Shown here: positions 1-64,000 of the stretch, piece by piece
Layout: every line of letters starts with the position of its first letter
How positions within the stretch are numbered: the stretch's first letter is position 1
Source of the DNA: Planctomycetaceae bacterium
GTDB lineage: Bacteria > Planctomycetota > Planctomycetia > Planctomycetales > Planctomycetaceae
DNA: 64,000 bases
NCBI GenBank assembly: GCA_021732845.1
Contig: JAKFUF010000010.1
Span: forward strand, 62,001-126,000
Direction: 5' to 3'
Position numbers and translations under genes: made by a program
The notes under the pieces: model-generated
What the model saw: the letters and a program-made list of their open reading frames with translations, nothing else
Databases searched by the model: none
What the model was told of the DNA's origin: nothing

Positions 1-1344
1 GACCACCCACACGCCGGCCCCGCGCACGTTCTCATTGCCGGTGTCGCGCTGGCCTCCGTTGTACGCAATCGTATTCGCCAGCGCCGCGGTTGAGCCCCCA
101 ATCTGGTTGCCAACGGCCCCGATGCCAATGGCCACACCCGCGTAAAGATTGCCCAGCGGCTGGGTGCCCGTCACATCCGTGCCGATGAAATTGCCCGTCA
201 CCTGGGAGTTGACCGCCGCCAGCGAGGTGCCTCCGGAGGCGAGCGCAACGCCAGTTCTGTTTCCGGAAATGATGTTCCGTTCGGCGACATCCGCCACGCC
301 GTCTCCGTCGCTGCCAATCCGGTTTGAGGTGGAGCCCAGCAGCGAGCCGACACCCTGCCAGTTGCCCAGGGCTCGGGTGCCCGTGCTGTCGGTCCCGATG
401 AAGTTGCCCGCCACGACATTGTTGGATGCCGCCGAGAGCAGCACGCCATAATAGGTGGCGGCGATGACATTCCTTTCAGCGGCATCGTTCAAAAGGTCGC
501 CGTTGGTGCCAATCCAGTTGTTCGATGAAGAGGTGATCAGGATGCCATAGGATTGGCTGTGAAAGTTCACCGTATAGCTGGGGAGGCCGTCGGGGGCTGT
601 CAGGCCGCTCACGTCCGTGCCGATGAAATTGCCCTGAATGCGGTTGCCGCCGTTGGTGGTCAGATGGATCGCCATGTTGTCGCCGAAGCCACGGCCCAGG
701 TTGTCGGCGAATCCGTTGATGGCCAGTCCCTGCACCGTGCTGTTGCCGGCGCTGATTGTCAGAAGTTTGGAGAAGCTGCCATTGTTGAGCACGACCTGCT
801 GTCCGTTCAGTTCCACCCGCAAAACCGCGTTCTCTCCGGCGGCCAGGGTATTGCGGCTGGCGCCAGACTGACTGTAGCCGTCAATGATTACGGCGCGGGT
901 GATCGCCGGCAGGACCGCCGTCGGCTGGATCGACCACCAGCTCTGGGAAAAGTCGGGGTCAATGTCGGAGATCGTCGTGTCATCAGCCGCAGTGGTGTGC
1001 GCGACGTTCGCCGTGCTGACGTGTCCGGTCAATCCGTCGTCTCGATAATAGAAGTGACGCGTGTCATTCGCGGCGAAGTCGAACGTGATCGTGTGCGGCT
1101 GGGCGCTGGGTGTTGCATTCGCATCCAGAATTGCCTGCCGCAGCGTGCCGCCGCCGGCATCGTTTGTGCTTGTGACCACAAATGTTGACAGCACGACGCG
1201 GCATTCCAGAACCTCCGGGTGCGCCACGCCGCCGTAAAATCTGCGCCGTGGCCGAGGCGGGTTGATGAGCGAACCAAGGGAACGACCCAGGTGCTGAAGT
1301 CGTGCGGAAAGATCGACTTTGCGAACCCACGGCGAAAGAAGCAT
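1..1344 (-). CDS. LEPR-XLL-type parallel beta-helix surface protein (N-terminal part, runs off window)
   Basis: This reading frame stays open on the minus strand from an ATG at 1342-1344 to the window edge (448 codons), so the C-terminus is missing. GGAGAG lies 4 nt before the ATG. The protein begins MLLSPWVRK. Near residue 50 it has LECRVVLST, a variant of the planctomycete LEPR-XLL sorting motif. A CSLREA-like stretch follows (STNDAGGGTLRQAILDAN), typical of the start of right-handed beta-helix surface proteins. The rest consists of repeats of the type GNFIGTDVTGTQPLGN plus GVAI and SNRIG-type segments, as in parallel beta-helix repeat domains. I infer an exported, cell-surface or outer-membrane-associated protein. 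Its function is unknown. The first residues resemble those of the giant protein starting at 13684, suggesting a shared export route. Confidence 0.8.
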   Translation of the reverse strand, partial: MLLSPWVRKVDLSARLQHLGRSLGSLINPPRPRRRFYGGVAHPEVLECRVVLSTFVVTSTNDAGGGTLRQAILDANATPSAQPHTITFDFAANDTRHFYYRDDGLTGHVSTANVAHTTAADDTTISDIDPDFSQSWWSIQPTAVLPAITRAVIIDGYSQSGASRNTLAAGENAVLRVELNGQQVVLNNGSFSKLLTISAGNSTVQGLAINGFADNLGRGFGDNMAIHLTTNGGNRIQGNFIGTDVSGLTAPDGLPSYTVNFHSQSYGILITSSSNNWIGTNGDLLNDAAERNVIAATYYGVLLSAASNNVVAGNFIGTDSTGTRALGNWQGVGSLLGSTSNRIGSDGDGVADVAERNIISGNRTGVALASGGTSLAAVNSQVTGNFIGTDVTGTQPLGNLYAGVAIGIGAVGNQIGGSTAALANTIAYNGGQRDTGNENVRGAGVWVV

Positions 1345-1778
1345 GTTCTCTCCAGACTGGCGGAGCCAAGGAATGGGAAAGGAGCGTCAGCGTGTCCGGG
1401 CCTCGGCCTGGACACACTGACCCGGATTGCACGCACGGAGATTTCGTCGGTACTCTCTGCGGCGGAAAAGCGGCAGCGCTTCTGCCGCTTCAAGGAATGG
1501 GATGCGCCATTCAGAGAAGGACGCTTGTGCGAAGTGAGCGGCGGTCGGTCACCAACAGCGGCAGCCAGATGCGTGATGGCCTTTGTTGTTTGCCACCTGC
1601 CGCATCTGAAGATGCGATTCTCCGCGGCAAACCTGCCAGAATTCCGCGGGTGGCCGCGGGAAAAGGATCTGGAGATGCAGTCCATGGAGGTTCGTGGCGG
1701 AAATTCGCGCAGGCATCGCATACGATGGCCTCTCGCGGTTGACTTCACAGCCGCGCCGCTGATGTTCCAGGGTTTGAC
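1345..1778. other. Divergent intergenic region with two hairpins
   Basis: No convincing gene is visible here. The region separates a minus-strand surface-protein gene from a plus-strand gene pair, so both promoters should lie in it, but I could not place them. A perfect 9-bp inverted repeat with a 5-nt loop lies at 1468-1490 (AAGCGGCAG / CTGCCGCTT). An imperfect 10-bp one lies near 1390-1413 (GTGTCCGGGC / GCCTGGACAC). Neither is followed by a T-run. Confidence 0.5.
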
Positions 1779-2123
1779 ATGCTACTGCTCGTGAGCCACG
1801 ACTTGTTTTTTGGCAGCAAGATTACCGGCACCGCGCAGGCACTGGGGCTCAAGTTGCAGGTGGCTGGGACGTGCGCTGGGGCAGTGGCGGCAGTTCAGGC
1901 GGGCGAGTTTCAGGCGATCTTGCTCGATCTCACGCTGCCGCAACTGCAGATCGAAACCTTCGTGAGCGCGCTGCCGACGCCGCGGCCGGAGATTGTGGCG
2001 TTCGGGCCGCATGTGGAAACCGCGCTGTTTGAGGCGGCCCGCCAGGCTGGCTGCGAACTTGTGCTGCCCCGCAGCAAGTTCTCGGCGACCCTGCCGGAAC
2101 TCTTGGGAAAATATGTGACATGA
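1779..2123 (+). CDS. Receiver-like (CheY-fold) small protein
   Basis: This 114-residue protein has the size and pattern of a stand-alone response-regulator receiver domain. A hydrophobic first strand (LLLVSHD) is followed by a helix, then the strand AILLDLTLP, whose Asp50 sits where the phosphorylated aspartate would be. The next strand is EIVAFGPHV, and a C-terminal helix follows. The paired acidic residues of a classical receiver are reduced to a single Asp8, so phosphorylation is uncertain. Similar short proteins occur as hypotheticals in planctomycetes and other bacteria. The stop codon overlaps the start of the LRR gene (ATGA), which implies translational coupling. Receiver-like fold is an inference; the partner and output are unknown. 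Confidence 0.65.
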   Translation: MLLLVSHDLFFGSKITGTAQALGLKLQVAGTCAGAVAAVQAGEFQAILLDLTLPQLQIETFVSALPTPRPEIVAFGPHVETALFEAARQAGCELVLPRSKFSATLPELLGKYVT

Positions 2124-3307
2124 AAAGCCGCCCGCTCTTCTTCTGGCTCGTGATGCTCACCTTTGCCGTTGTTCCGGCGGCAATTGGGATGGTGGTGTTC
2201 GTGCCGCGCTACCGCCAGTCGCGGGCCGTACTGCGTCTGCGGCAAGCCGGAGTGCAGTTCGGCTCCTACGCCAGCGAAGACCCGTGGCTCGGTTCGCGCT
2301 GGCTGGTGACGATCACGCCAGACACGAACCTGGAGGCCCTGCCATTTCTGGCAGACCTGTTTCAGGTCAACGAACTGCATGTGGCTGCAGTGCCGAAATT
2401 CAACGATGAACACGCGCGGATCCTCTCTCGTCTGACGTCGCTCACCACCCTGACCCTCGACCGGGTCGATGTCGGTGACCGTGGCTTTGCTCATGTGCGC
2501 AACATCAAAAATCTGTACACGTTGAATTTGAGCGGCACGCGGATCACCGGCCGCACTCTTGAGAGGCTGCGCACCGCGGAGACTCTTCAGGCTTTGATGC
2601 TCGATTCGACCGCGGTGGCGGATGCCGACCTCGCCCACATTGGCGGGCTTCCAATGCTGTTTTACCTGCAGTTGGCCGGGACCTCTGTGGGTGATGCCGG
2701 GCTGAAGAATCTGGTGCCCTTGAAGAACCTGCAGCACATCGACTTGCATGGAACACGGGTGACAGACCAGGGAATGGCCCATTTGAAGGGCCACACAAAA
2801 CTCAAGGAACTGTTCCTGGGCGAGACTTCGATTTCGGGCGAAGGGCTGCGGTTTGTTGCGGGGTTCCGGCTGGAAAGGCTGTTCCTGAACGGGACGCCCG
2901 TGGATGACGCGGCGCTGGAAGATGTGGGAAAATGCCTGCACCTGAAGAGTGTGAAACTCGCCCGCACGCGGGTGACCGACGCCGGGATGCACCACTTGAC
3001 CGGCCTAAAGTTGCTGGAGGGCGTTGTGCTCACCAAAACCCAGGTCGGCGACAGCGGTGCCGCCGAAATCATCCGTGGCTGCAAATCGCTCCGCACCCTT
3101 CAACTGAGCGGTACCCAGGTGACCGACGGGTTGGCCACAGCCATTTCCGACTGGCCTCATGGTTTTTTGGACGTTTCGAACACGCGGTTTTCCGATTCGG
3201 GGTTTCATCAGATTCGCAAGTTTCATGGGACTGTGGTCTACAATCAGCGAACTCCCGATGGACAGCCCGGCCTGGAAGTCCACGGTGAACCGTCAGGCAG
3301 AAAGTGA
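2120..3307 (+). CDS. Membrane-anchored leucine-rich-repeat protein
   Basis: This 395-residue protein starts with a short basic segment and one hydrophobic helix (about residues 7-28, FFWLVMLTFAVVPAAIGMVV), which predicts an N-terminal membrane anchor. From about residue 105 there are ten LRR units of the form LxxLxLxxTxVxDxGLxxL, for example LQHIDLHGTRVTDQGMAHL. This spacing is common in planctomycete LRR proteins of the internalin/RNI-like type. The C-terminus is short and polar. It overlaps the upstream receiver-like gene by 4 bp, so the two are probably co-translated. LRR domains bind proteins; the ligand is unknown. Confidence 0.85.
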   Translation: MKSRPLFFWLVMLTFAVVPAAIGMVVFVPRYRQSRAVLRLRQAGVQFGSYASEDPWLGSRWLVTITPDTNLEALPFLADLFQVNELHVAAVPKFNDEHARILSRLTSLTTLTLDRVDVGDRGFAHVRNIKNLYTLNLSGTRITGRTLERLRTAETLQALMLDSTAVADADLAHIGGLPMLFYLQLAGTSVGDAGLKNLVPLKNLQHIDLHGTRVTDQGMAHLKGHTKLKELFLGETSISGEGLRFVAGFRLERLFLNGTPVDDAALEDVGKCLHLKSVKLARTRVTDAGMHHLTGLKLLEGVVLTKTQVGDSGAAEIIRGCKSLRTLQLSGTQVTDGLATAISDWPHGFLDVSNTRFSDSGFHQIRKFHGTVVYNQRTPDGQPGLEVHGEPSGRK

Positions 3308-3386
3308 TCTCTACGTTTGAGATTTGAAATTGCTGTTTTGCACACGCATACTTTGCTTTGAGATCCCACCCGAACAGGAACCACCC

Positions 3387-4670
3387 ATGCGCTCAGCATT
3401 CATCCGCGTCCTGTTGATCAGCCTTGCATTCTTTCTCAGCAGCCAGTTCGCTGCGGCAGCCGAGCAGCCGAACATCGTGGTCCTGCTCGGCGATGATCAG
3501 GGGTGGCGTGATTTTGGATTTATGGGCAACACCACCATCCGTACGCCGCACCTCGACCGGCTGGCCTCCCAGGGGACGGTGTTCACCCAGGCGTGCGTGC
3601 CACACAGCCTGTGTCGCCCTAGCCTGGCGACGATTCTCACAGGGCTCTATCCACATCAGCACAAGATCTCGGGCAATGATCCGCCCAAGGGGACCGATCG
3701 CGCCGAGATGCTGCGGCATGTCCGCCGTCTGCCGATGGTGCCCAGGCTGCTCGGCGAGCAGGGCTATGTGAGCTTCCAGTCCGGCAAGTGGTGGGAAGGG
3801 GCACCGGCCCTCGCTGGGTTCACCAAGGCGATGTCGCACGGTGACCCCGCCCGCGGCGGCCGCCACGGCGATGTCGGGCTGGTCATCGGCCGGCAGGGGC
3901 TCAAGCCGGTGACCGACTTTCTGGACGAGGCGGCTAAACCCGCGCCTGGCCAGTCCAAACCCGCGCCATTCTTCCTCTGGTATGCCCCGATGCTGCCGCA
4001 CCAGCCCCACAATCCTCCCGCGCGGCTGCTGGCCAAATACCAGGCCCCCGGCAAATCCGAGCATGTCGCCAAGTACGAGGCGATGTGCGAATGGTTCGAT
4101 GAAACGATTGGCGAGATGCTGGGCGAACTCGACAATGGCAAGCTGACCGAGAACACACTTGTCATCTTTCTGACCGACAACGGTTGGATTCAAGATCCCC
4201 AAGCCGCCAAGTTTGCTCCCCGCAGCAAACGCTCGCCCTATGACGGCGGCCTCCGCATACCGATGATCCTGCGCTGGCCTGGCAAGGTCCCCGTCAGCCG
4301 CAACGAGTCCCTCGTCTCCAGCGTGGACGTGGCTCCCACCTTCTACGCCGCCGCCGGAGTCAAGACGCCCGCCGAATGCACCGGTGAAGATCTGGTCGAA
4401 GTCGCCAAAACAGGCAAGAGCCACGGCAACGTGCAGTTCGGCGAAACCTACGCCCACGACGTGGCGGACATCGACCGCCCCGCCGCCAGCCTCGAGTACC
4501 GCTGGTGCCGCACACCCGAATGGAAACTGATCCTGCCGCAGAACCCAGACATGCCGGTGGAACTGTTCGAGATCGGCAAGGATTCGGGTGAGGAACACAA
4601 TGTGGCCGACAAACACCCGGAAGTCGTGGCCCGTCTCAAAGGCCAGATCAACGCCTGGTGGAGCCCGTGA
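3387..4670 (+). CDS. Type I sulfatase, exported
   Basis: This protein belongs to the formylglycine-dependent arylsulfatase family and should hydrolyse sulfate esters, probably on a polysaccharide, in the periplasm. I chose the ATG at 3387 (427 residues) because AGGAA lies just upstream and it gives a clean signal peptide (MRSAFIRVLLISLAFF... AAAA). The frame is open back to 3324, but that extension has no signal character. Metal-binding Asp36-Asp37 lie in LGDDQGW. The modification site is Cys76 in CRPSLATILTG, which has Leu instead of the usual Arg at the fifth position of CxPSR. FLTDNGW supplies the later Asp-Asn metal ligands. Planctomycetes carry many such sulfatases. The maturase is not in this window. 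Confidence 0.9.
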   Translation: MRSAFIRVLLISLAFFLSSQFAAAAEQPNIVVLLGDDQGWRDFGFMGNTTIRTPHLDRLASQGTVFTQACVPHSLCRPSLATILTGLYPHQHKISGNDPPKGTDRAEMLRHVRRLPMVPRLLGEQGYVSFQSGKWWEGAPALAGFTKAMSHGDPARGGRHGDVGLVIGRQGLKPVTDFLDEAAKPAPGQSKPAPFFLWYAPMLPHQPHNPPARLLAKYQAPGKSEHVAKYEAMCEWFDETIGEMLGELDNGKLTENTLVIFLTDNGWIQDPQAAKFAPRSKRSPYDGGLRIPMILRWPGKVPVSRNESLVSSVDVAPTFYAAAGVKTPAECTGEDLVEVAKTGKSHGNVQFGETYAHDVADIDRPAASLEYRWCRTPEWKLILPQNPDMPVELFEIGKDSGEEHNVADKHPEVVARLKGQINAWWSP

Positions 4671-4809
4671 GCAGGGCCAGCCGTGTCGAGTCGATTGCGA
4701 GTTCCAAGACGAACCGCTTGCATCAGTTGTGTGTCTCAATTGAGCAGGTTGAACTCGTCAACGCGTGATTGACGGTTCTCCCCTTCACCCTACTGGCAAG
4801 CGGCAGGTG

Positions 4810-5400
4810 ATGACACAGCAACTGCGGCAGATTGATGACGGCATCTTTATGGTCTCAAACCTGTTTTCACCGGAGGAATGTCCCGAACTGATTGCGCGGG
4901 CTGAAGGGCTCGGGTTTGACGCCGCCTCGGTCCGCACGCGATCGGGGCCGCGGATGATGACCGACCTCCGCAACAATGATCGAGCCGCGCTCGATGACCC
5001 GGCGCTGGCGGAGACGATGTGGAGCCGCATTCGCCCCTATCTCCCGGAACTCGACGGTTGTGTGGCTTGCGGTGTCGATTCCAGCATTCGGTTCTACCGC
5101 TACTTTCCGGGCCAGCAGTTCAAACGGCATCGGGACGGGGCAGTCACCAATGAGGCGGGGCAGACCAGCAAGCTGTCGTACTTGATCTATCTGAACGACG
5201 ACTGCCAGGGCGGCTTCACCACCTTCCGCGAAAATCGCGAAGTGAATGGCGTGTTCGAGACGGTGGAATTCGTCGTTGCCCCCGCGACGGGAACGGCACT
5301 CCTGTTCCGCCACGAGCGGTGGCATGAGGGAACGCCGGTGACCGAGGGCAGCAAGTATGTTCTGCGGAGCGACGTGTTCTATCGCCCCATGGGGAATTGA
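4810..5400 (+). CDS. Prolyl 4-hydroxylase-like 2OG-Fe(II) dioxygenase
   Basis: This 196-residue protein is an iron- and 2-oxoglutarate-dependent oxygenase of the prolyl-4-hydroxylase alpha-subunit type. The iron triad is visible as His107-x-Asp109 (FKRHRDGA) and His172 (RHERWHEG). Lys182 and Arg186 in SKYVLRSDVFY are candidates for binding 2-oxoglutarate. A frame extension to a GTG at 4765 is possible. I prefer the ATG at 4810 because the conserved start of the domain (IDDGIFMVSNLFSPEEC) follows directly. It stands alone between a sulfatase and a convergent Uma2 gene. The substrate is unknown; bacterial homologues act on proteins or free amino acids. Confidence 0.85.
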   Translation: MTQQLRQIDDGIFMVSNLFSPEECPELIARAEGLGFDAASVRTRSGPRMMTDLRNNDRAALDDPALAETMWSRIRPYLPELDGCVACGVDSSIRFYRYFPGQQFKRHRDGAVTNEAGQTSKLSYLIYLNDDCQGGFTTFRENREVNGVFETVEFVVAPATGTALLFRHERWHEGTPVTEGSKYVLRSDVFYRPMGN

Positions 5401-5736
5401 ACGGCCGGTTCCGCCCTCCCGCCGCGTGCCGGGTGAGGTGGCGGCAACAGCGTGGGGGCGGGCGTTCAAATTTCACAATTGGCGACGACTTCTTGCCATT
5501 TGATTCAAGCCAGAATCAGTGTGACAAGCACTCGTCATGGGGAACAGCCAGCATTTCCTCGGCAACCGCCCGCAGCCCGTGGATCATCAAGGCGGACCAA
5601 AGTCGACAAGGCCCTTTCGCGAATGGCTGCCTTGGGTGACGATTGTCGGCGGACCGCCTGTCAGGCGGAGTCCGGTGCCGCAGGCATCACGCGGTAGCGA
5701 TTGTTCCACTGAGGCGGAATTTCACCGCTGCGTCAA
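5401..5736. other. Convergent intergenic region with a short hairpin
   Basis: This is non-coding between two convergent genes. A perfect inverted repeat CCGCCTG / CAGGCGG (5654-5668, 1-nt centre) could help end transcription, but no T-tract follows. Nothing else is recognisable. Confidence 0.4.
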
Positions 5737-6528
5737 TCATGAGCCGGGATTGATTCCCGCGCTTCGGAGCTGTGCCCGCAGGGCTTCGATTTCCCGCTCG
5801 GCGGCTAGTCGCTTCTGCTGCTCCTGCTCGCGCTCGCGCTCCAACATTGCCCGCATCCTCTGCTCCGCCGCCAGTTTCCGTTCTATCTCGTCTCGCTTTC
5901 GGTCGGACTCCTCGCGTTCCCGTTCGGCCTCCTCGCGTTCCCGTTCGGAATCGGAAAGTTGCTTGAACAACGCCCCGTCGGGCCGATACACCTTCAAACC
6001 ATCCAGGCCGTTCTCGAAACGGATCTGCAGGCGCGGACTGACAAAATCGGGTTGCGCCGCCCTCTCCCGCAGCCGGGCACCGTCGCGCAGCCAGATCTGC
6101 AGTGACTCTGACGCTGGATTGTACAGATAGTATTCCTCGACCCGATGCCGTTCGTAGAACCGGAATTTCTCCTCCATCTCCTGGCCCAAGTTGCCTGGCG
6201 ACAGAATTTCGAAGACCACCTGCGGCGCGATGTTGTCTTCCCGCCATTGGATATAGGAACCGCGATACTGCTTGCCTCGGCCGAAGACGACCATGACATC
6301 GGGAGCACGGCAGATCTGGTTGCTGCCCTTCACGGGATACCAGTTCATGTTGCCGATCACAACCACATTCGGATTGGTGGCATACTGGCTGGTCAGGTTG
6401 GTGAAGAGCAGCGTGATCCAGGCGAATTGCGCGGAATTGTCGCCCATCTCAACTCCGTCGTCATCGGGATACTCAATGCCGTCTTCGACATAGCATCCCA
6501 GCGGGTTGGCTGCCGTCGACATTCTCAT
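5737..6528 (-). CDS. Uma2 family endonuclease with C-terminal coiled coil
   Basis: The protein is about 263 residues from the chosen ATG at 6528 (MRMSTAANPLG). The frame extends further upstream, but that part is not domain-like. The first 180 residues match the Uma2/DUF820 family, a PD-(D/E)xK nuclease fold. Signatures include RAPDVMVVFG, then VVFEILSPGN with the acidic residue of the core, then EEKFRFYERHRVEEYYLYNP. The C-terminal 75 residues are almost entirely Glu/Arg/Lys/Gln (EREREEAEREREESDRKRD), a long charged coiled coil often attached to this family in planctomycetes. Uma2 proteins are widespread and highly paralogous in this phylum and in cyanobacteria; their role is unresolved. Neighbouring genes give no hint. 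Confidence 0.85.
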   Translation of the reverse strand: MRMSTAANPLGCYVEDGIEYPDDDGVEMGDNSAQFAWITLLFTNLTSQYATNPNVVVIGNMNWYPVKGSNQICRAPDVMVVFGRGKQYRGSYIQWREDNIAPQVVFEILSPGNLGQEMEEKFRFYERHRVEEYYLYNPASESLQIWLRDGARLRERAAQPDFVSPRLQIRFENGLDGLKVYRPDGALFKQLSDSEREREEAEREREESDRKRDEIERKLAAEQRMRAMLEREREQEQQKRLAAEREIEALRAQLRSAGINPGS

Positions 6529-6751
6529 GACTCGCTGAATCCAGGTGCGCGGAGTGGAGCCTGCATCAGGGTCCGACTCCCGAATTCTATCATGCTTCCC
6601 GAACGACCGCTGTCTCAAGGTCAACTGCCACAAAAAGCTCACCCCCATCCATGACGACTTCCGGGGAATGAAACACGAAGCACACACTTCAGACGGTGGG
6701 GGCCAGGAAATCACAGACTCTGCGACGGCCCGCAAGACGGGCAGCTTGGGG

Positions 6752-7342
6752 CTAAGTTGCTTCCTCAAAAACTTCCCACTTGCCTTTCCGCTGAACCATC
6801 AAATTCAGGCTAAGTGCATGCGTGCTTTCCCGCTCATGGGCAGTACGTGTCGCCTGACGCAGGAGCTCGAGCCCACCCTTGGTGGATGCGGTGGTAGTCA
6901 CAAGCACAACATCCCGCGTAGGCACACCAACCACAATCTCTGGAGGAATGTCGTCCGCAAGGGACTCCCACAGTTCGTCGACCAGGAGCAGGCACGCTTC
7001 GTGGTTGTTTCCAACAACCACGTTAACCAATGGCGGGTCTCCTTGAACCTCGATCTCTCCGAGTTGCTTTTTCAAATTGTGGATGGCGATCAGGCGCAAC
7101 TCTGCCAGTGTAATTCCGAGCTGACTCAGGTCCTGAGCCCGCATCATCCGGAACGCCGTGGGCAGGTCAAAGGCATAGGTGATCAGCAAGTCGCCCACGA
7201 GGGGCTCGACAACAGGCGCATCCTCGTCCTCGTGGACGATTTCGCTCATGGCCGCCAGAAAATTTGCATGCTTGATGCGCGGTACGATGAGGGAGGGCGA
7301 AAGTTCTGCTTCCTCCGCTTCGTTTCGGACGATTCTGCTCAT
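6752..7342 (-). CDS. DUF1444 (UPF0354)-type protein
   Basis: This 196-residue soluble protein has no signal peptide or membrane helix. The segment PLVGDLLITYAFDLPTAF, followed by LSQLGITLAELRLIAIHNL, matches the DUF1444/UPF0354 family (Bacillus YtpQ-like) as I remember it. The function of that family is unknown. Later strands (PLVNVVVGNNHEACLLL, IVVGVPTRDVVLVTTT) also fit. It lies on the minus strand between the alpha/beta-hydrolase and Uma2 genes, with about 200 bp of non-coding DNA on each side, so it is probably transcribed separately. Confidence 0.7.
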   Translation of the reverse strand: MSRIVRNEAEEAELSPSLIVPRIKHANFLAAMSEIVHEDEDAPVVEPLVGDLLITYAFDLPTAFRMMRAQDLSQLGITLAELRLIAIHNLKKQLGEIEVQGDPPLVNVVVGNNHEACLLLVDELWESLADDIPPEIVVGVPTRDVVLVTTTASTKGGLELLRQATRTAHERESTHALSLNLMVQRKGKWEVFEEAT

Positions 7343-7541
7343 GATTTGATCTCGCTCAAAGATGTGATTTGTCGAGGGACTACCCCGGCCGCGCCCACTG
7401 CCGGTGTGGTGGAGAAATCATCGACTCCCGAATGATCATCGTTTTGCCCAACGTCGGCAGCCGTGGAAAGTGTTGCGCGCACTCTCCGCTGGCTGCCAGA
7501 ACCCCAGAGCGTCTGCATTCCGCAGGGTCAATCGTCTAAGC

Positions 7542-9881
7542 CTACTTCCCCGCCGTCTTCACCGGCCACTTCAGATGCCGGTGCAGGAAGTCATAGGTGC
7601 CTTTGCCGTTGATCGTATGCGGCCCGTTAAAGACTTCCATTTCGGTCATGCCGGGGAGGCCGACGAAGTCGTAGTGGCGGAGAACTTTGGCGAATTCCCA
7701 GGCGACCCATTCATCAATGGAGACGCCATCGGTGTGGCCGCGTTCGACCATGAACGGGCGCGGGGTCATCAGCATCGACAGTTCGGCGTAGTTGGCGTAG
7801 TGCCCCATGTTCCACTCAAAGATCTCGTACTCGCCGGTGAAGATGTAGCTGTAGGGGGCCGAGACCGTTGTGTTCTTCATGACCCATTCATTGTAGTCGG
7901 CCGAGCAGATCGACAGGGCGTAGTCGGTCAGCATCGGGGGCACACGGACCGCCGTCTTGCCACCGTAGGAAAGGCCGTAGAAGCCGATCCGCTGGGGATC
8001 GACATTGGGCAGCGTCTTGAGGAAGTCGATGGTCCGCTGGTGCTGGGGGATGATGTAGCTGAACAGCGACCGCTTGAGCGGGTTGGATTTCCGTTGCAGC
8101 GTGCGGAACCGGTCCTGGCCGCGGTACGGATTCTGGGGGGCGTAGGTGATAAAGCCACGCTTGGCCAGTTCCGCCGTGAACGCTTTGTAATACGGGAAGC
8201 CCGACGCCGTTTTGCTGATCGTATCCATCGGCACGCCTTCCAGCCCATGCTGGCAGACGACGACGGGCCGCTTTTCGCCCGGCTGCAGATCCTTGGGAAG
8301 CAGCAGAATGCCGCCGGCAATCACATCGGGATAGACATCGATCACGACTTCATAACCGGTGTATTCCGGCTCATCCAACACCGGTCGCGTACGGACATTG
8401 GGGGGCATGTCGGCGGCGGGCAACCGGCCGATCATTTCGTTGTAGACCAGGTCACGCAGGGGCTGGGCGGTCTTGGTCCAGGTGTCCACATTCGTGCGGT
8501 CGGCGGTGCTCCACAGCTTGTCACGCACCTTGTAACTTTCGCGCATCAGCCGCTGGGTGAAATCGACCAGTTCCTGCACCTGCCGCCGCTGGCGGTCTTG
8601 CGGATCGAAACCGGCGCGGGCGTCCTTCAATTCCACCGTGGCTGCGGGGTTCTGCACTGGCTTGGCGAACTTCGCCACCCAGCCCGACAACGTCGGTGCC
8701 GAGACCGGCTCGTCGGTTTCCTTCGCCGCCATCAGGATCAGTTTTTCTTCAGCCTTCAGTCCGGCATAGGCTGGCTTGGCGCGGGCGAATTCTTTCTCGA
8801 CTTCGGCCCGTGCCGGTGTCTTGATCACACCCGGTGCGGCACCGCCACGGCGGCCGGGTTTGACGGCATGCGGACCGGCAACTTCCGGAGCCTTGCCGGG
8901 GTCGATGGCGAGAACGCGGGGGGCGATCAGGCTGGCGATTTCGGCATCGCCAAACTCGGTCAACTGCGCCCACACGTTGCGATAGATCGGTTCCTGCCAC
9001 ACGGCTTCACGCGGGCCGAAGTAGCCACTGACGAGCGTGGCATCAATCCGCGGGTCGCAGGCAGCGCTGAACAGAGCCACAAGTCCGCCTTCGCCCACGC
9101 CAGCCACGCCGATCGGCAGGTCGACCTTTTCGGCCTCATTGGCGAGCGTGAACTGGTCGACGGCGGCCATCACCTTTTGGACTTCGTAGCCAATGACATG
9201 CCGGCCCATTTCAAACGCCTGGCGGTAGATGTATTCCCGATGCGCCTGGTTGGTCATGGCGACTTCCGGGTTGCCGGCAAAGGTGTCGTCGCGGCTGATG
9301 AGCGTGGGGATCAGCACTTCGATCCCGGCAGAGGCCAGCGATTTGGCAAACTGAGTCGTGGCTCCCGGTGCGAGCCCCACCAACATTTCTGGCGTCCAGT
9401 CCGCGTCGGGGAGGGCGATGATGCGGGCCACGGGGGCCTTTTCCGGTTTGAGCCACAGGCCTTCGGCGGTGACGCCGTTGAGGACCGGCCAGCGGACCTG
9501 ATAGACAGTGAACCCGGCCCCGTTGGCGACTTCGGCGGGCTGCTGCGTGGTGGCGATCAGTTCCAGCCCTTTGGCCGGCACGCGGGGATCCACCGCGCCA
9601 ATGTAGACTTTAAGACGGTCGCGGTTGGGGGTGATGCTTTTTTCGTAGGCTTCGACGCTGGAGAAGTCACGCTTCCAGAGTGCAGCCCGGCGTTCGGCAG
9701 AGGCGGCCAGTTCCCGCAGGGCGAAACGGTCGATACCATCGACCATCACCACATCCAGCGGCTGCTCCATCACCAGTGGCTGCGTCCCCGGCAGCGGATC
9801 CGCCTGGACCAACCCGCCAGCGGTCATCACCAGAGCCAAACCGGCCAGTCCAGCCAGCCACGTGCCTGTTCGCTGCCGCAT
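7542..9881 (-). CDS. Exported two-domain alpha/beta-hydrolase (esterase-like)
   Basis: This 779-residue protein has a Sec signal peptide (MRQRTGTWLAGLAGLALVMTAGG). Two alpha/beta-hydrolase-like halves follow. The C-terminal half has the nucleophile elbow GFYGLSYGG with Ser638, an oxyanion-type segment VVCQHGLEG, and a likely catalytic His in FNGPHTING, so it should be an active esterase or peptidase. The N-terminal half (about residues 130-330) has the equivalent elbow AGVGEGGLVAL with Glu264 in place of serine, so it is probably non-catalytic. Planctomycete genomes carry many such large exported hydrolases, often annotated as acetyl-xylan-esterase or dienelactone-hydrolase-like. The substrate is unknown, probably a carbohydrate ester. 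Confidence 0.82.
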   Translation of the reverse strand: MRQRTGTWLAGLAGLALVMTAGGLVQADPLPGTQPLVMEQPLDVVMVDGIDRFALRELAASAERRAALWKRDFSSVEAYEKSITPNRDRLKVYIGAVDPRVPAKGLELIATTQQPAEVANGAGFTVYQVRWPVLNGVTAEGLWLKPEKAPVARIIALPDADWTPEMLVGLAPGATTQFAKSLASAGIEVLIPTLISRDDTFAGNPEVAMTNQAHREYIYRQAFEMGRHVIGYEVQKVMAAVDQFTLANEAEKVDLPIGVAGVGEGGLVALFSAACDPRIDATLVSGYFGPREAVWQEPIYRNVWAQLTEFGDAEIASLIAPRVLAIDPGKAPEVAGPHAVKPGRRGGAAPGVIKTPARAEVEKEFARAKPAYAGLKAEEKLILMAAKETDEPVSAPTLSGWVAKFAKPVQNPAATVELKDARAGFDPQDRQRRQVQELVDFTQRLMRESYKVRDKLWSTADRTNVDTWTKTAQPLRDLVYNEMIGRLPAADMPPNVRTRPVLDEPEYTGYEVVIDVYPDVIAGGILLLPKDLQPGEKRPVVVCQHGLEGVPMDTISKTASGFPYYKAFTAELAKRGFITYAPQNPYRGQDRFRTLQRKSNPLKRSLFSYIIPQHQRTIDFLKTLPNVDPQRIGFYGLSYGGKTAVRVPPMLTDYALSICSADYNEWVMKNTTVSAPYSYIFTGEYEIFEWNMGHYANYAELSMLMTPRPFMVERGHTDGVSIDEWVAWEFAKVLRHYDFVGLPGMTEMEVFNGPHTINGKGTYDFLHRHLKWPVKTAGK

Positions 9882-10006
9882 GCGTCACTCCTCAGGTGTG
9901 TTTCACGAAGTCGGGATTGTCTAGTTCGGCGAGCCGGGCGGCTTTTACCCTGTTAGGCAGCACGTTCGGCGTGGTCAACAAAACGTGTCGATCTGCAGGG
10001 CGACGA

Positions 10007-10153
10007 TGGGGGAGGGCGAAGCTCCTGCTGAGCCGCGATTGCCAGTGTGCGCTGATTTATTGGGTAATTCTGCTCATTGAAAGACTCGAAATTCGTGTGG
10101 CGGATCGAGTCATCTGCTGCTCACGGCTCGGCAGGAGCCTCGCCCTCCCGCCA
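10007..10153. repeat. Inverted-repeat element, copy 1 (147 bp, MITE-like)
   Basis: Two near-identical arms of about 32 bp face each other. The left arm is 10007-10038 (contains GGAGGGCGAAGCTCCTG) and the right arm 10121-10153 (contains CAGGAGCCTCGCCCTCC). The unit lies between two minus-strand genes and is non-coding. A second copy with better arms lies at 36446-36580. Only the arms are shared; the middle parts differ. Confidence 0.75.
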
Positions 10154-10163
10154 CGTCGCTCGC

Positions 10164-11492
10164 CTATCGTGAGGCAGTGCTGCTGGTGCCGATGGCCCAC
10201 AGGGATTCAAACGTGCGGATGTAGATCCGCCCATTGGAGACGGCGGGGGAGGCGGAGATGGTTTCCTCCAGCTTGTTGACGCTGAGGACTTCGAATTCGG
10301 GACCTGCCTTGACCACGGTGACGTTGCCGTTGCGGGCACAGAGGTAGATTTTGCCATCGGCGGCCATGGGAGAGGCGCGGTGGCGGTCACGGGTGGTGGG
10401 CTTTTCGTAGTGTTCTTTGCCGGTCTTGGCGTCGAGGCAGATGAGGTTCCCATTCTCGCGGCAGAGATAGACCAGCCCCTCGTAGACGAGAGGCGACGAC
10501 ACGTCCGGCGTGTTCGAGTCGCGCGTCCACAGCCGGACTTCCTTGGAATCCGTGACGTCTCCGCTGCCGGTGGGGGCCAGCCCCAGGACGGGGCCATTCT
10601 TGGCGGAGGGAACCACAATCAAACCAGGGACGGCGACGGGCGAGGAAACGAGACGCAGGGCTGAATTGTAGGACTTGTGCTGAATGCCGCCCGACCGCCA
10701 AAGTTCGTGGCCGTCGGCCAGGTCGTGAGCCACGATGTAGTCGGCACCGTGGGTCAGCAGGAAGGCCCGCGTGCCGTCGCGGTACATGACGGGCGAGGCG
10801 TAGGAGTGTTCGTTTTCGGAATGGGCGGGGCTCGGACGGGGCTGCTTCCAAACCTCGTTCCCCGTGGCTCCATCCAGACACACCGTGAAAGCTTCGCGCG
10901 TCTTGGGGTTGCCGTCGCCATGGATCAGTTGCAGGTACAGCCGACCCTGGTCGAGCACCGGCGTCGACGACATGCCGAACTGGATGTCGAACTTGCCGTA
11001 CTTGTCCTGAACATTGATCCGCCAGACTTCGACACCGTCGACGGTGAAGCAGGCCAGCGTGCCGTTGCCGACAAACGCCCAGACATGCTTCCCATCGGTC
11101 GAGGGTGAGGCCGACGCCATGTTGCCTTCATCGCCGCGGGCGGTCTTGTTGCCGCCGCCCAGTTGCGCGCGCCAGAGTTCCTTGCCGGCCGTGCTGATCG
11201 CCAGCAATTCCAAGTTGTCGCCGTTGGCGGTGGTCACAAAAATCTGGCCGCCCCAGACCGCCGGAGTCGAACCGGCTGGTCCCGGCATGGGCAGCTTCCA
11301 GGCGATGTTGTCCGTGGCGCTCCATTTGACCGGCACCCCCTTTTCGGGCGAGATGCCGTCGTTGTGAACGCCGCGCCACTGCGGCCAGTTGTCGGCCGAG
11401 GCGACCCCCGTCAACAGACCAGCTTGCAGGACACCCACGAGGAGAATTGATGCAGCGAACTGCAATTGGCGTGTGGCAACCAACGAACGCAT
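10164..11492 (-). CDS. Exported PQQ-like beta-propeller repeat protein
   Basis: This 442-residue protein has a signal peptide (QLQFAASILLVGVLQAGLL ... ASA) followed by NWPQWRGVHNDGISPEKG, the usual opening of planctomycete PQQ-like propeller proteins. Repeated blades carry the AxDxxTGKExW-like signature, for example LLAISTAGKELWRAQL, CLDGATGNEVWKQ and CLDAKTGKEHYEK. This is the fold of BamB and of quinoprotein dehydrogenases. The Asp and Trp residues needed for PQQ-dependent catalysis cannot be assigned, so a non-enzymatic scaffold role is as likely. It ends just upstream of the inverted-repeat element at 10007-10153. Confidence 0.88.
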   Translation of the reverse strand: MRSLVATRQLQFAASILLVGVLQAGLLTGVASADNWPQWRGVHNDGISPEKGVPVKWSATDNIAWKLPMPGPAGSTPAVWGGQIFVTTANGDNLELLAISTAGKELWRAQLGGGNKTARGDEGNMASASPSTDGKHVWAFVGNGTLACFTVDGVEVWRINVQDKYGKFDIQFGMSSTPVLDQGRLYLQLIHGDGNPKTREAFTVCLDGATGNEVWKQPRPSPAHSENEHSYASPVMYRDGTRAFLLTHGADYIVAHDLADGHELWRSGGIQHKSYNSALRLVSSPVAVPGLIVVPSAKNGPVLGLAPTGSGDVTDSKEVRLWTRDSNTPDVSSPLVYEGLVYLCRENGNLICLDAKTGKEHYEKPTTRDRHRASPMAADGKIYLCARNGNVTVVKAGPEFEVLSVNKLEETISASPAVSNGRIYIRTFESLWAIGTSSTASR

Positions 11493-11807
11493 ATAAACCG
11501 CCCTCGAGGGAATGAGATCGCATCAACAGTCAGACATTCGGCAGTTTCCCCGCCGGTCGCGTGGGCGTCAAGAAGGTCGCTGCGAGAGGCAGGGCAGAGG
11601 GGATCACAAGAACTGAGCCACCAGCAAAGCCTCGACTCCGCTTCCTGCGGTTAGGTCCGCGCCCGGCTCGACCCCAATCGGCCATCACAAATCGAAAATC
11701 GAAAATGGCAGCACGCTGGTTTGCCGTGACCGTGCGGAACGGTACGATGTCGTTCGGCAGCAGATGTTCATTCAAGGGCGAGGCTGACGCAGATCTCGCG
11801 GGAGAAA
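11493..11807. other. Intergenic region with an ATCGAAAAT repeat motif
   Basis: No gene is visible. The 16-mer ATCGAAAATCGAAAAT lies at 11691-11706; the same 16-mer recurs at 35443, 44349 (complement) and 44469. The upstream region of the propeller gene occupies the left part, but no promoter could be placed. Confidence 0.5.
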
Positions 11808-12083
11808 GTGGCGGAGATGGCCGTTCCAAGTCCCAAGCAGCTCCTGAAACTTCTGGAGAAGATCGACCGTCCGGGAGCGTTCTGCACGCATGGCAGCCTG
11901 CCGTCAATCCTGCCGGGATTGGCGGTGGAGGGCCTGGGACAAGTTGCCTTGCCGCTGGGGAAACGCGATGCAGCGGCGCTGAAGAAACTGGCGCGGCAGG
12001 CACTGGTTCGAAGGTTGCTCCGCCAAGTTCAACTGGGGACGGCGGCATGGGCGCAATCGGACGCCTGTCGCTTCATCATTTGA
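11808..12083 (+). pseudogene. Truncated remnant of a 2OG-Fe(II) dioxygenase N-terminus
   Basis: The frame (GTG at 11808, or ATG at 11817) gives 91 residues. The first 70 (VPSPKQLLKLLEKIDRPGAF, then SLPSILPGLAVEGLGQVALPLG) resemble the N-terminal part of bacterial 2OG-Fe(II) oxygenases as I remember that family. The similarity stops at KKLARQA, where homologues continue with a PYGxG segment. The remaining 20 residues are unrelated, and no HxD or distal His follows in any frame. The tail overlaps the convergent VWA gene by 8 bp. I read it as a gene broken by deletion. A genuine short protein cannot be excluded. Confidence 0.5.
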
Positions 12084-13068
12084 CGAATCGGTAGGTTCCC
12101 TTGTTCTGCTTGGCGATCTGTTCCAGGCATTCCCTGCCAGACTCGTCCTTCAGCGCGATGGTGTGGACGGTGGTCCCCTGGGCATTGCGGTTGCGCACCA
12201 TGGCAACGATGAAATCGGGGTCGTCAAACACCCCGTCAGTCAGCAGGTAGATCACATCCGGCTTCATCAGCAGTGCTTCCTGCAGGGCGAACTCCGGGTC
12301 GGTCTGGCCACCGGGCTTGATTTTGGACTTGATCCAGCGGATGGCCCGCGACTTGTTTTGGGGCGTGGCGGGAATGAGGGCGGTCGCCTGCAGTGTGCCA
12401 AACAGTCCGATGGTCTCGTCGCTGAAGAAGTACACAAAAAACGTCTGGTGTGGCTTGAGGCTGTTGATCGTCTTGACCAGTTCGGAAATCGCCCGGTTGA
12501 AGCGGCCCTCATCGCCCATGCTGCCGGAGCGGTCGACGATGAATACAAACGACTGCCCCTCCGATGAGGAGCCGAAAAAGCCGACCTTGATCTCAATGTC
12601 GCCGCTGCCGTCGGAGTCGCTGTCCCCTGAGCCACTGCCGGTGGTGCCGGTGCCCGCGCCAAACCCGATGGGGACCATCTGGTCGGTCATTTCGCCGCTG
12701 GCGGCGGGTTTGTCGTCATCAATCGCGGGCATTTGAAACGCGACATTGTCGAGGGCGTTGCCGAACTCTTCGGCACCCTGCTCCTGTCCAAAAACCGAGG
12801 AGATGCCGACCGTGGGTTCATCGTGTGGCCTGCTGAAAACCAGCAGCGCCATCACAGTGAGAACGACTGCGTGCAGACACCCCGACAAGAAGTACCACGG
12901 ATTCAGCGAGATCCAAGTCATGATCGCGGTCAAGGTGAGCGCGATCCGTTCGTTCCAGTCGCGTGGCTGGACCACGGGCCGCGGCGCATCCTGAACGATG
13001 AACTCCTGCCGGGGCGGCAGAGGCGGCGGAACCCTCAGTTTCTGCAGTTTGCTCAGACGCATTGTCAT
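12076..13068 (-). CDS. VWA domain membrane protein
   Basis: In this 330-residue protein, a proline-rich cytoplasmic N-terminus (VPPPLPPRQEF) is followed by one membrane helix at about residues 58-80 (YFLSGCLHAVVLTVMALLVF). A Gly/Ser/Asp-rich linker then leads into a von Willebrand factor A domain from about residue 160. The metal-ion-dependent adhesion site is intact: FVFIVDRSGSMGD supplies DxSxS and YLLTDGVFDDPD supplies the distal Asp. The topology places the VWA domain outside the inner membrane. Such proteins are common in planctomycetes near biopolymer-transport-like genes. No partner gene adjoins it here. The ligand is unknown. Confidence 0.87.
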   Translation of the reverse strand: MTMRLSKLQKLRVPPPLPPRQEFIVQDAPRPVVQPRDWNERIALTLTAIMTWISLNPWYFLSGCLHAVVLTVMALLVFSRPHDEPTVGISSVFGQEQGAEEFGNALDNVAFQMPAIDDDKPAASGEMTDQMVPIGFGAGTGTTGSGSGDSDSDGSGDIEIKVGFFGSSSEGQSFVFIVDRSGSMGDEGRFNRAISELVKTINSLKPHQTFFVYFFSDETIGLFGTLQATALIPATPQNKSRAIRWIKSKIKPGGQTDPEFALQEALLMKPDVIYLLTDGVFDDPDFIVAMVRNRNAQGTTVHTIALKDESGRECLEQIAKQNKGTYRFVK

Positions 13069-13683
13069 TCACGCCATCAGGATGCAGAGGATGGCTCCGC
13101 GCTGCAGGATGACCAACTCAATAAGATCGCACGATTTGCGGATCGCATGCCCCACTTGGCCTGACGCACCCTGAGCCACGGCCACATCTCTAGAACACTC
13201 ATCGGGAATCGAAGTTCCGTCACACCTGTCAATTCAGTGTGCCCTGTCGACCGGGAAATTGAAATGGTGACTTGATCCGGTTCTCGGGAATTTAACGGGG
13301 CCAAGAGGATGGAAGCGCCTCCGAAAGTTTGCGCTTTGCGCAACTGTTGCGAATTTGTACAGGTTCGTGATCCTACATATTGACCCTGCATTCTCGCCAT
13401 TGATACCGTATATCACTGCTCCTGCTGAAATTCTCATTTCGAACTTTTTGGTACTCTGCAAAGACTTGACTTTTCCCAGTCAGGCGGGTCCTTTGCATGT
13501 GGCGAGCAACCGAAGGACGTCCTTCGGCGATAACAGGATCAGATCGGACCACTCTTTCCTGCCAGCGGCTGGAGGGACCACGCAGCTCCTGCTTGAAGCA
13601 GGATTAAGACAAAGAGCCTGCCCGCGGCAGGAGATGCGCGTCAATCTCCAAAACATCTCGCTTGTCCTGAAGCTGGACATCCC
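13069..13683. other. Upstream region of the giant gene
   Basis: These 615 bp are divergent between the VWA gene and the giant surface-protein gene. No conserved protein is recognisable in either strand. The part at 13330-13460 is clearly poorer in G and C than its surroundings and is the likeliest promoter-bearing segment, but no clear -35/-10 pair was found. Confidence 0.4.
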
Positions 13684-16600
13684 ATGCTGCTGACCCCGTG
13701 GCTGCGATCTCTCCGCCACAACTTGACCACCGCGTGTCGGCGAAACTCCCGCCGCCACATGGCAGTCCGCCCCTGCCTGGAATCCTTGGAAGACCGTCGG
13801 CTCCTCTCGGCCAGCGCGATCTTCGATCCCGGTTGGGTCACCTCTTCCACCATCCAGAACGGCGAACTGTTGCTGACGCTGAACGCCGGCCAGCAGGCCG
13901 GCGACGGACAGGTGGATGTCTTTGAGGTCCAGCGCGACGGCAACCAACTGGTGCTGCGCGTAAATGGTGCCGATGCGTACCGCGGTGCGGTGGAGGTTCC
14001 CACCTCGCTGGTGTTGCAGGGTTCGGCGGACCAGGACACCTTTATTGTCAACGCCGATGCGTTGCCGTTGCTTGATGTGACGGCCAGCGGTGCGGGGATC
14101 GGCGACCGCCTGCTGATTCAAGGGGGCTTCGCGCAGTCTGTCACGCAGCAGATTGGACCGGTTGGGGGCACATTTGTGCTCGATGGCTCGGTGCTGCGCT
14201 ACGACGAAATTGACGAAGTGGCCGACAGCCTGTCGACAGCAAGCCGCACCTATCAGTTCAGCGCGGTGGATGCGATTGGCCTCACCGCGGTCGGCGGCAC
14301 GGCGACCATCGCCACCGCTGCCCAATCCGTCTCCTTTGTACTTCCCTTCAGCGCGCTGACGCTGGACTCGCGCGACAGCAGTGCCAGCACTTTGACCGTC
14401 GGCGATGTTCGCGCGACCACGAACACGGTCACCGTCCGTGGCGATGCCACCGATACCGTGCGGTTCGACGGCGATGTCAGCCTGGGAACAGATCTGTCCG
14501 TCACTGCGGGCCACGTCTCATTTTCAAACCATTTGTCCTTGTCCGGTACGCTGGACGTACAGGCTTCCGCATCGATCACCGTCGAGGCTTCGGCGTCAAT
14601 TGCCGCGTACTCCGGCAGCGTCCTCTTGGATGCCGGCGCGGGCACGCTGCGAGTCTCAGGAAAGATTGATGTTTCCGGCGACGGGTTTGATCCCAACGCG
14701 TTGACAGCAAAAGGCGGAATCGTTCACTTGCTGGCCGCCGATGTCCGCCTGCTCGGTGTGGCTCAGATTGAAGCCACCGGCCAAAGCGGCGGCGGCACGA
14801 TTCTGGTCGGCGGGGACTTCCAGGGCCGCAACACAGAGATCCGCAACGCCCGCCGCACGACCGTCGGGAGCAGCGTCCGGCTGAGCGCCGACGCTCTGAC
14901 GCGCGGCGATGGTGGCAAGGTGATCGTCTGGGCTGATGGACAAACGAGCTTCGCGGGCACGATCACCGCGCGCGGGGGCAGTGAGTCCGGCAACGGCGGG
15001 CTGGCGGAGACCTCTGGAAAAGAGTTTCTGACCTTCACGGGTTTCGCCAACCTGAGTGCGGCTCACGGCGCTGCCGGTCGGCTGCTGCTCGACCCCAAAA
15101 ACATCACCATCGCCTCTGGTGGCACGGATTCGGCGGACAGCGCGGACAACAATTTTGATGACAACCCCTCGGGCGATGTCACCATTTCGGCGGCATCGAT
15201 CACGGCCATCACCAACACCGGCACCGCCGTCGAACTGCAGGCCAACAACGACATCACCGTCAACCAGGCCATCAGCACCGATAACAGCAGCGGGACTGGC
15301 GGGAACATCACCCTGCGCGCAGGGCGGAGCATTTTTGTCAATCAGGCGATTACTACGGACGACGGGAGTCTGACACTGGTCGCCAATGAGACGGCGGCGA
15401 ACGGGGTGGTGGATGCGTTTCGAGATGCGGGCGACGCGGCGATTGTGATCTTTGCCGGGATCAGTGCTGGAGCCGGCGCGATCTCGATCACCATGAGCGA
15501 TGGTTTCGGGCTGACAAATCGGGACTCGGGGTTTATTTACCTGACGTCGTCGATATCAACGACCGGCTCATTGTCAATCACGCAGAACGGAACGGAAGGG
15601 ACGACAGGGAAGGGAATAATAATCGACCATGGCTCAATGAGCGTCCGCGACGGCGACTTGACGCTCACCGCATTGCAGACTGTCACGGGGCATTCCAGTG
15701 GCGTCTATCTGGACCACGGTATCCTCGAGACCACCGGGGTTGGCAACATTATTGTTCAGGGCCGTGGCGGCGATGATCTGGGAAACTCCAACTTCAATGT
15801 GGGGGTGTTCATCAATCTGGGATCAGAGATTCGTTCAACGGCCGCTGGACTCGGCGCAAACCAGGGAACGATCAGCATCACCGGCTACGGCGGAAGCGGG
15901 GTGGAGAACAATCAGGGAATCGGCCTGGGCGGCGCGGGTGCGCTGGTGACTTCCGTTTCTGGAAATATCGAATTGACAGGGAATGGGGGAACGGGAACAG
16001 GTTTTGGGAATACTGGAATCGAGATTAATAGCGGTGGCCGCGTCGTTTCGACCGGCACCGCCACGATCATCCTCTCAGGAACCGGTGGCGAAGGCACGTC
16101 GAGCAACTACGGCGTACAACTGGCAACCAACGGGGCAGCGATTACCTCGGTGACCGGTGATATTGAAATCACGGGAACAGCCGGTATTGGAACTGATGCT
16201 TTTGGCGCGGGCGTCCTGTTCCAGAACAGCAGTTCCGTGACTTCGACAGGCACTGCGAAGATCGACATCACGGGAAATGGCGGCAGCGGCACGGTGGATT
16301 GCATCGGCATCTGGTTGGTGGACGCTGGTTCGTCGGTGACCTCCGTGGACGGTGCGATTCACTTGACGGGTATCGGCGGAGACGGAACCGGGGTTCAAAA
16401 TGCAGGTGTGGTCATTGGAGGTGGTTCGACAGTCACCTCGACCGGTACCGCCACGATCGACATCATTGGCACGGGTGGGATGGGAACGTCCGATGCCATT
16501 GGGGTCTGGCTGCTGGTCGGTGGATCCGCCATCACCTCAGTGGCCGGCGCGATAACTGTGATGGGGACAGGTGGCGCAGGTACCCAGTCCAACAACACCG

Positions 16601-19600
16601 GTGTCCGCGTGGACGGAACGGCCCGCATCGAGTCGACAGGCTCTGCGACGATTGACGTGACGGGCATCGGCGGAGCGAACAGCCAGGGCCAGAACTTTGG
16701 CGTACAGGTGACCGGTAGCGGTGCTGCGATTATTTCTACGGCAACTGGCACCGGGACGGTCACAGTCACTGGAACAGGTGGTGCTGGTGGTTTCAATGAC
16801 TTGGATGTCGGAGTTTCTGTACAAGCGGGAGGCATGATCGCCTCCGACAATACGGCCGACCTTGAGATTCGCGGAACAGGCGGCTCGGGTCCGGCGAACA
16901 ACCTGGCATACGGTGTCTGGTTGACCGACTCCGGCAGCGAGATTCGAGTCAAAGACGGAACGCTGGAGATCACCGGGGAGGGTGGCCTGGGAGGGAATGT
17001 CGGAATTGTGGCGCAGGATGGGCTCATCTCCTCGACGGGTTCAGGCAGCGTGTTCCTGACGGCCGACAAGCTGTCCCTCCTGGGAACCAACACGGTCATC
17101 GACGCGGGCACCAACAGCGTTTCCATCGACACCCTGACCGCGGATCGAGATATCCGCCTTGGCGATGCTGACCTAACCTGTGCGCTGGGGATCGCCGACG
17201 ATGAACTGGATCTGATTTCCGCCGGGACACTTGAGATCGGCGAGTATGCGTCGAACCAAGTGACGGTGACCGGCGGCCCCATCAGCCCAGCCAATGTCAG
17301 CATACTCACGGTCTCTGGGACGAATATCCTGGTTCTTACCAGCATCGTCACGGCAGGCACGCAACTCGACCTGCTGGCCAGCGGGAACTTGACAATAGGC
17401 GGTAGCATCAACGGCACCGGCAACTTCCGGCTCTTTGCGGACGACACGATCTTCGTCAATGCCCATGCCATCATCACGGCGACGGGCACCGGGACATTGC
17501 GCTTGGCCGGAAACAGCGGCTCGGGTGCCACGCGGATCATGGTCGGCCAGAATGCCGAGTTGAGTGTCGAAGACGGGGATCTGACCCTGGATGCAGACAT
17601 CGGCGGGGCAGGCAATTTTGCGGGCGTCACAGTGGATGGCGCCACGCTGACCACCTCGGGAACTGGAAGCATCCAGCTGACCGGGCAGGGGAGCAACGAC
17701 AACAGTACAGATTTGCACGCCGGCGTGCTGCTCAGTTCCAGCACAATCATCCAGTCCACCGCCTTGGGACTGACATCCGGTCAGGGCGAAATTTCGATCA
17801 TGGGGACCGGCGGCCGTGGCACAAGCGGCAGCTACGGGATCGCGCTGTTCTCCGGAGCCGGCGTGAGCACCGTGAGCGGTCATGTGACCGTCCAAGGTTT
17901 CGGCGGTTTCGGCACGGGCAGCACTGGAATCTATTCGCAGGGCGGCACATTCACCACAACCGGTGTTGGCCAACTCGCGCTCAGTGGTTTCGGCGGAAAC
18001 GACAACCTGGAATTCGGTGGAAACCATTACGGGGTTCTGCTGACGCAGGGCTCACTGGTCCAGTCGACGGCGAGCGGGCTGACGATCGGGCAGGGAACAA
18101 TCAGCATCTTTGCCCTGGGTGGTGCAGTGACCGGCTTCAACCGGGGCCTGTCGGTGGAAGATTCCACGACGGTGCTGAGCACGGTCGATGGCGATGTGTC
18201 CGTGAATGCCCGCGGCGGGATCGGCGCCCAGGGGAACAACGTCGGCATCACCATCACCGGCGGAGCCACGGTTGAGACCACGGGCGCTGGCAAGCTGCGG
18301 CTTGTCGGCTATGGCGGCATCGGCGGAACGGGCGGCGAGGTCGGGCTGGTGGTCAGCGACGGAGCCACGGTCCGGTCTACCGGCAGCGGTTTTACCGGCG
18401 ACGCGGCGACGCTCGAACTCGTGGGGTATGGCGGAAACGACGGCAACGGCAACTCGGGCGTTGTGGTGCTGGACAGCGCAACCACCATCAGCTCCGTCGA
18501 AGGAGAGCTGACGCTCACGGGCTACGGGGGCAACACCAGCGGCGGCGCGCACGTCGGAGTCCAGGTTCAGCGGGCTCGCGTTCAAAGCACCGGCATCGCC
18601 AATGTTTCACTGTTTGGCTTTGGCGGAGGCGACGGGTCCGATGTTGTCGGGGCCAATTACGGCGTGCTGATCCAAAACGGTGCCCTGATCGAGTCGACCT
18701 CCTCCAGTGTGGGCGCTGCCGAGGGGCTGATTCACCTTGAGGGCTCCGGCGGACAGGGCGGCGGCGACAACCGCGGCGTCGCGCTGTTCGATTTCGGCAC
18801 GACAGTCCGGTCCCAGGGCGGGAACATCGAACTGACCGGCGTGGGTGGCAATGGCGATGACGGCAACCACATTGGCATCAGCAATCTGGGCGCGCAGATC
18901 GTGCAATTTGGAAGCGGCCCCATCACCCTCAATGGCACGGGCGGGTCCGGGGGTGGTTCCAACGGCGGCGTTCTCATTTCCGATACCAGCGGCCTGATCC
19001 TCTCCGCCTCCGGCAACATCAGCATCAACGGCAGCGGTGGCTCGGGGACCGGTGGCTTCCATGACGGCGTGGTCATCAATCATGGAGCGACGGTGCGGTC
19101 CATCACCGGATCGCTCGTGGGGCTCTACGGGATTGCCGGCACCGGAGACAGCGTCGGCACGGACATCCTCGACGGCAGCCGTGTGACAGCGAACGCCAAC
19201 AGTATTCAACTGTTCGTCATCGGCGACCCGGCCGGACCGAGATCCCTGCTGCGGGTCACGGGGAATTCGGTGGTGCAAGCGCAGGACACGCTGGAGATCC
19301 GCGCCGACACGATCGCGCTGGCGGGCACGCAGTCGCTGGCCGCGACCGATGTCACCATCAACACCCACATCGGCGGCCGGGACTTCAATCTGGGAGGCGA
19401 CGATTCGGACACCCATTTGGGTCTGACCAATGCCGAGTTGACCTCAATCTTCGCCACTAATCTCAGGATCGGGGAAACGACCGCCAGCCTGACGACCGTG
19501 GTGGGGCCGATCAGCCCGGCGAATGTGACGGGAACCCTGTCAATCTTTGGCACGGACATCGTCGTCAACGGGGCCATCACTTCCTCGGGAACGCAACTCG

Positions 19601-22600
19601 ACCTGATTGCCAGCCATGACCTGACGATCAACAGTCCGATCAGCGGGAGCGGCAGCTTTCAGTTGTCCGCCGACCGGACCGTGACCGTTTCCGGTGATGT
19701 GACCGCCGTCGGCGCGGGCAACATTCTCGTCACCGGCAACTCCAGCGGCGGTGCGCGAAACATCGTTGTCAACGGGGCCGTCCTCAGCGTCGTGAATGGC
19801 AACCTGCTGCTCGACGCCGACCGGGGATCGATCGCCGGAACGCACATCGGCGTCACGCTGACGGATGCCACCCTGCGGACCAGTGGCTCAGGCATGATCA
19901 CCGTCTTCGGGCATGGCGGCGATGACGCCGGCACATCCTCGCTGCAGGGGATCGCCCTGTTCGCCAACGCCCTCATCGAATCCACGTCGACCGCCGGCAC
20001 TGCCGGTGGGATTGAGCTGACCGGCTTTGGCGGCGCGGGAACGTTTTTCAATACAGGCATCGCCACCAACGACTCCACGGCGCGAATCCAGTCGGCCGGC
20101 GGGCTGATCAACATCGCCGGCCATGGCGGTGCTGGAACCGAGTTCGGCAACTTTGGCGTGTTCCTCGGCTTCGGCGGCCAGGTGATCGGCACGGGCAGTG
20201 CCGACGTGCATGTTTATGGGATGGCCGGAACAGGAACGGATGACTCCGCCGGTGTGTCGGTGTTTGGCACCGGGTCGCGCATCACGGCGGAAGACGGCGA
20301 GATTGACATCACGGCCTATGGAAACGGCTCCGGTGCCAGAAACATCGGACTTGGCATCCAGGCCGCTGGCCGGGTGGAGTCGACCGGCTCAGGAACGGTG
20401 CATATTTTCGGCAAGGGCGGGAACGGCACCGACGAGAATTTCGGCGTGCTGTTCGAAGTCGACCAGAACGTTGTCATTGCCGATGGCAATCTGATGATTG
20501 AGGGCTACGCGGGCGACGCCACGGGCATCAACAATGTCGGCGTGGTGATTCGCAGCACGGGTGCCGTCGTTTCCACAGGCATCGGTGAGATCAGCATCGA
20601 AGGCTATGCCAGTCTGACCGGCAGCGGTGGCAGCCGCGGTGTGGATATCTCGAACCTCGCCACGGTGACCGGTGCCGCCAACATCACCATCAAGGGCTTT
20701 GGGCGCGACAATCTCATCGGTGGCAATGCCGGTGTGACCATCGACCAGGGTTCGGGTGTTACGGGAACCGGCACTGGGGCAATCCTCATCGAAGGGCATG
20801 GCGCGCACGGATTCAGCGACAACTATGGCGTTCTCGTCGATGGGGCGCTGGTCTATTCCTATGCCGGCGGCGACCTGACCATCAACGGGTTTGGCGGCCT
20901 GGGAACGGGCCTGCGGAACATCGGACTGATCGTGCAAAACGCCGCGATTATCGGGGCGGATGGCGTTGGCAACGTGACCCTCTCGGGGGACGCGGGGGAC
21001 GAACCCGGCAGCGACGAAGGCCACGGGCTGATCATCCGTGGCTCAACCACCGAAGTCCGCGCGGCGGACGGCAGCCTGTCCCTGACGGGCTATGGGGCAA
21101 ATTCCGGAACCGTTTCCCGCGGCATCTGGCTCGACGACAACGCCCTGGTGAATACCGTCGGCGCCGGGTTCACCTATCTGACGGGATTCGGCGGCGACGG
21201 CGCAGCGGTTTCGCGCGGGCTGGTGATCAGTAACTCTGCCCGCCTGCAGTCGACCTCCGCGATGTACATCACTGGCTACGGCGGAAACAGCACCACCGGC
21301 GACAGCGTGGGCGTTCTGGTGGATGACGGTCAGATTCAGGGCGACGGATTCACGATCGACCTCAGGGGATACGGTGGCGGCTACAGCGGTTCGCGCGGGG
21401 TGGTCCTGACGGGTGCGGCAACTTTGCTGGATGTTGAGGGTTCGCTGCTCATTCGCGGCCAGTCGAGCGGCACGATCGGTGATGGCAATGATGCTGTCGA
21501 GATCCTGGATGGCGCCCAGCTCATCGCCTCTGCTGCGGGATCGGTCGTCGTCACGGGTTATGCAGGTGCCGCAGACAACAACAACGTGGGCATTCTGGTC
21601 TCTGGGGCGGGGACACTGATCTCCGTCGCCAACGGGGAGATCTCGCTGACAGGTTTCGGCGGCAACGCGCCCGGGACCGGCAACAATGGCGTCCAACTGG
21701 TGCAGGGGGCGAGGCTGGTTGCCACAGGAACTGGTGACATCAGCCTCACCGGCTATTCGCACGCGAACAGCACGGGACTGGTGCTGGAGGAAACCGGCAC
21801 TCCCGCCATCGTGTCCGCCGGCGGCGATGTTTTCCTGGCAGCGGATTCGCAGGCCTATCTTGGCAGTGGCCCGATCGTGAGCAACACGTCCGGCACCGTG
21901 GTCGTGCGGGTGGCGAATGCCGCCACGCTGCAAATTGGCGGCACGGCTGGCGCCGGCACGCTGCTGCTCACCGACGCGCAGCTCGATCTGATCGAGGCCG
22001 ACCGGCTGGTTCTCGACGCCACCCCCTTGGGGTTCGCTGGCTTCAGTGGAACCGTGGTGGTCAACTCCGACCTCGACCCGGCGCTGGCCACCGACCTGAC
22101 ATTTGTCGGGCTGATCTACAACATCAATGCCAATATCACGGCCAACCGCAATCTGACGCTGTGGACGAACGAGTCGAGCCTGACCGGCGTCGTCTCCACC
22201 AGTCCGCCGTTTGGCGGGATGGTCACCACCGACCAGGCCGACCGTTTGCGGGCGGCTCCCAGCGGGCTGATCACCATCGGCGATGAACGGTTCTTTACGG
22301 CTCTCACCATCGACGGCGCGGGCATCACGGCCGCCAGCGACCTGTTGCTGACCGATGGCTTCCGGGTAAGGATTGATGCGCCCGTCGCGACGACTTCCGG
22401 TGCGGACCTCACCCTGCAGAGCCTGACCGTCGAGGTGGCTCAGGCGGTCACTTCCGGCAACAACCTGGCGATTATCCAGGCAGGGTCCAACAGCCTGACG
22501 CTGTTCCTGGCAGCACCCGACATTTTGCAATGGGGGGTGGGTCCGGCGGTGCTGACCATCGGCGACCAGGGCCGCACTGGCAGTGTGACGGTCGCCTCCA

Positions 22601-25600
22601 CGCTGCAGGGTGAACGCAACTTCGGCATCGGCTCGGGCGGCAGCATCTTCACGCACCTGATTCAATTGCTGGACGGAGCCAGTGCGAATCTAGTCGCGGG
22701 CCAGTTGGGCAACAGCGACAGCATCATCGGTCCGTTTGAAGCGCTGGGGACCGGCACGCCGAACGTGGCGTTCACCGGCGGCGCGTTCAACGACCGGGTG
22801 ACCACCGCCCCTTCGACAGTTCCTTTCTTCCTCGATGTCGGTGCCGGACAAGACTCGCTGATTCTCGATTACTCCGGGTTGTCGGGTGTCACGCTAAATC
22901 GTGGCATCCCTGGCTCGGGCTCCGTGTCGGCGATTGACGAGAGTCATGGACCGGTGGCTTTGTCCTTTGCCAGCATCGAGCAGTTTGGTGCGGTGCGTGC
23001 GCCGTTCAACGCCTTGGCGAATTCCGGCAACGTCCATTTGGTCACGCAGGTGGGAATGGCCTCGGACACCGTCGAAACCGGGACTGAGAGCACGACGCAG
23101 GCGCTGAGCGCCGACGGCCGGTACGCGGTGTTTTCCACATACGCGCCAAATCTGGCCAGCGGCGTCACTGACACCAACAACGCCCTTGATGTCTATCTCT
23201 ACGATCGCACGACCGGTGCCAGCACACTGATCAGCAGTCGGGCGGGAGATTCCCGCACGGCGGCAAATGGCGATTCCTACGATGCGAAGATCAGCGCCGA
23301 CGGGAGGTTCGTGGCTTTCGTCAGCACCGCCAGCGACCTTGTGGAGGGCGTCACATCCACCACCGTCCAGGTCTATGTCTTTGACAGGGACACCGGGGTG
23401 AGGACGCTCGTCAGCCGCGCGACTGGCAACCCCCTAGTGGCTGGGAACGCGCCCGCTGCGTCCTTCAGGCTGAGCGCGGACGGGTCGACCATCGCCTTCC
23501 AGAGCGAAGCCACGAATCTGGTCGACGGACAAGTTGGGGGCGGCACCAATGTCTTCGCCTACCACCGAACCGGCGCTGATTTCAGCACGGCCACCATGAC
23601 CCTCGTTTCTCATCAGTTCGGCGCGTCATTGGCGGCCGTCGACGCCGCCTATTTGGACGATGTCAGCGACAACGGCCGCTACGTTCTCATCTCGTCGAAC
23701 GACAGCAGGCTGGCAGCGAACGACACCAATGGAAAATATGACGTATTTTTAGTTGATGTTCTGTCAGGTTCAACAACACTGGTCAGCCATTCGGTTTCAG
23801 ATCCCTCAACCACCGGAGACGATGACTCATACTCTGGACAGTTCAGCGGAAACGGCCAATTCGTCATTTTTCTGAGCAATGCTGGCAACCTAACCGCGGG
23901 GCAGACGGCGGGGCCGGCTGTCGATGGGCTGGACTTGTTTCTGTTCAATGTGACCACTGGAACAACCCAACTCGTGACGCACGCCAATGGCGACGTGACC
24001 CTCACAACTCGCGGAACCAACAGGGCAAGCATCAGTGATGACGGACGCTGGATCGCCTATGAACAGCACCTGTCCAGTGGCTTCGTGACGAACGTCTATC
24101 TTTATGACGTGATGACCGACACGCGGGTGCTGGTCAGCGCCGACGAGTTTGGGGCGGCGACCAATAACGGCGAACTTCCAGTTATCAGCGGCGACGGCAG
24201 CACGGTCATCTACCTTGACCACAGCCAATTGTACCGTTACGACCGCTCGAGCGGTTCACGGTTGCTGGTGAGCCACGATTTTTCGAATGACACCGTGGTG
24301 GCCAACCATCTGGCGAGCCATGGCCTTACGCTGAGCGCTGATGCCTCGTACATCCTGTTCAGCTCGCTGGCCAGCAATCTGACGGGTGACGCTGACCTGA
24401 ACCGCAACCGCGACCTTTTCCTGTACAGCGTGTCCAGTGGGGCAAGCACGCTGGTTGGGCGGCGGGAAGGGCAGGCGTCCACGACTCCCACCTCATTCGT
24501 ATCGGAACTTCAATCGGTCGAATCAATCAGCGACGATGGGCGGTATGTCGTATTCACCAGTCCCGCTGTGTCGCTGGTTTCGGGTCAGATTGATGCCAAC
24601 GACGACTCCGATCTCTTCCTCTATGACACGGTCGACAACACGGTCACGCTGATCAACCACCAGTTTGGCTTCTCCACAACCGTGGCGGACGGATACTCAC
24701 ATGACGCCGCAATCAGCGGCGACGGACGGTATGTTGTTTACCTTTCATCAGCATCAAACCTGACTGCAGTTGCCACGGACGGCCAGAGAAACGTCTTCGT
24801 GTACGATGTCCACACGGGAATCAACTCGCTGGTCAGCCACGTTGTGGGAAATCCCGACGTCGGAAACGGCGCGTCGGCCGAGCCGCCGGTCATCAGTGCC
24901 GACGGAAGCCACATCGGCTTCACCAACGGTCAAGTTTATCTGTATGACCGCGCGGCGGGGACGCGTATGCTGGCCTCGCCGCAGTTAACCACCGGGATGC
25001 CAAGCCTCGGCTCGCAGTATTTCAGCCTGTCCATCAGCGGCGACGGAAGTCGACTCGCCTACACCAGCGACGCCGCCGATCTGGTGGCCACGGACACAAA
25101 CGGAAGACGAGACGTTTTCGTGTACGACGCCGGCCTGAACACTGTGTGGCTCGTCAGTGTCAACGCCCTGGGAACGGATTCGGGCGACAACGTGTCTGAA
25201 CTCTGCGTGATCAGCCGCGACGGCAGCACGGTGGTCTTCAACTCGGGGGCCACAAATCTGGTCGCCGGCCAAGTCACCACCCACATGTTCGGCCTGGATG
25301 TTTTCCGCCGCACTCTGGGCATGTCCCCGGTGACCGAACTCGTGAGCCACGCTTCGGGGTCGCCGACGACGACGGGAAACGCCGGGTTTGATTACGACGC
25401 CGGCATGGCAGTGAGTGACGACGGGCGGTTCGTTGTCTTCGCCGGTCCGGCCTCGGACTATACGGTGAATTTCATTGGTACTCAGAACGTTTTTCTGTAC
25501 GACTCCTCCAGCCCCTACGATGACCTAAAACTCGTCTCGCACGAGTTCCAGCAGCCGGATCTGGCAACGGATGGCTTTACCCCGAGAATCAGCGGCGATG

Positions 25601-28600
25601 GGCAGTTCATCACCTATCAAAGCTCGTTTGGCAACCAGTCGTATCTGCAAACGCCGTCAGCAGGGACGTTGTTCGTCTACCGGTACAACCGATTGGCGGA
25701 CTCGACGTCACTGGTGAGCCACACCGGTGACTATGTGACAAATGGCAATGGGGATTCCACCCAGGCGCTGATCAGCCACGATGGCCGGTCGGTGGCCTTC
25801 ATTTCCTCGGCCTCCAACCTGACCGGCAACGACTTCAATTTCGCCAATGATCTGTTCGACTTCACGGCATTCGCCACGACACAGTCGGCGTCAATCCAAG
25901 GGACCGCCTCTGTCGATTTCGACGGGGATGGCACGCTGGACGATCTGCTGGCAGGCGTGGTGTTTGAACTGTACGACGCCACCGATCCGATGGACTTGGT
26001 GCTGGTCGCGACGGCCACCAGCGACGCCAATGGTGTCTACTTCTTCGCGGGACTTTTCGCGGGCGACTATATTGTCCGCGCACAGGCGGGGTCCGATCTG
26101 TACTTCACCGCGCCAACGTCGAGCACCGACGGCTATTTCCAGTATTTCGTCCATGTGGAAGACGGTGACGCCTCCATTTTCAACGACTTCACGGCGTTCA
26201 TCCTGAATGGCGCGACGGTCAGCATCTGGGACGGCGGCGGCGACGGTGTGAACTGGAGCAACGCCGCCAACTGGGCGGGCGACGCGCTGCCCGGCTTCAA
26301 CAGCGAGGTGTTCATCGATGCCGGCACGCCGATCCACATCGACACCAATGTGTTCGTGCATGGCCTGCATGTCAGCCGGGACATCACGCTGGATGCCGGT
26401 TTCACGCTGTTTGTGAACCACACGTCACAGGTCAGTCCGGGGTCGCGGTTCGAAGCCCTGGCAGGCTCGACGGTCCTTGTGGACAGCGATGACGCCAGCT
26501 TCTTCGTCCATGCTGGCCGTCTGGTGGGTGCCAACATCCAGATCACCCACGGGGCGTTCGCGTCGTTCGTGGTGGACGAGTACGCCTTCCCGCCCTCGGG
26601 TCCCATCGTGCCGGTGGGTGCCGCCACCAGCATCATGGCCGACACCGGCTCTCACCTGTCCTTGAGCCTCGGCGCGGCCCTCGTCAACAGCGGCGGGCTG
26701 CCGCTGTTCATCCAGGCCCGTGGCGGCAGCACCGTCGAACTGACCACGCCTTCCGTTCAGGGGGCCGTCTCGGCCTTCGCCAGCGAGGCGGGCAGCGTCC
26801 TGAACCTGCAATCGGTGGCGACATTCACCGGCCCCGCCTTCTCGCCTTCCCCGCTGTTCGTGGGAGCCACGCAGGGTGCGTCATTCTTCGCCGCACTCGC
26901 GGGAACGACGTTTGAAAACGTGCTGCTCTTGGGCTCGGGCGACCTGTTCAACCCGTTGATCCTGGACACGGGAACGACATTCTTCGGAAATGGCTTTGTC
27001 CAGGGACCAGTGACCGTTGCTCCGGGGGCGACCGACATCTCCGTCAGCGCTTCGGGATCGGGCAGTCTTTCAGCGATGCTGGTCTTCCAGGATGACTTGA
27101 TCCTTGACAGCGGCGTGACGTTCGGCGGAACCCTGCACGGATTGCGGCCCGGCTTCGGCTACTCGATCGTGGCGGTCACCGGCACGGTGGCCCTCAACAA
27201 CGCGCAGTTGAGCTTTTCCCGCCACGGCTTCACCCCGCAGGCGGGCGACACGTTCACCATCATCGACAACCTGGGAAGCGGCCCGGTCGTCGGCACGTTT
27301 GCCGGCCTCGCCGAAGGGGCGATCGTCCTCATTGAGGGCCAGGCGTTCTCCATCACCTACGCCGGCGGCCCCGGTGGCAACAACGTGGTGCTGACCGCCT
27401 TCGACCAGCCGACCATCGTGTCGATCGCGCAGGAGGGGCCGCGGGAGACAGGGGCCGACAGCGTAAGCTACCTGGTGACGTTCAGCACCACGGTCACCGG
27501 CGTCGATGTCACGGATTTTTATGTCTACCACTTTGGCGGCGTGGCGGCCAGCCGCGTCGAGGTCACCGCCCTGACTGGCTCCACCTACCGGGTGACCCTC
27601 AGCGGCATCACCGGTTCGGGCGACATTGGCATTCAGTTCCAGGAGAACAGCTCCGTCCGCGACCTGAACGGGGCCTCGCTCCTGGCTTCGGGATTCAGCG
27701 CCCAGTTCTTGCCCACGGGGAATGTTCCGGCGGGTGTTGTCGGGGCGGACATCAACGGTGACGGATTTGCCGACATCCTCACGGCCAACAGCGCAGACGG
27801 CAACCTGAGTGTGTTGCTAGATACCGGCTCGGGCTTTTTCGCGGCCGCCCCGACGATTTCCATCGGCATGCCTCCCGGAGCGATCGCCGTGGGTGATCTT
27901 GACGCGGACGGCATCAAGGACCTGGTCGTGACGATCGTCGGCGGCAGTTCCGTGGCGGTGCTGTATGGCACGGGATTTGGCAATTTTGACGCACCGGTGT
28001 TTTTGCCGACCGGCGGTGCCCCCAACTCCGTGATTCTCGCCGATCTGAATCATGACGGCCAGCTCGACATCGTCACCGCCAACGGAGCGGACGGCACGGT
28101 CAGCGTGCTGCTGGCAAACGGCCTGTCCTTCAATCCGGCGGTCGACTACGCGGTGGGCTCCGGGCCGCTGTCCCTCGTGGCGGCGGATGTGAACCGTGAC
28201 GGAGAAATCGATCTGGCGGTGGTCAACCGCAACGACAACACGATCAGCCTGCTGGCGGGCAATGGTGACGGGATGTTTGGAGCCCAGGCCGTATTTGGCG
28301 CAGGCGGCTCCCCGTACTCGGCCACTTCTCTGGCGGTCGGCGACCTCAACGGCGACGGGCTGCTCGACTTCGTGACGGCCAACGAATACGACAACACCGT
28401 GTCGGTCCTGCTGCAGGACGCAGGGGGGATGTTCACCGAGACGATGTACTCCACGATCACCCGTCCCCAGTCGGTGAGCGTGGGTGACTTCAACCGGGAT
28501 GGGCGCATGGATGTGGCGGTCGCCGGAGAAGGCGTGCTCGCCATCATGCCTGGCGATGGCACCGGCGCTTTGGTCGCCACTCAGCCGATCGTCAGCGGCG

Positions 28601-31600
28601 GACTGGGGAACAGTTTTGCCGCCACCGCTGACCTCGACAACGACGGAGACCCGGACCTGTTGTTTGTGAATTCGGGGAACCTTCAGGTAGTCGCGGTGCG
28701 CAATCTGCGGTCGGCGGCAGATTTCGACCAGGGACGGTTTTTTGGTGCCCTCAGCTACACCATCGACGGCACCTCGCCCAAAATCACCTCCATCGCTCGG
28801 CAGAACCCTGCGGGACCCTCCACCTCCGCCACCTCACTGACCTGGCTGGTGACCTTCAGCGAAGAGGTGACCGGGGTGGCTCAGGGCAATTTCTCGGCGA
28901 TGCTGGGCGGTTCGGCCACCGGAGCCGTCACCGGCTTCATGCAGGTCGACGGCAGCCAGTACACCGTGACGGTGACCGGCGTCAGCGGGACGGGCTCGGT
29001 GACGCTGCGGTTCACCGATTCCGGCGCGATTCAGGATCTGCGTGGGAACCACCTGGTGCGGACGGATGGGCAGCCGGCGCTGCAGGCGCCGGTGCAGGTT
29101 CTGTACGACTCGCTGTTCGCCAATGCGACGGAGGTCGCTGACTTTGATGGCGACGGCAATCTGGACCTCGTCAGCGTGGGATCTCTCGGTGAGGGCACCG
29201 GGGCGATCGCGGTCTCGCTCGGCAACGGCGACGGCACGTTCCAGGCGGCCAACGGCTTTAACTCGCTCAGCACTGTCACGGCCGTGGTGGTCGGAGACCT
29301 GGATCGGGATGGCCACCTCGATCTGGTGGTCACCAATTCCAACAGCGGCTCCATCAGCGTTTTCCTCGGGAACGGCGATGGATCTTTCGAAGCCTCGCTG
29401 GACTTTGCCACCGGATTGTCACCGTTCGGCCTGGCCATCGGCGATGTGGACGGCGACGGCATTCTGGATGTGGTCGTGACCAGCCTCAATGACAACGTCG
29501 TCAACGTGTTTCATGGAGTGGGTGACGGAAGCTTGATGCCGCTGGGTGGCGTGCCCGTCGGAATGGCACCCAAAGGCGTAGAGCTCGCGGACCTCAACGG
29601 CGATGGGATTCTGGATCTGGTCGTGGCCAATGCGTTCGATGCCACGGTCAGCATCGCTTTGGGACGTGGACTGGGAAATTTTGATCCGGCAGTCGCGTTC
29701 AATGTCGGCTCCTATCCCTTCACCGTCGCCGTGGCCGACCTGAATGGCGACGGCATTCCCGATTTGGCGGTCTCCAACTACTACAGCAATTCCGTCAGTG
29801 TCCTGTTGGGGGCGGGCGACGGCTCATTTGGCGCGGCGGTCGCGTATCAAACCGGCGTCGAGCCATATTCTGTCGCCATCGCCGACCTCAATGGCGACAG
29901 CATTCAGGATCTGCTGGTGGCCAACGCAGGGGACAATACCGTCGGCGTTCTGCTCAGCAATGGCGACGGCACGTTCAAGGCACACCAGTCAATATTCACC
30001 GGCTCCTCTCCGGTCCAAGCCCTGACGACGGACATCAACGGCGACGGGCGGCTGGACGTTGTCGTCCTGAATGCCGACGACCCATCGGTCCTCATCGCCT
30101 CGACTGTCAGCATCCTGCTGGGAGCCAACGCGGGCACCTTTGACGGCCAGAGCTACACCCTCAACTTCGGCACCCTCAAGACTTTCGTGGGCACCGTCGA
30201 CGGCAGCCTGTCCAACGCGGCCAACTGGCTGGGGAACGTCCTGCCAGACCTCGGCGACGACATCCTCATCAATTCCCCGGTCAACCGCACCCTCCTCTAC
30301 GACCTGCCGCCCGGGGCCTTCTTTGGTCAAATCACGTTCACCGGCGGCGGTGTCTACACGCTCAGCCCCAGTGGGTTCACGGATGTCACCGCCACGAACT
30401 TTAATGTGACCGGCACCACCACCGTCACCGTCTCCGTGACCGGCGTTCTCAACTCCAGTGCCGTGTTCACGGCGGAGGCGGGCTCGTCCCTCGTCTACTC
30501 GGGCACCATCGTCGGAATGGGCTCGTTGATCCTCGACGGCCTCGGATCAAAGACGCTGGCGGCATCCAACACGTTTTCCGGGACCACGTTCGTCCAGGCG
30601 GGCGATGCGACGATCGCCGATCCGGGGGCCGTTCCCCGTGCGCTGACCGCCGCCGGCAGCTCGACACTGCACCTTGGCAGCGGCAGCAATTCGGCCCTGG
30701 CCCATGTCGGCGATCTCAGCCTGTCGTTCTCCACGCTGCAGATTGACATCAACGGCGCCCTGCCGGAGGAATCGTACGACCAACTGCAGGTGACCGGCAC
30801 GGTGTCGCTGGGGACGAACGCCGTCCTCGACCTCTCCCGCGGCGGCTACCTGCCCGTGAATGGCACCGAGTTCGTCATCATCGACAATGATGGCACCAAT
30901 GATGCTGTCATCGGCACCTTCTCTGGACTGACGGAAGGGGCGACCGTTTTCGTCAACAACAAGGCGTTCGTCATTTCCTACGTGGGTGGCGACGGCAACG
31001 ACGTGACGCTGACTGCCATCGCCACGACGCGCGTCTGGGACGGCGGCGGTCTGACTGGGCTCCTCAGCGACCCGCTCAACTGGGTGGGCGACATCGCCCC
31101 GCTGTTTGGCGACAACCTGCAGTTCCCCGCCATCACCGGCAACCATGCCCTGATCAATGACCTGGTCGGCCCTGGGATGGGCGTGGCTCAGGTCGAACGC
31201 ATCGGCCTGCAGGACAGCTACACCTTCACCGGTCTGGCCCTGTCGGTGACGACGTCAATCTTTGTCACGCCCGGCACAAGTTCGACCTTCAACCTGCTGC
31301 TGACCCTGGGCACAACGGGCCTGCAGGTGCAGGCCGGATCGACACTGACACTGGCGGGCGGCATTAACGGCGGCAGCTTCCTCAAGACCGGCGGCGGAAC
31401 GCTGGCGCTGGGCGGCAGCGTCACCCTGACCGGCAGTTCGTCAGTGAATGCCGGCACGCTGCTCGGAACCGGGGCGATCTTCATCGGCCTGCCGTCCATC
31501 TCCCTGCTGCCGGGAACCACCCTGGCGGGGACAGGAGTCGACGGAGCGTCGGTCACCGTCACCGGGGGCACAGTTTCGCCGGGCATGAGCCCCGGCCAGC

Positions 31601-34245
31601 TCGCGGCGCAAGACGTCAATTTTGCCAGCGGCCCGCAGGCCTCGAGCCTGGTCATCGAACTCAACGGCCCCCTGGCGTCGGATCAGGACACGGTCGTGGT
31701 CCACGGCCTGGAGCTGGGCAACGTGGCCCTCGACCTGCGGCTGAATTTTGTGTTCGACATTGGCACGACCATCCGGCTGGTCACCGTCTCCGGACCGGAC
31801 CCCGTCAGCGGACAGTTCACCAACTTTGCCGAGGGACAGCGGCTGACGCAGTCCGGGCGGCAGTACCGGCTGACCTACATCGGCGGCGATGGCAACGACA
31901 TCGAGCTGCAGGTGCTGGCCCCCGATGTGGGCGACTCCATCGATCAGGCCCTGCCACTGGACCTGTCAAACATCTTCGGGAATAGTGCTCCCGGCGCTCC
32001 GGCAACCGTCACGTTCCCCGGCCTGATCGACGATGCCCGCGACACCGATTTCTTTGTGTTCACCGCCACTCGTTCGGGCCTGGTGGAAGTCCGGCAGAAT
32101 TCCCCGGTGCTCAACAGTTTCCTGTTCATCTACAACAGCCAGCGGCAACTGCTGGCCTACGACAACGACTCCGGCGGCGGCGGCAACAGTGCCGTCCGCT
32201 TCCAGGTCGAACGCGGCCGACAGTATTTCATCCGCACCACCGCCGTCGGGATTTCCACCGGCGCGTACAACCTGGTGTTCACGTATTTCACCGATCAGAT
32301 CGGCGACGATTTTTACGACGCCTTCGATCTCACGCACCTCGTCGACACGCTGGGCAACCTGCAGTTCAACGTCGATCCGGGGCTGCCGGTCGTCGACCCG
32401 ATTGCCGGGGGCATTCTCCCCCGCACGACGATCGACTTCGCGGGCGATGTCGATGTCCTCCGCTACGTGGCTCAGGTCACCGGCCGGCTGACGGTCACGC
32501 AGTCCCGCACCGCGGCGCAGACCGGTCTCGACAGCGTGCTGGACGCCTTCCGCGAAACGTCGCGAACCGCCAACGACGCCAGCGCCGTGTTCCTCACCGG
32601 CAACGATGACCTTGATGCCACGCGCGTTAGCCAGGTGACCTTCAACATCCAGCAGGGCCAGGCCTACTACATCCGCGTCTCGGGGTTCGGAGCCACGGCG
32701 GGCGACTGGGCGCTCAGCTTCCAGACCGACACCACCACTGTCGATCCCGAAGGCGACATCCAGGCCGATGCCCAGCCTGTGACGCTCGCTCCGAAGGCGA
32801 ACGGCACCGGCGACACCGCCGATGTCAGTGGCAGTATCGACCGCGACGGCGATGTCGACTACCTGCGGTTCACCCCCAGCGTCACCGGGCAGGCTTCGGT
32901 CCTGCTGACCTCGGCGCTGCCCCTCATTCTGGACGTGTTCAGTGGCTCGGTCCGCATCGCCAGCGACCGTTCCCCGGGCGACGGAACTCTGGTCACGTTT
33001 GATGTGATCGCGGGGCAGACCTATTTCCTCCGCGTGGCCACCGCCATTCCCGGCACGCCGGCTCCCCAGGGGCTGCGCGGCACCTACTCCCTCCGCATCG
33101 AAACCACGTCCGGTCCGCTGACGCCACAGCCGGGCGTCACCGTGACCGACCAGCAATTGAACGACCTGTACGCCATCCTGATCGAGGCTCTGGTCCAGGA
33201 GAGCACCCGCTCGGTGCGCCCGCTGGCCGAGATTGCCAGGGCGGTCAATGCCATCATCGTGCAGGCCTTCATCAACCAGCAGGGTGGCATCCAGGCATTC
33301 TCGATTCCGGCCGGCCTGTTCTACTTCGATCCTGTCGACTTCATCGTGACGGAGTCCCAGGGCCGGCAGGCGGGGTTCACCAAGGCCGAGGGCGTGGTCA
33401 ACGAATTCGGACCCAAGGCCAAGTACACGGGCGACGGCGCGGCCGAACTGCTCATCATCCCCAACATCACGGCTTCGACCTACAACCTGCAGTTCGTCGG
33501 CGTCGGTGCCGGAAGCTTTCTCGCCGGGGCGAACTTCATTGGTGCCCGCGGCGGCGTCAGCGCGGTCACCATTGCCGACACGCTCTTCAAGGGCACCACG
33601 TCGCTGCTGCTCGACTTCAGCGGCCGCAGCACGGGCGTCACCGCCAGCAGCGGACCAAACTCGTCCTCGATCTCGGTCAACAACGGCACATCGCTGTCCC
33701 TGGGGACAGGCTTCTCCACCTCGTCGATCTCCTCGCTCGTGGCCCTGGTGACGCTGGGCGGCCTCACGGCCACAGGGGGCGGAGGCGACTCTGGCTTGGT
33801 CGCCGATTCGCGCGGTGGCGGCGGCGGAACGCCCGACGCCATTCTAGACGACCTGTTCGGCTTCCTGCCGACACCGGTCCGCAAGGCGGTCGACAAGCTG
33901 GTGCGGCCACTGCTCGAGGACTTGGACCCCGCCGACCTGAAGACGGTCGAAATGCTCGAACAGATTCTGATGGACCTGTTCTTCCCCAACGCTTCCAAGC
34001 GCAAGGCGAAGAACGTGAACAAGACGCCCAGCGCGGCGCAGGAAGCCAAGACCGACCCGCGCCGCGACGCCGAACAGAGCCAGCGGTCAGCTCCAGCCAA
34101 ACCGGTGGCTGGCCAGAACCCGGCACGGCCGGCCAGCACTCCTGCGAACCCGACCTCGGCTCAAAATCCGGCCGGCAACCGTCCCGAGAACAGCGTTCCC
34201 CCCGTGGAAAATTCGGGTGCCAAGGCTGCCGAGTCCCGCGACTGA
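13684..34245 (+). CDS. Giant chimeric LEPR-XLL surface protein (6853 residues)
   Basis: This is a single open frame of 20,562 bp. Approximate residues: 1-45, basic leader with LESLEDRRLLSA, the planctomycete LEPR-XLL motif (32-43); 410-575, segments like the end of a two-partner-secretion haemagglutinin domain (GGKVIVWADG, GRLLLDPKNITI); 670-3070, dozens of Gly-rich beta-helix-like repeats; 3135-4060, 16 TolB/WD40-like units (ISADGRYVVFSS ... DVFLYD); 4068-4170, SdrD-B-like domain; 4180-4570, autotransporter-like (WDGGGDGVNWSNAANW); 4577-4678 and 5033-5136, two related Ig-like domains; 4680-5023 and 5139-5496, seven FG-GAP/VCBS calcium-motif repeats each; 5500-6075, passenger-like repeats; 6080-6475, three PPC-like domains; 6490-6853, Gly/Ser-rich then Pro/Ala/Asn-rich tail. 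No catalytic motif was seen. The role is inferred to be adhesion, cell-surface or matrix. No secretion partner gene adjoins it. Confidence 0.9.
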   Translation: MLLTPWLRSLRHNLTTACRRNSRRHMAVRPCLESLEDRRLLSASAIFDPGWVTSSTIQNGELLLTLNAGQQAGDGQVDVFEVQRDGNQLVLRVNGADAYRGAVEVPTSLVLQGSADQDTFIVNADALPLLDVTASGAGIGDRLLIQGGFAQSVTQQIGPVGGTFVLDGSVLRYDEIDEVADSLSTASRTYQFSAVDAIGLTAVGGTATIATAAQSVSFVLPFSALTLDSRDSSASTLTVGDVRATTNTVTVRGDATDTVRFDGDVSLGTDLSVTAGHVSFSNHLSLSGTLDVQASASITVEASASIAAYSGSVLLDAGAGTLRVSGKIDVSGDGFDPNALTAKGGIVHLLAADVRLLGVAQIEATGQSGGGTILVGGDFQGRNTEIRNARRTTVGSSVRLSADALTRGDGGKVIVWADGQTSFAGTITARGGSESGNGGLAETSGKEFLTFTGFANLSAAHGAAGRLLLDPKNITIASGGTDSADSADNNFDDNPSGDVTISAASITAITNTGTAVELQANNDITVNQAISTDNSSGTGGNITLRAGRSIFVNQAITTDDGSLTLVANETAANGVVDAFRDAGDAAIVIFAGISAGAGAISITMSDGFGLTNRDSGFIYLTSSISTTGSLSITQNGTEGTTGKGIIIDHGSMSVRDGDLTLTALQTVTGHSSGVYLDHGILETTGVGNIIVQGRGGDDLGNSNFNVGVFINLGSEIRSTAAGLGANQGTISITGYGGSGVENNQGIGLGGAGALVTSVSGNIELTGNGGTGTGFGNTGIEINSGGRVVSTGTATIILSGTGGEGTSSNYGVQLATNGAAITSVTGDIEITGTAGIGTDAFGAGVLFQNSSSVTSTGTAKIDITGNGGSGTVDCIGIWLVDAGSSVTSVDGAIHLTGIGGDGTGVQNAGVVIGGGSTVTSTGTATIDIIGTGGMGTSDAIGVWLLVGGSAITSVAGAITVMGTGGAGTQSNNTGVRVDGTARIESTGSATIDVTGIGGANSQGQNFGVQVTGSGAAIISTATGTGTVTVTGTGGAGGFNDLDVGVSVQAGGMIASDNTADLEIRGTGGSGPANNLAYGVWLTDSGSEIRVKDGTLEITGEGGLGGNVGIVAQDGLISSTGSGSVFLTADKLSLLGTNTVIDAGTNSVSIDTLTADRDIRLGDADLTCALGIADDELDLISAGTLEIGEYASNQVTVTGGPISPANVSILTVSGTNILVLTSIVTAGTQLDLLASGNLTIGGSINGTGNFRLFADDTIFVNAHAIITATGTGTLRLAGNSGSGATRIMVGQNAELSVEDGDLTLDADIGGAGNFAGVTVDGATLTTSGTGSIQLTGQGSNDNSTDLHAGVLLSSSTIIQSTALGLTSGQGEISIMGTGGRGTSGSYGIALFSGAGVSTVSGHVTVQGFGGFGTGSTGIYSQGGTFTTTGVGQLALSGFGGNDNLEFGGNHYGVLLTQGSLVQSTASGLTIGQGTISIFALGGAVTGFNRGLSVEDSTTVLSTVDGDVSVNARGGIGAQGNNVGITITGGATVETTGAGKLRLVGYGGIGGTGGEVGLVVSDGATVRSTGSGFTGDAATLELVGYGGNDGNGNSGVVVLDSATTISSVEGELTLTGYGGNTSGGAHVGVQVQRARVQSTGIANVSLFGFGGGDGSDVVGANYGVLIQNGALIESTSSSVGAAEGLIHLEGSGGQGGGDNRGVALFDFGTTVRSQGGNIELTGVGGNGDDGNHIGISNLGAQIVQFGSGPITLNGTGGSGGGSNGGVLISDTSGLILSASGNISINGSGGSGTGGFHDGVVINHGATVRSITGSLVGLYGIAGTGDSVGTDILDGSRVTANANSIQLFVIGDPAGPRSLLRVTGNSVVQAQDTLEIRADTIALAGTQSLAATDVTINTHIGGRDFNLGGDDSDTHLGLTNAELTSIFATNLRIGETTASLTTVVGPISPANVTGTLSIFGTDIVVNGAITSSGTQLDLIASHDLTINSPISGSGSFQLSADRTVTVSGDVTAVGAGNILVTGNSSGGARNIVVNGAVLSVVNGNLLLDADRGSIAGTHIGVTLTDATLRTSGSGMITVFGHGGDDAGTSSLQGIALFANALIESTSTAGTAGGIELTGFGGAGTFFNTGIATNDSTARIQSAGGLINIAGHGGAGTEFGNFGVFLGFGGQVIGTGSADVHVYGMAGTGTDDSAGVSVFGTGSRITAEDGEIDITAYGNGSGARNIGLGIQAAGRVESTGSGTVHIFGKGGNGTDENFGVLFEVDQNVVIADGNLMIEGYAGDATGINNVGVVIRSTGAVVSTGIGEISIEGYASLTGSGGSRGVDISNLATVTGAANITIKGFGRDNLIGGNAGVTIDQGSGVTGTGTGAILIEGHGAHGFSDNYGVLVDGALVYSYAGGDLTINGFGGLGTGLRNIGLIVQNAAIIGADGVGNVTLSGDAGDEPGSDEGHGLIIRGSTTEVRAADGSLSLTGYGANSGTVSRGIWLDDNALVNTVGAGFTYLTGFGGDGAAVSRGLVISNSARLQSTSAMYITGYGGNSTTGDSVGVLVDDGQIQGDGFTIDLRGYGGGYSGSRGVVLTGAATLLDVEGSLLIRGQSSGTIGDGNDAVEILDGAQLIASAAGSVVVTGYAGAADNNNVGILVSGAGTLISVANGEISLTGFGGNAPGTGNNGVQLVQGARLVATGTGDISLTGYSHANSTGLVLEETGTPAIVSAGGDVFLAADSQAYLGSGPIVSNTSGTVVVRVANAATLQIGGTAGAGTLLLTDAQLDLIEADRLVLDATPLGFAGFSGTVVVNSDLDPALATDLTFVGLIYNINANITANRNLTLWTNESSLTGVVSTSPPFGGMVTTDQADRLRAAPSGLITIGDERFFTALTIDGAGITAASDLLLTDGFRVRIDAPVATTSGADLTLQSLTVEVAQAVTSGNNLAIIQAGSNSLTLFLAAPDILQWGVGPAVLTIGDQGRTGSVTVASTLQGERNFGIGSGGSIFTHLIQLLDGASANLVAGQLGNSDSIIGPFEALGTGTPNVAFTGGAFNDRVTTAPSTVPFFLDVGAGQDSLILDYSGLSGVTLNRGIPGSGSVSAIDESHGPVALSFASIEQFGAVRAPFNALANSGNVHLVTQVGMASDTVETGTESTTQALSADGRYAVFSTYAPNLASGVTDTNNALDVYLYDRTTGASTLISSRAGDSRTAANGDSYDAKISADGRFVAFVSTASDLVEGVTSTTVQVYVFDRDTGVRTLVSRATGNPLVAGNAPAASFRLSADGSTIAFQSEATNLVDGQVGGGTNVFAYHRTGADFSTATMTLVSHQFGASLAAVDAAYLDDVSDNGRYVLISSNDSRLAANDTNGKYDVFLVDVLSGSTTLVSHSVSDPSTTGDDDSYSGQFSGNGQFVIFLSNAGNLTAGQTAGPAVDGLDLFLFNVTTGTTQLVTHANGDVTLTTRGTNRASISDDGRWIAYEQHLSSGFVTNVYLYDVMTDTRVLVSADEFGAATNNGELPVISGDGSTVIYLDHSQLYRYDRSSGSRLLVSHDFSNDTVVANHLASHGLTLSADASYILFSSLASNLTGDADLNRNRDLFLYSVSSGASTLVGRREGQASTTPTSFVSELQSVESISDDGRYVVFTSPAVSLVSGQIDANDDSDLFLYDTVDNTVTLINHQFGFSTTVADGYSHDAAISGDGRYVVYLSSASNLTAVATDGQRNVFVYDVHTGINSLVSHVVGNPDVGNGASAEPPVISADGSHIGFTNGQVYLYDRAAGTRMLASPQLTTGMPSLGSQYFSLSISGDGSRLAYTSDAADLVATDTNGRRDVFVYDAGLNTVWLVSVNALGTDSGDNVSELCVISRDGSTVVFNSGATNLVAGQVTTHMFGLDVFRRTLGMSPVTELVSHASGSPTTTGNAGFDYDAGMAVSDDGRFVVFAGPASDYTVNFIGTQNVFLYDSSSPYDDLKLVSHEFQQPDLATDGFTPRISGDGQFITYQSSFGNQSYLQTPSAGTLFVYRYNRLADSTSLVSHTGDYVTNGNGDSTQALISHDGRSVAFISSASNLTGNDFNFANDLFDFTAFATTQSASIQGTASVDFDGDGTLDDLLAGVVFELYDATDPMDLVLVATATSDANGVYFFAGLFAGDYIVRAQAGSDLYFTAPTSSTDGYFQYFVHVEDGDASIFNDFTAFILNGATVSIWDGGGDGVNWSNAANWAGDALPGFNSEVFIDAGTPIHIDTNVFVHGLHVSRDITLDAGFTLFVNHTSQVSPGSRFEALAGSTVLVDSDDASFFVHAGRLVGANIQITHGAFASFVVDEYAFPPSGPIVPVGAATSIMADTGSHLSLSLGAALVNSGGLPLFIQARGGSTVELTTPSVQGAVSAFASEAGSVLNLQSVATFTGPAFSPSPLFVGATQGASFFAALAGTTFENVLLLGSGDLFNPLILDTGTTFFGNGFVQGPVTVAPGATDISVSASGSGSLSAMLVFQDDLILDSGVTFGGTLHGLRPGFGYSIVAVTGTVALNNAQLSFSRHGFTPQAGDTFTIIDNLGSGPVVGTFAGLAEGAIVLIEGQAFSITYAGGPGGNNVVLTAFDQPTIVSIAQEGPRETGADSVSYLVTFSTTVTGVDVTDFYVYHFGGVAASRVEVTALTGSTYRVTLSGITGSGDIGIQFQENSSVRDLNGASLLASGFSAQFLPTGNVPAGVVGADINGDGFADILTANSADGNLSVLLDTGSGFFAAAPTISIGMPPGAIAVGDLDADGIKDLVVTIVGGSSVAVLYGTGFGNFDAPVFLPTGGAPNSVILADLNHDGQLDIVTANGADGTVSVLLANGLSFNPAVDYAVGSGPLSLVAADVNRDGEIDLAVVNRNDNTISLLAGNGDGMFGAQAVFGAGGSPYSATSLAVGDLNGDGLLDFVTANEYDNTVSVLLQDAGGMFTETMYSTITRPQSVSVGDFNRDGRMDVAVAGEGVLAIMPGDGTGALVATQPIVSGGLGNSFAATADLDNDGDPDLLFVNSGNLQVVAVRNLRSAADFDQGRFFGALSYTIDGTSPKITSIARQNPAGPSTSATSLTWLVTFSEEVTGVAQGNFSAMLGGSATGAVTGFMQVDGSQYTVTVTGVSGTGSVTLRFTDSGAIQDLRGNHLVRTDGQPALQAPVQVLYDSLFANATEVADFDGDGNLDLVSVGSLGEGTGAIAVSLGNGDGTFQAANGFNSLSTVTAVVVGDLDRDGHLDLVVTNSNSGSISVFLGNGDGSFEASLDFATGLSPFGLAIGDVDGDGILDVVVTSLNDNVVNVFHGVGDGSLMPLGGVPVGMAPKGVELADLNGDGILDLVVANAFDATVSIALGRGLGNFDPAVAFNVGSYPFTVAVADLNGDGIPDLAVSNYYSNSVSVLLGAGDGSFGAAVAYQTGVEPYSVAIADLNGDSIQDLLVANAGDNTVGVLLSNGDGTFKAHQSIFTGSSPVQALTTDINGDGRLDVVVLNADDPSVLIASTVSILLGANAGTFDGQSYTLNFGTLKTFVGTVDGSLSNAANWLGNVLPDLGDDILINSPVNRTLLYDLPPGAFFGQITFTGGGVYTLSPSGFTDVTATNFNVTGTTTVTVSVTGVLNSSAVFTAEAGSSLVYSGTIVGMGSLILDGLGSKTLAASNTFSGTTFVQAGDATIADPGAVPRALTAAGSSTLHLGSGSNSALAHVGDLSLSFSTLQIDINGALPEESYDQLQVTGTVSLGTNAVLDLSRGGYLPVNGTEFVIIDNDGTNDAVIGTFSGLTEGATVFVNNKAFVISYVGGDGNDVTLTAIATTRVWDGGGLTGLLSDPLNWVGDIAPLFGDNLQFPAITGNHALINDLVGPGMGVAQVERIGLQDSYTFTGLALSVTTSIFVTPGTSSTFNLLLTLGTTGLQVQAGSTLTLAGGINGGSFLKTGGGTLALGGSVTLTGSSSVNAGTLLGTGAIFIGLPSISLLPGTTLAGTGVDGASVTVTGGTVSPGMSPGQLAAQDVNFASGPQASSLVIELNGPLASDQDTVVVHGLELGNVALDLRLNFVFDIGTTIRLVTVSGPDPVSGQFTNFAEGQRLTQSGRQYRLTYIGGDGNDIELQVLAPDVGDSIDQALPLDLSNIFGNSAPGAPATVTFPGLIDDARDTDFFVFTATRSGLVEVRQNSPVLNSFLFIYNSQRQLLAYDNDSGGGGNSAVRFQVERGRQYFIRTTAVGISTGAYNLVFTYFTDQIGDDFYDAFDLTHLVDTLGNLQFNVDPGLPVVDPIAGGILPRTTIDFAGDVDVLRYVAQVTGRLTVTQSRTAAQTGLDSVLDAFRETSRTANDASAVFLTGNDDLDATRVSQVTFNIQQGQAYYIRVSGFGATAGDWALSFQTDTTTVDPEGDIQADAQPVTLAPKANGTGDTADVSGSIDRDGDVDYLRFTPSVTGQASVLLTSALPLILDVFSGSVRIASDRSPGDGTLVTFDVIAGQTYFLRVATAIPGTPAPQGLRGTYSLRIETTSGPLTPQPGVTVTDQQLNDLYAILIEALVQESTRSVRPLAEIARAVNAIIVQAFINQQGGIQAFSIPAGLFYFDPVDFIVTESQGRQAGFTKAEGVVNEFGPKAKYTGDGAAELLIIPNITASTYNLQFVGVGAGSFLAGANFIGARGGVSAVTIADTLFKGTTSLLLDFSGRSTGVTASSGPNSSSISVNNGTSLSLGTGFSTSSISSLVALVTLGGLTATGGGGDSGLVADSRGGGGGTPDAILDDLFGFLPTPVRKAVDKLVRPLLEDLDPADLKTVEMLEQILMDLFFPNASKRKAKNVNKTPSAAQEAKTDPRRDAEQSQRSAPAKPVAGQNPARPASTPANPTSAQNPAGNRPENSVPPVENSGAKAAESRD
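15700..22900 (+). repeat. Intragenic beta-helix-like repeats of the giant gene
   Basis: Units of roughly 60-80 codons recur, built on G(A)xIxSTGxGxIxLTGxGGxGxGxxxxGVxL. They are imperfect and in frame, and encode serine/threonine/glycine-rich strands expected to stack as a right-handed helix. Between them lie spacer segments repeated at larger scale (for example ISPANVxxLxxxGTxIxV near 17280 and 19510), suggesting duplication of larger blocks. Confidence 0.7.
23090..25860 (+). repeat. 16 TolB/WD40-like repeats of the giant gene
   Basis: Sixteen matches to (I/L/V)SxDGRxVxFxS are spaced about 50-65 codons apart, each followed by a D-x-N-rich loop and a VFxYD strand with TGxxxLVSH. This pattern is typical of TolB/PD40-type propeller blades. 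Sixteen blades would form two eight-bladed or several smaller propellers; which one cannot be told from sequence. Confidence 0.75.
27720..30170 (+). repeat. Two blocks of seven FG-GAP/VCBS repeats in the giant gene
   Basis: Block one (27720-28750) contains calcium-loop motifs DINGDGFAD, DLDADGIKD, DLNHDGQLD, DVNRDGEID, DLNGDGLLD, DFNRDGRMD and DLDNDGDPD. Block two (29100-30170) contains DFDGDGNLD, DLDRDGHLD, DVDGDGILD, DLNGDGILD, DLNGDGIPD, DLNGDSIQD and DINGDGRLD. Seven repeats per block fits two integrin-like seven-bladed propellers. Each block is preceded by a related domain containing SxxWLVTFSEEVTGV or the like. Confidence 0.8.
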
Positions 34246-34983
34246 AGACGCCTGGCGCGACGGTCAGGAATTCGGCAGGCCGAGCAGAGGATTGAAAGGT
34301 ATCAGGGATGAGGCTGTTGCTGGCGGCCGATCAAAGCACATCCTTCTTCATCCTTTTACATCCTCTTTCATCTTGTCCAACCTTCCTGACAGATCCCGCT
34401 TTCCAACAACCTGCGGCCCCAAAGACGCGGGGATGGCCAATGGTTTCAGACAAAATGTTGAAATATTAATTGACATTCTGCTGGACTCTCCGTAGAACTG
34501 GAATGTGTACATTTGTGTCATTCCAATTTTAGGCGAAGCTCAGGTCGGCGGATCGTGGAACACGCGGCATATCACAGGCTGTTCGAGGGCACGTCGCGGC
34601 AGATTGCCGGTGAAGTTGTCCTTCGCTGCGCTTTATTGGCGCTTGCCGTCGTGAGGTTGGCGCAGCGGCTGATGCCAATTCCACAAAGGCTCATCACTGG
34701 CATGGCGAGGTTCTGCCGCCAAGTCGGTGAAGCGTGGCTGTGTTTCGCCAAGACTACATTGGCTGCTGGCTCATGCAAGTGTGTGGCTCAGTCTGGCCCG
34801 GTTGTCGATGCCGGCTTGAACCCGCTCACGCGGGGAACTTCGACAATTCCGTCCGCGAACGTTTGTGCCACTTCCATTTCAGGGCAGACCGCTTCTCGAC
34901 TGGCCGCGAGCCACGAACTCCAGGCTCAGGCTGGCATTCAGGATCCACGTCGACCATCAGGGTTCGCGCCGCCGATCATCAAC
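34246..34983. other. Non-coding region after the giant gene
   Basis: No recognisable protein. A pyrimidine-rich run with recurrent CATCC and TTCATC words lies at about 34340-34376. An AT-rich segment (34435-34545) includes an inverted repeat, ACTGGAATG facing CATTCCAAT around 34497-34532, with one mismatch. The long frames that cross this region and the adjacent minisatellite have no protein-like composition. Confidence 0.45.
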
Positions 34984-35416
34984 GCTGTCGACCACACGCG
35001 CTGCGCCCCCTATCAGCACGTTGTCGACTGCACTCGTTGCGCCCCCTATCAGCAACACTGTCAACCGCACACGCTGCGCCGCCTGTCAGCACATTGTCGA
35101 CTGCATGCGCTGCGCCGCCTGTCAGCACGTTGTCGACTGCACTCGTTGCGCCCCCTATCAGCACACCGTCGACTGCACTCGCTGCGCCGCCTATCTGCTC
35201 ACTGTCAACTACTCGCGCTGCGCCCCCCATCAGCACGTTGTCGACTGCATGCGCTGCGCCCCCTGTCAGCACGTTGTCGACTGCACTCGTTGCGCCCCCT
35301 ATCAGCACACCGTCGACTGCACTCGCTGCGCCGCCTATCTGCTCACTGTCAACTACTCGCGCTGCGCCCCCCATCAGCACGTTGTCGACTGCATGCGCTG
35401 CGCCCCCTATCAGCAC
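34984..35416. repeat. 36-bp minisatellite, 12 tandem units
   Basis: Twelve head-to-tail units, 433 bp in all (12 x 36 plus one inserted base near 35055). The unit core is GTTGTCGACTGCACTCG, then TTGCGCCCCCTATCAGCAC; units differ at a few positions. A block of four units (35129-35272) is repeated almost exactly at 35273-35416, so there is a 144-bp higher-order duplication. There are no spacers, so this is not a CRISPR array. Because 36 is a multiple of three, several frames stay open, but none has a plausible start or context. Confidence 0.9.
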
Positions 35417-35578
35417 ACCGACTGCTCTTGATTGCCACCCCAATCGAAAATCGAAAATCAAACTTGCTGTTCGTGCGAGGCAGACACACCTGATCTGTCG
35501 TCCGTCCTTGAAAACACGCGGGACATGAGCGATTGATGAACCTTGATCTGTTCCTGTCCCGCGTGTGTGGATTTCGTT

Positions 35579-36358
35579 GTGACGCCGCTCCTGATTCTTG
35601 AAGCATTGTCCCGGGGTGAACTGGATCCGCGTGAGGCCGCGGCGCGGCTCGGGATTCCGGAGGCTCCGCTGGTCTCCGCCACGAGTGCGGCCGAGGTCGA
35701 CCTGGACCGCGCCCGCCGCTGTGGCTTCCCCGAGGTGGTCTTCGCTCCCGGAAAAACTTCCCACGCCATCATCGAAATCCTGAAGCGGCTGCACGAGTCC
35801 GGCCAGGATGGCTTCGTCACCCGCGCCAGTCCCGAACAGGCCGCGGATGTTCTGGCCGCCCTGCCAGACACGATTCACAACCCAGTCGCCCGCACGCTGT
35901 CGCATCCGGGACCGCATGGGACCGTGACAACTCCGCAGGGCTTGGTCGTCGTCATCACGGCCGGCACGGGCGACCTCCCGGTGGCTGAGGAAGCCCTGGA
36001 AACCGCCCGCTGGATGGGGACGGGTGTGGATTTGATCGTCGATGTCGGCGTTGCCGGACCGCACCGCCTGCCGGCCCAGCGGCACCGCTTCCTGCATGCC
36101 GACGCCATTGTCGTCGTCGCCGGAATGGAGGGTGCCCTCCCGTCCGTGGTCGGCGGGCATGTCTCCTGCCCGGTCATCGCCGTGCCCACCAGCATTGGAT
36201 ACGGAGCCAGTTTCGGTGGCCTGGCGGCACTGTTGGGGATGCTCAACAGTTGTGCGGCGAACGTCACCGTGGTCAACATCGACGCTGGCTTCAAGGCTGG
36301 CTATGTCGCCGCGGTGATCGCCCGCCGCGTGGCCGCCGCGAGGTCGGCGGTGACTTGA
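35579..36358 (+). CDS. larB: LarB-like nickel-pincer cofactor biosynthesis protein
   Basis: LarB carboxylates and hydrolyses nicotinic acid adenine dinucleotide, the first step toward the nickel-pincer nucleotide cofactor of LarA. The C-terminal 150 residues are a PurE-like domain: GLVVVITAGTGDLPVAEEA, VDVGVAGPHRL, VVVAGMEGALPSVVGG and VPTSIGYGASFGG are characteristic. The N-terminal part (GELDPREAAARLG) fits the LarB family. I place the start at a GTG (35579, MTPLLILEALSRG); the frame extends to a TTG at 35543. A LarA-family gene lies 260 bp downstream in the same direction. The other cofactor genes, larC and larE, are not in this window. Confidence 0.9.
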   Translation: MTPLLILEALSRGELDPREAAARLGIPEAPLVSATSAAEVDLDRARRCGFPEVVFAPGKTSHAIIEILKRLHESGQDGFVTRASPEQAADVLAALPDTIHNPVARTLSHPGPHGTVTTPQGLVVVITAGTGDLPVAEEALETARWMGTGVDLIVDVGVAGPHRLPAQRHRFLHADAIVVVAGMEGALPSVVGGHVSCPVIAVPTSIGYGASFGGLAALLGMLNSCAANVTVVNIDAGFKAGYVAAVIARRVAAARSAVT

Positions 36359-36445
36359 ACCCGGCCGCGTGGAATGGGGAGAATGAGCCCCATGTTGATG
36401 TGCAAGGCTGACGTAAAGAATTGGTTTCCCAGAGCATGATCGGCA

Positions 36446-36580
36446 TGGCGGGAGGGCGAAGCTCCTGCCGAGCCGCGAGTCACAGATGACGTGATGGTCG
36501 GCACGAACGGCGAGCCACTGGTTGTGGAAATCGGCGTCTGACCTGCACCGTGGCTCGGCAGGAGCTTCGCCCTCCCGCCA
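36446..36580. repeat. Inverted-repeat element, copy 2 (135 bp, MITE-like)
   Basis: Left arm 36446-36478 (contains GGCGGGAGGGCGAAGCTCC) and right arm 36548-36580 are inverted copies of each other over about 33 bp. The arms match those of the element at 10007-10153; the centres do not. It sits directly before the larA-family start codon, so it separates larB from larA and could fold as a hairpin in the transcript. Confidence 0.82.
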
Positions 36581-36619
36581 CGCCGCGCAGTGAATCGGTT
36601 CCGTCAATTCAGCCACGAA

Positions 36620-37939
36620 ATGGACAATTCGAAGATGCCATGGATCAGTGAGCAGGCCGACAGCATTTCCCGTGAGGCCCTGACGGCGGTGCTCGATCAG
36701 GCGGTGGCCGAGGCCCGCAAGCGGATCTGTGGGACGCCCCGCCGCGTGTTGCTGCTGCCGCCGGACATCACCCGCATGCACTCCGGTGCCGGGTGGATCA
36801 CCGAGGTGTTTTACGAGCGGTTCAAAGCCGAGGCGGATGTGCATGTCATCCCGACGCTCGGGCAGCATGAGCCACACACGCGCGAGCAGAACCGGCAGAT
36901 GTTCGGGGCGATCCCGCACGAGCGGATTCACCCGCACGACTGGCGCGGCGGCGTGGTGCGTGTGGGCGAGATTCCGGCCGACTACGTCCGCGAGATCAGC
37001 GGCGGCGTGGCCGACTGGGCCATCCCCGTCGACCTCAACCGGATGCTGATGGAAGAGAAGTGGGACCTGATCATCAACATCGGGCATGTCGTCCCGCATG
37101 AGGTGCTGGGGTTTGCCAACCACAACAAGAACTACTTCATTGGGCTCGGCGGCAAGGACACGATCTGCGCCTCGCACCTGATGGCGGCGAGCTGTGGCAT
37201 CGAAAACAACCTCGGCAACCTGCTGACCCCGGTGCGGCAGTGTTTCAACAAGGCCGAAGACGAACTGCTCGGCCGGCTGCCCGACATGTACGTACAGGTC
37301 GTCCTCGCCCGCGATCCCGGCGGCCACCTGGTCCATACCGGAGTGCATATCGGCGATGACCTGGAGACCTACCTCTCCGCCGCCCGGCAGGCCCGCGAGC
37401 AGAACATCACCGTCTTTGAAGAGCCGCTGAAGAAGGTCGTCTGCGTGATGCAGGGCGATGAGTTCTTCAGCACCTGGGTGGCCAACAAGGCGGTGTACCG
37501 CACCCGCATGGCGATGGCTGACGGCGGCGAACTGCTGATCCTCGCGCCGGGCCTGAAACGCTTCGGCGAGCAGCCCGACGTTGACGCCTTCATCCGCAAG
37601 TATGGCTATGTGGGAACGCCACGGGTGATGGAAATGTACCGGCAGAACGCCGACATGCAGGATCTGGCGCATGCCACGGCGCACCTGATTCATGGCTCGT
37701 CCGAGGGCCGGTTCACCATCTGCTATGCGCCGGGCCACCTGTCGCGGCAGGAGATTGAAGGGGTGAATTTCGAATACGCCGATCTGAACGAGATGCTGGC
37801 ACGGTATCCGCTGGAGAAGATGCAGCAGGGGTTCAATGATGTCGGGGGCGAACGGGTGTTCTTCATCCCCACCCCTTCGGCCGGACTCTGGTCCACGCGG
37901 AACCGCCTCTACGGCCGCCAGACAGGGTTCGGCGCATGA
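36620..37939 (+). CDS. LarA-family nickel-pincer racemase/epimerase
   Basis: This 439-residue protein belongs to the lactate racemase (LarA, DUF2088) family, whose members use a covalently bound nickel-pincer cofactor to racemise or epimerise alpha-hydroxy acids. Key residues are visible with the spacing of Lactobacillus LarA: His83 (LGQHEPHT) for His108, His160 (HVVPHEVLGF) for His174, Lys170 ten residues later for the cofactor-binding Lys184, and His186 sixteen residues further for His200. PDITRMHSG matches the N-terminal family motif. Start codons at 36590 (GTG) and 36635 are alternatives. It overlaps exbD by 4 bp. The substrate is not necessarily lactate; many clades have other hydroxy-acid substrates. 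Confidence 0.88.
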   Translation: MDNSKMPWISEQADSISREALTAVLDQAVAEARKRICGTPRRVLLLPPDITRMHSGAGWITEVFYERFKAEADVHVIPTLGQHEPHTREQNRQMFGAIPHERIHPHDWRGGVVRVGEIPADYVREISGGVADWAIPVDLNRMLMEEKWDLIINIGHVVPHEVLGFANHNKNYFIGLGGKDTICASHLMAASCGIENNLGNLLTPVRQCFNKAEDELLGRLPDMYVQVVLARDPGGHLVHTGVHIGDDLETYLSAARQAREQNITVFEEPLKKVVCVMQGDEFFSTWVANKAVYRTRMAMADGGELLILAPGLKRFGEQPDVDAFIRKYGYVGTPRVMEMYRQNADMQDLAHATAHLIHGSSEGRFTICYAPGHLSRQEIEGVNFEYADLNEMLARYPLEKMQQGFNDVGGERVFFIPTPSAGLWSTRNRLYGRQTGFGA

Positions 37940-38409
37940 AAGTTCCCCATCACCGCACTTCGGCGGACATCAGCGAGAACATGATGACGTCGATGATCGA
38001 CGTGGTGTTCCTCCTGCTGGTGTTCTTCGTCTGCGCGGCCACGGGGCAGGTGCATGAGGCGCTGCTGCCGCAAAAGCTGCCTGAAGGCGGCGTCAAATCC
38101 ACGTCCGTGGTGGAGGTCGAACCTGGTGCCCCCGACAAGATCTGGATTGAACTGAAGACGGGTGACACCGGCCAGACGCTGATGCTGATGAACGAAACCG
38201 AGTACGACAGCTTCGAAGCCCTGCGCGAAACGCTCTCCGCGCTCGCCGCCGTGGCTCCGGAAAACCCGGTCCTGCTGAACATCGGCCCGGAAGTCCCCGC
38301 CGGCGACATGATCCGCGTCTACGACACCTGCCGCGCGGCGGGGTTCCAGGTGATCAACTTCAACATCCCGCCCGAACGGTTGATCAACACGGATCCAGTG
38401 AAGCGGTGA
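37936..38409 (+). CDS. ExbD/TolR family biopolymer transport protein
   Basis: This 157-residue protein has the ExbD/TolR layout: a short cytoplasmic N-terminus (ISENMMTSMIDVVFLLLVFF), in which the Asp of MIDVVFLLL is the proton-path residue of the single membrane helix, then a periplasmic domain of about 110 residues. The ATG overlaps the stop of the LarA-family gene (ATGA), so translation should be coupled. The normal ExbB/TolQ partner is not adjacent and is not in the window. What an ExbD protein does with a racemase is not obvious; the pairing may be accidental. Confidence 0.87.
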   Translation: MKVPHHRTSADISENMMTSMIDVVFLLLVFFVCAATGQVHEALLPQKLPEGGVKSTSVVEVEPGAPDKIWIELKTGDTGQTLMLMNETEYDSFEALRETLSALAAVAPENPVLLNIGPEVPAGDMIRVYDTCRAAGFQVINFNIPPERLINTDPVKR

Positions 38410-38448
38410 ACACTCCCGGTGAGCCACGCGGGTCGGTCCTCACTCACC

Positions 38449-38466
38449 GCACGGCTTGCGCCGTGC
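38449..38466 (+). terminator. Hairpin downstream of exbD
   Basis: A perfect 7-bp stem GCACGGC / GCCGTGC with a TTGC loop starts 40 bp after the exbD stop codon. There is no T-run after it, so factor-independent termination is uncertain, but position and stability fit the end of the larA-exbD transcript. Confidence 0.4.
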
Positions 38467-38477
38467 CGCCAAGGACC

Positions 38478-38720
38478 GCGGCATGAATAACTGTCGACTT
38501 TTGACAAGCCGTACAGCCAATGAGCCGGAGGGCCTTAGCCGGCCTTAGCCCCCGGTTGGAGGATAATCGGAAGACGCCAGCGCCACGAACCGGACGCTAC
38601 TAAGTACCGCGGCAAGAATATGTCGACTTTTGACAAGCCGTACAGCCAATGAGCCGGAGGTCCTTAGCCCCCGGTTGGAGGATGATCGGAAGACGCCAAC
38701 GCCACGAACCGGACGCTAAC
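38478..38720. repeat. Direct repeat of about 115 bp, two copies
   Basis: Copy 1 is 38478-38600 and copy 2 is 38609-38720. Both contain TGTCGACTTTTGACAAGCC, then AGCCAATGAGCCGGAGG, then CTTAGCCCCCGGTTGGAGG, and end with CCACGAACCGGACGCTA. Copy 1 carries an extra 10-bp partial duplication of GGCCTTAGCC. After copy 2 the word GCGCTAACGCG recurs. The segment is non-coding between a plus-strand operon and a convergent minus-strand gene. Confidence 0.85.
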
Positions 38721-38854
38721 GCGCGCTAACGCGTGCCGGCTGATGAATCTGCTCTCAATCGGCGTCCATCCCAAGCAACTTCACCATGTTATTGTTGCTG
38801 CGATCCTAAAAGGGAAGCGGCTGGGCGCGAGAGGTCATGCTTGATACTCGCACA

Positions 38855-41800
38855 TCACTCCGACCGGATCTCGGCGCGGCCCCAATAGCCAAACTCATGG
38901 AACCAGCCGGTCGGACTATTGCTGAGTTCCAGCTTGACCGGCTTTCCCGCGAACTTGGTTAGGTCAATGCGGATCTCGGTCCAGCCGTTTTTGGTGAGCT
39001 TCGAGTCGACGATCTCGTCATACAGGCGTTCGCCATTGGCCCGCACGATCAGCCTCCAGTCACAGTCTTGGTTTCCTTTGGGGGCTTCGTGAGAGACCGC
39101 CAGTTCCAGGTAGGATTTCTTGTCGGCTGGCAGTGTCACCGTGCTGCGCAGAACACACGCTTCGGTCATGGAGACCGGGTGAGTGCGCACAACCGTGGGC
39201 CGACCGCGATGTTCCTTCAACAAGGCCACGCCGCCCTCACCACAGGCGGTGGCCGAGAAGCCGGGGGCGACTTCTCCCAAGATGTCGGCAAACTGTTCCG
39301 GCACGCTGGTCTGCCGTGGCACAACTTCACGAACACCCGGAAGCTGCCGGGCCTGGGGATCTTCCGGCGGACGGTCGAGGGTGATGAAGGCAAACAGGTC
39401 GGCGATCTCCTGGGGCTTCAACGTCTTCTCCAGGTCCTCCGGCATCAGGCTGAGCGAACTCTGTTTCATCTCCTCGATCTGGTCGCGGGGGATGACTTCC
39501 TCCTTGCCGCCCTGCACCTTGAGCACGAGCCGCTGCTCGCTGTCCTCAATGACCAGCCCGGTCAATGTGCGGCCGTTGGTGGACACCGTGCGGGCTTGAA
39601 ATGCCGCGCCGATGACGAGGCTCGGATCGAACACGTTCGACAGCAACTGCTCAAATGAATTGCGGCCGTTGACAGTGATGTCGGGTCCGACCTCCTGGCC
39701 CTCGCCATAAATCTTATGACACTGGCCGCACAGTTTTTTGAAGACTTCGCGGCCCTTGGTGGCATCGCCCCGTGTCTGGCGGATCAGGGTCCGCATGCTG
39801 GCAATGACCTGTTCGCGCTGCGGATTGCGTTCGTCGCGGATCTTCCCCCATTGGGCCGCGACGAGCTTGGCCAGATCTGGATCCTTTGTCGCCAGCAGTT
39901 TCCGCACCTGGTTGAGATTGAGGGCATCGGCCGTCACTTCCTTTTTGCCGATGCCGGCCAGCAGACGCTTGCTCCAGCCCACGCGCTGCGTCAACAGTTC
40001 GATCGCCCGTGGCTGCAGTTCCGGTTCGAGCGTTTTGTAGGAGGCCAGCACCACTTCGGCCACGCGAGGGTCTTCCATTCGCCCGAGCGCCGCCAAAAGT
40101 TGTCCGCGAAATTCGGCCGAGGTGAGGCTTGAACGGGGAACGGCTGGTGTTCCACCTTTCGCCAGGATTTCGGTGACAACATCGAGCAGTTTGACATCGC
40201 CCGCCGCAATCAACGCTTCCAGCGACTTGAGCCTGACGGCTGGGTCGAGTCCGTTCGTGGCAAAGCCGCGCCGAATGGCTTCGATCGCGGCTGGATCCTT
40301 CCACGTGACGCTCAACAAACCGGCTTGAAACCCGAGGGGATGGGCCGTCGACGCCTTGACCCATGGGGCGATGAGGGGGGCCATCGCGGCCTTGAGTTGT
40401 GTCAGATGCTCGCCTTGAATTTCGCCCGATTGAATTTTCGAGGCGAGAAACGCCAGGCTGTTGCCGGCGGCCACGACTGAGCCCCGGGTGTTGGCGAGGT
40501 GTTCGATCATTGCGGCGATGGAAGCGGCCTCGAAAGCCTTGCGTCCAAGCATGCGTTCAATGACGCGGGGCATCAGCGCCGTGAATTGTGGTGCATGTTC
40601 CAGATCCACGTCTTTCACCGCCGCGACAAACTGCGGGCTCTGGTCCTCCAGCAACGGGTGCAGGTTTTGCCACACGATGTGCGGGATCAACGGATCGTCG
40701 CCGCAGGCGGCCAGCACCTTGAGCAGGACAGGCATCTGGGGCATGTTGTGAATCTTGCCCGCGGCGATGGCGACCTGAAGCTGCACATCGGGAGCTTTGT
40801 CCTGCGCCATGTCGATGAGCCTCTGCCGGATCGCGGGAGGGACATCGCCCATCTCGCCCGCGGCGCGCACACCCCAGGCGCGGAATGTGGTGTCTTCATG
40901 CTGAAGCAACCGGGTCAAGAAGCCCTCGTCAAATGGAGTGCCCGCTTGTTCCGAACGGCTGAAGTTCAACAGCGACCACAGGGCATGCAGGCGCGTTTTC
41001 TTCGGAGTGGCGTCATTCAGAACCAGTGCTTGAAGACGGCTACGGGTTTCGGGCGCATTGCGTTCCCGCAGCAGGCGCTGGGCCAGATCACGGTAGAAGA
41101 CATTGGGATTGTGCAGACGCTGGATGAGCTGCTCGTCGGTCTCTTTCGCCAGGTCGAACGGTGTGGCTCGGGGCGAATCCTTGTAGCGGATGCGATAGAG
41201 CCGGCCCTTGGCCCGTTCAATGCCAGCCGGGTCGCGGCGGGCGTCCTGATAGCAGTGATACTGGTCGTACCAGTCGAGGACATACAGGCAGCCGTCGGGG
41301 CCGGTCTTCTGAGCCACGGGCATGAACCACGCGTCGTTGGCGGAGAGGAAATCGGGCTCGCCGGTGCCGGCATACGTTGCCCCTTGGCGTCGAATGGAGT
41401 CGACGTTCAGGCAGTTTCCATGAATGTTGCCCATGTACAGTTTGTCGCGGTATTCGGCGGGATAGGCGTCGCTGTCGAAGTAATGGATCCCACAGTACGC
41501 GGCCTTTTGGTGCTTGTGCTTGACGATCGATTCGATCTTCCAGGTAAAGGGCGGATAGGGACCGCCCTGGCGGTGGTAGTAACCAGTTTCCGTGAGGTGC
41601 CAGAGGTGGTCGATCACACAGGCACTAATGAACGCCGAGCCCTCGGCATCGAAGGCCACGCCCCAGGGGTTGCTGGTCCCTTCGCAGAACAGCTCGAAAT
41701 CACGCGTCCGCGGATGAATGCGGAACAGCGCGCAGGTGAACTTATACTCCTTCCCCTTGTGCTTCACGTGGCTGTAATTGAACACCCCGTTGAGCCCATA

Positions 41801-42358
41801 CAGCCAGCCGTCCGGCCCCCAGGTCAGCGAGTTGGGGAGTTCGTGCGTGTCGGTGCGGCCGAATCCAGTCACGACGACCTCTTGCTTGTCGGCCTTGCCG
41901 TCGCCGTCGGTGTCCTGGAGGAACAGGATGTCGGGCGCGTTCGCCACCCACACGCCGCCGGCTCCCACGGCGATGCCCGAAGGGATGTTCAGCCCTTCGG
42001 CAAACACCGTGACCTTGTCGACCTTGCCATCGTTGTCGGTGTCTTCCAGGATCTTCACCCGGTCGCGGCCGGGTCCGGCTTCGGTCCGCGGGTATTCGAA
42101 GCTCTCGGTGACCCAGATCCGGCCGCGCTCGTCAAAGGTCATGGCCACGGGGTTGACCAGGTCCGGCTCGGCGGCGACGAGTTCCACCGAGAACCCCTCG
42201 GGAACCTTCATCTTTTTGAGCGCTTCAGCCGGCGAGAGTGCCGGTCCGGGCGGCCGGTCCTGGGCGTGGGGAATCACCTGGGCCTGGGTCGCCTGCACCT
42301 TCAGTATGGCGAGAATGAGGCAGACGCACAGCAGCAGTTTGGCGGTCAAACGCGACAT
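38855..42358 (-). CDS. PVC-type heme-binding membrane-bound dehydrogenase
   Basis: This 1167-residue exported protein has the architecture special to the PVC superphylum. A signal peptide (LLLCVCLILAILKVQATQA) is followed by a beta-propeller dehydrogenase-like domain from about residue 50 to 430 (EGFSVELVAAEPDLVNPVAM, DERGRIWVTESFEYP, LEDTDNDGKVDKVTVFAEG). HEAT-like helical repeats run from about 450 to 830. A cytochrome c domain with one heme site, Cys877-x-x-Cys880-His881 (CGQCHKIYGEG), comes next. A C-terminal NPCBM/jelly-roll-like domain ends in GWFHEFGYWGRAEIRSE. It is probably a periplasmic oxidoreductase acting on sugars or alcohols; electron acceptor and substrate are unknown. Only 31 bp separate it from the upstream FRG gene on the same strand. 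Confidence 0.9.
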   Translation of the reverse strand: MSRLTAKLLLCVCLILAILKVQATQAQVIPHAQDRPPGPALSPAEALKKMKVPEGFSVELVAAEPDLVNPVAMTFDERGRIWVTESFEYPRTEAGPGRDRVKILEDTDNDGKVDKVTVFAEGLNIPSGIAVGAGGVWVANAPDILFLQDTDGDGKADKQEVVVTGFGRTDTHELPNSLTWGPDGWLYGLNGVFNYSHVKHKGKEYKFTCALFRIHPRTRDFELFCEGTSNPWGVAFDAEGSAFISACVIDHLWHLTETGYYHRQGGPYPPFTWKIESIVKHKHQKAAYCGIHYFDSDAYPAEYRDKLYMGNIHGNCLNVDSIRRQGATYAGTGEPDFLSANDAWFMPVAQKTGPDGCLYVLDWYDQYHCYQDARRDPAGIERAKGRLYRIRYKDSPRATPFDLAKETDEQLIQRLHNPNVFYRDLAQRLLRERNAPETRSRLQALVLNDATPKKTRLHALWSLLNFSRSEQAGTPFDEGFLTRLLQHEDTTFRAWGVRAAGEMGDVPPAIRQRLIDMAQDKAPDVQLQVAIAAGKIHNMPQMPVLLKVLAACGDDPLIPHIVWQNLHPLLEDQSPQFVAAVKDVDLEHAPQFTALMPRVIERMLGRKAFEAASIAAMIEHLANTRGSVVAAGNSLAFLASKIQSGEIQGEHLTQLKAAMAPLIAPWVKASTAHPLGFQAGLLSVTWKDPAAIEAIRRGFATNGLDPAVRLKSLEALIAAGDVKLLDVVTEILAKGGTPAVPRSSLTSAEFRGQLLAALGRMEDPRVAEVVLASYKTLEPELQPRAIELLTQRVGWSKRLLAGIGKKEVTADALNLNQVRKLLATKDPDLAKLVAAQWGKIRDERNPQREQVIASMRTLIRQTRGDATKGREVFKKLCGQCHKIYGEGQEVGPDITVNGRNSFEQLLSNVFDPSLVIGAAFQARTVSTNGRTLTGLVIEDSEQRLVLKVQGGKEEVIPRDQIEEMKQSSLSLMPEDLEKTLKPQEIADLFAFITLDRPPEDPQARQLPGVREVVPRQTSVPEQFADILGEVAPGFSATACGEGGVALLKEHRGRPTVVRTHPVSMTEACVLRSTVTLPADKKSYLELAVSHEAPKGNQDCDWRLIVRANGERLYDEIVDSKLTKNGWTEIRIDLTKFAGKPVKLELSNSPTGWFHEFGYWGRAEIRSE

Positions 42359-42389
42359 GAGTGGTGGCTTCCGGAATCGAACAGACTGG

Positions 42390-43442
42390 TCATCGTGTCA
42401 ACGCTGCTTGGACGATTGAATTCATTTGCCGCGAGAAGTGATCCTCGGGATAGATCAATTCCCGGTTGGCATTTGGCAGAAACGCCGTGTGTTCGCTGCC
42501 GGACTGCACGAAACTGACCTTGTAAGCAAAGGTCTGCACAATTTCCCACGCGGCCGCGACGGTCAGCGGGTCGGCTGGCCGTTCCGGAGCGGGATCGAGG
42601 CCCATCGCGTGCGCGGCGGAAAAGAACGCGGCGTGCTGCACCTGAAGCCGTTTGTCGCCCGGGACGAACACGAATTCGAACGACAGCGTGAACGTGTGGT
42701 CTTGGGAAAAGTAGATGTCGAAATTTTCCCAATTCGCCCGTTCGGGGGATTCGAAAATCAGCATCTGCCTGGAGACACGTCCGATCGGAGTGAAGCGATA
42801 ACCAACACCATTCGCGGTCGGTCCGCTTTGTGTGATGCCCGAAAGATTGAGGAAATCGAGAAGGTTGAAGGCGTAGAGCACCCCCAAATCCTCCTCGGGT
42901 GCGCTCTGTCTGGCGGACCGGGTGGCAAAATGCGCGGCGACGTCAATGCTGCTCGAAACATCGAGCATCGACGACGGACAGCCATGGTGTCGAGCCAGTG
43001 CCTCCCATTGAGCCCGGCTGAGATCCTTCAGAAAGGCAAAGTCGGCGTCCGTGTGGCTCAGCTCCTCCATCCGTTCGAGCACAGCCTGCAGGGCCGCTTG
43101 CCGCCTGCCGATTTCCCGCAGTGACGATTCGCGGTCGCCATTCAAACGAAGCACCGTGGGCAGGACGTCGTACTTGATGCTGTCGTGGCCGCGGTAGAAC
43201 AGGTGCGTTTTGCCCCATTCTGGAATGCTGTCTCCGCCAAGCCACTGGCCCATTTGGAAGCGGCGGTTGGAGGCCGCCTCGGCCAGCCGCTCCTCATGCT
43301 GCGCGATGATGCTTTTCAAGCCTTCGATCGCATGATCGACGCTTCCGTAAATCGGGACGGCCTCCGCCAACGAATTTCCGTCGGCCGCGCCGCGATGTTT
43401 GAAGTACGTCCATCCCAGAGGTGGCAGCATGTGGACCCTCAC
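42390..43442 (-). CDS. FRG domain-containing protein
   Basis: This 350-residue cytosolic protein carries the FRG signature set: LFYRGHDSIKYDVLPTVLR (the F-R-G motif appears as FYRGH) and ARHHGCPSSMLDVSSSID, followed by VAAHFATRSA. This is the usual HHGxPTxLLDxTxxPxxAxxFA pattern. FRG proteins are found across bacteria and phages and often accompany defence or mobile loci, but the biochemical role is unproven. A second ATG four codons in (MLPPLGW, 43430) is a possible start. It is followed closely on the same strand by the PVC cytochrome gene. No defence genes adjoin it. Confidence 0.83.
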   Translation of the reverse strand: MRVHMLPPLGWTYFKHRGAADGNSLAEAVPIYGSVDHAIEGLKSIIAQHEERLAEAASNRRFQMGQWLGGDSIPEWGKTHLFYRGHDSIKYDVLPTVLRLNGDRESSLREIGRRQAALQAVLERMEELSHTDADFAFLKDLSRAQWEALARHHGCPSSMLDVSSSIDVAAHFATRSARQSAPEEDLGVLYAFNLLDFLNLSGITQSGPTANGVGYRFTPIGRVSRQMLIFESPERANWENFDIYFSQDHTFTLSFEFVFVPGDKRLQVQHAAFFSAAHAMGLDPAPERPADPLTVAAAWEIVQTFAYKVSFVQSGSEHTAFLPNANRELIYPEDHFSRQMNSIVQAALTR

Positions 43443-43555
43443 CCGCGAACACAGCGCAATCGATCATCCCGCCCGTCGTGGGATGCCGGGCGTGGCGGAA
43501 GGGATTGTACCGCGTGTCAGGTCAGTCGTCTTGGAACCATTGCCGCGCAGAAGAT

Positions 43556-44386
43556 TTAAGCGGCATCTCGGCGGTCTTCGCGCAGGGCCTGAACCCACGG
43601 TTCGGCGAACAGGCGGGCGACACGGCGTTCGACCTTGCGTTGCGCGGAGCCGTGATGCAGTGGCTTCTCGGCGGCCAAAGCGGCGGTGCCGTGGGCCACA
43701 TGCACGATTTGCTGGGCCATCTGCCAGGTGGGAATGAGCCGGGTTTTGTGGCCGTGCTCCCAGAGTTGCCGCGCGATGGCATAACCGCCGGTGATCTCAT
43801 CCGGCCGTGGGCAGAATGTCAGGTTGTGCCGCAGGAGAGTTTCGCGGCGGTACATGGCGCAATAATCGCGTGGGAACCGATCACCGTTCCACGAGCCACG
43901 GTTTCGCCGGCCGAACAACTGTTTGACTTGAGCCACGGCTCCGCCGAAAAACTCTTTCTGCCAGAGATACAGTGGGTGTTCGAGTTCGAGTTTCCACGCA
44001 CCGGCGGCAGCCACGTCTGGGTTCTCGAAAGCCTGCAGCAGAGGGTCAAGCCAACCCGGGCGGCGCACCAACACATCGGTGTGCAGCGTGACAAAGAACT
44101 CGCCAGTCGCTTCCCGCAAGCCGCGGTCGAACGCCGTGAACACATTCGCGGGCCAGTTGTGGCACCCCTCTTCCGGCCGCTCAATCAGCCTGATTCCGGA
44201 GAAGTTCCGCAGGTACTCCAGGCTGTCATCCCGAGACCCATTGTCGATGACCAGGATCTCGAGGTCATAATCCGCGGAGCACTGCTGGATCGACCGCAGA
44301 CACATGGATGCGAGCGGACGAACCTGCCAGTGGGGAACGCAGAGGCTGATTTTCGATTTTCGATGAAGGATTTTCGATTGGTCCAC
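43556..44386 (-). CDS. Family 2 glycosyltransferase
   Basis: This is a GT-A fold transferase. KISLCVPHWQVRPLASMCLR is the first strand and helix, DYDLEILVIDNGSRDDSLEYL the nucleotide-binding segment, and EFFVTLHTDVLVRRPGWLD carries the DxD-equivalent (HTDV). The C-terminus is basic. I chose a GTG start at 44386 (276 residues) because the conserved fold begins 13 residues later; the frame is open to an ATG at 44470. Both starts lie inside a 33-bp inverted repeat (44349-44484), so the first residues (KILHRKSK) are encoded by repeat DNA. The acceptor is unknown. Its upstream neighbour on the same strand is the secretin gene. Confidence 0.8.
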   Translation of the reverse strand: MDQSKILHRKSKISLCVPHWQVRPLASMCLRSIQQCSADYDLEILVIDNGSRDDSLEYLRNFSGIRLIERPEEGCHNWPANVFTAFDRGLREATGEFFVTLHTDVLVRRPGWLDPLLQAFENPDVAAAGAWKLELEHPLYLWQKEFFGGAVAQVKQLFGRRNRGSWNGDRFPRDYCAMYRRETLLRHNLTFCPRPDEITGGYAIARQLWEHGHKTRLIPTWQMAQQIVHVAHGTAALAAEKPLHHGSAQRKVERRVARLFAEPWVQALREDRRDAA

Positions 44387-44484
44387 GAGCGTCGTCCCGT
44401 TGCATGAAGGGTCTTGAGATTTCCGCGGGCAGAGCGATTCCGCGCGCCCAGCCAATCGAAAATCCTTCATCGAAAATCGAAAAT
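44349..44484. repeat. Perfect 33-bp inverted repeat element (136 bp)
   Basis: Positions 44349-44381 and 44452-44484 are exact reverse complements over 33 bp, separated by 70 bp. Each arm contains ATCGAAAATCGAAAAT and AATCGAAAATCCTTC in inverted order. The element spans the presumed 5' end of the glycosyltransferase gene. The inner 16-mer is found twice more in the window (11691 and 35443), so the arms belong to a dispersed family. Confidence 0.9.
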
Positions 44485-44557
44485 AACGGAGCCCGCCGCC
44501 GATCTTTATCAGATCGACGGCGGGCTGAGAATCCCGAGTTTCCTACCCGTTTACCGC

Positions 44558-47500
44558 TTATTGCGGGATGCCGAGCAGGTCTTCTTCTTCTTCCTGGATG
44601 ATGATGCGTGGCGTCACCATCATCATCAGGCTTTCCGTTTCACGGCCGACGCCTGTGTTCTTGAACAGCCGGCTGACGTAGGGGATCTTGTTCAGGATGG
44701 GCACCCCGAACATCGTCCGGCCTTCACGCAGCCGCTTGATGCCGCCCAGAAGCACCGTGCCACCGTCCGGCACGCTCACCGTGGTGCCGAGGGTGATGAC
44801 CTCGACGATCGGCTGCTGCACCGTGATCTGCGTGGCCGCAGCACCGGACGCACCCGCCTGGCCCTGTTGGCCCTGCTGGCCCTGCTGGCCGCCCTGGCCG
44901 ATCTGACCGGTGATGCCACCGTTCACACCCTGACCACCGCCCTGGCCGCCGCCGCCAAACTGGCCGCCGCCGAAGCCGTTACCCTGCTGCTGGCCCACGC
45001 CACCCTGCTGTCCGCCCTGACCACCGACGAACGAGAAGGTCTGCACGTCCGTCAACGTCCGGAAGTTCGGGCTGACAGTCAGCCGCACATACCGGCGGTC
45101 GGCGGAGATCACGGCCTGCACCTGCAACTGAACACCGTCGGCGACGATGGTGATCTGTGGCTGGAAACCGACCGAGAAGAATCCGACCGTGGGGATCAGG
45201 CTGGTCACGAACGGCCGGTTGACCGTGTCGCTGACGAAGCCCTGCTGTCCGTTGAACATCGTGATCTTCGGAGCAAACATCAGGTTGTTACGATCATCAC
45301 CCTGTGAGGCGTTGATCAGGAAGAACGTTTCGATGTCGCTGAGAATCGCCAGACCGACCGACAGCCCCGCGTCCGCCTGGAACCCGCCGAAGCGTGGCAC
45401 ACCCAGAGGGAACGATCCTTGACGGAAGGGAATGTCGAGGCTGGCTGGGAACGACTGGTCGGTGTTCTGCCCGATGATCGTTCCGTACTTCGGATAGTTG
45501 TCGCGGTTGATCGTGTCACGGGGTGGTCCGTTGGCGAAGTTGAGAGTGCTACCACCGCCGGTGGTCCCGGCCGTTCCTTGCTGTCCCTGCTGTCCGGTCT
45601 GACCACCCGTCGTCCCGGTGGTGCCCGCGCTGTTGCCCTGGGTGAGCCCGTTGCCGAACGGCGGCAGGAACGCTCCGAAGGTTGGTTGCAGCGGATCGCC
45701 GGCGTTGTCCTGAACGTTGAAGTCGAAGTCGACACCGATGCGTTCGAAGAACCGGTCAGACACGGTGACGAACCGGACTTCCACCGTCACCTGCAGGTCT
45801 TGCAGGCGACGCAACTGGTCGAGCAGGTCGGCGATCTGATCATGCACCGCCTGCGTCTGGCGGACCACGAGGCTCAGCGTAGTTTCGAAGGGACGGACCG
45901 AACCCGGACCGCCGACTTCATCCCAGCTTTCGGGTTCAATCGTCGCTTGAATCAGCTCCATCAGGGGGTCGAAGTCGGCCCCGCTGCCACCGGCCGCAGG
46001 ACGTTGACCAGCGATAGGAGCACGTGGGCGTCCGCCACCATTCATCGGACCTTCCGGAACCTGGAACTGGGCGAAGTCATTCATCCCGCGTGGGGCAAAG
46101 TTCGCCTGTCCCAAACCGGGCAGGTTCGCGGCCCGGGGATCGTTCGAAGCGGTAAACGGCATCCCGTCGCCACCCACCGGGGTGAAGTTGGGAATCGGCA
46201 CCACCAGGTCGGCGACCGTGTAGTTGACCGTCTGCAGCTCACCGTTGCAGCGCCGCTGGCTGGTGATCTTGAGCACTTCGTTCTGCACGGTGTAACCCAT
46301 GTGCAGAGGTTCCAGAATCAGGTGCAGGGCACTCTTCAGCTTGATGTCATCGACATGGATCGTCACCAGGGTGTCGGTGTTGATCCCTTCCTCCTGCATC
46401 CCTTCGATGTCCAGGTGCAGGTTGACCGAGGAGAGGCTGGTCAGAGTCTTGACCACGTCCGCGAAGGGTTCGCTTTGGAAGTGCAGTGACACTGGCTTGT
46501 CGAGGCTCTTCTCGATTTTCTGCTCGCCTTCGGTCTTCCGCCGCTGGTCGGCCTTGCCGTACTTGCCGCGCCGCTTCGACAGGTCACCCCATGTCTTGGC
46601 GTCGGGATGGACGATGCTTTCGGTGTAGGTGCTGCCGGCGGCTTCTTCCACCCCGTTCAGGGCGGCGGTGAAGTAGTCGGCCTTCTTCGCCTTGATGTCT
46701 TCGTTGAAGAAGTTCTGCTTGCCGAACTTGGCCTTGATGAGCATCGTCACCGTCACCGGGTTTTCCGGGGCGATGGCGGCCGCCTTCTTGGCCAGGACTT
46801 CGGCTTCGCTGAACCGCTTCTGGTCGAACAGTTCGTTGTACCGCTTCACCATTTCGGCGAGTTCGGTTTCGATCCGCAGCTCAGTCAACCGGTCGTTCTT
46901 GATGCCATCCATCACTTCCTTGTTGCGCTGCTTCATCTCCCGCAGCGGAGCAGTCCGCTTGGCATCCTCCGCGATCGTGCTGCGGGCACTGGCCAGCATG
47001 CGCAGGATCGGCTTCTTGGATTCATTGTCCACCGGTGAATTCTCGACCTGAATCAGCGTCTGGTCGATGATCGACAGGGCTTCGTCCGGATTGGTGCCAG
47101 ACAGGGCAACCGCCTTGAACTTCTGGGCGGCCGCATCAGCCTGCAGTTTCTGGAGTTCCACCTGGCGTTCTTCGACGGCTGCGTTCAGTTCCGCGGGAAC
47201 TTCAGGAGTCAGGTTACCGTCGGCCACCTGGTTGCTGGTGCGGAGGATTCCACCGACACCCACACCGGCTCCGCCCTTGGGGGCGAGTGCGGCCATCTTC
47301 TGACGGAGGTCGGCGGCAATCTGCGGCGGCAGCCGTTCACCCGACTGCGAAGCCGCCTTGAACAGTTGGTACGCCTGGTCCCGCTGACGTTCCTTCAGGG
47401 CGGTCAGGCCGCGGCGGTAAAGCTGTGCCGCGGATTCACCCTTGGGGCTGATGACATTCTCATCTTCAATCGGAGCTTCCGCGGCGAGTTCCACCGGACT

Positions 47501-49660
47501 CTCGTCCGCTTCGCTCGTCAACGGCATGACGGAGGAACCATTGCCGGACTCGGCTTCGTTGGAAGCGGTCTGCACACTGCGTTTCTCCGGCGGCTCATCC
47601 GCCAGCACGGGCAGCCGACGGGCGGGCTGTTCCGCGGTCTCCTGAGCGGCGATCTCGGCGGGCATTTCTTCAGCTTCAACCGCGGCGACATTCGCCGGAT
47701 TGACCGTCGGCTTGCCACGAACCTTGGTCGCCCGTTCGATATCCATCAACAGATGGTTCGGGTCTTCCTCCAGGAGGCTGTAAGTCACGTCGTAACGCTC
47801 GGCTTCCATCGCCTTCGACCGGGCTTCTTCGAGTTTGCCGGCCTTCAGGGCCTGGCGGCCCTGCTTCACGAGTTCGACGGCGACCTGATGCTCTTCCTCC
47901 GTGGAACCGGACTTTCCAGCCACGGCCTGCTTGCTGTTCGGCATCCCCGAGGAGCCGTTGGCGATGGCTGTCAGAACCTGCGCCGGCTGGTCTTCCAGCA
48001 GGTCATAGGTCACTTCGAGCTTGCCGGCTTCCATGGCAATGGCGCGGGCCTCTTCAACCTGACCCGCTGCCAGGGCGGCGCGGGCTTCCTTCACCATCTG
48101 CTTGGCTTTCGCCTTGAGCGCAGCGCGGTCACCAGCGGCGGCAGCCGGTGCGGCTTCCTCGGCAGGTGACTCTTCCAGCTCTTCGACTGGCATCTGGCGA
48201 GCCGGCACGGTGTTCTCGGCGACTTCGAGGCCTTCGGCTGGCTCGGCATCGGAACCGGTTGGGGTGATCTCCGGCATCCGTCGGCTGGCGTCGGCAACTT
48301 CTTCCTCAGCCGGCGCTTCGCCAGCCGGGAGCTGTGCCAGGAAGGCTTCAGGAGATTCCTCGTCGGGACCAAACTCCATATGCTTCATGCTGGCCAGTGC
48401 TTGCGCGTTCGAAGCCAGGGTTTCGGCCTTGGCGACATCGCCCGCGTCGAGTGCCGCATGGGCACTGCGGAGCATGCTTGTGACCCGATAGCGTGTGTCG
48501 TCCCCCGCAGGTCCGGCCATGCGGCGCGGTGGGGCCGAAGCCACGGCTGGGGCGGCTGGTTCTTCACTGATTTTCTGCTCGGCCGGCATGTTGTTGGCCG
48601 GCACCTGTCCGCGCACATATTGCTGTGCCTTGGGGGCACCCACGCCCGTCAGGCCATCGGCCTCGGCGTTCATTTCCGCGGCGAGTTGCTGGTCACCCTC
48701 TTCCATCAGTTGGGCGGCCCGGCGGCGGAGGTATTTGGCCCGGCCTTGAATGGCCTTGGGGGACTTGCTGTCGGCAATCCAGGCCGCTTGGATCCCCTTG
48801 AACTCGGCGATGTCGGCCGAGAGCTTTTCCGGGGAGTCTTCGAGCCACTTGGTCTTCACGTTCAACTGCTGAACGGCCCGCAGGCCCTTCTCCGCACCGT
48901 CAACGTTGCCGGTGTTGAAGTTATGGCGTGCTTCGGCGAGCCACTCCTTGGCGTTCGCCTGGCGGTCGGCGGCATTCAGGTTGACCGGGAAGGTCTTTTC
49001 GCCGGCATCGGGCTTGGAGCCGATCCGGGCGATCTGGGGCTTCTTGGAAATGGTTTGGAGCAGTTGTTCGGGAGTGACTTCGTTTTCACCCCACATCACA
49101 TTGAACTGCTGTGCCCGCAGGGCCAGTTCGCGGCCCAGTTGGGTGTTGCCGCGCTGCACGGCGTTCTGCGCGTCCAGCATCATCTTCCGCGCCTGCTTCG
49201 CCAGCTCGGGATTGGCGCTGGGCCGGGGGGTGGTGCCGGGCACCCGGGCATACCGCTCGGGTGACTGGCCACGGGCGACGACCGTGACCGGCTCGGCCTT
49301 GTGATTGGCCTTGGCGCGTTCGAGGTACGCCGCGGCGTCTCGCTTTTGGGCTTCGTGGAGCTGGCTGCCCGAGGCCAGGGCAGTTTCCAGCGACTTGATC
49401 GCCTCGGCGTACTTGCCGTCGAGGTACTTGGCTTTTCCATCCGCGAGCCAGTCACCGGCGGACCGGGTCGTGGCAGCCGGCCGCGCGGCCGGTTCGGCGG
49501 TCTGTCCCAGGTTGACGCAGCACACCAGTGCCGTCAACACGCTGCTGCAGGCGACGAGTCCACTGACCTTGCCCAAGGTGCGTTTCTCCTTTGGAACCGG
49601 AGGGGGTGAAGATCCATTTTTGTGCGATTGCGGGTCTGTTGGCCCGACCGACCGTGACAT
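44558..49660 (-). CDS. Large secretin-family outer-membrane protein
   Basis: This 1700-residue protein starts at an ATG (49660) preceded by AAAGGGA; the frame extends upstream to 49945 but lacks protein character. A hydrophobic export segment (VSGLVACSSVLTALVCCVNL) is followed by a TPR-like unit, then five related helical units of about 50 residues (A..ALxAGxxEEARxxAMEAxxxxVTYxLLEDxP). Near residue 1150 an STN/N0-like domain follows (VVKTLTSLSSVNLHLDIEGM). Next come an N-type domain (LRRLQDLQVTVEVRFVTVSD) and the secretin core ending in VPDGGTVLLGGIKR ... GVPILNKIPYVSRLF ... MMMVTPRIIIQEEEED. Two Gly/Gln-rich inserts interrupt the core. It should form a ring-shaped outer-membrane channel. No other secretion or pilus genes lie near it. 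Confidence 0.88.
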   Translation of the reverse strand: MSRSVGPTDPQSHKNGSSPPPVPKEKRTLGKVSGLVACSSVLTALVCCVNLGQTAEPAARPAATTRSAGDWLADGKAKYLDGKYAEAIKSLETALASGSQLHEAQKRDAAAYLERAKANHKAEPVTVVARGQSPERYARVPGTTPRPSANPELAKQARKMMLDAQNAVQRGNTQLGRELALRAQQFNVMWGENEVTPEQLLQTISKKPQIARIGSKPDAGEKTFPVNLNAADRQANAKEWLAEARHNFNTGNVDGAEKGLRAVQQLNVKTKWLEDSPEKLSADIAEFKGIQAAWIADSKSPKAIQGRAKYLRRRAAQLMEEGDQQLAAEMNAEADGLTGVGAPKAQQYVRGQVPANNMPAEQKISEEPAAPAVASAPPRRMAGPAGDDTRYRVTSMLRSAHAALDAGDVAKAETLASNAQALASMKHMEFGPDEESPEAFLAQLPAGEAPAEEEVADASRRMPEITPTGSDAEPAEGLEVAENTVPARQMPVEELEESPAEEAAPAAAAGDRAALKAKAKQMVKEARAALAAGQVEEARAIAMEAGKLEVTYDLLEDQPAQVLTAIANGSSGMPNSKQAVAGKSGSTEEEHQVAVELVKQGRQALKAGKLEEARSKAMEAERYDVTYSLLEEDPNHLLMDIERATKVRGKPTVNPANVAAVEAEEMPAEIAAQETAEQPARRLPVLADEPPEKRSVQTASNEAESGNGSSVMPLTSEADESPVELAAEAPIEDENVISPKGESAAQLYRRGLTALKERQRDQAYQLFKAASQSGERLPPQIAADLRQKMAALAPKGGAGVGVGGILRTSNQVADGNLTPEVPAELNAAVEERQVELQKLQADAAAQKFKAVALSGTNPDEALSIIDQTLIQVENSPVDNESKKPILRMLASARSTIAEDAKRTAPLREMKQRNKEVMDGIKNDRLTELRIETELAEMVKRYNELFDQKRFSEAEVLAKKAAAIAPENPVTVTMLIKAKFGKQNFFNEDIKAKKADYFTAALNGVEEAAGSTYTESIVHPDAKTWGDLSKRRGKYGKADQRRKTEGEQKIEKSLDKPVSLHFQSEPFADVVKTLTSLSSVNLHLDIEGMQEEGINTDTLVTIHVDDIKLKSALHLILEPLHMGYTVQNEVLKITSQRRCNGELQTVNYTVADLVVPIPNFTPVGGDGMPFTASNDPRAANLPGLGQANFAPRGMNDFAQFQVPEGPMNGGGRPRAPIAGQRPAAGGSGADFDPLMELIQATIEPESWDEVGGPGSVRPFETTLSLVVRQTQAVHDQIADLLDQLRRLQDLQVTVEVRFVTVSDRFFERIGVDFDFNVQDNAGDPLQPTFGAFLPPFGNGLTQGNSAGTTGTTGGQTGQQGQQGTAGTTGGGSTLNFANGPPRDTINRDNYPKYGTIIGQNTDQSFPASLDIPFRQGSFPLGVPRFGGFQADAGLSVGLAILSDIETFFLINASQGDDRNNLMFAPKITMFNGQQGFVSDTVNRPFVTSLIPTVGFFSVGFQPQITIVADGVQLQVQAVISADRRYVRLTVSPNFRTLTDVQTFSFVGGQGGQQGGVGQQQGNGFGGGQFGGGGQGGGQGVNGGITGQIGQGGQQGQQGQQGQAGASGAAATQITVQQPIVEVITLGTTVSVPDGGTVLLGGIKRLREGRTMFGVPILNKIPYVSRLFKNTGVGRETESLMMMVTPRIIIQEEEEDLLGIPQ

Positions 49661-50670
49661 GCGAAGTCCCTTTCGAATCTGCTGGCGGCTGGAGACACAT
49701 GAAACTCGGCCTGCGCGGCACGACCCCGGAGAACCCGGACGCACGTGGACCGGAAAGTGCGCAAGCACTTGCCGGATCACGCGCGGTGATCCCAGGACCG
49801 TGACGGTCGAGCAGAGCCTTGAACCGGCACGCACCAGCCCGGGGGGGCCCGGCCAGGGTGACGGCAGAACTGCAAACGAAATGAGCTTTGGGAAGTGAGA
49901 GTGAGAAGTGGCGGGTTGATATCGGAAAAGGTGTTTCTGGGTCAAGAGCGATCCGACAATTTTCCGCAGATTTGCAACTTTTCAAAAACCGCAAAAATTA
50001 CCGAAATTGATTAAAGAATGACGGCGGAGCCACGATCAAGTTGCGGCCGGGCTGCGTCTGCCGCCGAAATCGTCGTCGGATCCGCAGTGATCAACCACGA
50101 AAGGCACGAAGAACACGAAATTGCTTGGAGAACCGCACGGTTTCGGAATGGTGCCGAAGATCTCAAAGATGCGGTCAAGAAAGTCGTGTCGCTGCTTTAT
50201 GCTGCAGTCAATCGGGATCACATTCAGGCCGCGAAAACGCTGGAGTCCTGGCGGTTCTCGTAGATTTTTGGGAACAGAAGCAAACGAAGGTCACGAAGCT
50301 GTGAACGCGGGCGTGATGTGTCCGGCGAGGTGGGTCCTATTCCTCGCGATGCCAATGCGGTTGATGATTCACGCACTGCGTTGCCCGACCAGGCGACCTG
50401 AACCAGCACCTCGATTCGTTTTCCCTGAAGGCGTTCGCTGCTGGATACAGGCTGACAAACCACAGCCATTGCTGTCGGTTCTGAAAAGACAGTTTACTGC
50501 GAAAGTTGAAGTCTGAAATTTGAAATTCCCTTGAGCCAGGCAAACTCTTCCGCAAGCATTTGTGCCCGGACTTTCGCTTCCAGTGCAGCGATCCGGTTGC
50601 AAGGCCGATCTTTGATCGAAGACACCCGAATGGTTGTGAGATTCTTCCTTTTCCCAGACCCGCCAAAGCC
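49661..50670. other. Long divergent intergenic region
   Basis: The left part is the leader of the secretin gene. An AT-rich block at 49955-50015 probably holds promoters in both directions. The middle contains the phrases AAAGGCACGAAGAACACGAA (50102-50121) and GAAGCAAACGAAGGTCACGA (near 50277-50296), which resemble each other. A TGAAATTTGAAATT motif lies about 145 bp before purU. No gene is visible in these 1010 bp. Confidence 0.45.
49916..49945 (-). promoter_or_regulatory. Candidate sigma-70-like promoter of the secretin gene
   Basis: On the minus strand TTGACC (49945-49940) is followed after 18 bp by TATCAA (49921-49916). It lies at the edge of the AT-rich block and would give a leader of about 250 nt before the ATG at 49660. 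Only the match to the general consensus supports it. Confidence 0.3.
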
Positions 50671-51525
50671 ATGTCCCGCACGACCGCCACGCTGCTCATT
50701 TCCTGTCCCGATCAGCGCGGGCTGGTGTACAAGATCGCGAACTTCATTTATGCGAACGGCGGGAACATTGTTCATGCCGACCAGCACACCGATTTCACGG
50801 CCGGACTGTTTTTGACGCGGATCGAGTGGGAACTGAACGGGTTCAACCTGCCGCGCGAACTGGTGGGGCCGGCGTTCAATGCCATCGCCCAGCCGCTCGG
50901 GGCGAAGTGGGAGCTGCATTTTTCCGACACCGTGCGGCGGATGGCGATCTGGGTCAGCAAGCAGGATCACTGCCTGCTGGACCTCCTGTGGCGGCAGCGG
51001 GCGGGCGAATTCGCCGCGGAAATTCCCCTCATCATCAGCAACCACCCCGACTTGGAATCAACCGCCAAACAGTTTGGCATCCACTTCGCCCATCTGCCCA
51101 TCACGAAAGAGAACAAGGCCGAACAGGAGGCGCAGCAGCATGTGCTGCTAAAGGAGCATAAAATCGACCTCGTGGTGCTGGCGAAGTACATGCAGATTCT
51201 CAGCGCCGACTTTGTGGCTCAGTTCGGACGGGTGATCAATATTCACCATTCGTTCCTGCCGGCGTTTGTGGGGGCGAATCCGTACCAGCAGGCGTACCAG
51301 CGGGGCGTCAAGCTGATTGGAGCCACGGCGCACTATGTGACGGCCGACCTGGACGAGGGGCCGATCATCGAGCAGGAAGTCGCGCGGGTGAGCCACCGCG
51401 ACGACGTGCCAACGCTGGTCCGCAAGGGGAAGGATCTGGAACGGATGGTGCTGGCACGGGCGGTGCGGACACACCTGCAAAATCGCGTGCTGGTGTATGG
51501 GGCACGGACCGTGGTTTTCGAGTAA
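50671..51525 (+). CDS. purU: Formyltetrahydrofolate deformylase
   Basis: This 284-residue enzyme hydrolyses 10-formyltetrahydrofolate to formate and tetrahydrofolate, supplying formate and balancing the one-carbon pool. The N-terminal 85 residues form an ACT-type regulatory domain (TATLLISCPDQRGLVYKIANF). The rest is a formyl-transferase fold with the catalytic Asn in LIISNHPDLE, His in INIHHSFLPAF and Asp in TADLDEGPIIEQ. YVTADLDEGPII is diagnostic for PurU. The ATG at 50671 puts the ACT domain at the very start; the frame is open further upstream without homology. Cytoplasmic. It is a single gene with no purine genes beside it. Confidence 0.95.
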   Translation: MSRTTATLLISCPDQRGLVYKIANFIYANGGNIVHADQHTDFTAGLFLTRIEWELNGFNLPRELVGPAFNAIAQPLGAKWELHFSDTVRRMAIWVSKQDHCLLDLLWRQRAGEFAAEIPLIISNHPDLESTAKQFGIHFAHLPITKENKAEQEAQQHVLLKEHKIDLVVLAKYMQILSADFVAQFGRVINIHHSFLPAFVGANPYQQAYQRGVKLIGATAHYVTADLDEGPIIEQEVARVSHRDDVPTLVRKGKDLERMVLARAVRTHLQNRVLVYGARTVVFE

Positions 51526-51609
51526 GCTGGCGGTTTTCGCGTCCACACGTGGCTGGTGTCGTCGCCGCATCGCCAGCGACCACGACGGACGGATCATGCC
51601 AGGCTTTCG

Positions 51610-53742
<2,133 letters not shown>

Positions 53743-53995
53743 CGGGTCGCCATTCCGTCAGCGCGGACCGACGCATGGTGGCTCACCGGAGGGCTCGCGC
53801 CCTGCCGCTTTCATTTGAACAAGCCCCGGAACGGGTGGCGTGTTCGTGAACCGCGCGTGCTGGACGAAGGTGAAGCAGCTCCCCACGGTGCGACGTCGCA
53901 CGCAACTGATGCCAGCAAGAACACTTCGGCCACTTATAGACAAGCGGAATACCGTTTGCACCTGGCAATCCCGTGATTCAAAGCGGGGAGCTGTG

Positions 53996-54751
53996 ATGCA
54001 AGCGTTTTCAAAGACTCCGCGACGGGCGTCGGAACCATCGGTCGCGGTGTGGGACCGCCGGTGGAACTCGCGAAGCCAGCCGCTCCATCCAGAGTCTCTG
54101 CGCGGGGTGCGGTTGGGTTGGCTGAACGCGGTGGCCTCGCGGTTGGATGCGAACGAATGGCGGCGGCGGTTGTGCCACATGGCTCCGGCACTGCTGCCGC
54201 TGCTGCTGTGGGCTTTCCCGCACATTGAGCCGACACCCCTGTGGCTGCGTGCGACCTTTGTCTTGGACGCGGTGGTGCTCGTCGGGGGTGCAATGTGGGC
54301 GGGCAGGTATCTCACGCGCGAGGGTGAATGCAACATGCTCGCGGCGGCGGGCGGGTATGCCGTGCCGATCCTCGCGCTGCTGTTGATGTTTCCCAGTCAG
54401 CCCGAGTTGGGGCTCTCGATTCTCTCCATTGTTGCCCTCGGCGATGGCTCCGCCACGCTGTTTGGCAAACTGGTGCAGGGGCCAGCGTTGCCGTGGAACC
54501 CGCGGAAGACCTGGGCGGGCTTCATCGGGTTCCTCGTGATCTGCGTGCCGTATGCGACCATGATCTACTGCGATGAAGCTCACCCGCGCGTGCCGCTTGG
54601 CGTTGCAATATCGTGCCTGTTCACCACGGCGCTGGTCGCCGACCTGATCGAGTCGCTGCCTTCACGCACCAATGACAATCTGCGTGTTGGCACTGCCGCT
54701 GCGCTGACTTTGGTCATCCTGCAAAGCTGGCTGGTCGGCTGGGAACACTGA
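53996..54751 (+). CDS. CTP-transferase/dolichol-kinase-like membrane protein
   Basis: This protein of 251 residues has about six membrane helices. GGGGAG lies 5 nt before the ATG at 53996. The C-terminal half has the signature of the CDP-alcohol-forming/polyprenol-kinase group (phytol kinase, dolichol kinase, phosphatidate cytidylyltransferase relatives): IVALGDGSATLFGKLVQG, then PWNPRKTWAGFIGFLV, then ADLIESLPSRTNDNLRVG. The Asp residues in GDG and in the last motif are the expected metal/CTP ligands. It probably transfers a phosphate or cytidylyl group onto a lipid alcohol in the inner membrane. Exact activity cannot be assigned. Confidence 0.75.
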   Translation: MQAFSKTPRRASEPSVAVWDRRWNSRSQPLHPESLRGVRLGWLNAVASRLDANEWRRRLCHMAPALLPLLLWAFPHIEPTPLWLRATFVLDAVVLVGGAMWAGRYLTREGECNMLAAAGGYAVPILALLLMFPSQPELGLSILSIVALGDGSATLFGKLVQGPALPWNPRKTWAGFIGFLVICVPYATMIYCDEAHPRVPLGVAISCLFTTALVADLIESLPSRTNDNLRVGTAAALTLVILQSWLVGWEH

Positions 54752-54845
54752 CGAGATGAAGCTCGCCGACGCCAGTATTTCAGCCACAGCCCTGACGTGC
54801 GTGTCCAAGCCTGCGTTCAATTGATGTGTTTGACCGCATTGCCAC

Positions 54846-56237
54846 TCAAAAGACGGGGATCGCTTCGCCCGTGTTTTGAATGGGGACCGGCCGGCCGCTG
54901 CGGTCGGGGACAGTGGTCTCGGGGTCGAGTCCCACGGCCTTGTAGACCGTTGCCACGGCATCGGCGGGCGAAAACGTGCGGGACTTGCAGAAGCCACCGA
55001 TGGTGTCGGTGGCCCCCAGCACCTGGCCGCCGCGAACGCCGCCGCCGGCGAAGAAGATCGAGCCGGAGTAACCCCAGTGGTCGCGCCCGCCCTGGGGATT
55101 GATCTTGGGGGTACGGCCGAATTCGGTGAAGTAAACCACCAGTGTCCGCTGAAGTTTGCCGGACTGCCCGAGGTCGTCCAGCACGGCGGCAAACGCCTGG
55201 TCGACGGCGGGCAGGTGGTACGGCACCTTGCACATCTTCCACATGTGTGGCTGGTTCTGCACGGGGGCGCAGTGGTTGTCCCACAGGTTGTTGTATTCGC
55301 CCCAGTCGTAGCCGTAGTCCATCATCACAAACCGCGCTCCGGCATCAATCAGCCGCCGTGCCAACAGGCACCGCTGACCGACTTTGCTCATGCCGTATTT
55401 CTGCTTCGACGCTTCAGATTCCTTATGCACATCGAAGGCGTCGCGAATCTTGGGAGAGGTCAGCATTTCGACGGCACGGCCGTAAAGCTGATCCATCCCC
55501 TCCACGGCGCCGTTCTGCTCCGCGGCCTTCAAGGTTGTTTCGAGCTTCGACCGCAGGCTTTGCCGCGCGGTGAACCGCACATCGGAAATCCCATCGGCGG
55601 GAACCAGGTCGCGAATCTTGAAGTCCGGATTGCGTGGCTCACCCCAGGTGCAGAACGGGGCGAACTTCTCGCCCAGGTAGGCCGAGATGAACTCGTTGGT
55701 GTAGGGCTCTCCCGGTCGTGTCGAACCAGGCACGGCAATGTAGCCGGGCAGGTCAGCGGTGGCTCCCAGTTGATGCGAAATGAAGCTCCCGAAGTTCGGC
55801 TCGCTGAGGATGCCTCCTGGCAGGATGTTCTTACCTGAGAGGGCATAGCACTGTCCCTCGAAGTGGTCGTTCGTGCCGGCCGCATAGCTGCGGATCAGCG
55901 CGATCTTGTCCATTTGCAGCGCGAGGTTCGGCAGGGTTTCGGCAAACCGCACACCCGGCACATTGGTGGCAATCGCTTGAATCGGACCGTGGATCTCCTC
56001 GGGAGCTTCCGGCTTGGGGTCGAACGACTCGTGGTGCGTCACGCCGCCGGGCAGCCACAGGAAGAGCACCTGGTCGGCGGAGGCGATCTGCTCGGTGAGC
56101 GTTTCGGCTTGGGAGGTGTTGAGGCCCAGCAAATGCGGCGCGCTGGCGGCCAGTGTGACACCGCCCCACCGCAACATGCTGCGGCGATTGAGCACGAACG
56201 GCGAGGTTCGACGATGTTGCTGCTGATATTCGGTCAT
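54846..56237 (-). CDS. DUF1501 protein with twin-arginine signal
   Basis: This protein is 463 residues from the ATG at 56237; an ATG at 56255 is a less likely start. It opens with a twin-arginine-type leader (VLNRRSMLRWGGVTLAASAP), so it should be exported folded. The body shows the DUF1501 pattern in order: VLFLWLPGGVTHHESFDPKP, LIRSYAAGTNDHFEGQCYAL, ARRLIDAGARFVMMDYGYDW, VVYFTEFGRTPKINPQGGRD and HWGYSGSIFFAGGGVRGGQV. The family is related to alkaline-phosphatase/sulfatase folds and is heavily expanded in planctomycetes, usually beside DUF1549/DUF1553 genes; no such partner is present here. Activity is unknown. Confidence 0.92.
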   Translation of the reverse strand: MTEYQQQHRRTSPFVLNRRSMLRWGGVTLAASAPHLLGLNTSQAETLTEQIASADQVLFLWLPGGVTHHESFDPKPEAPEEIHGPIQAIATNVPGVRFAETLPNLALQMDKIALIRSYAAGTNDHFEGQCYALSGKNILPGGILSEPNFGSFISHQLGATADLPGYIAVPGSTRPGEPYTNEFISAYLGEKFAPFCTWGEPRNPDFKIRDLVPADGISDVRFTARQSLRSKLETTLKAAEQNGAVEGMDQLYGRAVEMLTSPKIRDAFDVHKESEASKQKYGMSKVGQRCLLARRLIDAGARFVMMDYGYDWGEYNNLWDNHCAPVQNQPHMWKMCKVPYHLPAVDQAFAAVLDDLGQSGKLQRTLVVYFTEFGRTPKINPQGGRDHWGYSGSIFFAGGGVRGGQVLGATDTIGGFCKSRTFSPADAVATVYKAVGLDPETTVPDRSGRPVPIQNTGEAIPVF

Positions 56238-56579
56238 CGTGAAACTCAGGCACATTCAGACGGAGACGGAACATCGCGACCACACATATAAATTATCGGT
56301 CATGAATGCGCGACGCAAGATTGTTCCGGCGGAAGGAACGGATGCGAGGGCTGGGGTTTGGCCGCACGCCATGAAATGCCTGAGCCACGGTGCCACGGTG
56401 CCACGGTCCGGCATCGTTGATGGGCGTCCGCGGGCTGGATACACTGACGCCGCGCAATGGGCACCAGGTTGCGCTCTCTTTCTAACCTATCAACGTTGCA
56501 ATTCATGATGAACCATGCCCCACATTTGTGTGCGGACCGGGTTCACATGGACTCACGCTGTTCTCTGGAACTTTCTGTC
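56238..56579. other. Divergent promoter region
   Basis: These 342 bp lie between the DUF1501 gene and the RND adaptor gene. The word GCCACGGT is doubled at 56384-56402. The frame of the adaptor is open back to 56457 but shows no homology before the lipoprotein leader. No defined promoter was found. Confidence 0.4.
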
Positions 56580-57860
56580 ATGAGACTGCGACCAAGTTTT
56601 GTGGTGTGCCTGCTGGCATTGTGTTCACTCGCATTGACCGGCTGCAGTGCCGATGCCAATGCGAAGCCGCCGGCTCTCCCGCCGGCGATGGTGCTTGTCA
56701 GCACCGTCGTGGAGGAGCCCGTGGTTGACTACTACGACTTCACGGGCCGGACCGATGCACCCGAGACCGTGGAGATTCGTGCCCAAGTCACTGGGTTCCT
56801 CAACAAGGTGATGTTCGAGGCCGGTGAGGACGGCAAGGGAAGCAAGGAAGGGCGGGAGGTGGCCAAGGGCACGCTGCTGTATGAAATTGATGACCGGGAA
56901 TACAGGGCCGACTTTGCCTCTGCCACGGCCGAAAAGGCGAGCGCCCTGGCCCAGCAGGAGAAGACGGCGGCCGATTTGAAGCGGACGGAAAACCTCCTCA
57001 AAAAGGGGGCAGCCACGCAGGAGGATCTCGACCAGGCCTCGGCGGCGAAAAAGCAGGCCGATGCCGCGGTCGATTCCGCCGTCGCCAAGATCGAGCGGGC
57101 CCAGTTGAACCTGGACTTCACCAAGATCGAAGCCCCGATTGACGGCAAGCTGAGCCGCACCATGGTGACCAAGGGAAACCTGGTCACCGCCGACACCACG
57201 CTGCTGACGACGTTGGTGTCGGTCGACCCAATCTATGTGTATTTCGATGTCGATGAACGGGTCATCCTCACGCTGCGCGACCGGGTCCGCAGCGGACAAC
57301 TGGAGAAACCAGACTTCCCGCCGATCATGATGGGACTCACGAACGAGAAGGGGTTTCCCCACAACGGAGAGATCGACTTCAGCGACAACCGGGCCGATCC
57401 ACAGACGGGAACGATCCGCATCCGCGGGCGGTTCAAGAACCCGCCGCCTGAAGCCGGCAAGCCGGGCGACCGGGTGTTGGCGCCGGGCCTGTTTGCCCGG
57501 ATTCGCCTGCCGATTGGGAAGCCGAAGAATGCCCTGCTGGTCACCGACCGGGCCATCGGCACGGACCAGGGGCAAAAGTTCGTGTATGTGGTCAACGACA
57601 AGAACGAAGTGGTGTTTCGCGGCGTGAAGCTGGGCTCGACACACGACGGCCTGCGGGTCATTTCCGAGGGCCTCGCGGCCGATGAACAGGTGATCGTCGA
57701 CGGCCTGCAGCGTGTGCGGCCGGGCGTGGTGGTCAACCCCAAGGCGGTTGGCATGCGCGACCGCCCCGGCGAGGCGATCGACAAGATCGCCGCTGAAGGG
57801 AAGTCGAACGCCAAGGCGGATGAACACAAGCCGGTCGAGGCGACGGAAAAGGCTCACTAG
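56580..57860 (+). CDS. RND efflux periplasmic adaptor lipoprotein
   Basis: This 426-residue protein is a membrane-fusion subunit of a tripartite RND pump. The start at 56580 gives a lipoprotein leader ending in LALTGC, with Cys22 as lipid site. Then follow a biotinyl-lipoyl-like half (VEIRAQVTGFLNKVMFEAGE), an alpha-helical hairpin (ATAEKASALAQQEKTAADLK ... KGAATQEDLDQASAAKKQAD), the second lipoyl half (LDFTKIEAPIDGKLSRTMVT) and the beta-barrel and membrane-proximal parts (GLFARIRLPIGKPKNALLVT). The AcrA/MexE type is the closest match. The pump gene follows 168 bp downstream. An outer-membrane channel gene is absent from the window. Confidence 0.93.
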   Translation: MRLRPSFVVCLLALCSLALTGCSADANAKPPALPPAMVLVSTVVEEPVVDYYDFTGRTDAPETVEIRAQVTGFLNKVMFEAGEDGKGSKEGREVAKGTLLYEIDDREYRADFASATAEKASALAQQEKTAADLKRTENLLKKGAATQEDLDQASAAKKQADAAVDSAVAKIERAQLNLDFTKIEAPIDGKLSRTMVTKGNLVTADTTLLTTLVSVDPIYVYFDVDERVILTLRDRVRSGQLEKPDFPPIMMGLTNEKGFPHNGEIDFSDNRADPQTGTIRIRGRFKNPPPEAGKPGDRVLAPGLFARIRLPIGKPKNALLVTDRAIGTDQGQKFVYVVNDKNEVVFRGVKLGSTHDGLRVISEGLAADEQVIVDGLQRVRPGVVVNPKAVGMRDRPGEAIDKIAAEGKSNAKADEHKPVEATEKAH

Positions 57861-58028
57861 CAGTCGTGAGCCGACGCGGCGCGTGAGCCTTTTGGCGACT
57901 TCATGCACAGTGCGAGAGTTGGGTCCCGCATTGTGCTGGTGTGCGGTTTAAAACCGCTGCACCGACAGTGAAATCTGAGATTTGAAAATCGACCGTTGCA
58001 GGACGCGTCAACCTGGAGTTTGTGCAAC

Positions 58029-61000
58029 ATGGCGAGGTTTTTTATCGACCGTCCCGTGCTGGGTGTGGTGATCTCGCTGATCATCACCTTTGCCGGGCTG
58101 GCGGCGGCCAGGAGCTTGGCGATTGCCCAGTACCCCGAAATCGCGCCGCCCACGGTCACCGTGAATTGCTCTTATCCAGGGGCCAGCGCCAGCGTCGTTC
58201 GCGACACCGTCGCCGCGCCGATCGAACAGCAGGTCAACGGCGTCGAGAACATGCTGTACATGTCCTCGCAATGCACCAACGACGGTGGCTACAACCTGAC
58301 GGTCACGTTCGCCCTCGGCGCGAACCTGGACATGGCCCAGGTGCTCGTTCAAAACCGCGTCAACCTCGCGCTGCCGACGCTGCCGGATTCCGTGAAGGCG
58401 ATCGGTGTTTCCACCAAGAAGAAATCCCCCAGCATTCTGCTGGCCGTCAACATGTACTCGGATGTCGACCCGGCCACCAACGAGCCGATGTTCGACCAAC
58501 TCTATCTCAGCAACTTCGCCACCATTCAAGTCCGCGATGAACTGGCACGGCTTAACGGCGTCGGCGATGTGTCACTGCTCGGTCAGCAGGACTACAGCAT
58601 GCGGGTGTGGCTCGATCCCGACAAGCTGGCGGGAAACAACCTCACGGCCACCGATGTGATCAGTGTCCTGAAGGAACAGAACGTTCAGGTCGCCGCTGGA
58701 CAGATCGGCCAGCAGCCGGTGCCCGCCGGACAGGACTTTCAGTATACGCTGACCACGCTGGGCCGTTTGACGGAAGCCGAGCAGTTCAACGACATCATCA
58801 TCAAGACGGGCGATTCCGGCCAGGTGGTGCGCCTGGGCGATGTGTCGCGCAGCGAACTGGGCGCCAAGAACCAGGACACGCGCTGCCTGCTCGACGGCAA
58901 GCCCTCGGTGGGGATGGCCATCTTCCAGTTGCCCGGCTCCAACGCGCTGCAAACGGCACAAAACATCCGCAAACGGATGGAGGAACTGTCGGCGACCCGC
59001 TTTCCCAAGGGGGTCCGCTACGCCATCGTGTACGACACCACGCCGTTCATCGAGGAATCGGTCGACGAGGTGTTCCACACCCTGCGCGACGCCATCATCC
59101 TCGTCGCCATCGTCGTGCTGCTGTTCCTGCAGGACTGGAAGGCGATGATCCTGCCGATGATCGACGTGCCAGTGTCACTCATCGGCACCTTCGCCGTCAT
59201 GTACCTGATGGGCTTCACCATCAACAACCTGACGCTGTTCGGACTGGTGCTGGCCATCGGCATCGTGGTGGACGACGCGATCGTGGTGCTGGAGGCGGTC
59301 GAGACCAAACTGGCGCAGGGGCTCAACTCGCGGGACGCGACCATTGCCGCCATGGGCGAAATCACCGGCCCGATCATCGCCATCACTCTCGTGCTGTGTT
59401 CGGTCTTCCTGCCCGCCGCCATGCTCGGCGGCATCACCGGCCAGTTTTACCGGCAGTTCGCCCTGACGATCGCCGCGGCGATGATCATCTCCGCCCTCAA
59501 CGCCATGACAATGACCCCCTCGCGGGCCGTCATGATCTTCAAGGATTACAAGCATGGCGGCCACGACACCCGCGAAGCGATGCCCTGGTGGGGTTATGCC
59601 CTCCTCCTCGGCTGGCTGGGCCAGTCGCTGCTGGAAACCTGGGCGATGCCCCTCGTCGGCGGCATGCCCGCGGGTTGGACGGCGTGGCTCGTTCGCGCCG
59701 TGCTGTTCGCCCCCGGCGCCATCCTGGGGGCCTTCCTCGCCCGGCGGGTCAACCGCCTGCTGGCGATGTTCTTCAAACTCTTCAACCGTGGCTTCGACAT
59801 TGTCACCAACATCTACGGCCGCATGGTTGGCATCTCGCTGCGGCTGTGTGTCATTGTCCTGCTGGTCTACGGCGGCCTGATTGGTCTGACCGTCCTGGGC
59901 TTCACCCGCATCCCCACCGGGTTCATTCCCACCCAGGACAAGGGGTACCTGCTGGTCGATGTGCAACTGCCCGACTCCGCATCGCTCGAGCGGACCATTG
60001 CCGCGATGAAGCGGATCGAGCAAAAGGCGCGCAACACCAAGGGCGTGGCTCACACCATGGCGATCCCCGGGCAGTCCTTCGTGCTGAATGCCGTCGGCTC
60101 CAACCTGGGCGCGATGTTCATCATTCTCGATGAGTTCGAGCATCGCCGCGACCACGAACTCAGCGCTCCCGAACTGTCCCGCCACCTGCAGCGGCAATAC
60201 TTCGCCGAGATCCTGGAAGCCCAGGTGGCTGTCTTTGGTGCCCCGGCGGTCGACGGCCTCGGCAACGCCGGCGGTTTCAAGCTGATGGTCGAAGACCTGG
60301 GCGACTCGTCGCTGGCGACAATCCAGGGACAGACCGAGAACCTGGCCGACAAGGGCAAGCAGATGCCCGGCATTGCCGGTGTGTTCAGCAGTTTTCGCGC
60401 GAACACGCCGCAACTCTACATCGACATCGACCGCACCAAGTGCAAGACGATGGGTGTGCCGCTGAACGATGTGTTCAACACTCTGCAGGTCTACCTCGGC
60501 GGGTACTATGTCAACGACTTCAACCGCTTCGGCCGTTCCTGGCAGGTCAACCTGCAGGCCGAAGCCGCATTCCGCCTGAAGGCCGAGGACATTCGCAACC
60601 TCAAGTTCCGCAATGCGGCCGGGGCCATGGTCCCGCTCGGCACCATCGCCGTGGTCGAGGACATCGGCGGACCTTCGATGATCACCCGGTACAACCTGCG
60701 GACCGCCGCCACGCTCAACGGCGCCGCGTTCCCCGGCGTGAGCACCGGCACCGTCATCACCAACATGGACCGTCTGGCGAAGGCCGAACTGCCCAACAGC
60801 ATGCAGATCGAATGGACCGAACTCACCTTCCTGCAGCTTCAGGAGGGCAGCGCCGTCTATTTCGCCTTTGGCGGTGCCGTGATCCTCGTCTTCCTGGTCC
60901 TCGCCGGGCAGTACGAAAGCTACTCGCTGCCGCTGGCCGTGATTCTGGTGGTTCCCATGTGCCTGCTCAGCTCACTGGCGGGGGTGGCCTTCATCCGGTC

Positions 61001-61388
61001 CGACATCAACATCTTCGTGCAGGTGGGCTTCATCGTGCTGGTGGGCCTGGCGTGCAAAAACGCCATCCTGATCGTGGCCTTTGCCAAGGCCGCCCAGGAG
61101 GGCGGGATGACCCGGTATGAAGCCGCGGTTGCCGCCTGCCGCAGCCGCCTGCGCCCGATCATCATGACCTCGTTCGCCTTCATCCTCGGCGTGGTCCCGC
61201 TGACCATCGCCCACGGGGCCGGCGCCGAAATGCGCCGGACCCTGGGCACCGCCGTCTTCACCGGCATGATCGGCGTCACATTCTTCGGCATCTTCCTGAC
61301 GCCGGTGTTTTACTATGCGATCCAGTGGCTTATTGAACGGAACAAGCCCATCGAAACGACAGCATCGGCGGCGGTGAAGCCGCATTAA
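58029..61388 (+). CDS. RND efflux pump permease (HAE1/AcrB-like)
   Basis: This 1119-residue proton-driven inner-membrane pump starts MARFFIDRPVLGVVISLIIT, which is typical of the family. The paired proton-relay aspartates are in LAIGIVVDDAIVVLE on the fourth helix, and the second half has the matching VGLACKNAILIVAFAK helix with the relay Lys. The two large periplasmic loops follow helices 1 and 7 (PTGFIPTQDKGYLLVDVQLP). The protein is about 70 residues longer than AcrB because of an insert at about residues 511-578, between helices 6 and 7, that contains two extra hydrophobic stretches. It works with the adaptor encoded just upstream; substrates are unknown. Confidence 0.94.
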   Translation: MARFFIDRPVLGVVISLIITFAGLAAARSLAIAQYPEIAPPTVTVNCSYPGASASVVRDTVAAPIEQQVNGVENMLYMSSQCTNDGGYNLTVTFALGANLDMAQVLVQNRVNLALPTLPDSVKAIGVSTKKKSPSILLAVNMYSDVDPATNEPMFDQLYLSNFATIQVRDELARLNGVGDVSLLGQQDYSMRVWLDPDKLAGNNLTATDVISVLKEQNVQVAAGQIGQQPVPAGQDFQYTLTTLGRLTEAEQFNDIIIKTGDSGQVVRLGDVSRSELGAKNQDTRCLLDGKPSVGMAIFQLPGSNALQTAQNIRKRMEELSATRFPKGVRYAIVYDTTPFIEESVDEVFHTLRDAIILVAIVVLLFLQDWKAMILPMIDVPVSLIGTFAVMYLMGFTINNLTLFGLVLAIGIVVDDAIVVLEAVETKLAQGLNSRDATIAAMGEITGPIIAITLVLCSVFLPAAMLGGITGQFYRQFALTIAAAMIISALNAMTMTPSRAVMIFKDYKHGGHDTREAMPWWGYALLLGWLGQSLLETWAMPLVGGMPAGWTAWLVRAVLFAPGAILGAFLARRVNRLLAMFFKLFNRGFDIVTNIYGRMVGISLRLCVIVLLVYGGLIGLTVLGFTRIPTGFIPTQDKGYLLVDVQLPDSASLERTIAAMKRIEQKARNTKGVAHTMAIPGQSFVLNAVGSNLGAMFIILDEFEHRRDHELSAPELSRHLQRQYFAEILEAQVAVFGAPAVDGLGNAGGFKLMVEDLGDSSLATIQGQTENLADKGKQMPGIAGVFSSFRANTPQLYIDIDRTKCKTMGVPLNDVFNTLQVYLGGYYVNDFNRFGRSWQVNLQAEAAFRLKAEDIRNLKFRNAAGAMVPLGTIAVVEDIGGPSMITRYNLRTAATLNGAAFPGVSTGTVITNMDRLAKAELPNSMQIEWTELTFLQLQEGSAVYFAFGGAVILVFLVLAGQYESYSLPLAVILVVPMCLLSSLAGVAFIRSDINIFVQVGFIVLVGLACKNAILIVAFAKAAQEGGMTRYEAAVAACRSRLRPIIMTSFAFILGVVPLTIAHGAGAEMRRTLGTAVFTGMIGVTFFGIFLTPVFYYAIQWLIERNKPIETTASAAVKPH

Positions 61389-61482
61389 GCCGCAGCGTCA
61401 CTTTGCTGGCACGGGGGCTCGTCAAGGAATTCCCGAACCTGGGTTCCGGCGTTTGCCGGTGCGCAGCAATGGAGATAGATCA

Positions 61483-61972
61483 TTGGCTCAAACTCGTCCA
61501 CCGGTGTTTGTCGCCACGATGCCGAGCCTCGTGGGCGAACTGCTGCTGACCAGTGATGGCACGGCGCTCACCGGCATCCACATGCGACCCGACGACATCG
61601 GTCCAGAAGACCGAGAGGATTGGGTGGAGGGTGGCTGCAAACTCTTGGACGAGGCACGGCGGCAGTTGACCGAGTATTTCGCCGGAACGCGGCAGGCCTT
61701 CAACCTGCCGCTGCGCTCTGGTGGCTCGGAATTTCAGCAGCGGGTGTGGACTGCAGACCATCCCCTACGGCACCACGATGAGTTACCGCGATGTGGCTCG
61801 GCTCATCCATGAGCCACGGGCCGCGCGGGCGGTGGGGATGGCCAACGGTAAAAATCCGCTGTGCATCGTCGTCCCCTGCCACCGGGTCATCGCGGCTGAT
61901 GGATCGGTCTCTGGACATGGCGGCGGACGTGAGCGACGGGTGGCGCTGTTGAAATTGGAAAAGGTGCCGTAG
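61483..61972 (+). pseudogene. ogt: Methylated-DNA--cysteine methyltransferase with frameshift
   Basis: The product would remove alkyl groups from O6-alkylguanine. Reading from a TTG at 61483 (GGAG 8 nt upstream), frame one encodes the N-terminal domain up to SEFQQRVW. The homologous continuation LQTIPYGTTMSYRDVARL, through the active-site motif IVVPCHRVI and on to GGGRERRVALLKLE, is in another frame starting at 61751. Family members have two more residues between W and LQ, so the junction near 61750 has lost about five bases. All catalytic residues survive in the second part. It is either a recent pseudogene, a sequencing error, or, less likely, recoded. The two pieces overlap as 61483-61812 and 61721-61972. 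Confidence 0.8.
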
Positions 61973-62188
61973 TAACGGCAGCCGGTGTTCCGCACGATCG
62001 CGCATCGGGATTACAGCGAGCTTCCCATCGTCAAGAACCCGGCCAACCTTGCCGGGACCCTGCCGCGCGCCGCACCGAACCTTCCCGTTGCCGCGCTGAT
62101 CTACTAAAAACAACGGCAAATCAACCAGGTGCCAGACTTTCCGCCGGGCATCGGCTTGAACCCAAACACCACATGCCTGAGACCGCCG

Positions 62189-63406
62189 ATGTCGTTTCCT
62201 CCTGTTGCTGAACAACTGGCCGTCCTGCGGCGTGGCATTGAAGCCGTTGTGCCCGAAGCCGAACTGGCGCAGAAGCTTGAAAAAAGCCTGAAGACCGGCG
62301 TGCCGCTGCGTGTGAAGTACGGGATCGACCCCACCGGCATTGATGTCCATCTGGGCCATACCGTCCCGATGCGCAAGATCCGGCAGTTCCAGGATTTTGG
62401 CCATCAGGCCGTGATCATCATCGGCAACTACACGGCTTTGGTGGGCGATCCCAGCGGCCGCGACCAGACCCGCGCGCGGCTCACCCAGGAGCAGGTCGAA
62501 ACCAACGCCATCGACTACCTGAACCAGGTCGGAAAAGTCGTGGACCTCTCCCGCGCCGAGGTCGTCCGCAACGGCGACTGGTTCGGGAAGATGAACTTCC
62601 TCGACATCCTCAACCTGTGCGGCAAGGTCACCGTGGCTCAGCTCCTGACCCGCGAAGATTTCGCCAAACGTCAAGCCGAAGAAAAGGCGATCTACCTGCA
62701 CGAGTGCCTTTACCCGCTGATGCAGGCTTGGGACTCCGTCATGGTCCGGGCCGACGTGGAACTCGGCGGCACCGAACAGCTCTACAGCTTCATGCTCGCC
62801 CGCGACCTGCAGCGGGCGCATGATCTGCCGCAGCAGATCGGCATGATGACCCCCATTCTCGTCGGACTGGACGGCATCCGCCGGATGGGCAAGAGCCTCG
62901 GCAACTACATCGGCATCAGTGAGCCACCGTTTGAAATGATGAAGAAGTTCATGCAACTGCCCGACCAGTGCATGCGGATGTACTTTGAACTGCTCACCAG
63001 CCTGCCGATGCCCGAGGTCGAAGCCCTGCTGGCCGGCCACCCCAAGGTCGCCAAGATGGAACTGGCGAAGGCGGTGATCGGCAGTTATCACCCGGCTGGT
63101 GAAGCCACGGCTGCCGCGGAACGCTGGCAGGCCGAAATCGGCGAACGCTCACGCCCCCAGGACATCGCCAAGTTCAGCGTTCCCGCGGACAAGCTGACCG
63201 ACGGCCAGATCAACGCCGACAAGCTCCTCCTGCTGACCAAACTCTGCGCCAGCTCCAGCGACGCCCGCCGGGCCATCGCCCAGGGCGGCGTCTACCTCGG
63301 CGAAGACAAGACCGTCGTCCCGAGCCACGACACACCGGTGAGGGTAATCAACGGCCTGTTGCTATGGGTGGGGAAGAAGCGGGTGGTGCAGTTGGAGGTG
63401 GGGTAA
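62189..63406 (+). CDS. tyrS: Tyrosine--tRNA ligase
   Basis: This 405-residue class I synthetase activates tyrosine and charges tRNA-Tyr. The HIGH motif is H54-L-G-H57 in DVHLGHTVPMRKIR. The KMSKS loop appears as RRMGKSLGN, the variant typical of the second bacterial TyrRS type. EKAIYLHECLYPLMQAWDSV and ELGGTEQLYSFMLARDLQR form the tyrosine-binding region. The last 70 residues are an S4-like RNA-binding domain (SSSDARRAIAQGGVYLGEDK). I start at the ATG at 62189 (MSFPPVAEQL); the frame is open to 62129 without homology. It is a single gene; the 216 bp upstream show no T-box-like structure. Confidence 0.95.
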   Translation: MSFPPVAEQLAVLRRGIEAVVPEAELAQKLEKSLKTGVPLRVKYGIDPTGIDVHLGHTVPMRKIRQFQDFGHQAVIIIGNYTALVGDPSGRDQTRARLTQEQVETNAIDYLNQVGKVVDLSRAEVVRNGDWFGKMNFLDILNLCGKVTVAQLLTREDFAKRQAEEKAIYLHECLYPLMQAWDSVMVRADVELGGTEQLYSFMLARDLQRAHDLPQQIGMMTPILVGLDGIRRMGKSLGNYIGISEPPFEMMKKFMQLPDQCMRMYFELLTSLPMPEVEALLAGHPKVAKMELAKAVIGSYHPAGEATAAAERWQAEIGERSRPQDIAKFSVPADKLTDGQINADKLLLLTKLCASSSDARRAIAQGGVYLGEDKTVVPSHDTPVRVINGLLLWVGKKRVVQLEVG

Positions 63407-63485
63407 TGGATGATGTTAAGGACTGGAGTAACAATTACTGTGGCATTTTTAGAAAAAATGAGCCTCGGGGGAGACGATGCAAACA

Positions 63486-63727
63486 GATCATCCCGGAGGG
63501 ATGAAAGCTTTTAGCCGGGGGTTGAGCGAGCGTCAGCGAAGCGACACCCCCGGTGGTGTACCAGGAGGAGATTCGATCCCGGAGGGATCGCAGCATCGGG
63601 CGAGGAAAGGTGCTGGCACCCCGCCGGGGTGCTTTTCGTCAAACCGCCAGGTCCGGGGGTATCGCTTCGTGTCTGTCGACACTTCGCTCAACCCCCGGCT
63701 AAGAGCTGTGATCCCTCCGGGATCAAC
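63486..63727. repeat. Palindromic repeat element (about 240 bp)
   Basis: The arms 63486-63530 and 63683-63727 are inverted copies: CATCCCGGAGGGATG ... TAGCCGGGGGTTGAGCGA faces TCGCTCAACCCCCGGCTA ... GATCCCTCCGGGATC with few mismatches. A third copy of the GATCCCGGAGGGATC palindrome lies inside at 63573-63587. The element is non-coding, about 80 bp after tyrS. Confidence 0.8.
63616..63636 (+). terminator. Strong terminator-like hairpin
   Basis: A perfect stem GCACCCC / GGGGTGC with a GCC loop is followed directly by TTTT. It lies 210 bp after the tyrS stop, inside the palindromic element, and would end plus-strand transcripts coming from tyrS. Confidence 0.6.
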
Positions 63728-63891
63728 TTTTGTCTCGCCCAACTTTTCAATGCAACGCTCTTTTCTCGTCATCAATGTGCCGACATAAAATTTCACTTCT
63801 ATTGATGACGCGATCCTAAGGGAGTCCATTGACCTGTTCGCGCGATCGGTGACCCAGGGTATGCGTCGCAATCGGAGCCAAAGGAGGCGCG

Positions 63892-64000
63892 ATGGCAGAG
63901 CGATATCAAATTCCATCGAATCACACGCCGTCCGCAATGGGAATACTAGTATTTGCAAAGGTACAGGCGACATCACTTGGGTTCAAAATTGTCAGACCTG
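63892..64000 (+). CDS. Start of an unidentified gene, possibly a PD-(D/E)xK nuclease-like protein
   Basis: An ATG at 63892 is preceded by an excellent ribosome site (AAAGGAGG, 5 nt away) and the frame stays open to the window edge (36 codons). The visible start contains PSAMGILVFAKVQATSLGFK followed by IVRP. The pattern A..SLGFxIVRP resembles the N-terminus of small endonuclease-like proteins related to the group I intron endonuclease I-Ssp6803I, in which the core RYDL(I/L)V motif follows. The core is outside the window, so this is only a suggestion. Local base composition is more AT-rich than in neighbouring genes. Confidence 0.55.
   Translation, partial: MAERYQIPSNHTPSAMGILVFAKVQATSLGFKIVRP

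Follow-up and report, generated by a model that had tools for sequence, protein, structure and literature searches.

The 36-bp minisatellite in the stretch of DNA analysed here (the window, 64,000 nucleotides, part of the 158-kb contig C2 in a 9.25-Mb draft genome of 262 contigs) probably forms, as judged from sequence comparison, the 3' half of a translated gene, one of a lineage-specific family that occupies at least 13 loci in this genome. The family is previously undescribed and consists of short bacterial genes that have in common a predicted promoter, a membrane-type start and a repeat whose frame varies. We infer for the family a small protein product, anchored in the membrane or secreted, with a disordered and loosely constrained tail, any cellular role being likewise read from the predicted helix and the low-complexity tail. 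The earlier note on this DNA had taken the array for non-coding, with no start or context supporting translation. This view was not supported: a predicted promoter (34470-34510) and a GTG codon (34555) precede an open frame that runs to 35493, the locus belongs to a family of 13 or more, and each of the 11 array-bearing loci tested has an open start frame ahead of its array. Once paralogs come to light, what passes for a non-coding minisatellite in a single window can turn out to be the tail of a gene.

The features of the window locus are the following.

34450 to 34519, + strand: predicted family-specific promoter and 5' UTR block, aligned with eight paralogous loci.
Promoter boxes, + strand: TTGACA (34470-34475), a 17-nt spacer, TAGAACT (34493-34499), TGTAC (34506-34510) and GTGTC (34515-34519).
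34555 to 35493, + strand: predicted gene with a GTG start, 312 aa, reading through the whole array; the start frame is open, with no stop from start to array at 11 of 11 array-bearing loci.
34603 to 34671, + strand: N-terminal hydrophobic helix, residues 17-39 (IAGEVVLRCALLALAVVRL...), with a Kyte-Doolittle 19-residue maximum of 1.95.
34615 to 34794, + strand: N-terminal domain common to C83, C152 and C1b (the helix, then an L-C-x-FAKT-type segment), from a four-member profile.
34966 to 35418, + strand: 36-bp tandem array of 12.5 units, motif GCGCCnCCnRTCAGC (Tandem Repeats Finder), with related arrays elsewhere in the genome.
34966 to 35002, + strand: unit 1, 37 bp, with one extra base (unit listing and alignment).
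35039 to 35075, + strand: unit 3, 37 bp, with an extra base near 35055 (unit listing and alignment).
35129 to 35272, + strand: 144-bp block, copy 1, matching the next block at 143 of 144 bases.
35273 to 35416, + strand: 144-bp block, copy 2, matching the preceding block at 143 of 144 bases.

Tandem Repeats Finder reported the array with a period of 36 (12.5 copies, score 524) and also with a period of 144 (3.0 copies, score 707), and with a threshold of 50 both scores place it far above chance. The nearly unchanged duplication of 35129-35272 described at first reading is real; the only mismatch between the blocks is a G at 35265 against an A at the counterpart 35409, and such identity bears out a recent expansion of the array. 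Its boundaries needed correction, as the repeat begins about 18 bp before the position 34984 originally given, and the inserted base near 35055, which was found again in unit 3, is not the only shift: unit 1 is also 37 bp long, so that the array carries two +1 shifts. No inverted repeats were found within the array, and the window has no copy of the motif GCGCCnCCnnTCAG outside it.

A search for the repeat unit in the genome, proposed with the first description of the array, showed that it is not unique to the window and retrieved sister arrays at C75 and C200 and a short fragment at C117, while a translated search of the genome added C70 and C152. Upstream of these arrays, at a distance of about 490-610 nt, lie regions that resemble one another, with TTGAC-N18-TAnnAnT-N6-TGTAC followed by a GTRTC-like box. 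The promoter pattern derived from four array loci had six matches in the whole genome, namely the four loci themselves plus C43 and C67, which carry downstream arrays of 18 bp x 26 and 159 bp x 2.9, respectively. As C43 and C67 were found by the promoter alone and both turned out to have arrays, a prediction that could have failed held. A mismatch-tolerant version of the pattern added C69, C83 and C122, all with downstream repeats, its other matches having none, and a profile of nine promoters added C87, C24, C120 and C1b (C1:182944), together with a further weak match at C1:19468 with no clear member downstream. Against the promoter profile the window block scored E=1.9e-12 in its own genome, the window locus itself being in the profile; a generic sigma-70 consensus scan did not call it.

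The loci recovered in this way, the window locus included, share one layout: the promoter (TTGAC-N18-TAnnAnT-N6-TGTAC), a GTG or ATG start, a single hydrophobic helix near the N-terminus, a linker that varies and, at all members but one, a GCGCCnCCn-type array in the same orientation as the promoter. The count of at least 13 was reached by pattern and profile, and the family may be larger. The exception is C120 (L121), which has the promoter and the N-terminal helix but no array, and whose 70-aa ORF lies directly ahead of an ATPase-like gene. An N-terminal hydrophobic segment, one in each, was present in 12 of 12 members scanned (Kyte-Doolittle), and the N-terminal domains align as protein within subgroups. 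The profile of one such subgroup (C152, C83, C1b and C2) returned its own members, all four being in the profile, at E values from 6e-34 to 2.2e-26, and a fifth, partial copy at the end of contig C41. At that end (C41:1-500, L139) a family N-terminus adjoins an inverted stretch similar to the tail of the C152 array, and the contig end is probably chimeric or rearranged. The array units measure 36, 18, 19, 17 and 159 bp, the 19-bp unit belonging to C24 and the 17-bp unit to C1b.

C75 and C200 are apparently one locus split by the assembly. The end of C75 (L002) and the start of C200 (L003) have the same flank on the right, consisting of 46 nt and a further 39 nt of array, preceded by units in a different order, a conflict that suggests copy-number or allele variation, or misassembly. 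Copy-number variation, which the earlier note had anticipated, is made probable by this sister array. In a draft of 262 contigs it is difficult to tell how many near-identical 144-bp blocks there are, and the exact number of units in the window array is therefore uncertain. The fragmentation of the draft and the breakage of C75 and C200 inside the sister array, with conflicting unit order, could also be taken to mean that the number or order of repeats in the window is an artefact of assembly; however, the window array lies inside a 158-kb contig and shows a consistent pattern of unit variants, sister arrays recur at many other loci, and the doubt is confined to the exact copy number, making this explanation extremely unlikely.

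The open reading frame upstream of the arrays argues for translation. Across the 11 array-bearing loci the 1,680 start-frame codons before the array contain 0 stops, and the other two frames contain 44 and 27; at the other-frame stop rate of 2.1%, and allowing a free choice of frame at each locus, we estimate the chance of such an open start frame at about 1e-10, the start codons having been picked partly with the open frame in view. The N-terminal indels are of 3, 27 and 87 nt, all multiples of three, and those in the 5' UTR are of 1-2 nt. Within ten arrays the start frame has a single stop, which is terminal, and the other frames have 9 and 7. Nearly all members read as an ORF, which runs through the array where there is one; two copies look decayed, C87 having an early stop and C83 ending inside its own short repeat.

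At the level of substitutions the signal differs. The pN/pS ratio between N-terminal paralogs is about 0.8-1.0, and the differences are even by codon position (169/139/168, some blocks being poorly aligned). In one clean pair, C152-C1b, second positions were spared (22/6/18), as would be expected if only hydrophobicity matters. Values of pN/pS for array units, within and between loci, were mixed, and codon preference along four loci was too weak to pick a frame. Strong constraint at the protein level is not visible in these substitution patterns. For the C152 N-terminus AlphaFold predicted helices only, at low confidence (mean pLDDT 53.6).

Near-neutral N-terminal substitution would also suit a scattered element that brings its own promoter, whether a non-coding satellite or a MITE-like element comparable to BrickBuilt, and in which the open frame upstream is incidental. 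The multi-copy, intergenic and lineage-restricted distribution, the leader-like promoter block in common, the 17- and 19-bp units and the retention of the repeat DNA motif without its frame all fit such an element. We nevertheless consider it unlikely, since none of the 11 array-bearing loci has a stop in its start frame ahead of the array and the boundaries of a mobile element were not found: among the 12-13 loci compared neither a common tail nor terminal inverted repeats were seen, and the upstream flanks are alike only as far as about 45 nt before the -35 box.

A member of a translated family remains our preferred reading of the window locus, where the first unit continues the N-terminus in the APP frame (APPIINAV) and the later units do not. 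Through the two 37-bp units the reading moves from APPIxx to CAPYQH to LRPLSAH repeats with no stop; the tail is Leu/Arg-rich. These two +1 insertions could be understood as having broken the repeat frame of a once-coding gene, so that the window copy alone would be a pseudogene. This is decidedly unlikely, given that the insertions introduce no stop and that the intact-looking copies C75, C122, C43 and C69 also use non-APP frames. In the family as a whole the APP frame coincides with the start frame at C2 (first unit), C152, C1b, C67 and C70, shifted by 1 at C122 and C75, and shifted by 2 at C83, C43, C69 and C24; the 17-bp units of C1b and the 19-bp units of C24 cycle through all frames. The CAPYQH/CATHQH frame and then the APP frame were each considered as the coding frame, and both were dropped once further paralogs showed all three.

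The changed frames between paralogs, together with the 17- and 19-bp units, imply that the repeat DNA outlives changes of frame. Slippage and unequal recombination would change the arrays fast, as suggested by units of 36, 18, 19, 17 and 159 bp and by the 144-bp duplication, and with units that have few or no stops in any forward frame a frameshift would swap the whole repeat peptide without truncating the protein. Most array units are indeed stop-free in every forward frame; at several arrays this is expected from base composition alone, so that selection for stop-free units is not required. Between C2 and C75 the array DNA is about 72% alike and the upstream coding parts do not align (blastn), which may reflect an array motif that is either maintained or spreading between loci.

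One extension of these observations would be that selection acts on the repeat motif itself, as DNA or RNA, and that the motif has spread among loci, being translated in all three frames across the members, with indels swapping the tail peptide. We regard this as doubtful; if true, it would constitute a frameshift-driven source of surface-protein diversity. Another possibility is that the transcript is the functional product, the motif GCGCCnCCn(A/G)TCAG forming, as RNA or DNA, a putative binding array with translation secondary. The motif is kept across loci whatever the frame and period and always in the sense orientation, it aligns better than the N-termini (C2 and C75 have only the array in common), and GCGCCnCCnnTCAG is confined to the array within the window. 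In contrast, RNA structure did not exceed that of shuffled sequences (z = +1.9), Rfam gave nothing at its cut-off and only one sub-threshold match, the frame upstream of the array appears to be selected to stay open, and common descent or gene conversion would also account for the shared motif, leaving a binding array very unlikely.

The family that we favour as translated appears restricted to this lineage. The strict promoter pattern had no match in any of the 169 other genomes searched from the taxonomic family, and no convincing relative was found by DNA search of 58 relatives, by protein search of about 390 genomes of the phylum, by the APP pair pattern in 149 genomes of the family or by the N-terminal profile (C152/C83/C1b/C2) in relatives. 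Among 84,980 species genomes a two-unit pattern matched only singly and sporadically, in unrelated taxa, and plasmid and phage collections gave no match. Neither the window ORF nor the paralogs tested matched Pfam, NCBIfam or PHROGs above cut-off. A dispersed promoter-sharing family that keeps its DNA motif while changing frame and unit length was not found in the databases, genomes and literature searched.

Several known systems resemble it in part. BrickBuilt of Porphyromonas gingivalis is a minisatellite-bearing MITE with 19 copies, a leader with promoter activity and a strain-variable number of repeats; its leader and tail end in inverted repeats, and it is described as intergenic and not expressed as protein (PMC4596501). 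The window family is similarly lineage-restricted, multi-copy and intergenic, with one repeat motif and a common leader (its promoter being predicted from sequence), but no tail or terminal inverted repeats were seen in it, and its ORF is kept open. PARCEL, in turn, is a defined 25-residue palindromic amphipathic protein motif in which frame matters, joined as a tandem repeat to a variety of ORFs of unknown function that are targeted to the membrane, and reshuffled within genomes (PMC2996958). The window family shares this joining, yet it keeps the DNA motif and changes the frame; the array in the window has a unit of 36 bp (12 codons), and no inverted repeats were found in it.

It is customary to divide prokaryotic satellites into coding ones, whose unit is a multiple of three, and non-coding ones. 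A survey that ties coding satellites to such units lists 29 satellites in Rhodopirellula baltica; the only dispersed non-coding families with long units that it reports are those of Leptospira interrogans and Methanocella conradii (PMC6749651). Unlike the satellites surveyed there, the window family is scattered over the genome, is predicted to be translated and has 17- and 19-bp units in some members; with 17-, 18-, 19-, 36- and 159-bp units at the 3' end of open genes, in different frames, it breaks this sorting. Variable repeats in surface-type proteins and the general tolerance of tandem repeats to frameshifts are already known, and frameshifts inside protein tandem repeats yield a new repeat peptide that is often richer in arginine (PMC12871928), which the Leu/Arg-rich tail of the window ORF resembles. 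That work is a general proteome survey, whereas here the paralogs of one family show all three frames of one motif, offering a testable case of frameshift-tolerant diversification in membrane-type proteins.

Downstream of the window ORF the next gene encodes LarB, about 160 bp away. The downstream gene is co-directional at 10 of the 11 loci where one could be called, a proportion only modestly above the usual bacterial level; read-through into the downstream gene, or an effect on the lar genes, is possible from this arrangement. The LarA-like gene at 36590-37939 of the window scores as a nickel-dependent putative hexonate epimerase (NF052594) and not as a lactate racemase. Upstream, 13684-34245 of the window is a single ORF of 6,853 aa, whose N-terminus weakly matches, below cut-off, the Pfam planctomycete extracellular motif, and a PVC-type heme-binding match was obtained among the neighbouring genes; both matches suggest that the genome is that of a planctomycete. 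Elsewhere in the genome an 87-bp palindromic REP-like repeat (GAGCGAGGAACCCC...GGCGGCGCAAGCCGCC...GGGGTTCC) recurs, with sites at L075:1981-2448, L096 about 1665-1751 and L122:1946-2126, and it lies in frame inside C67 and C83.
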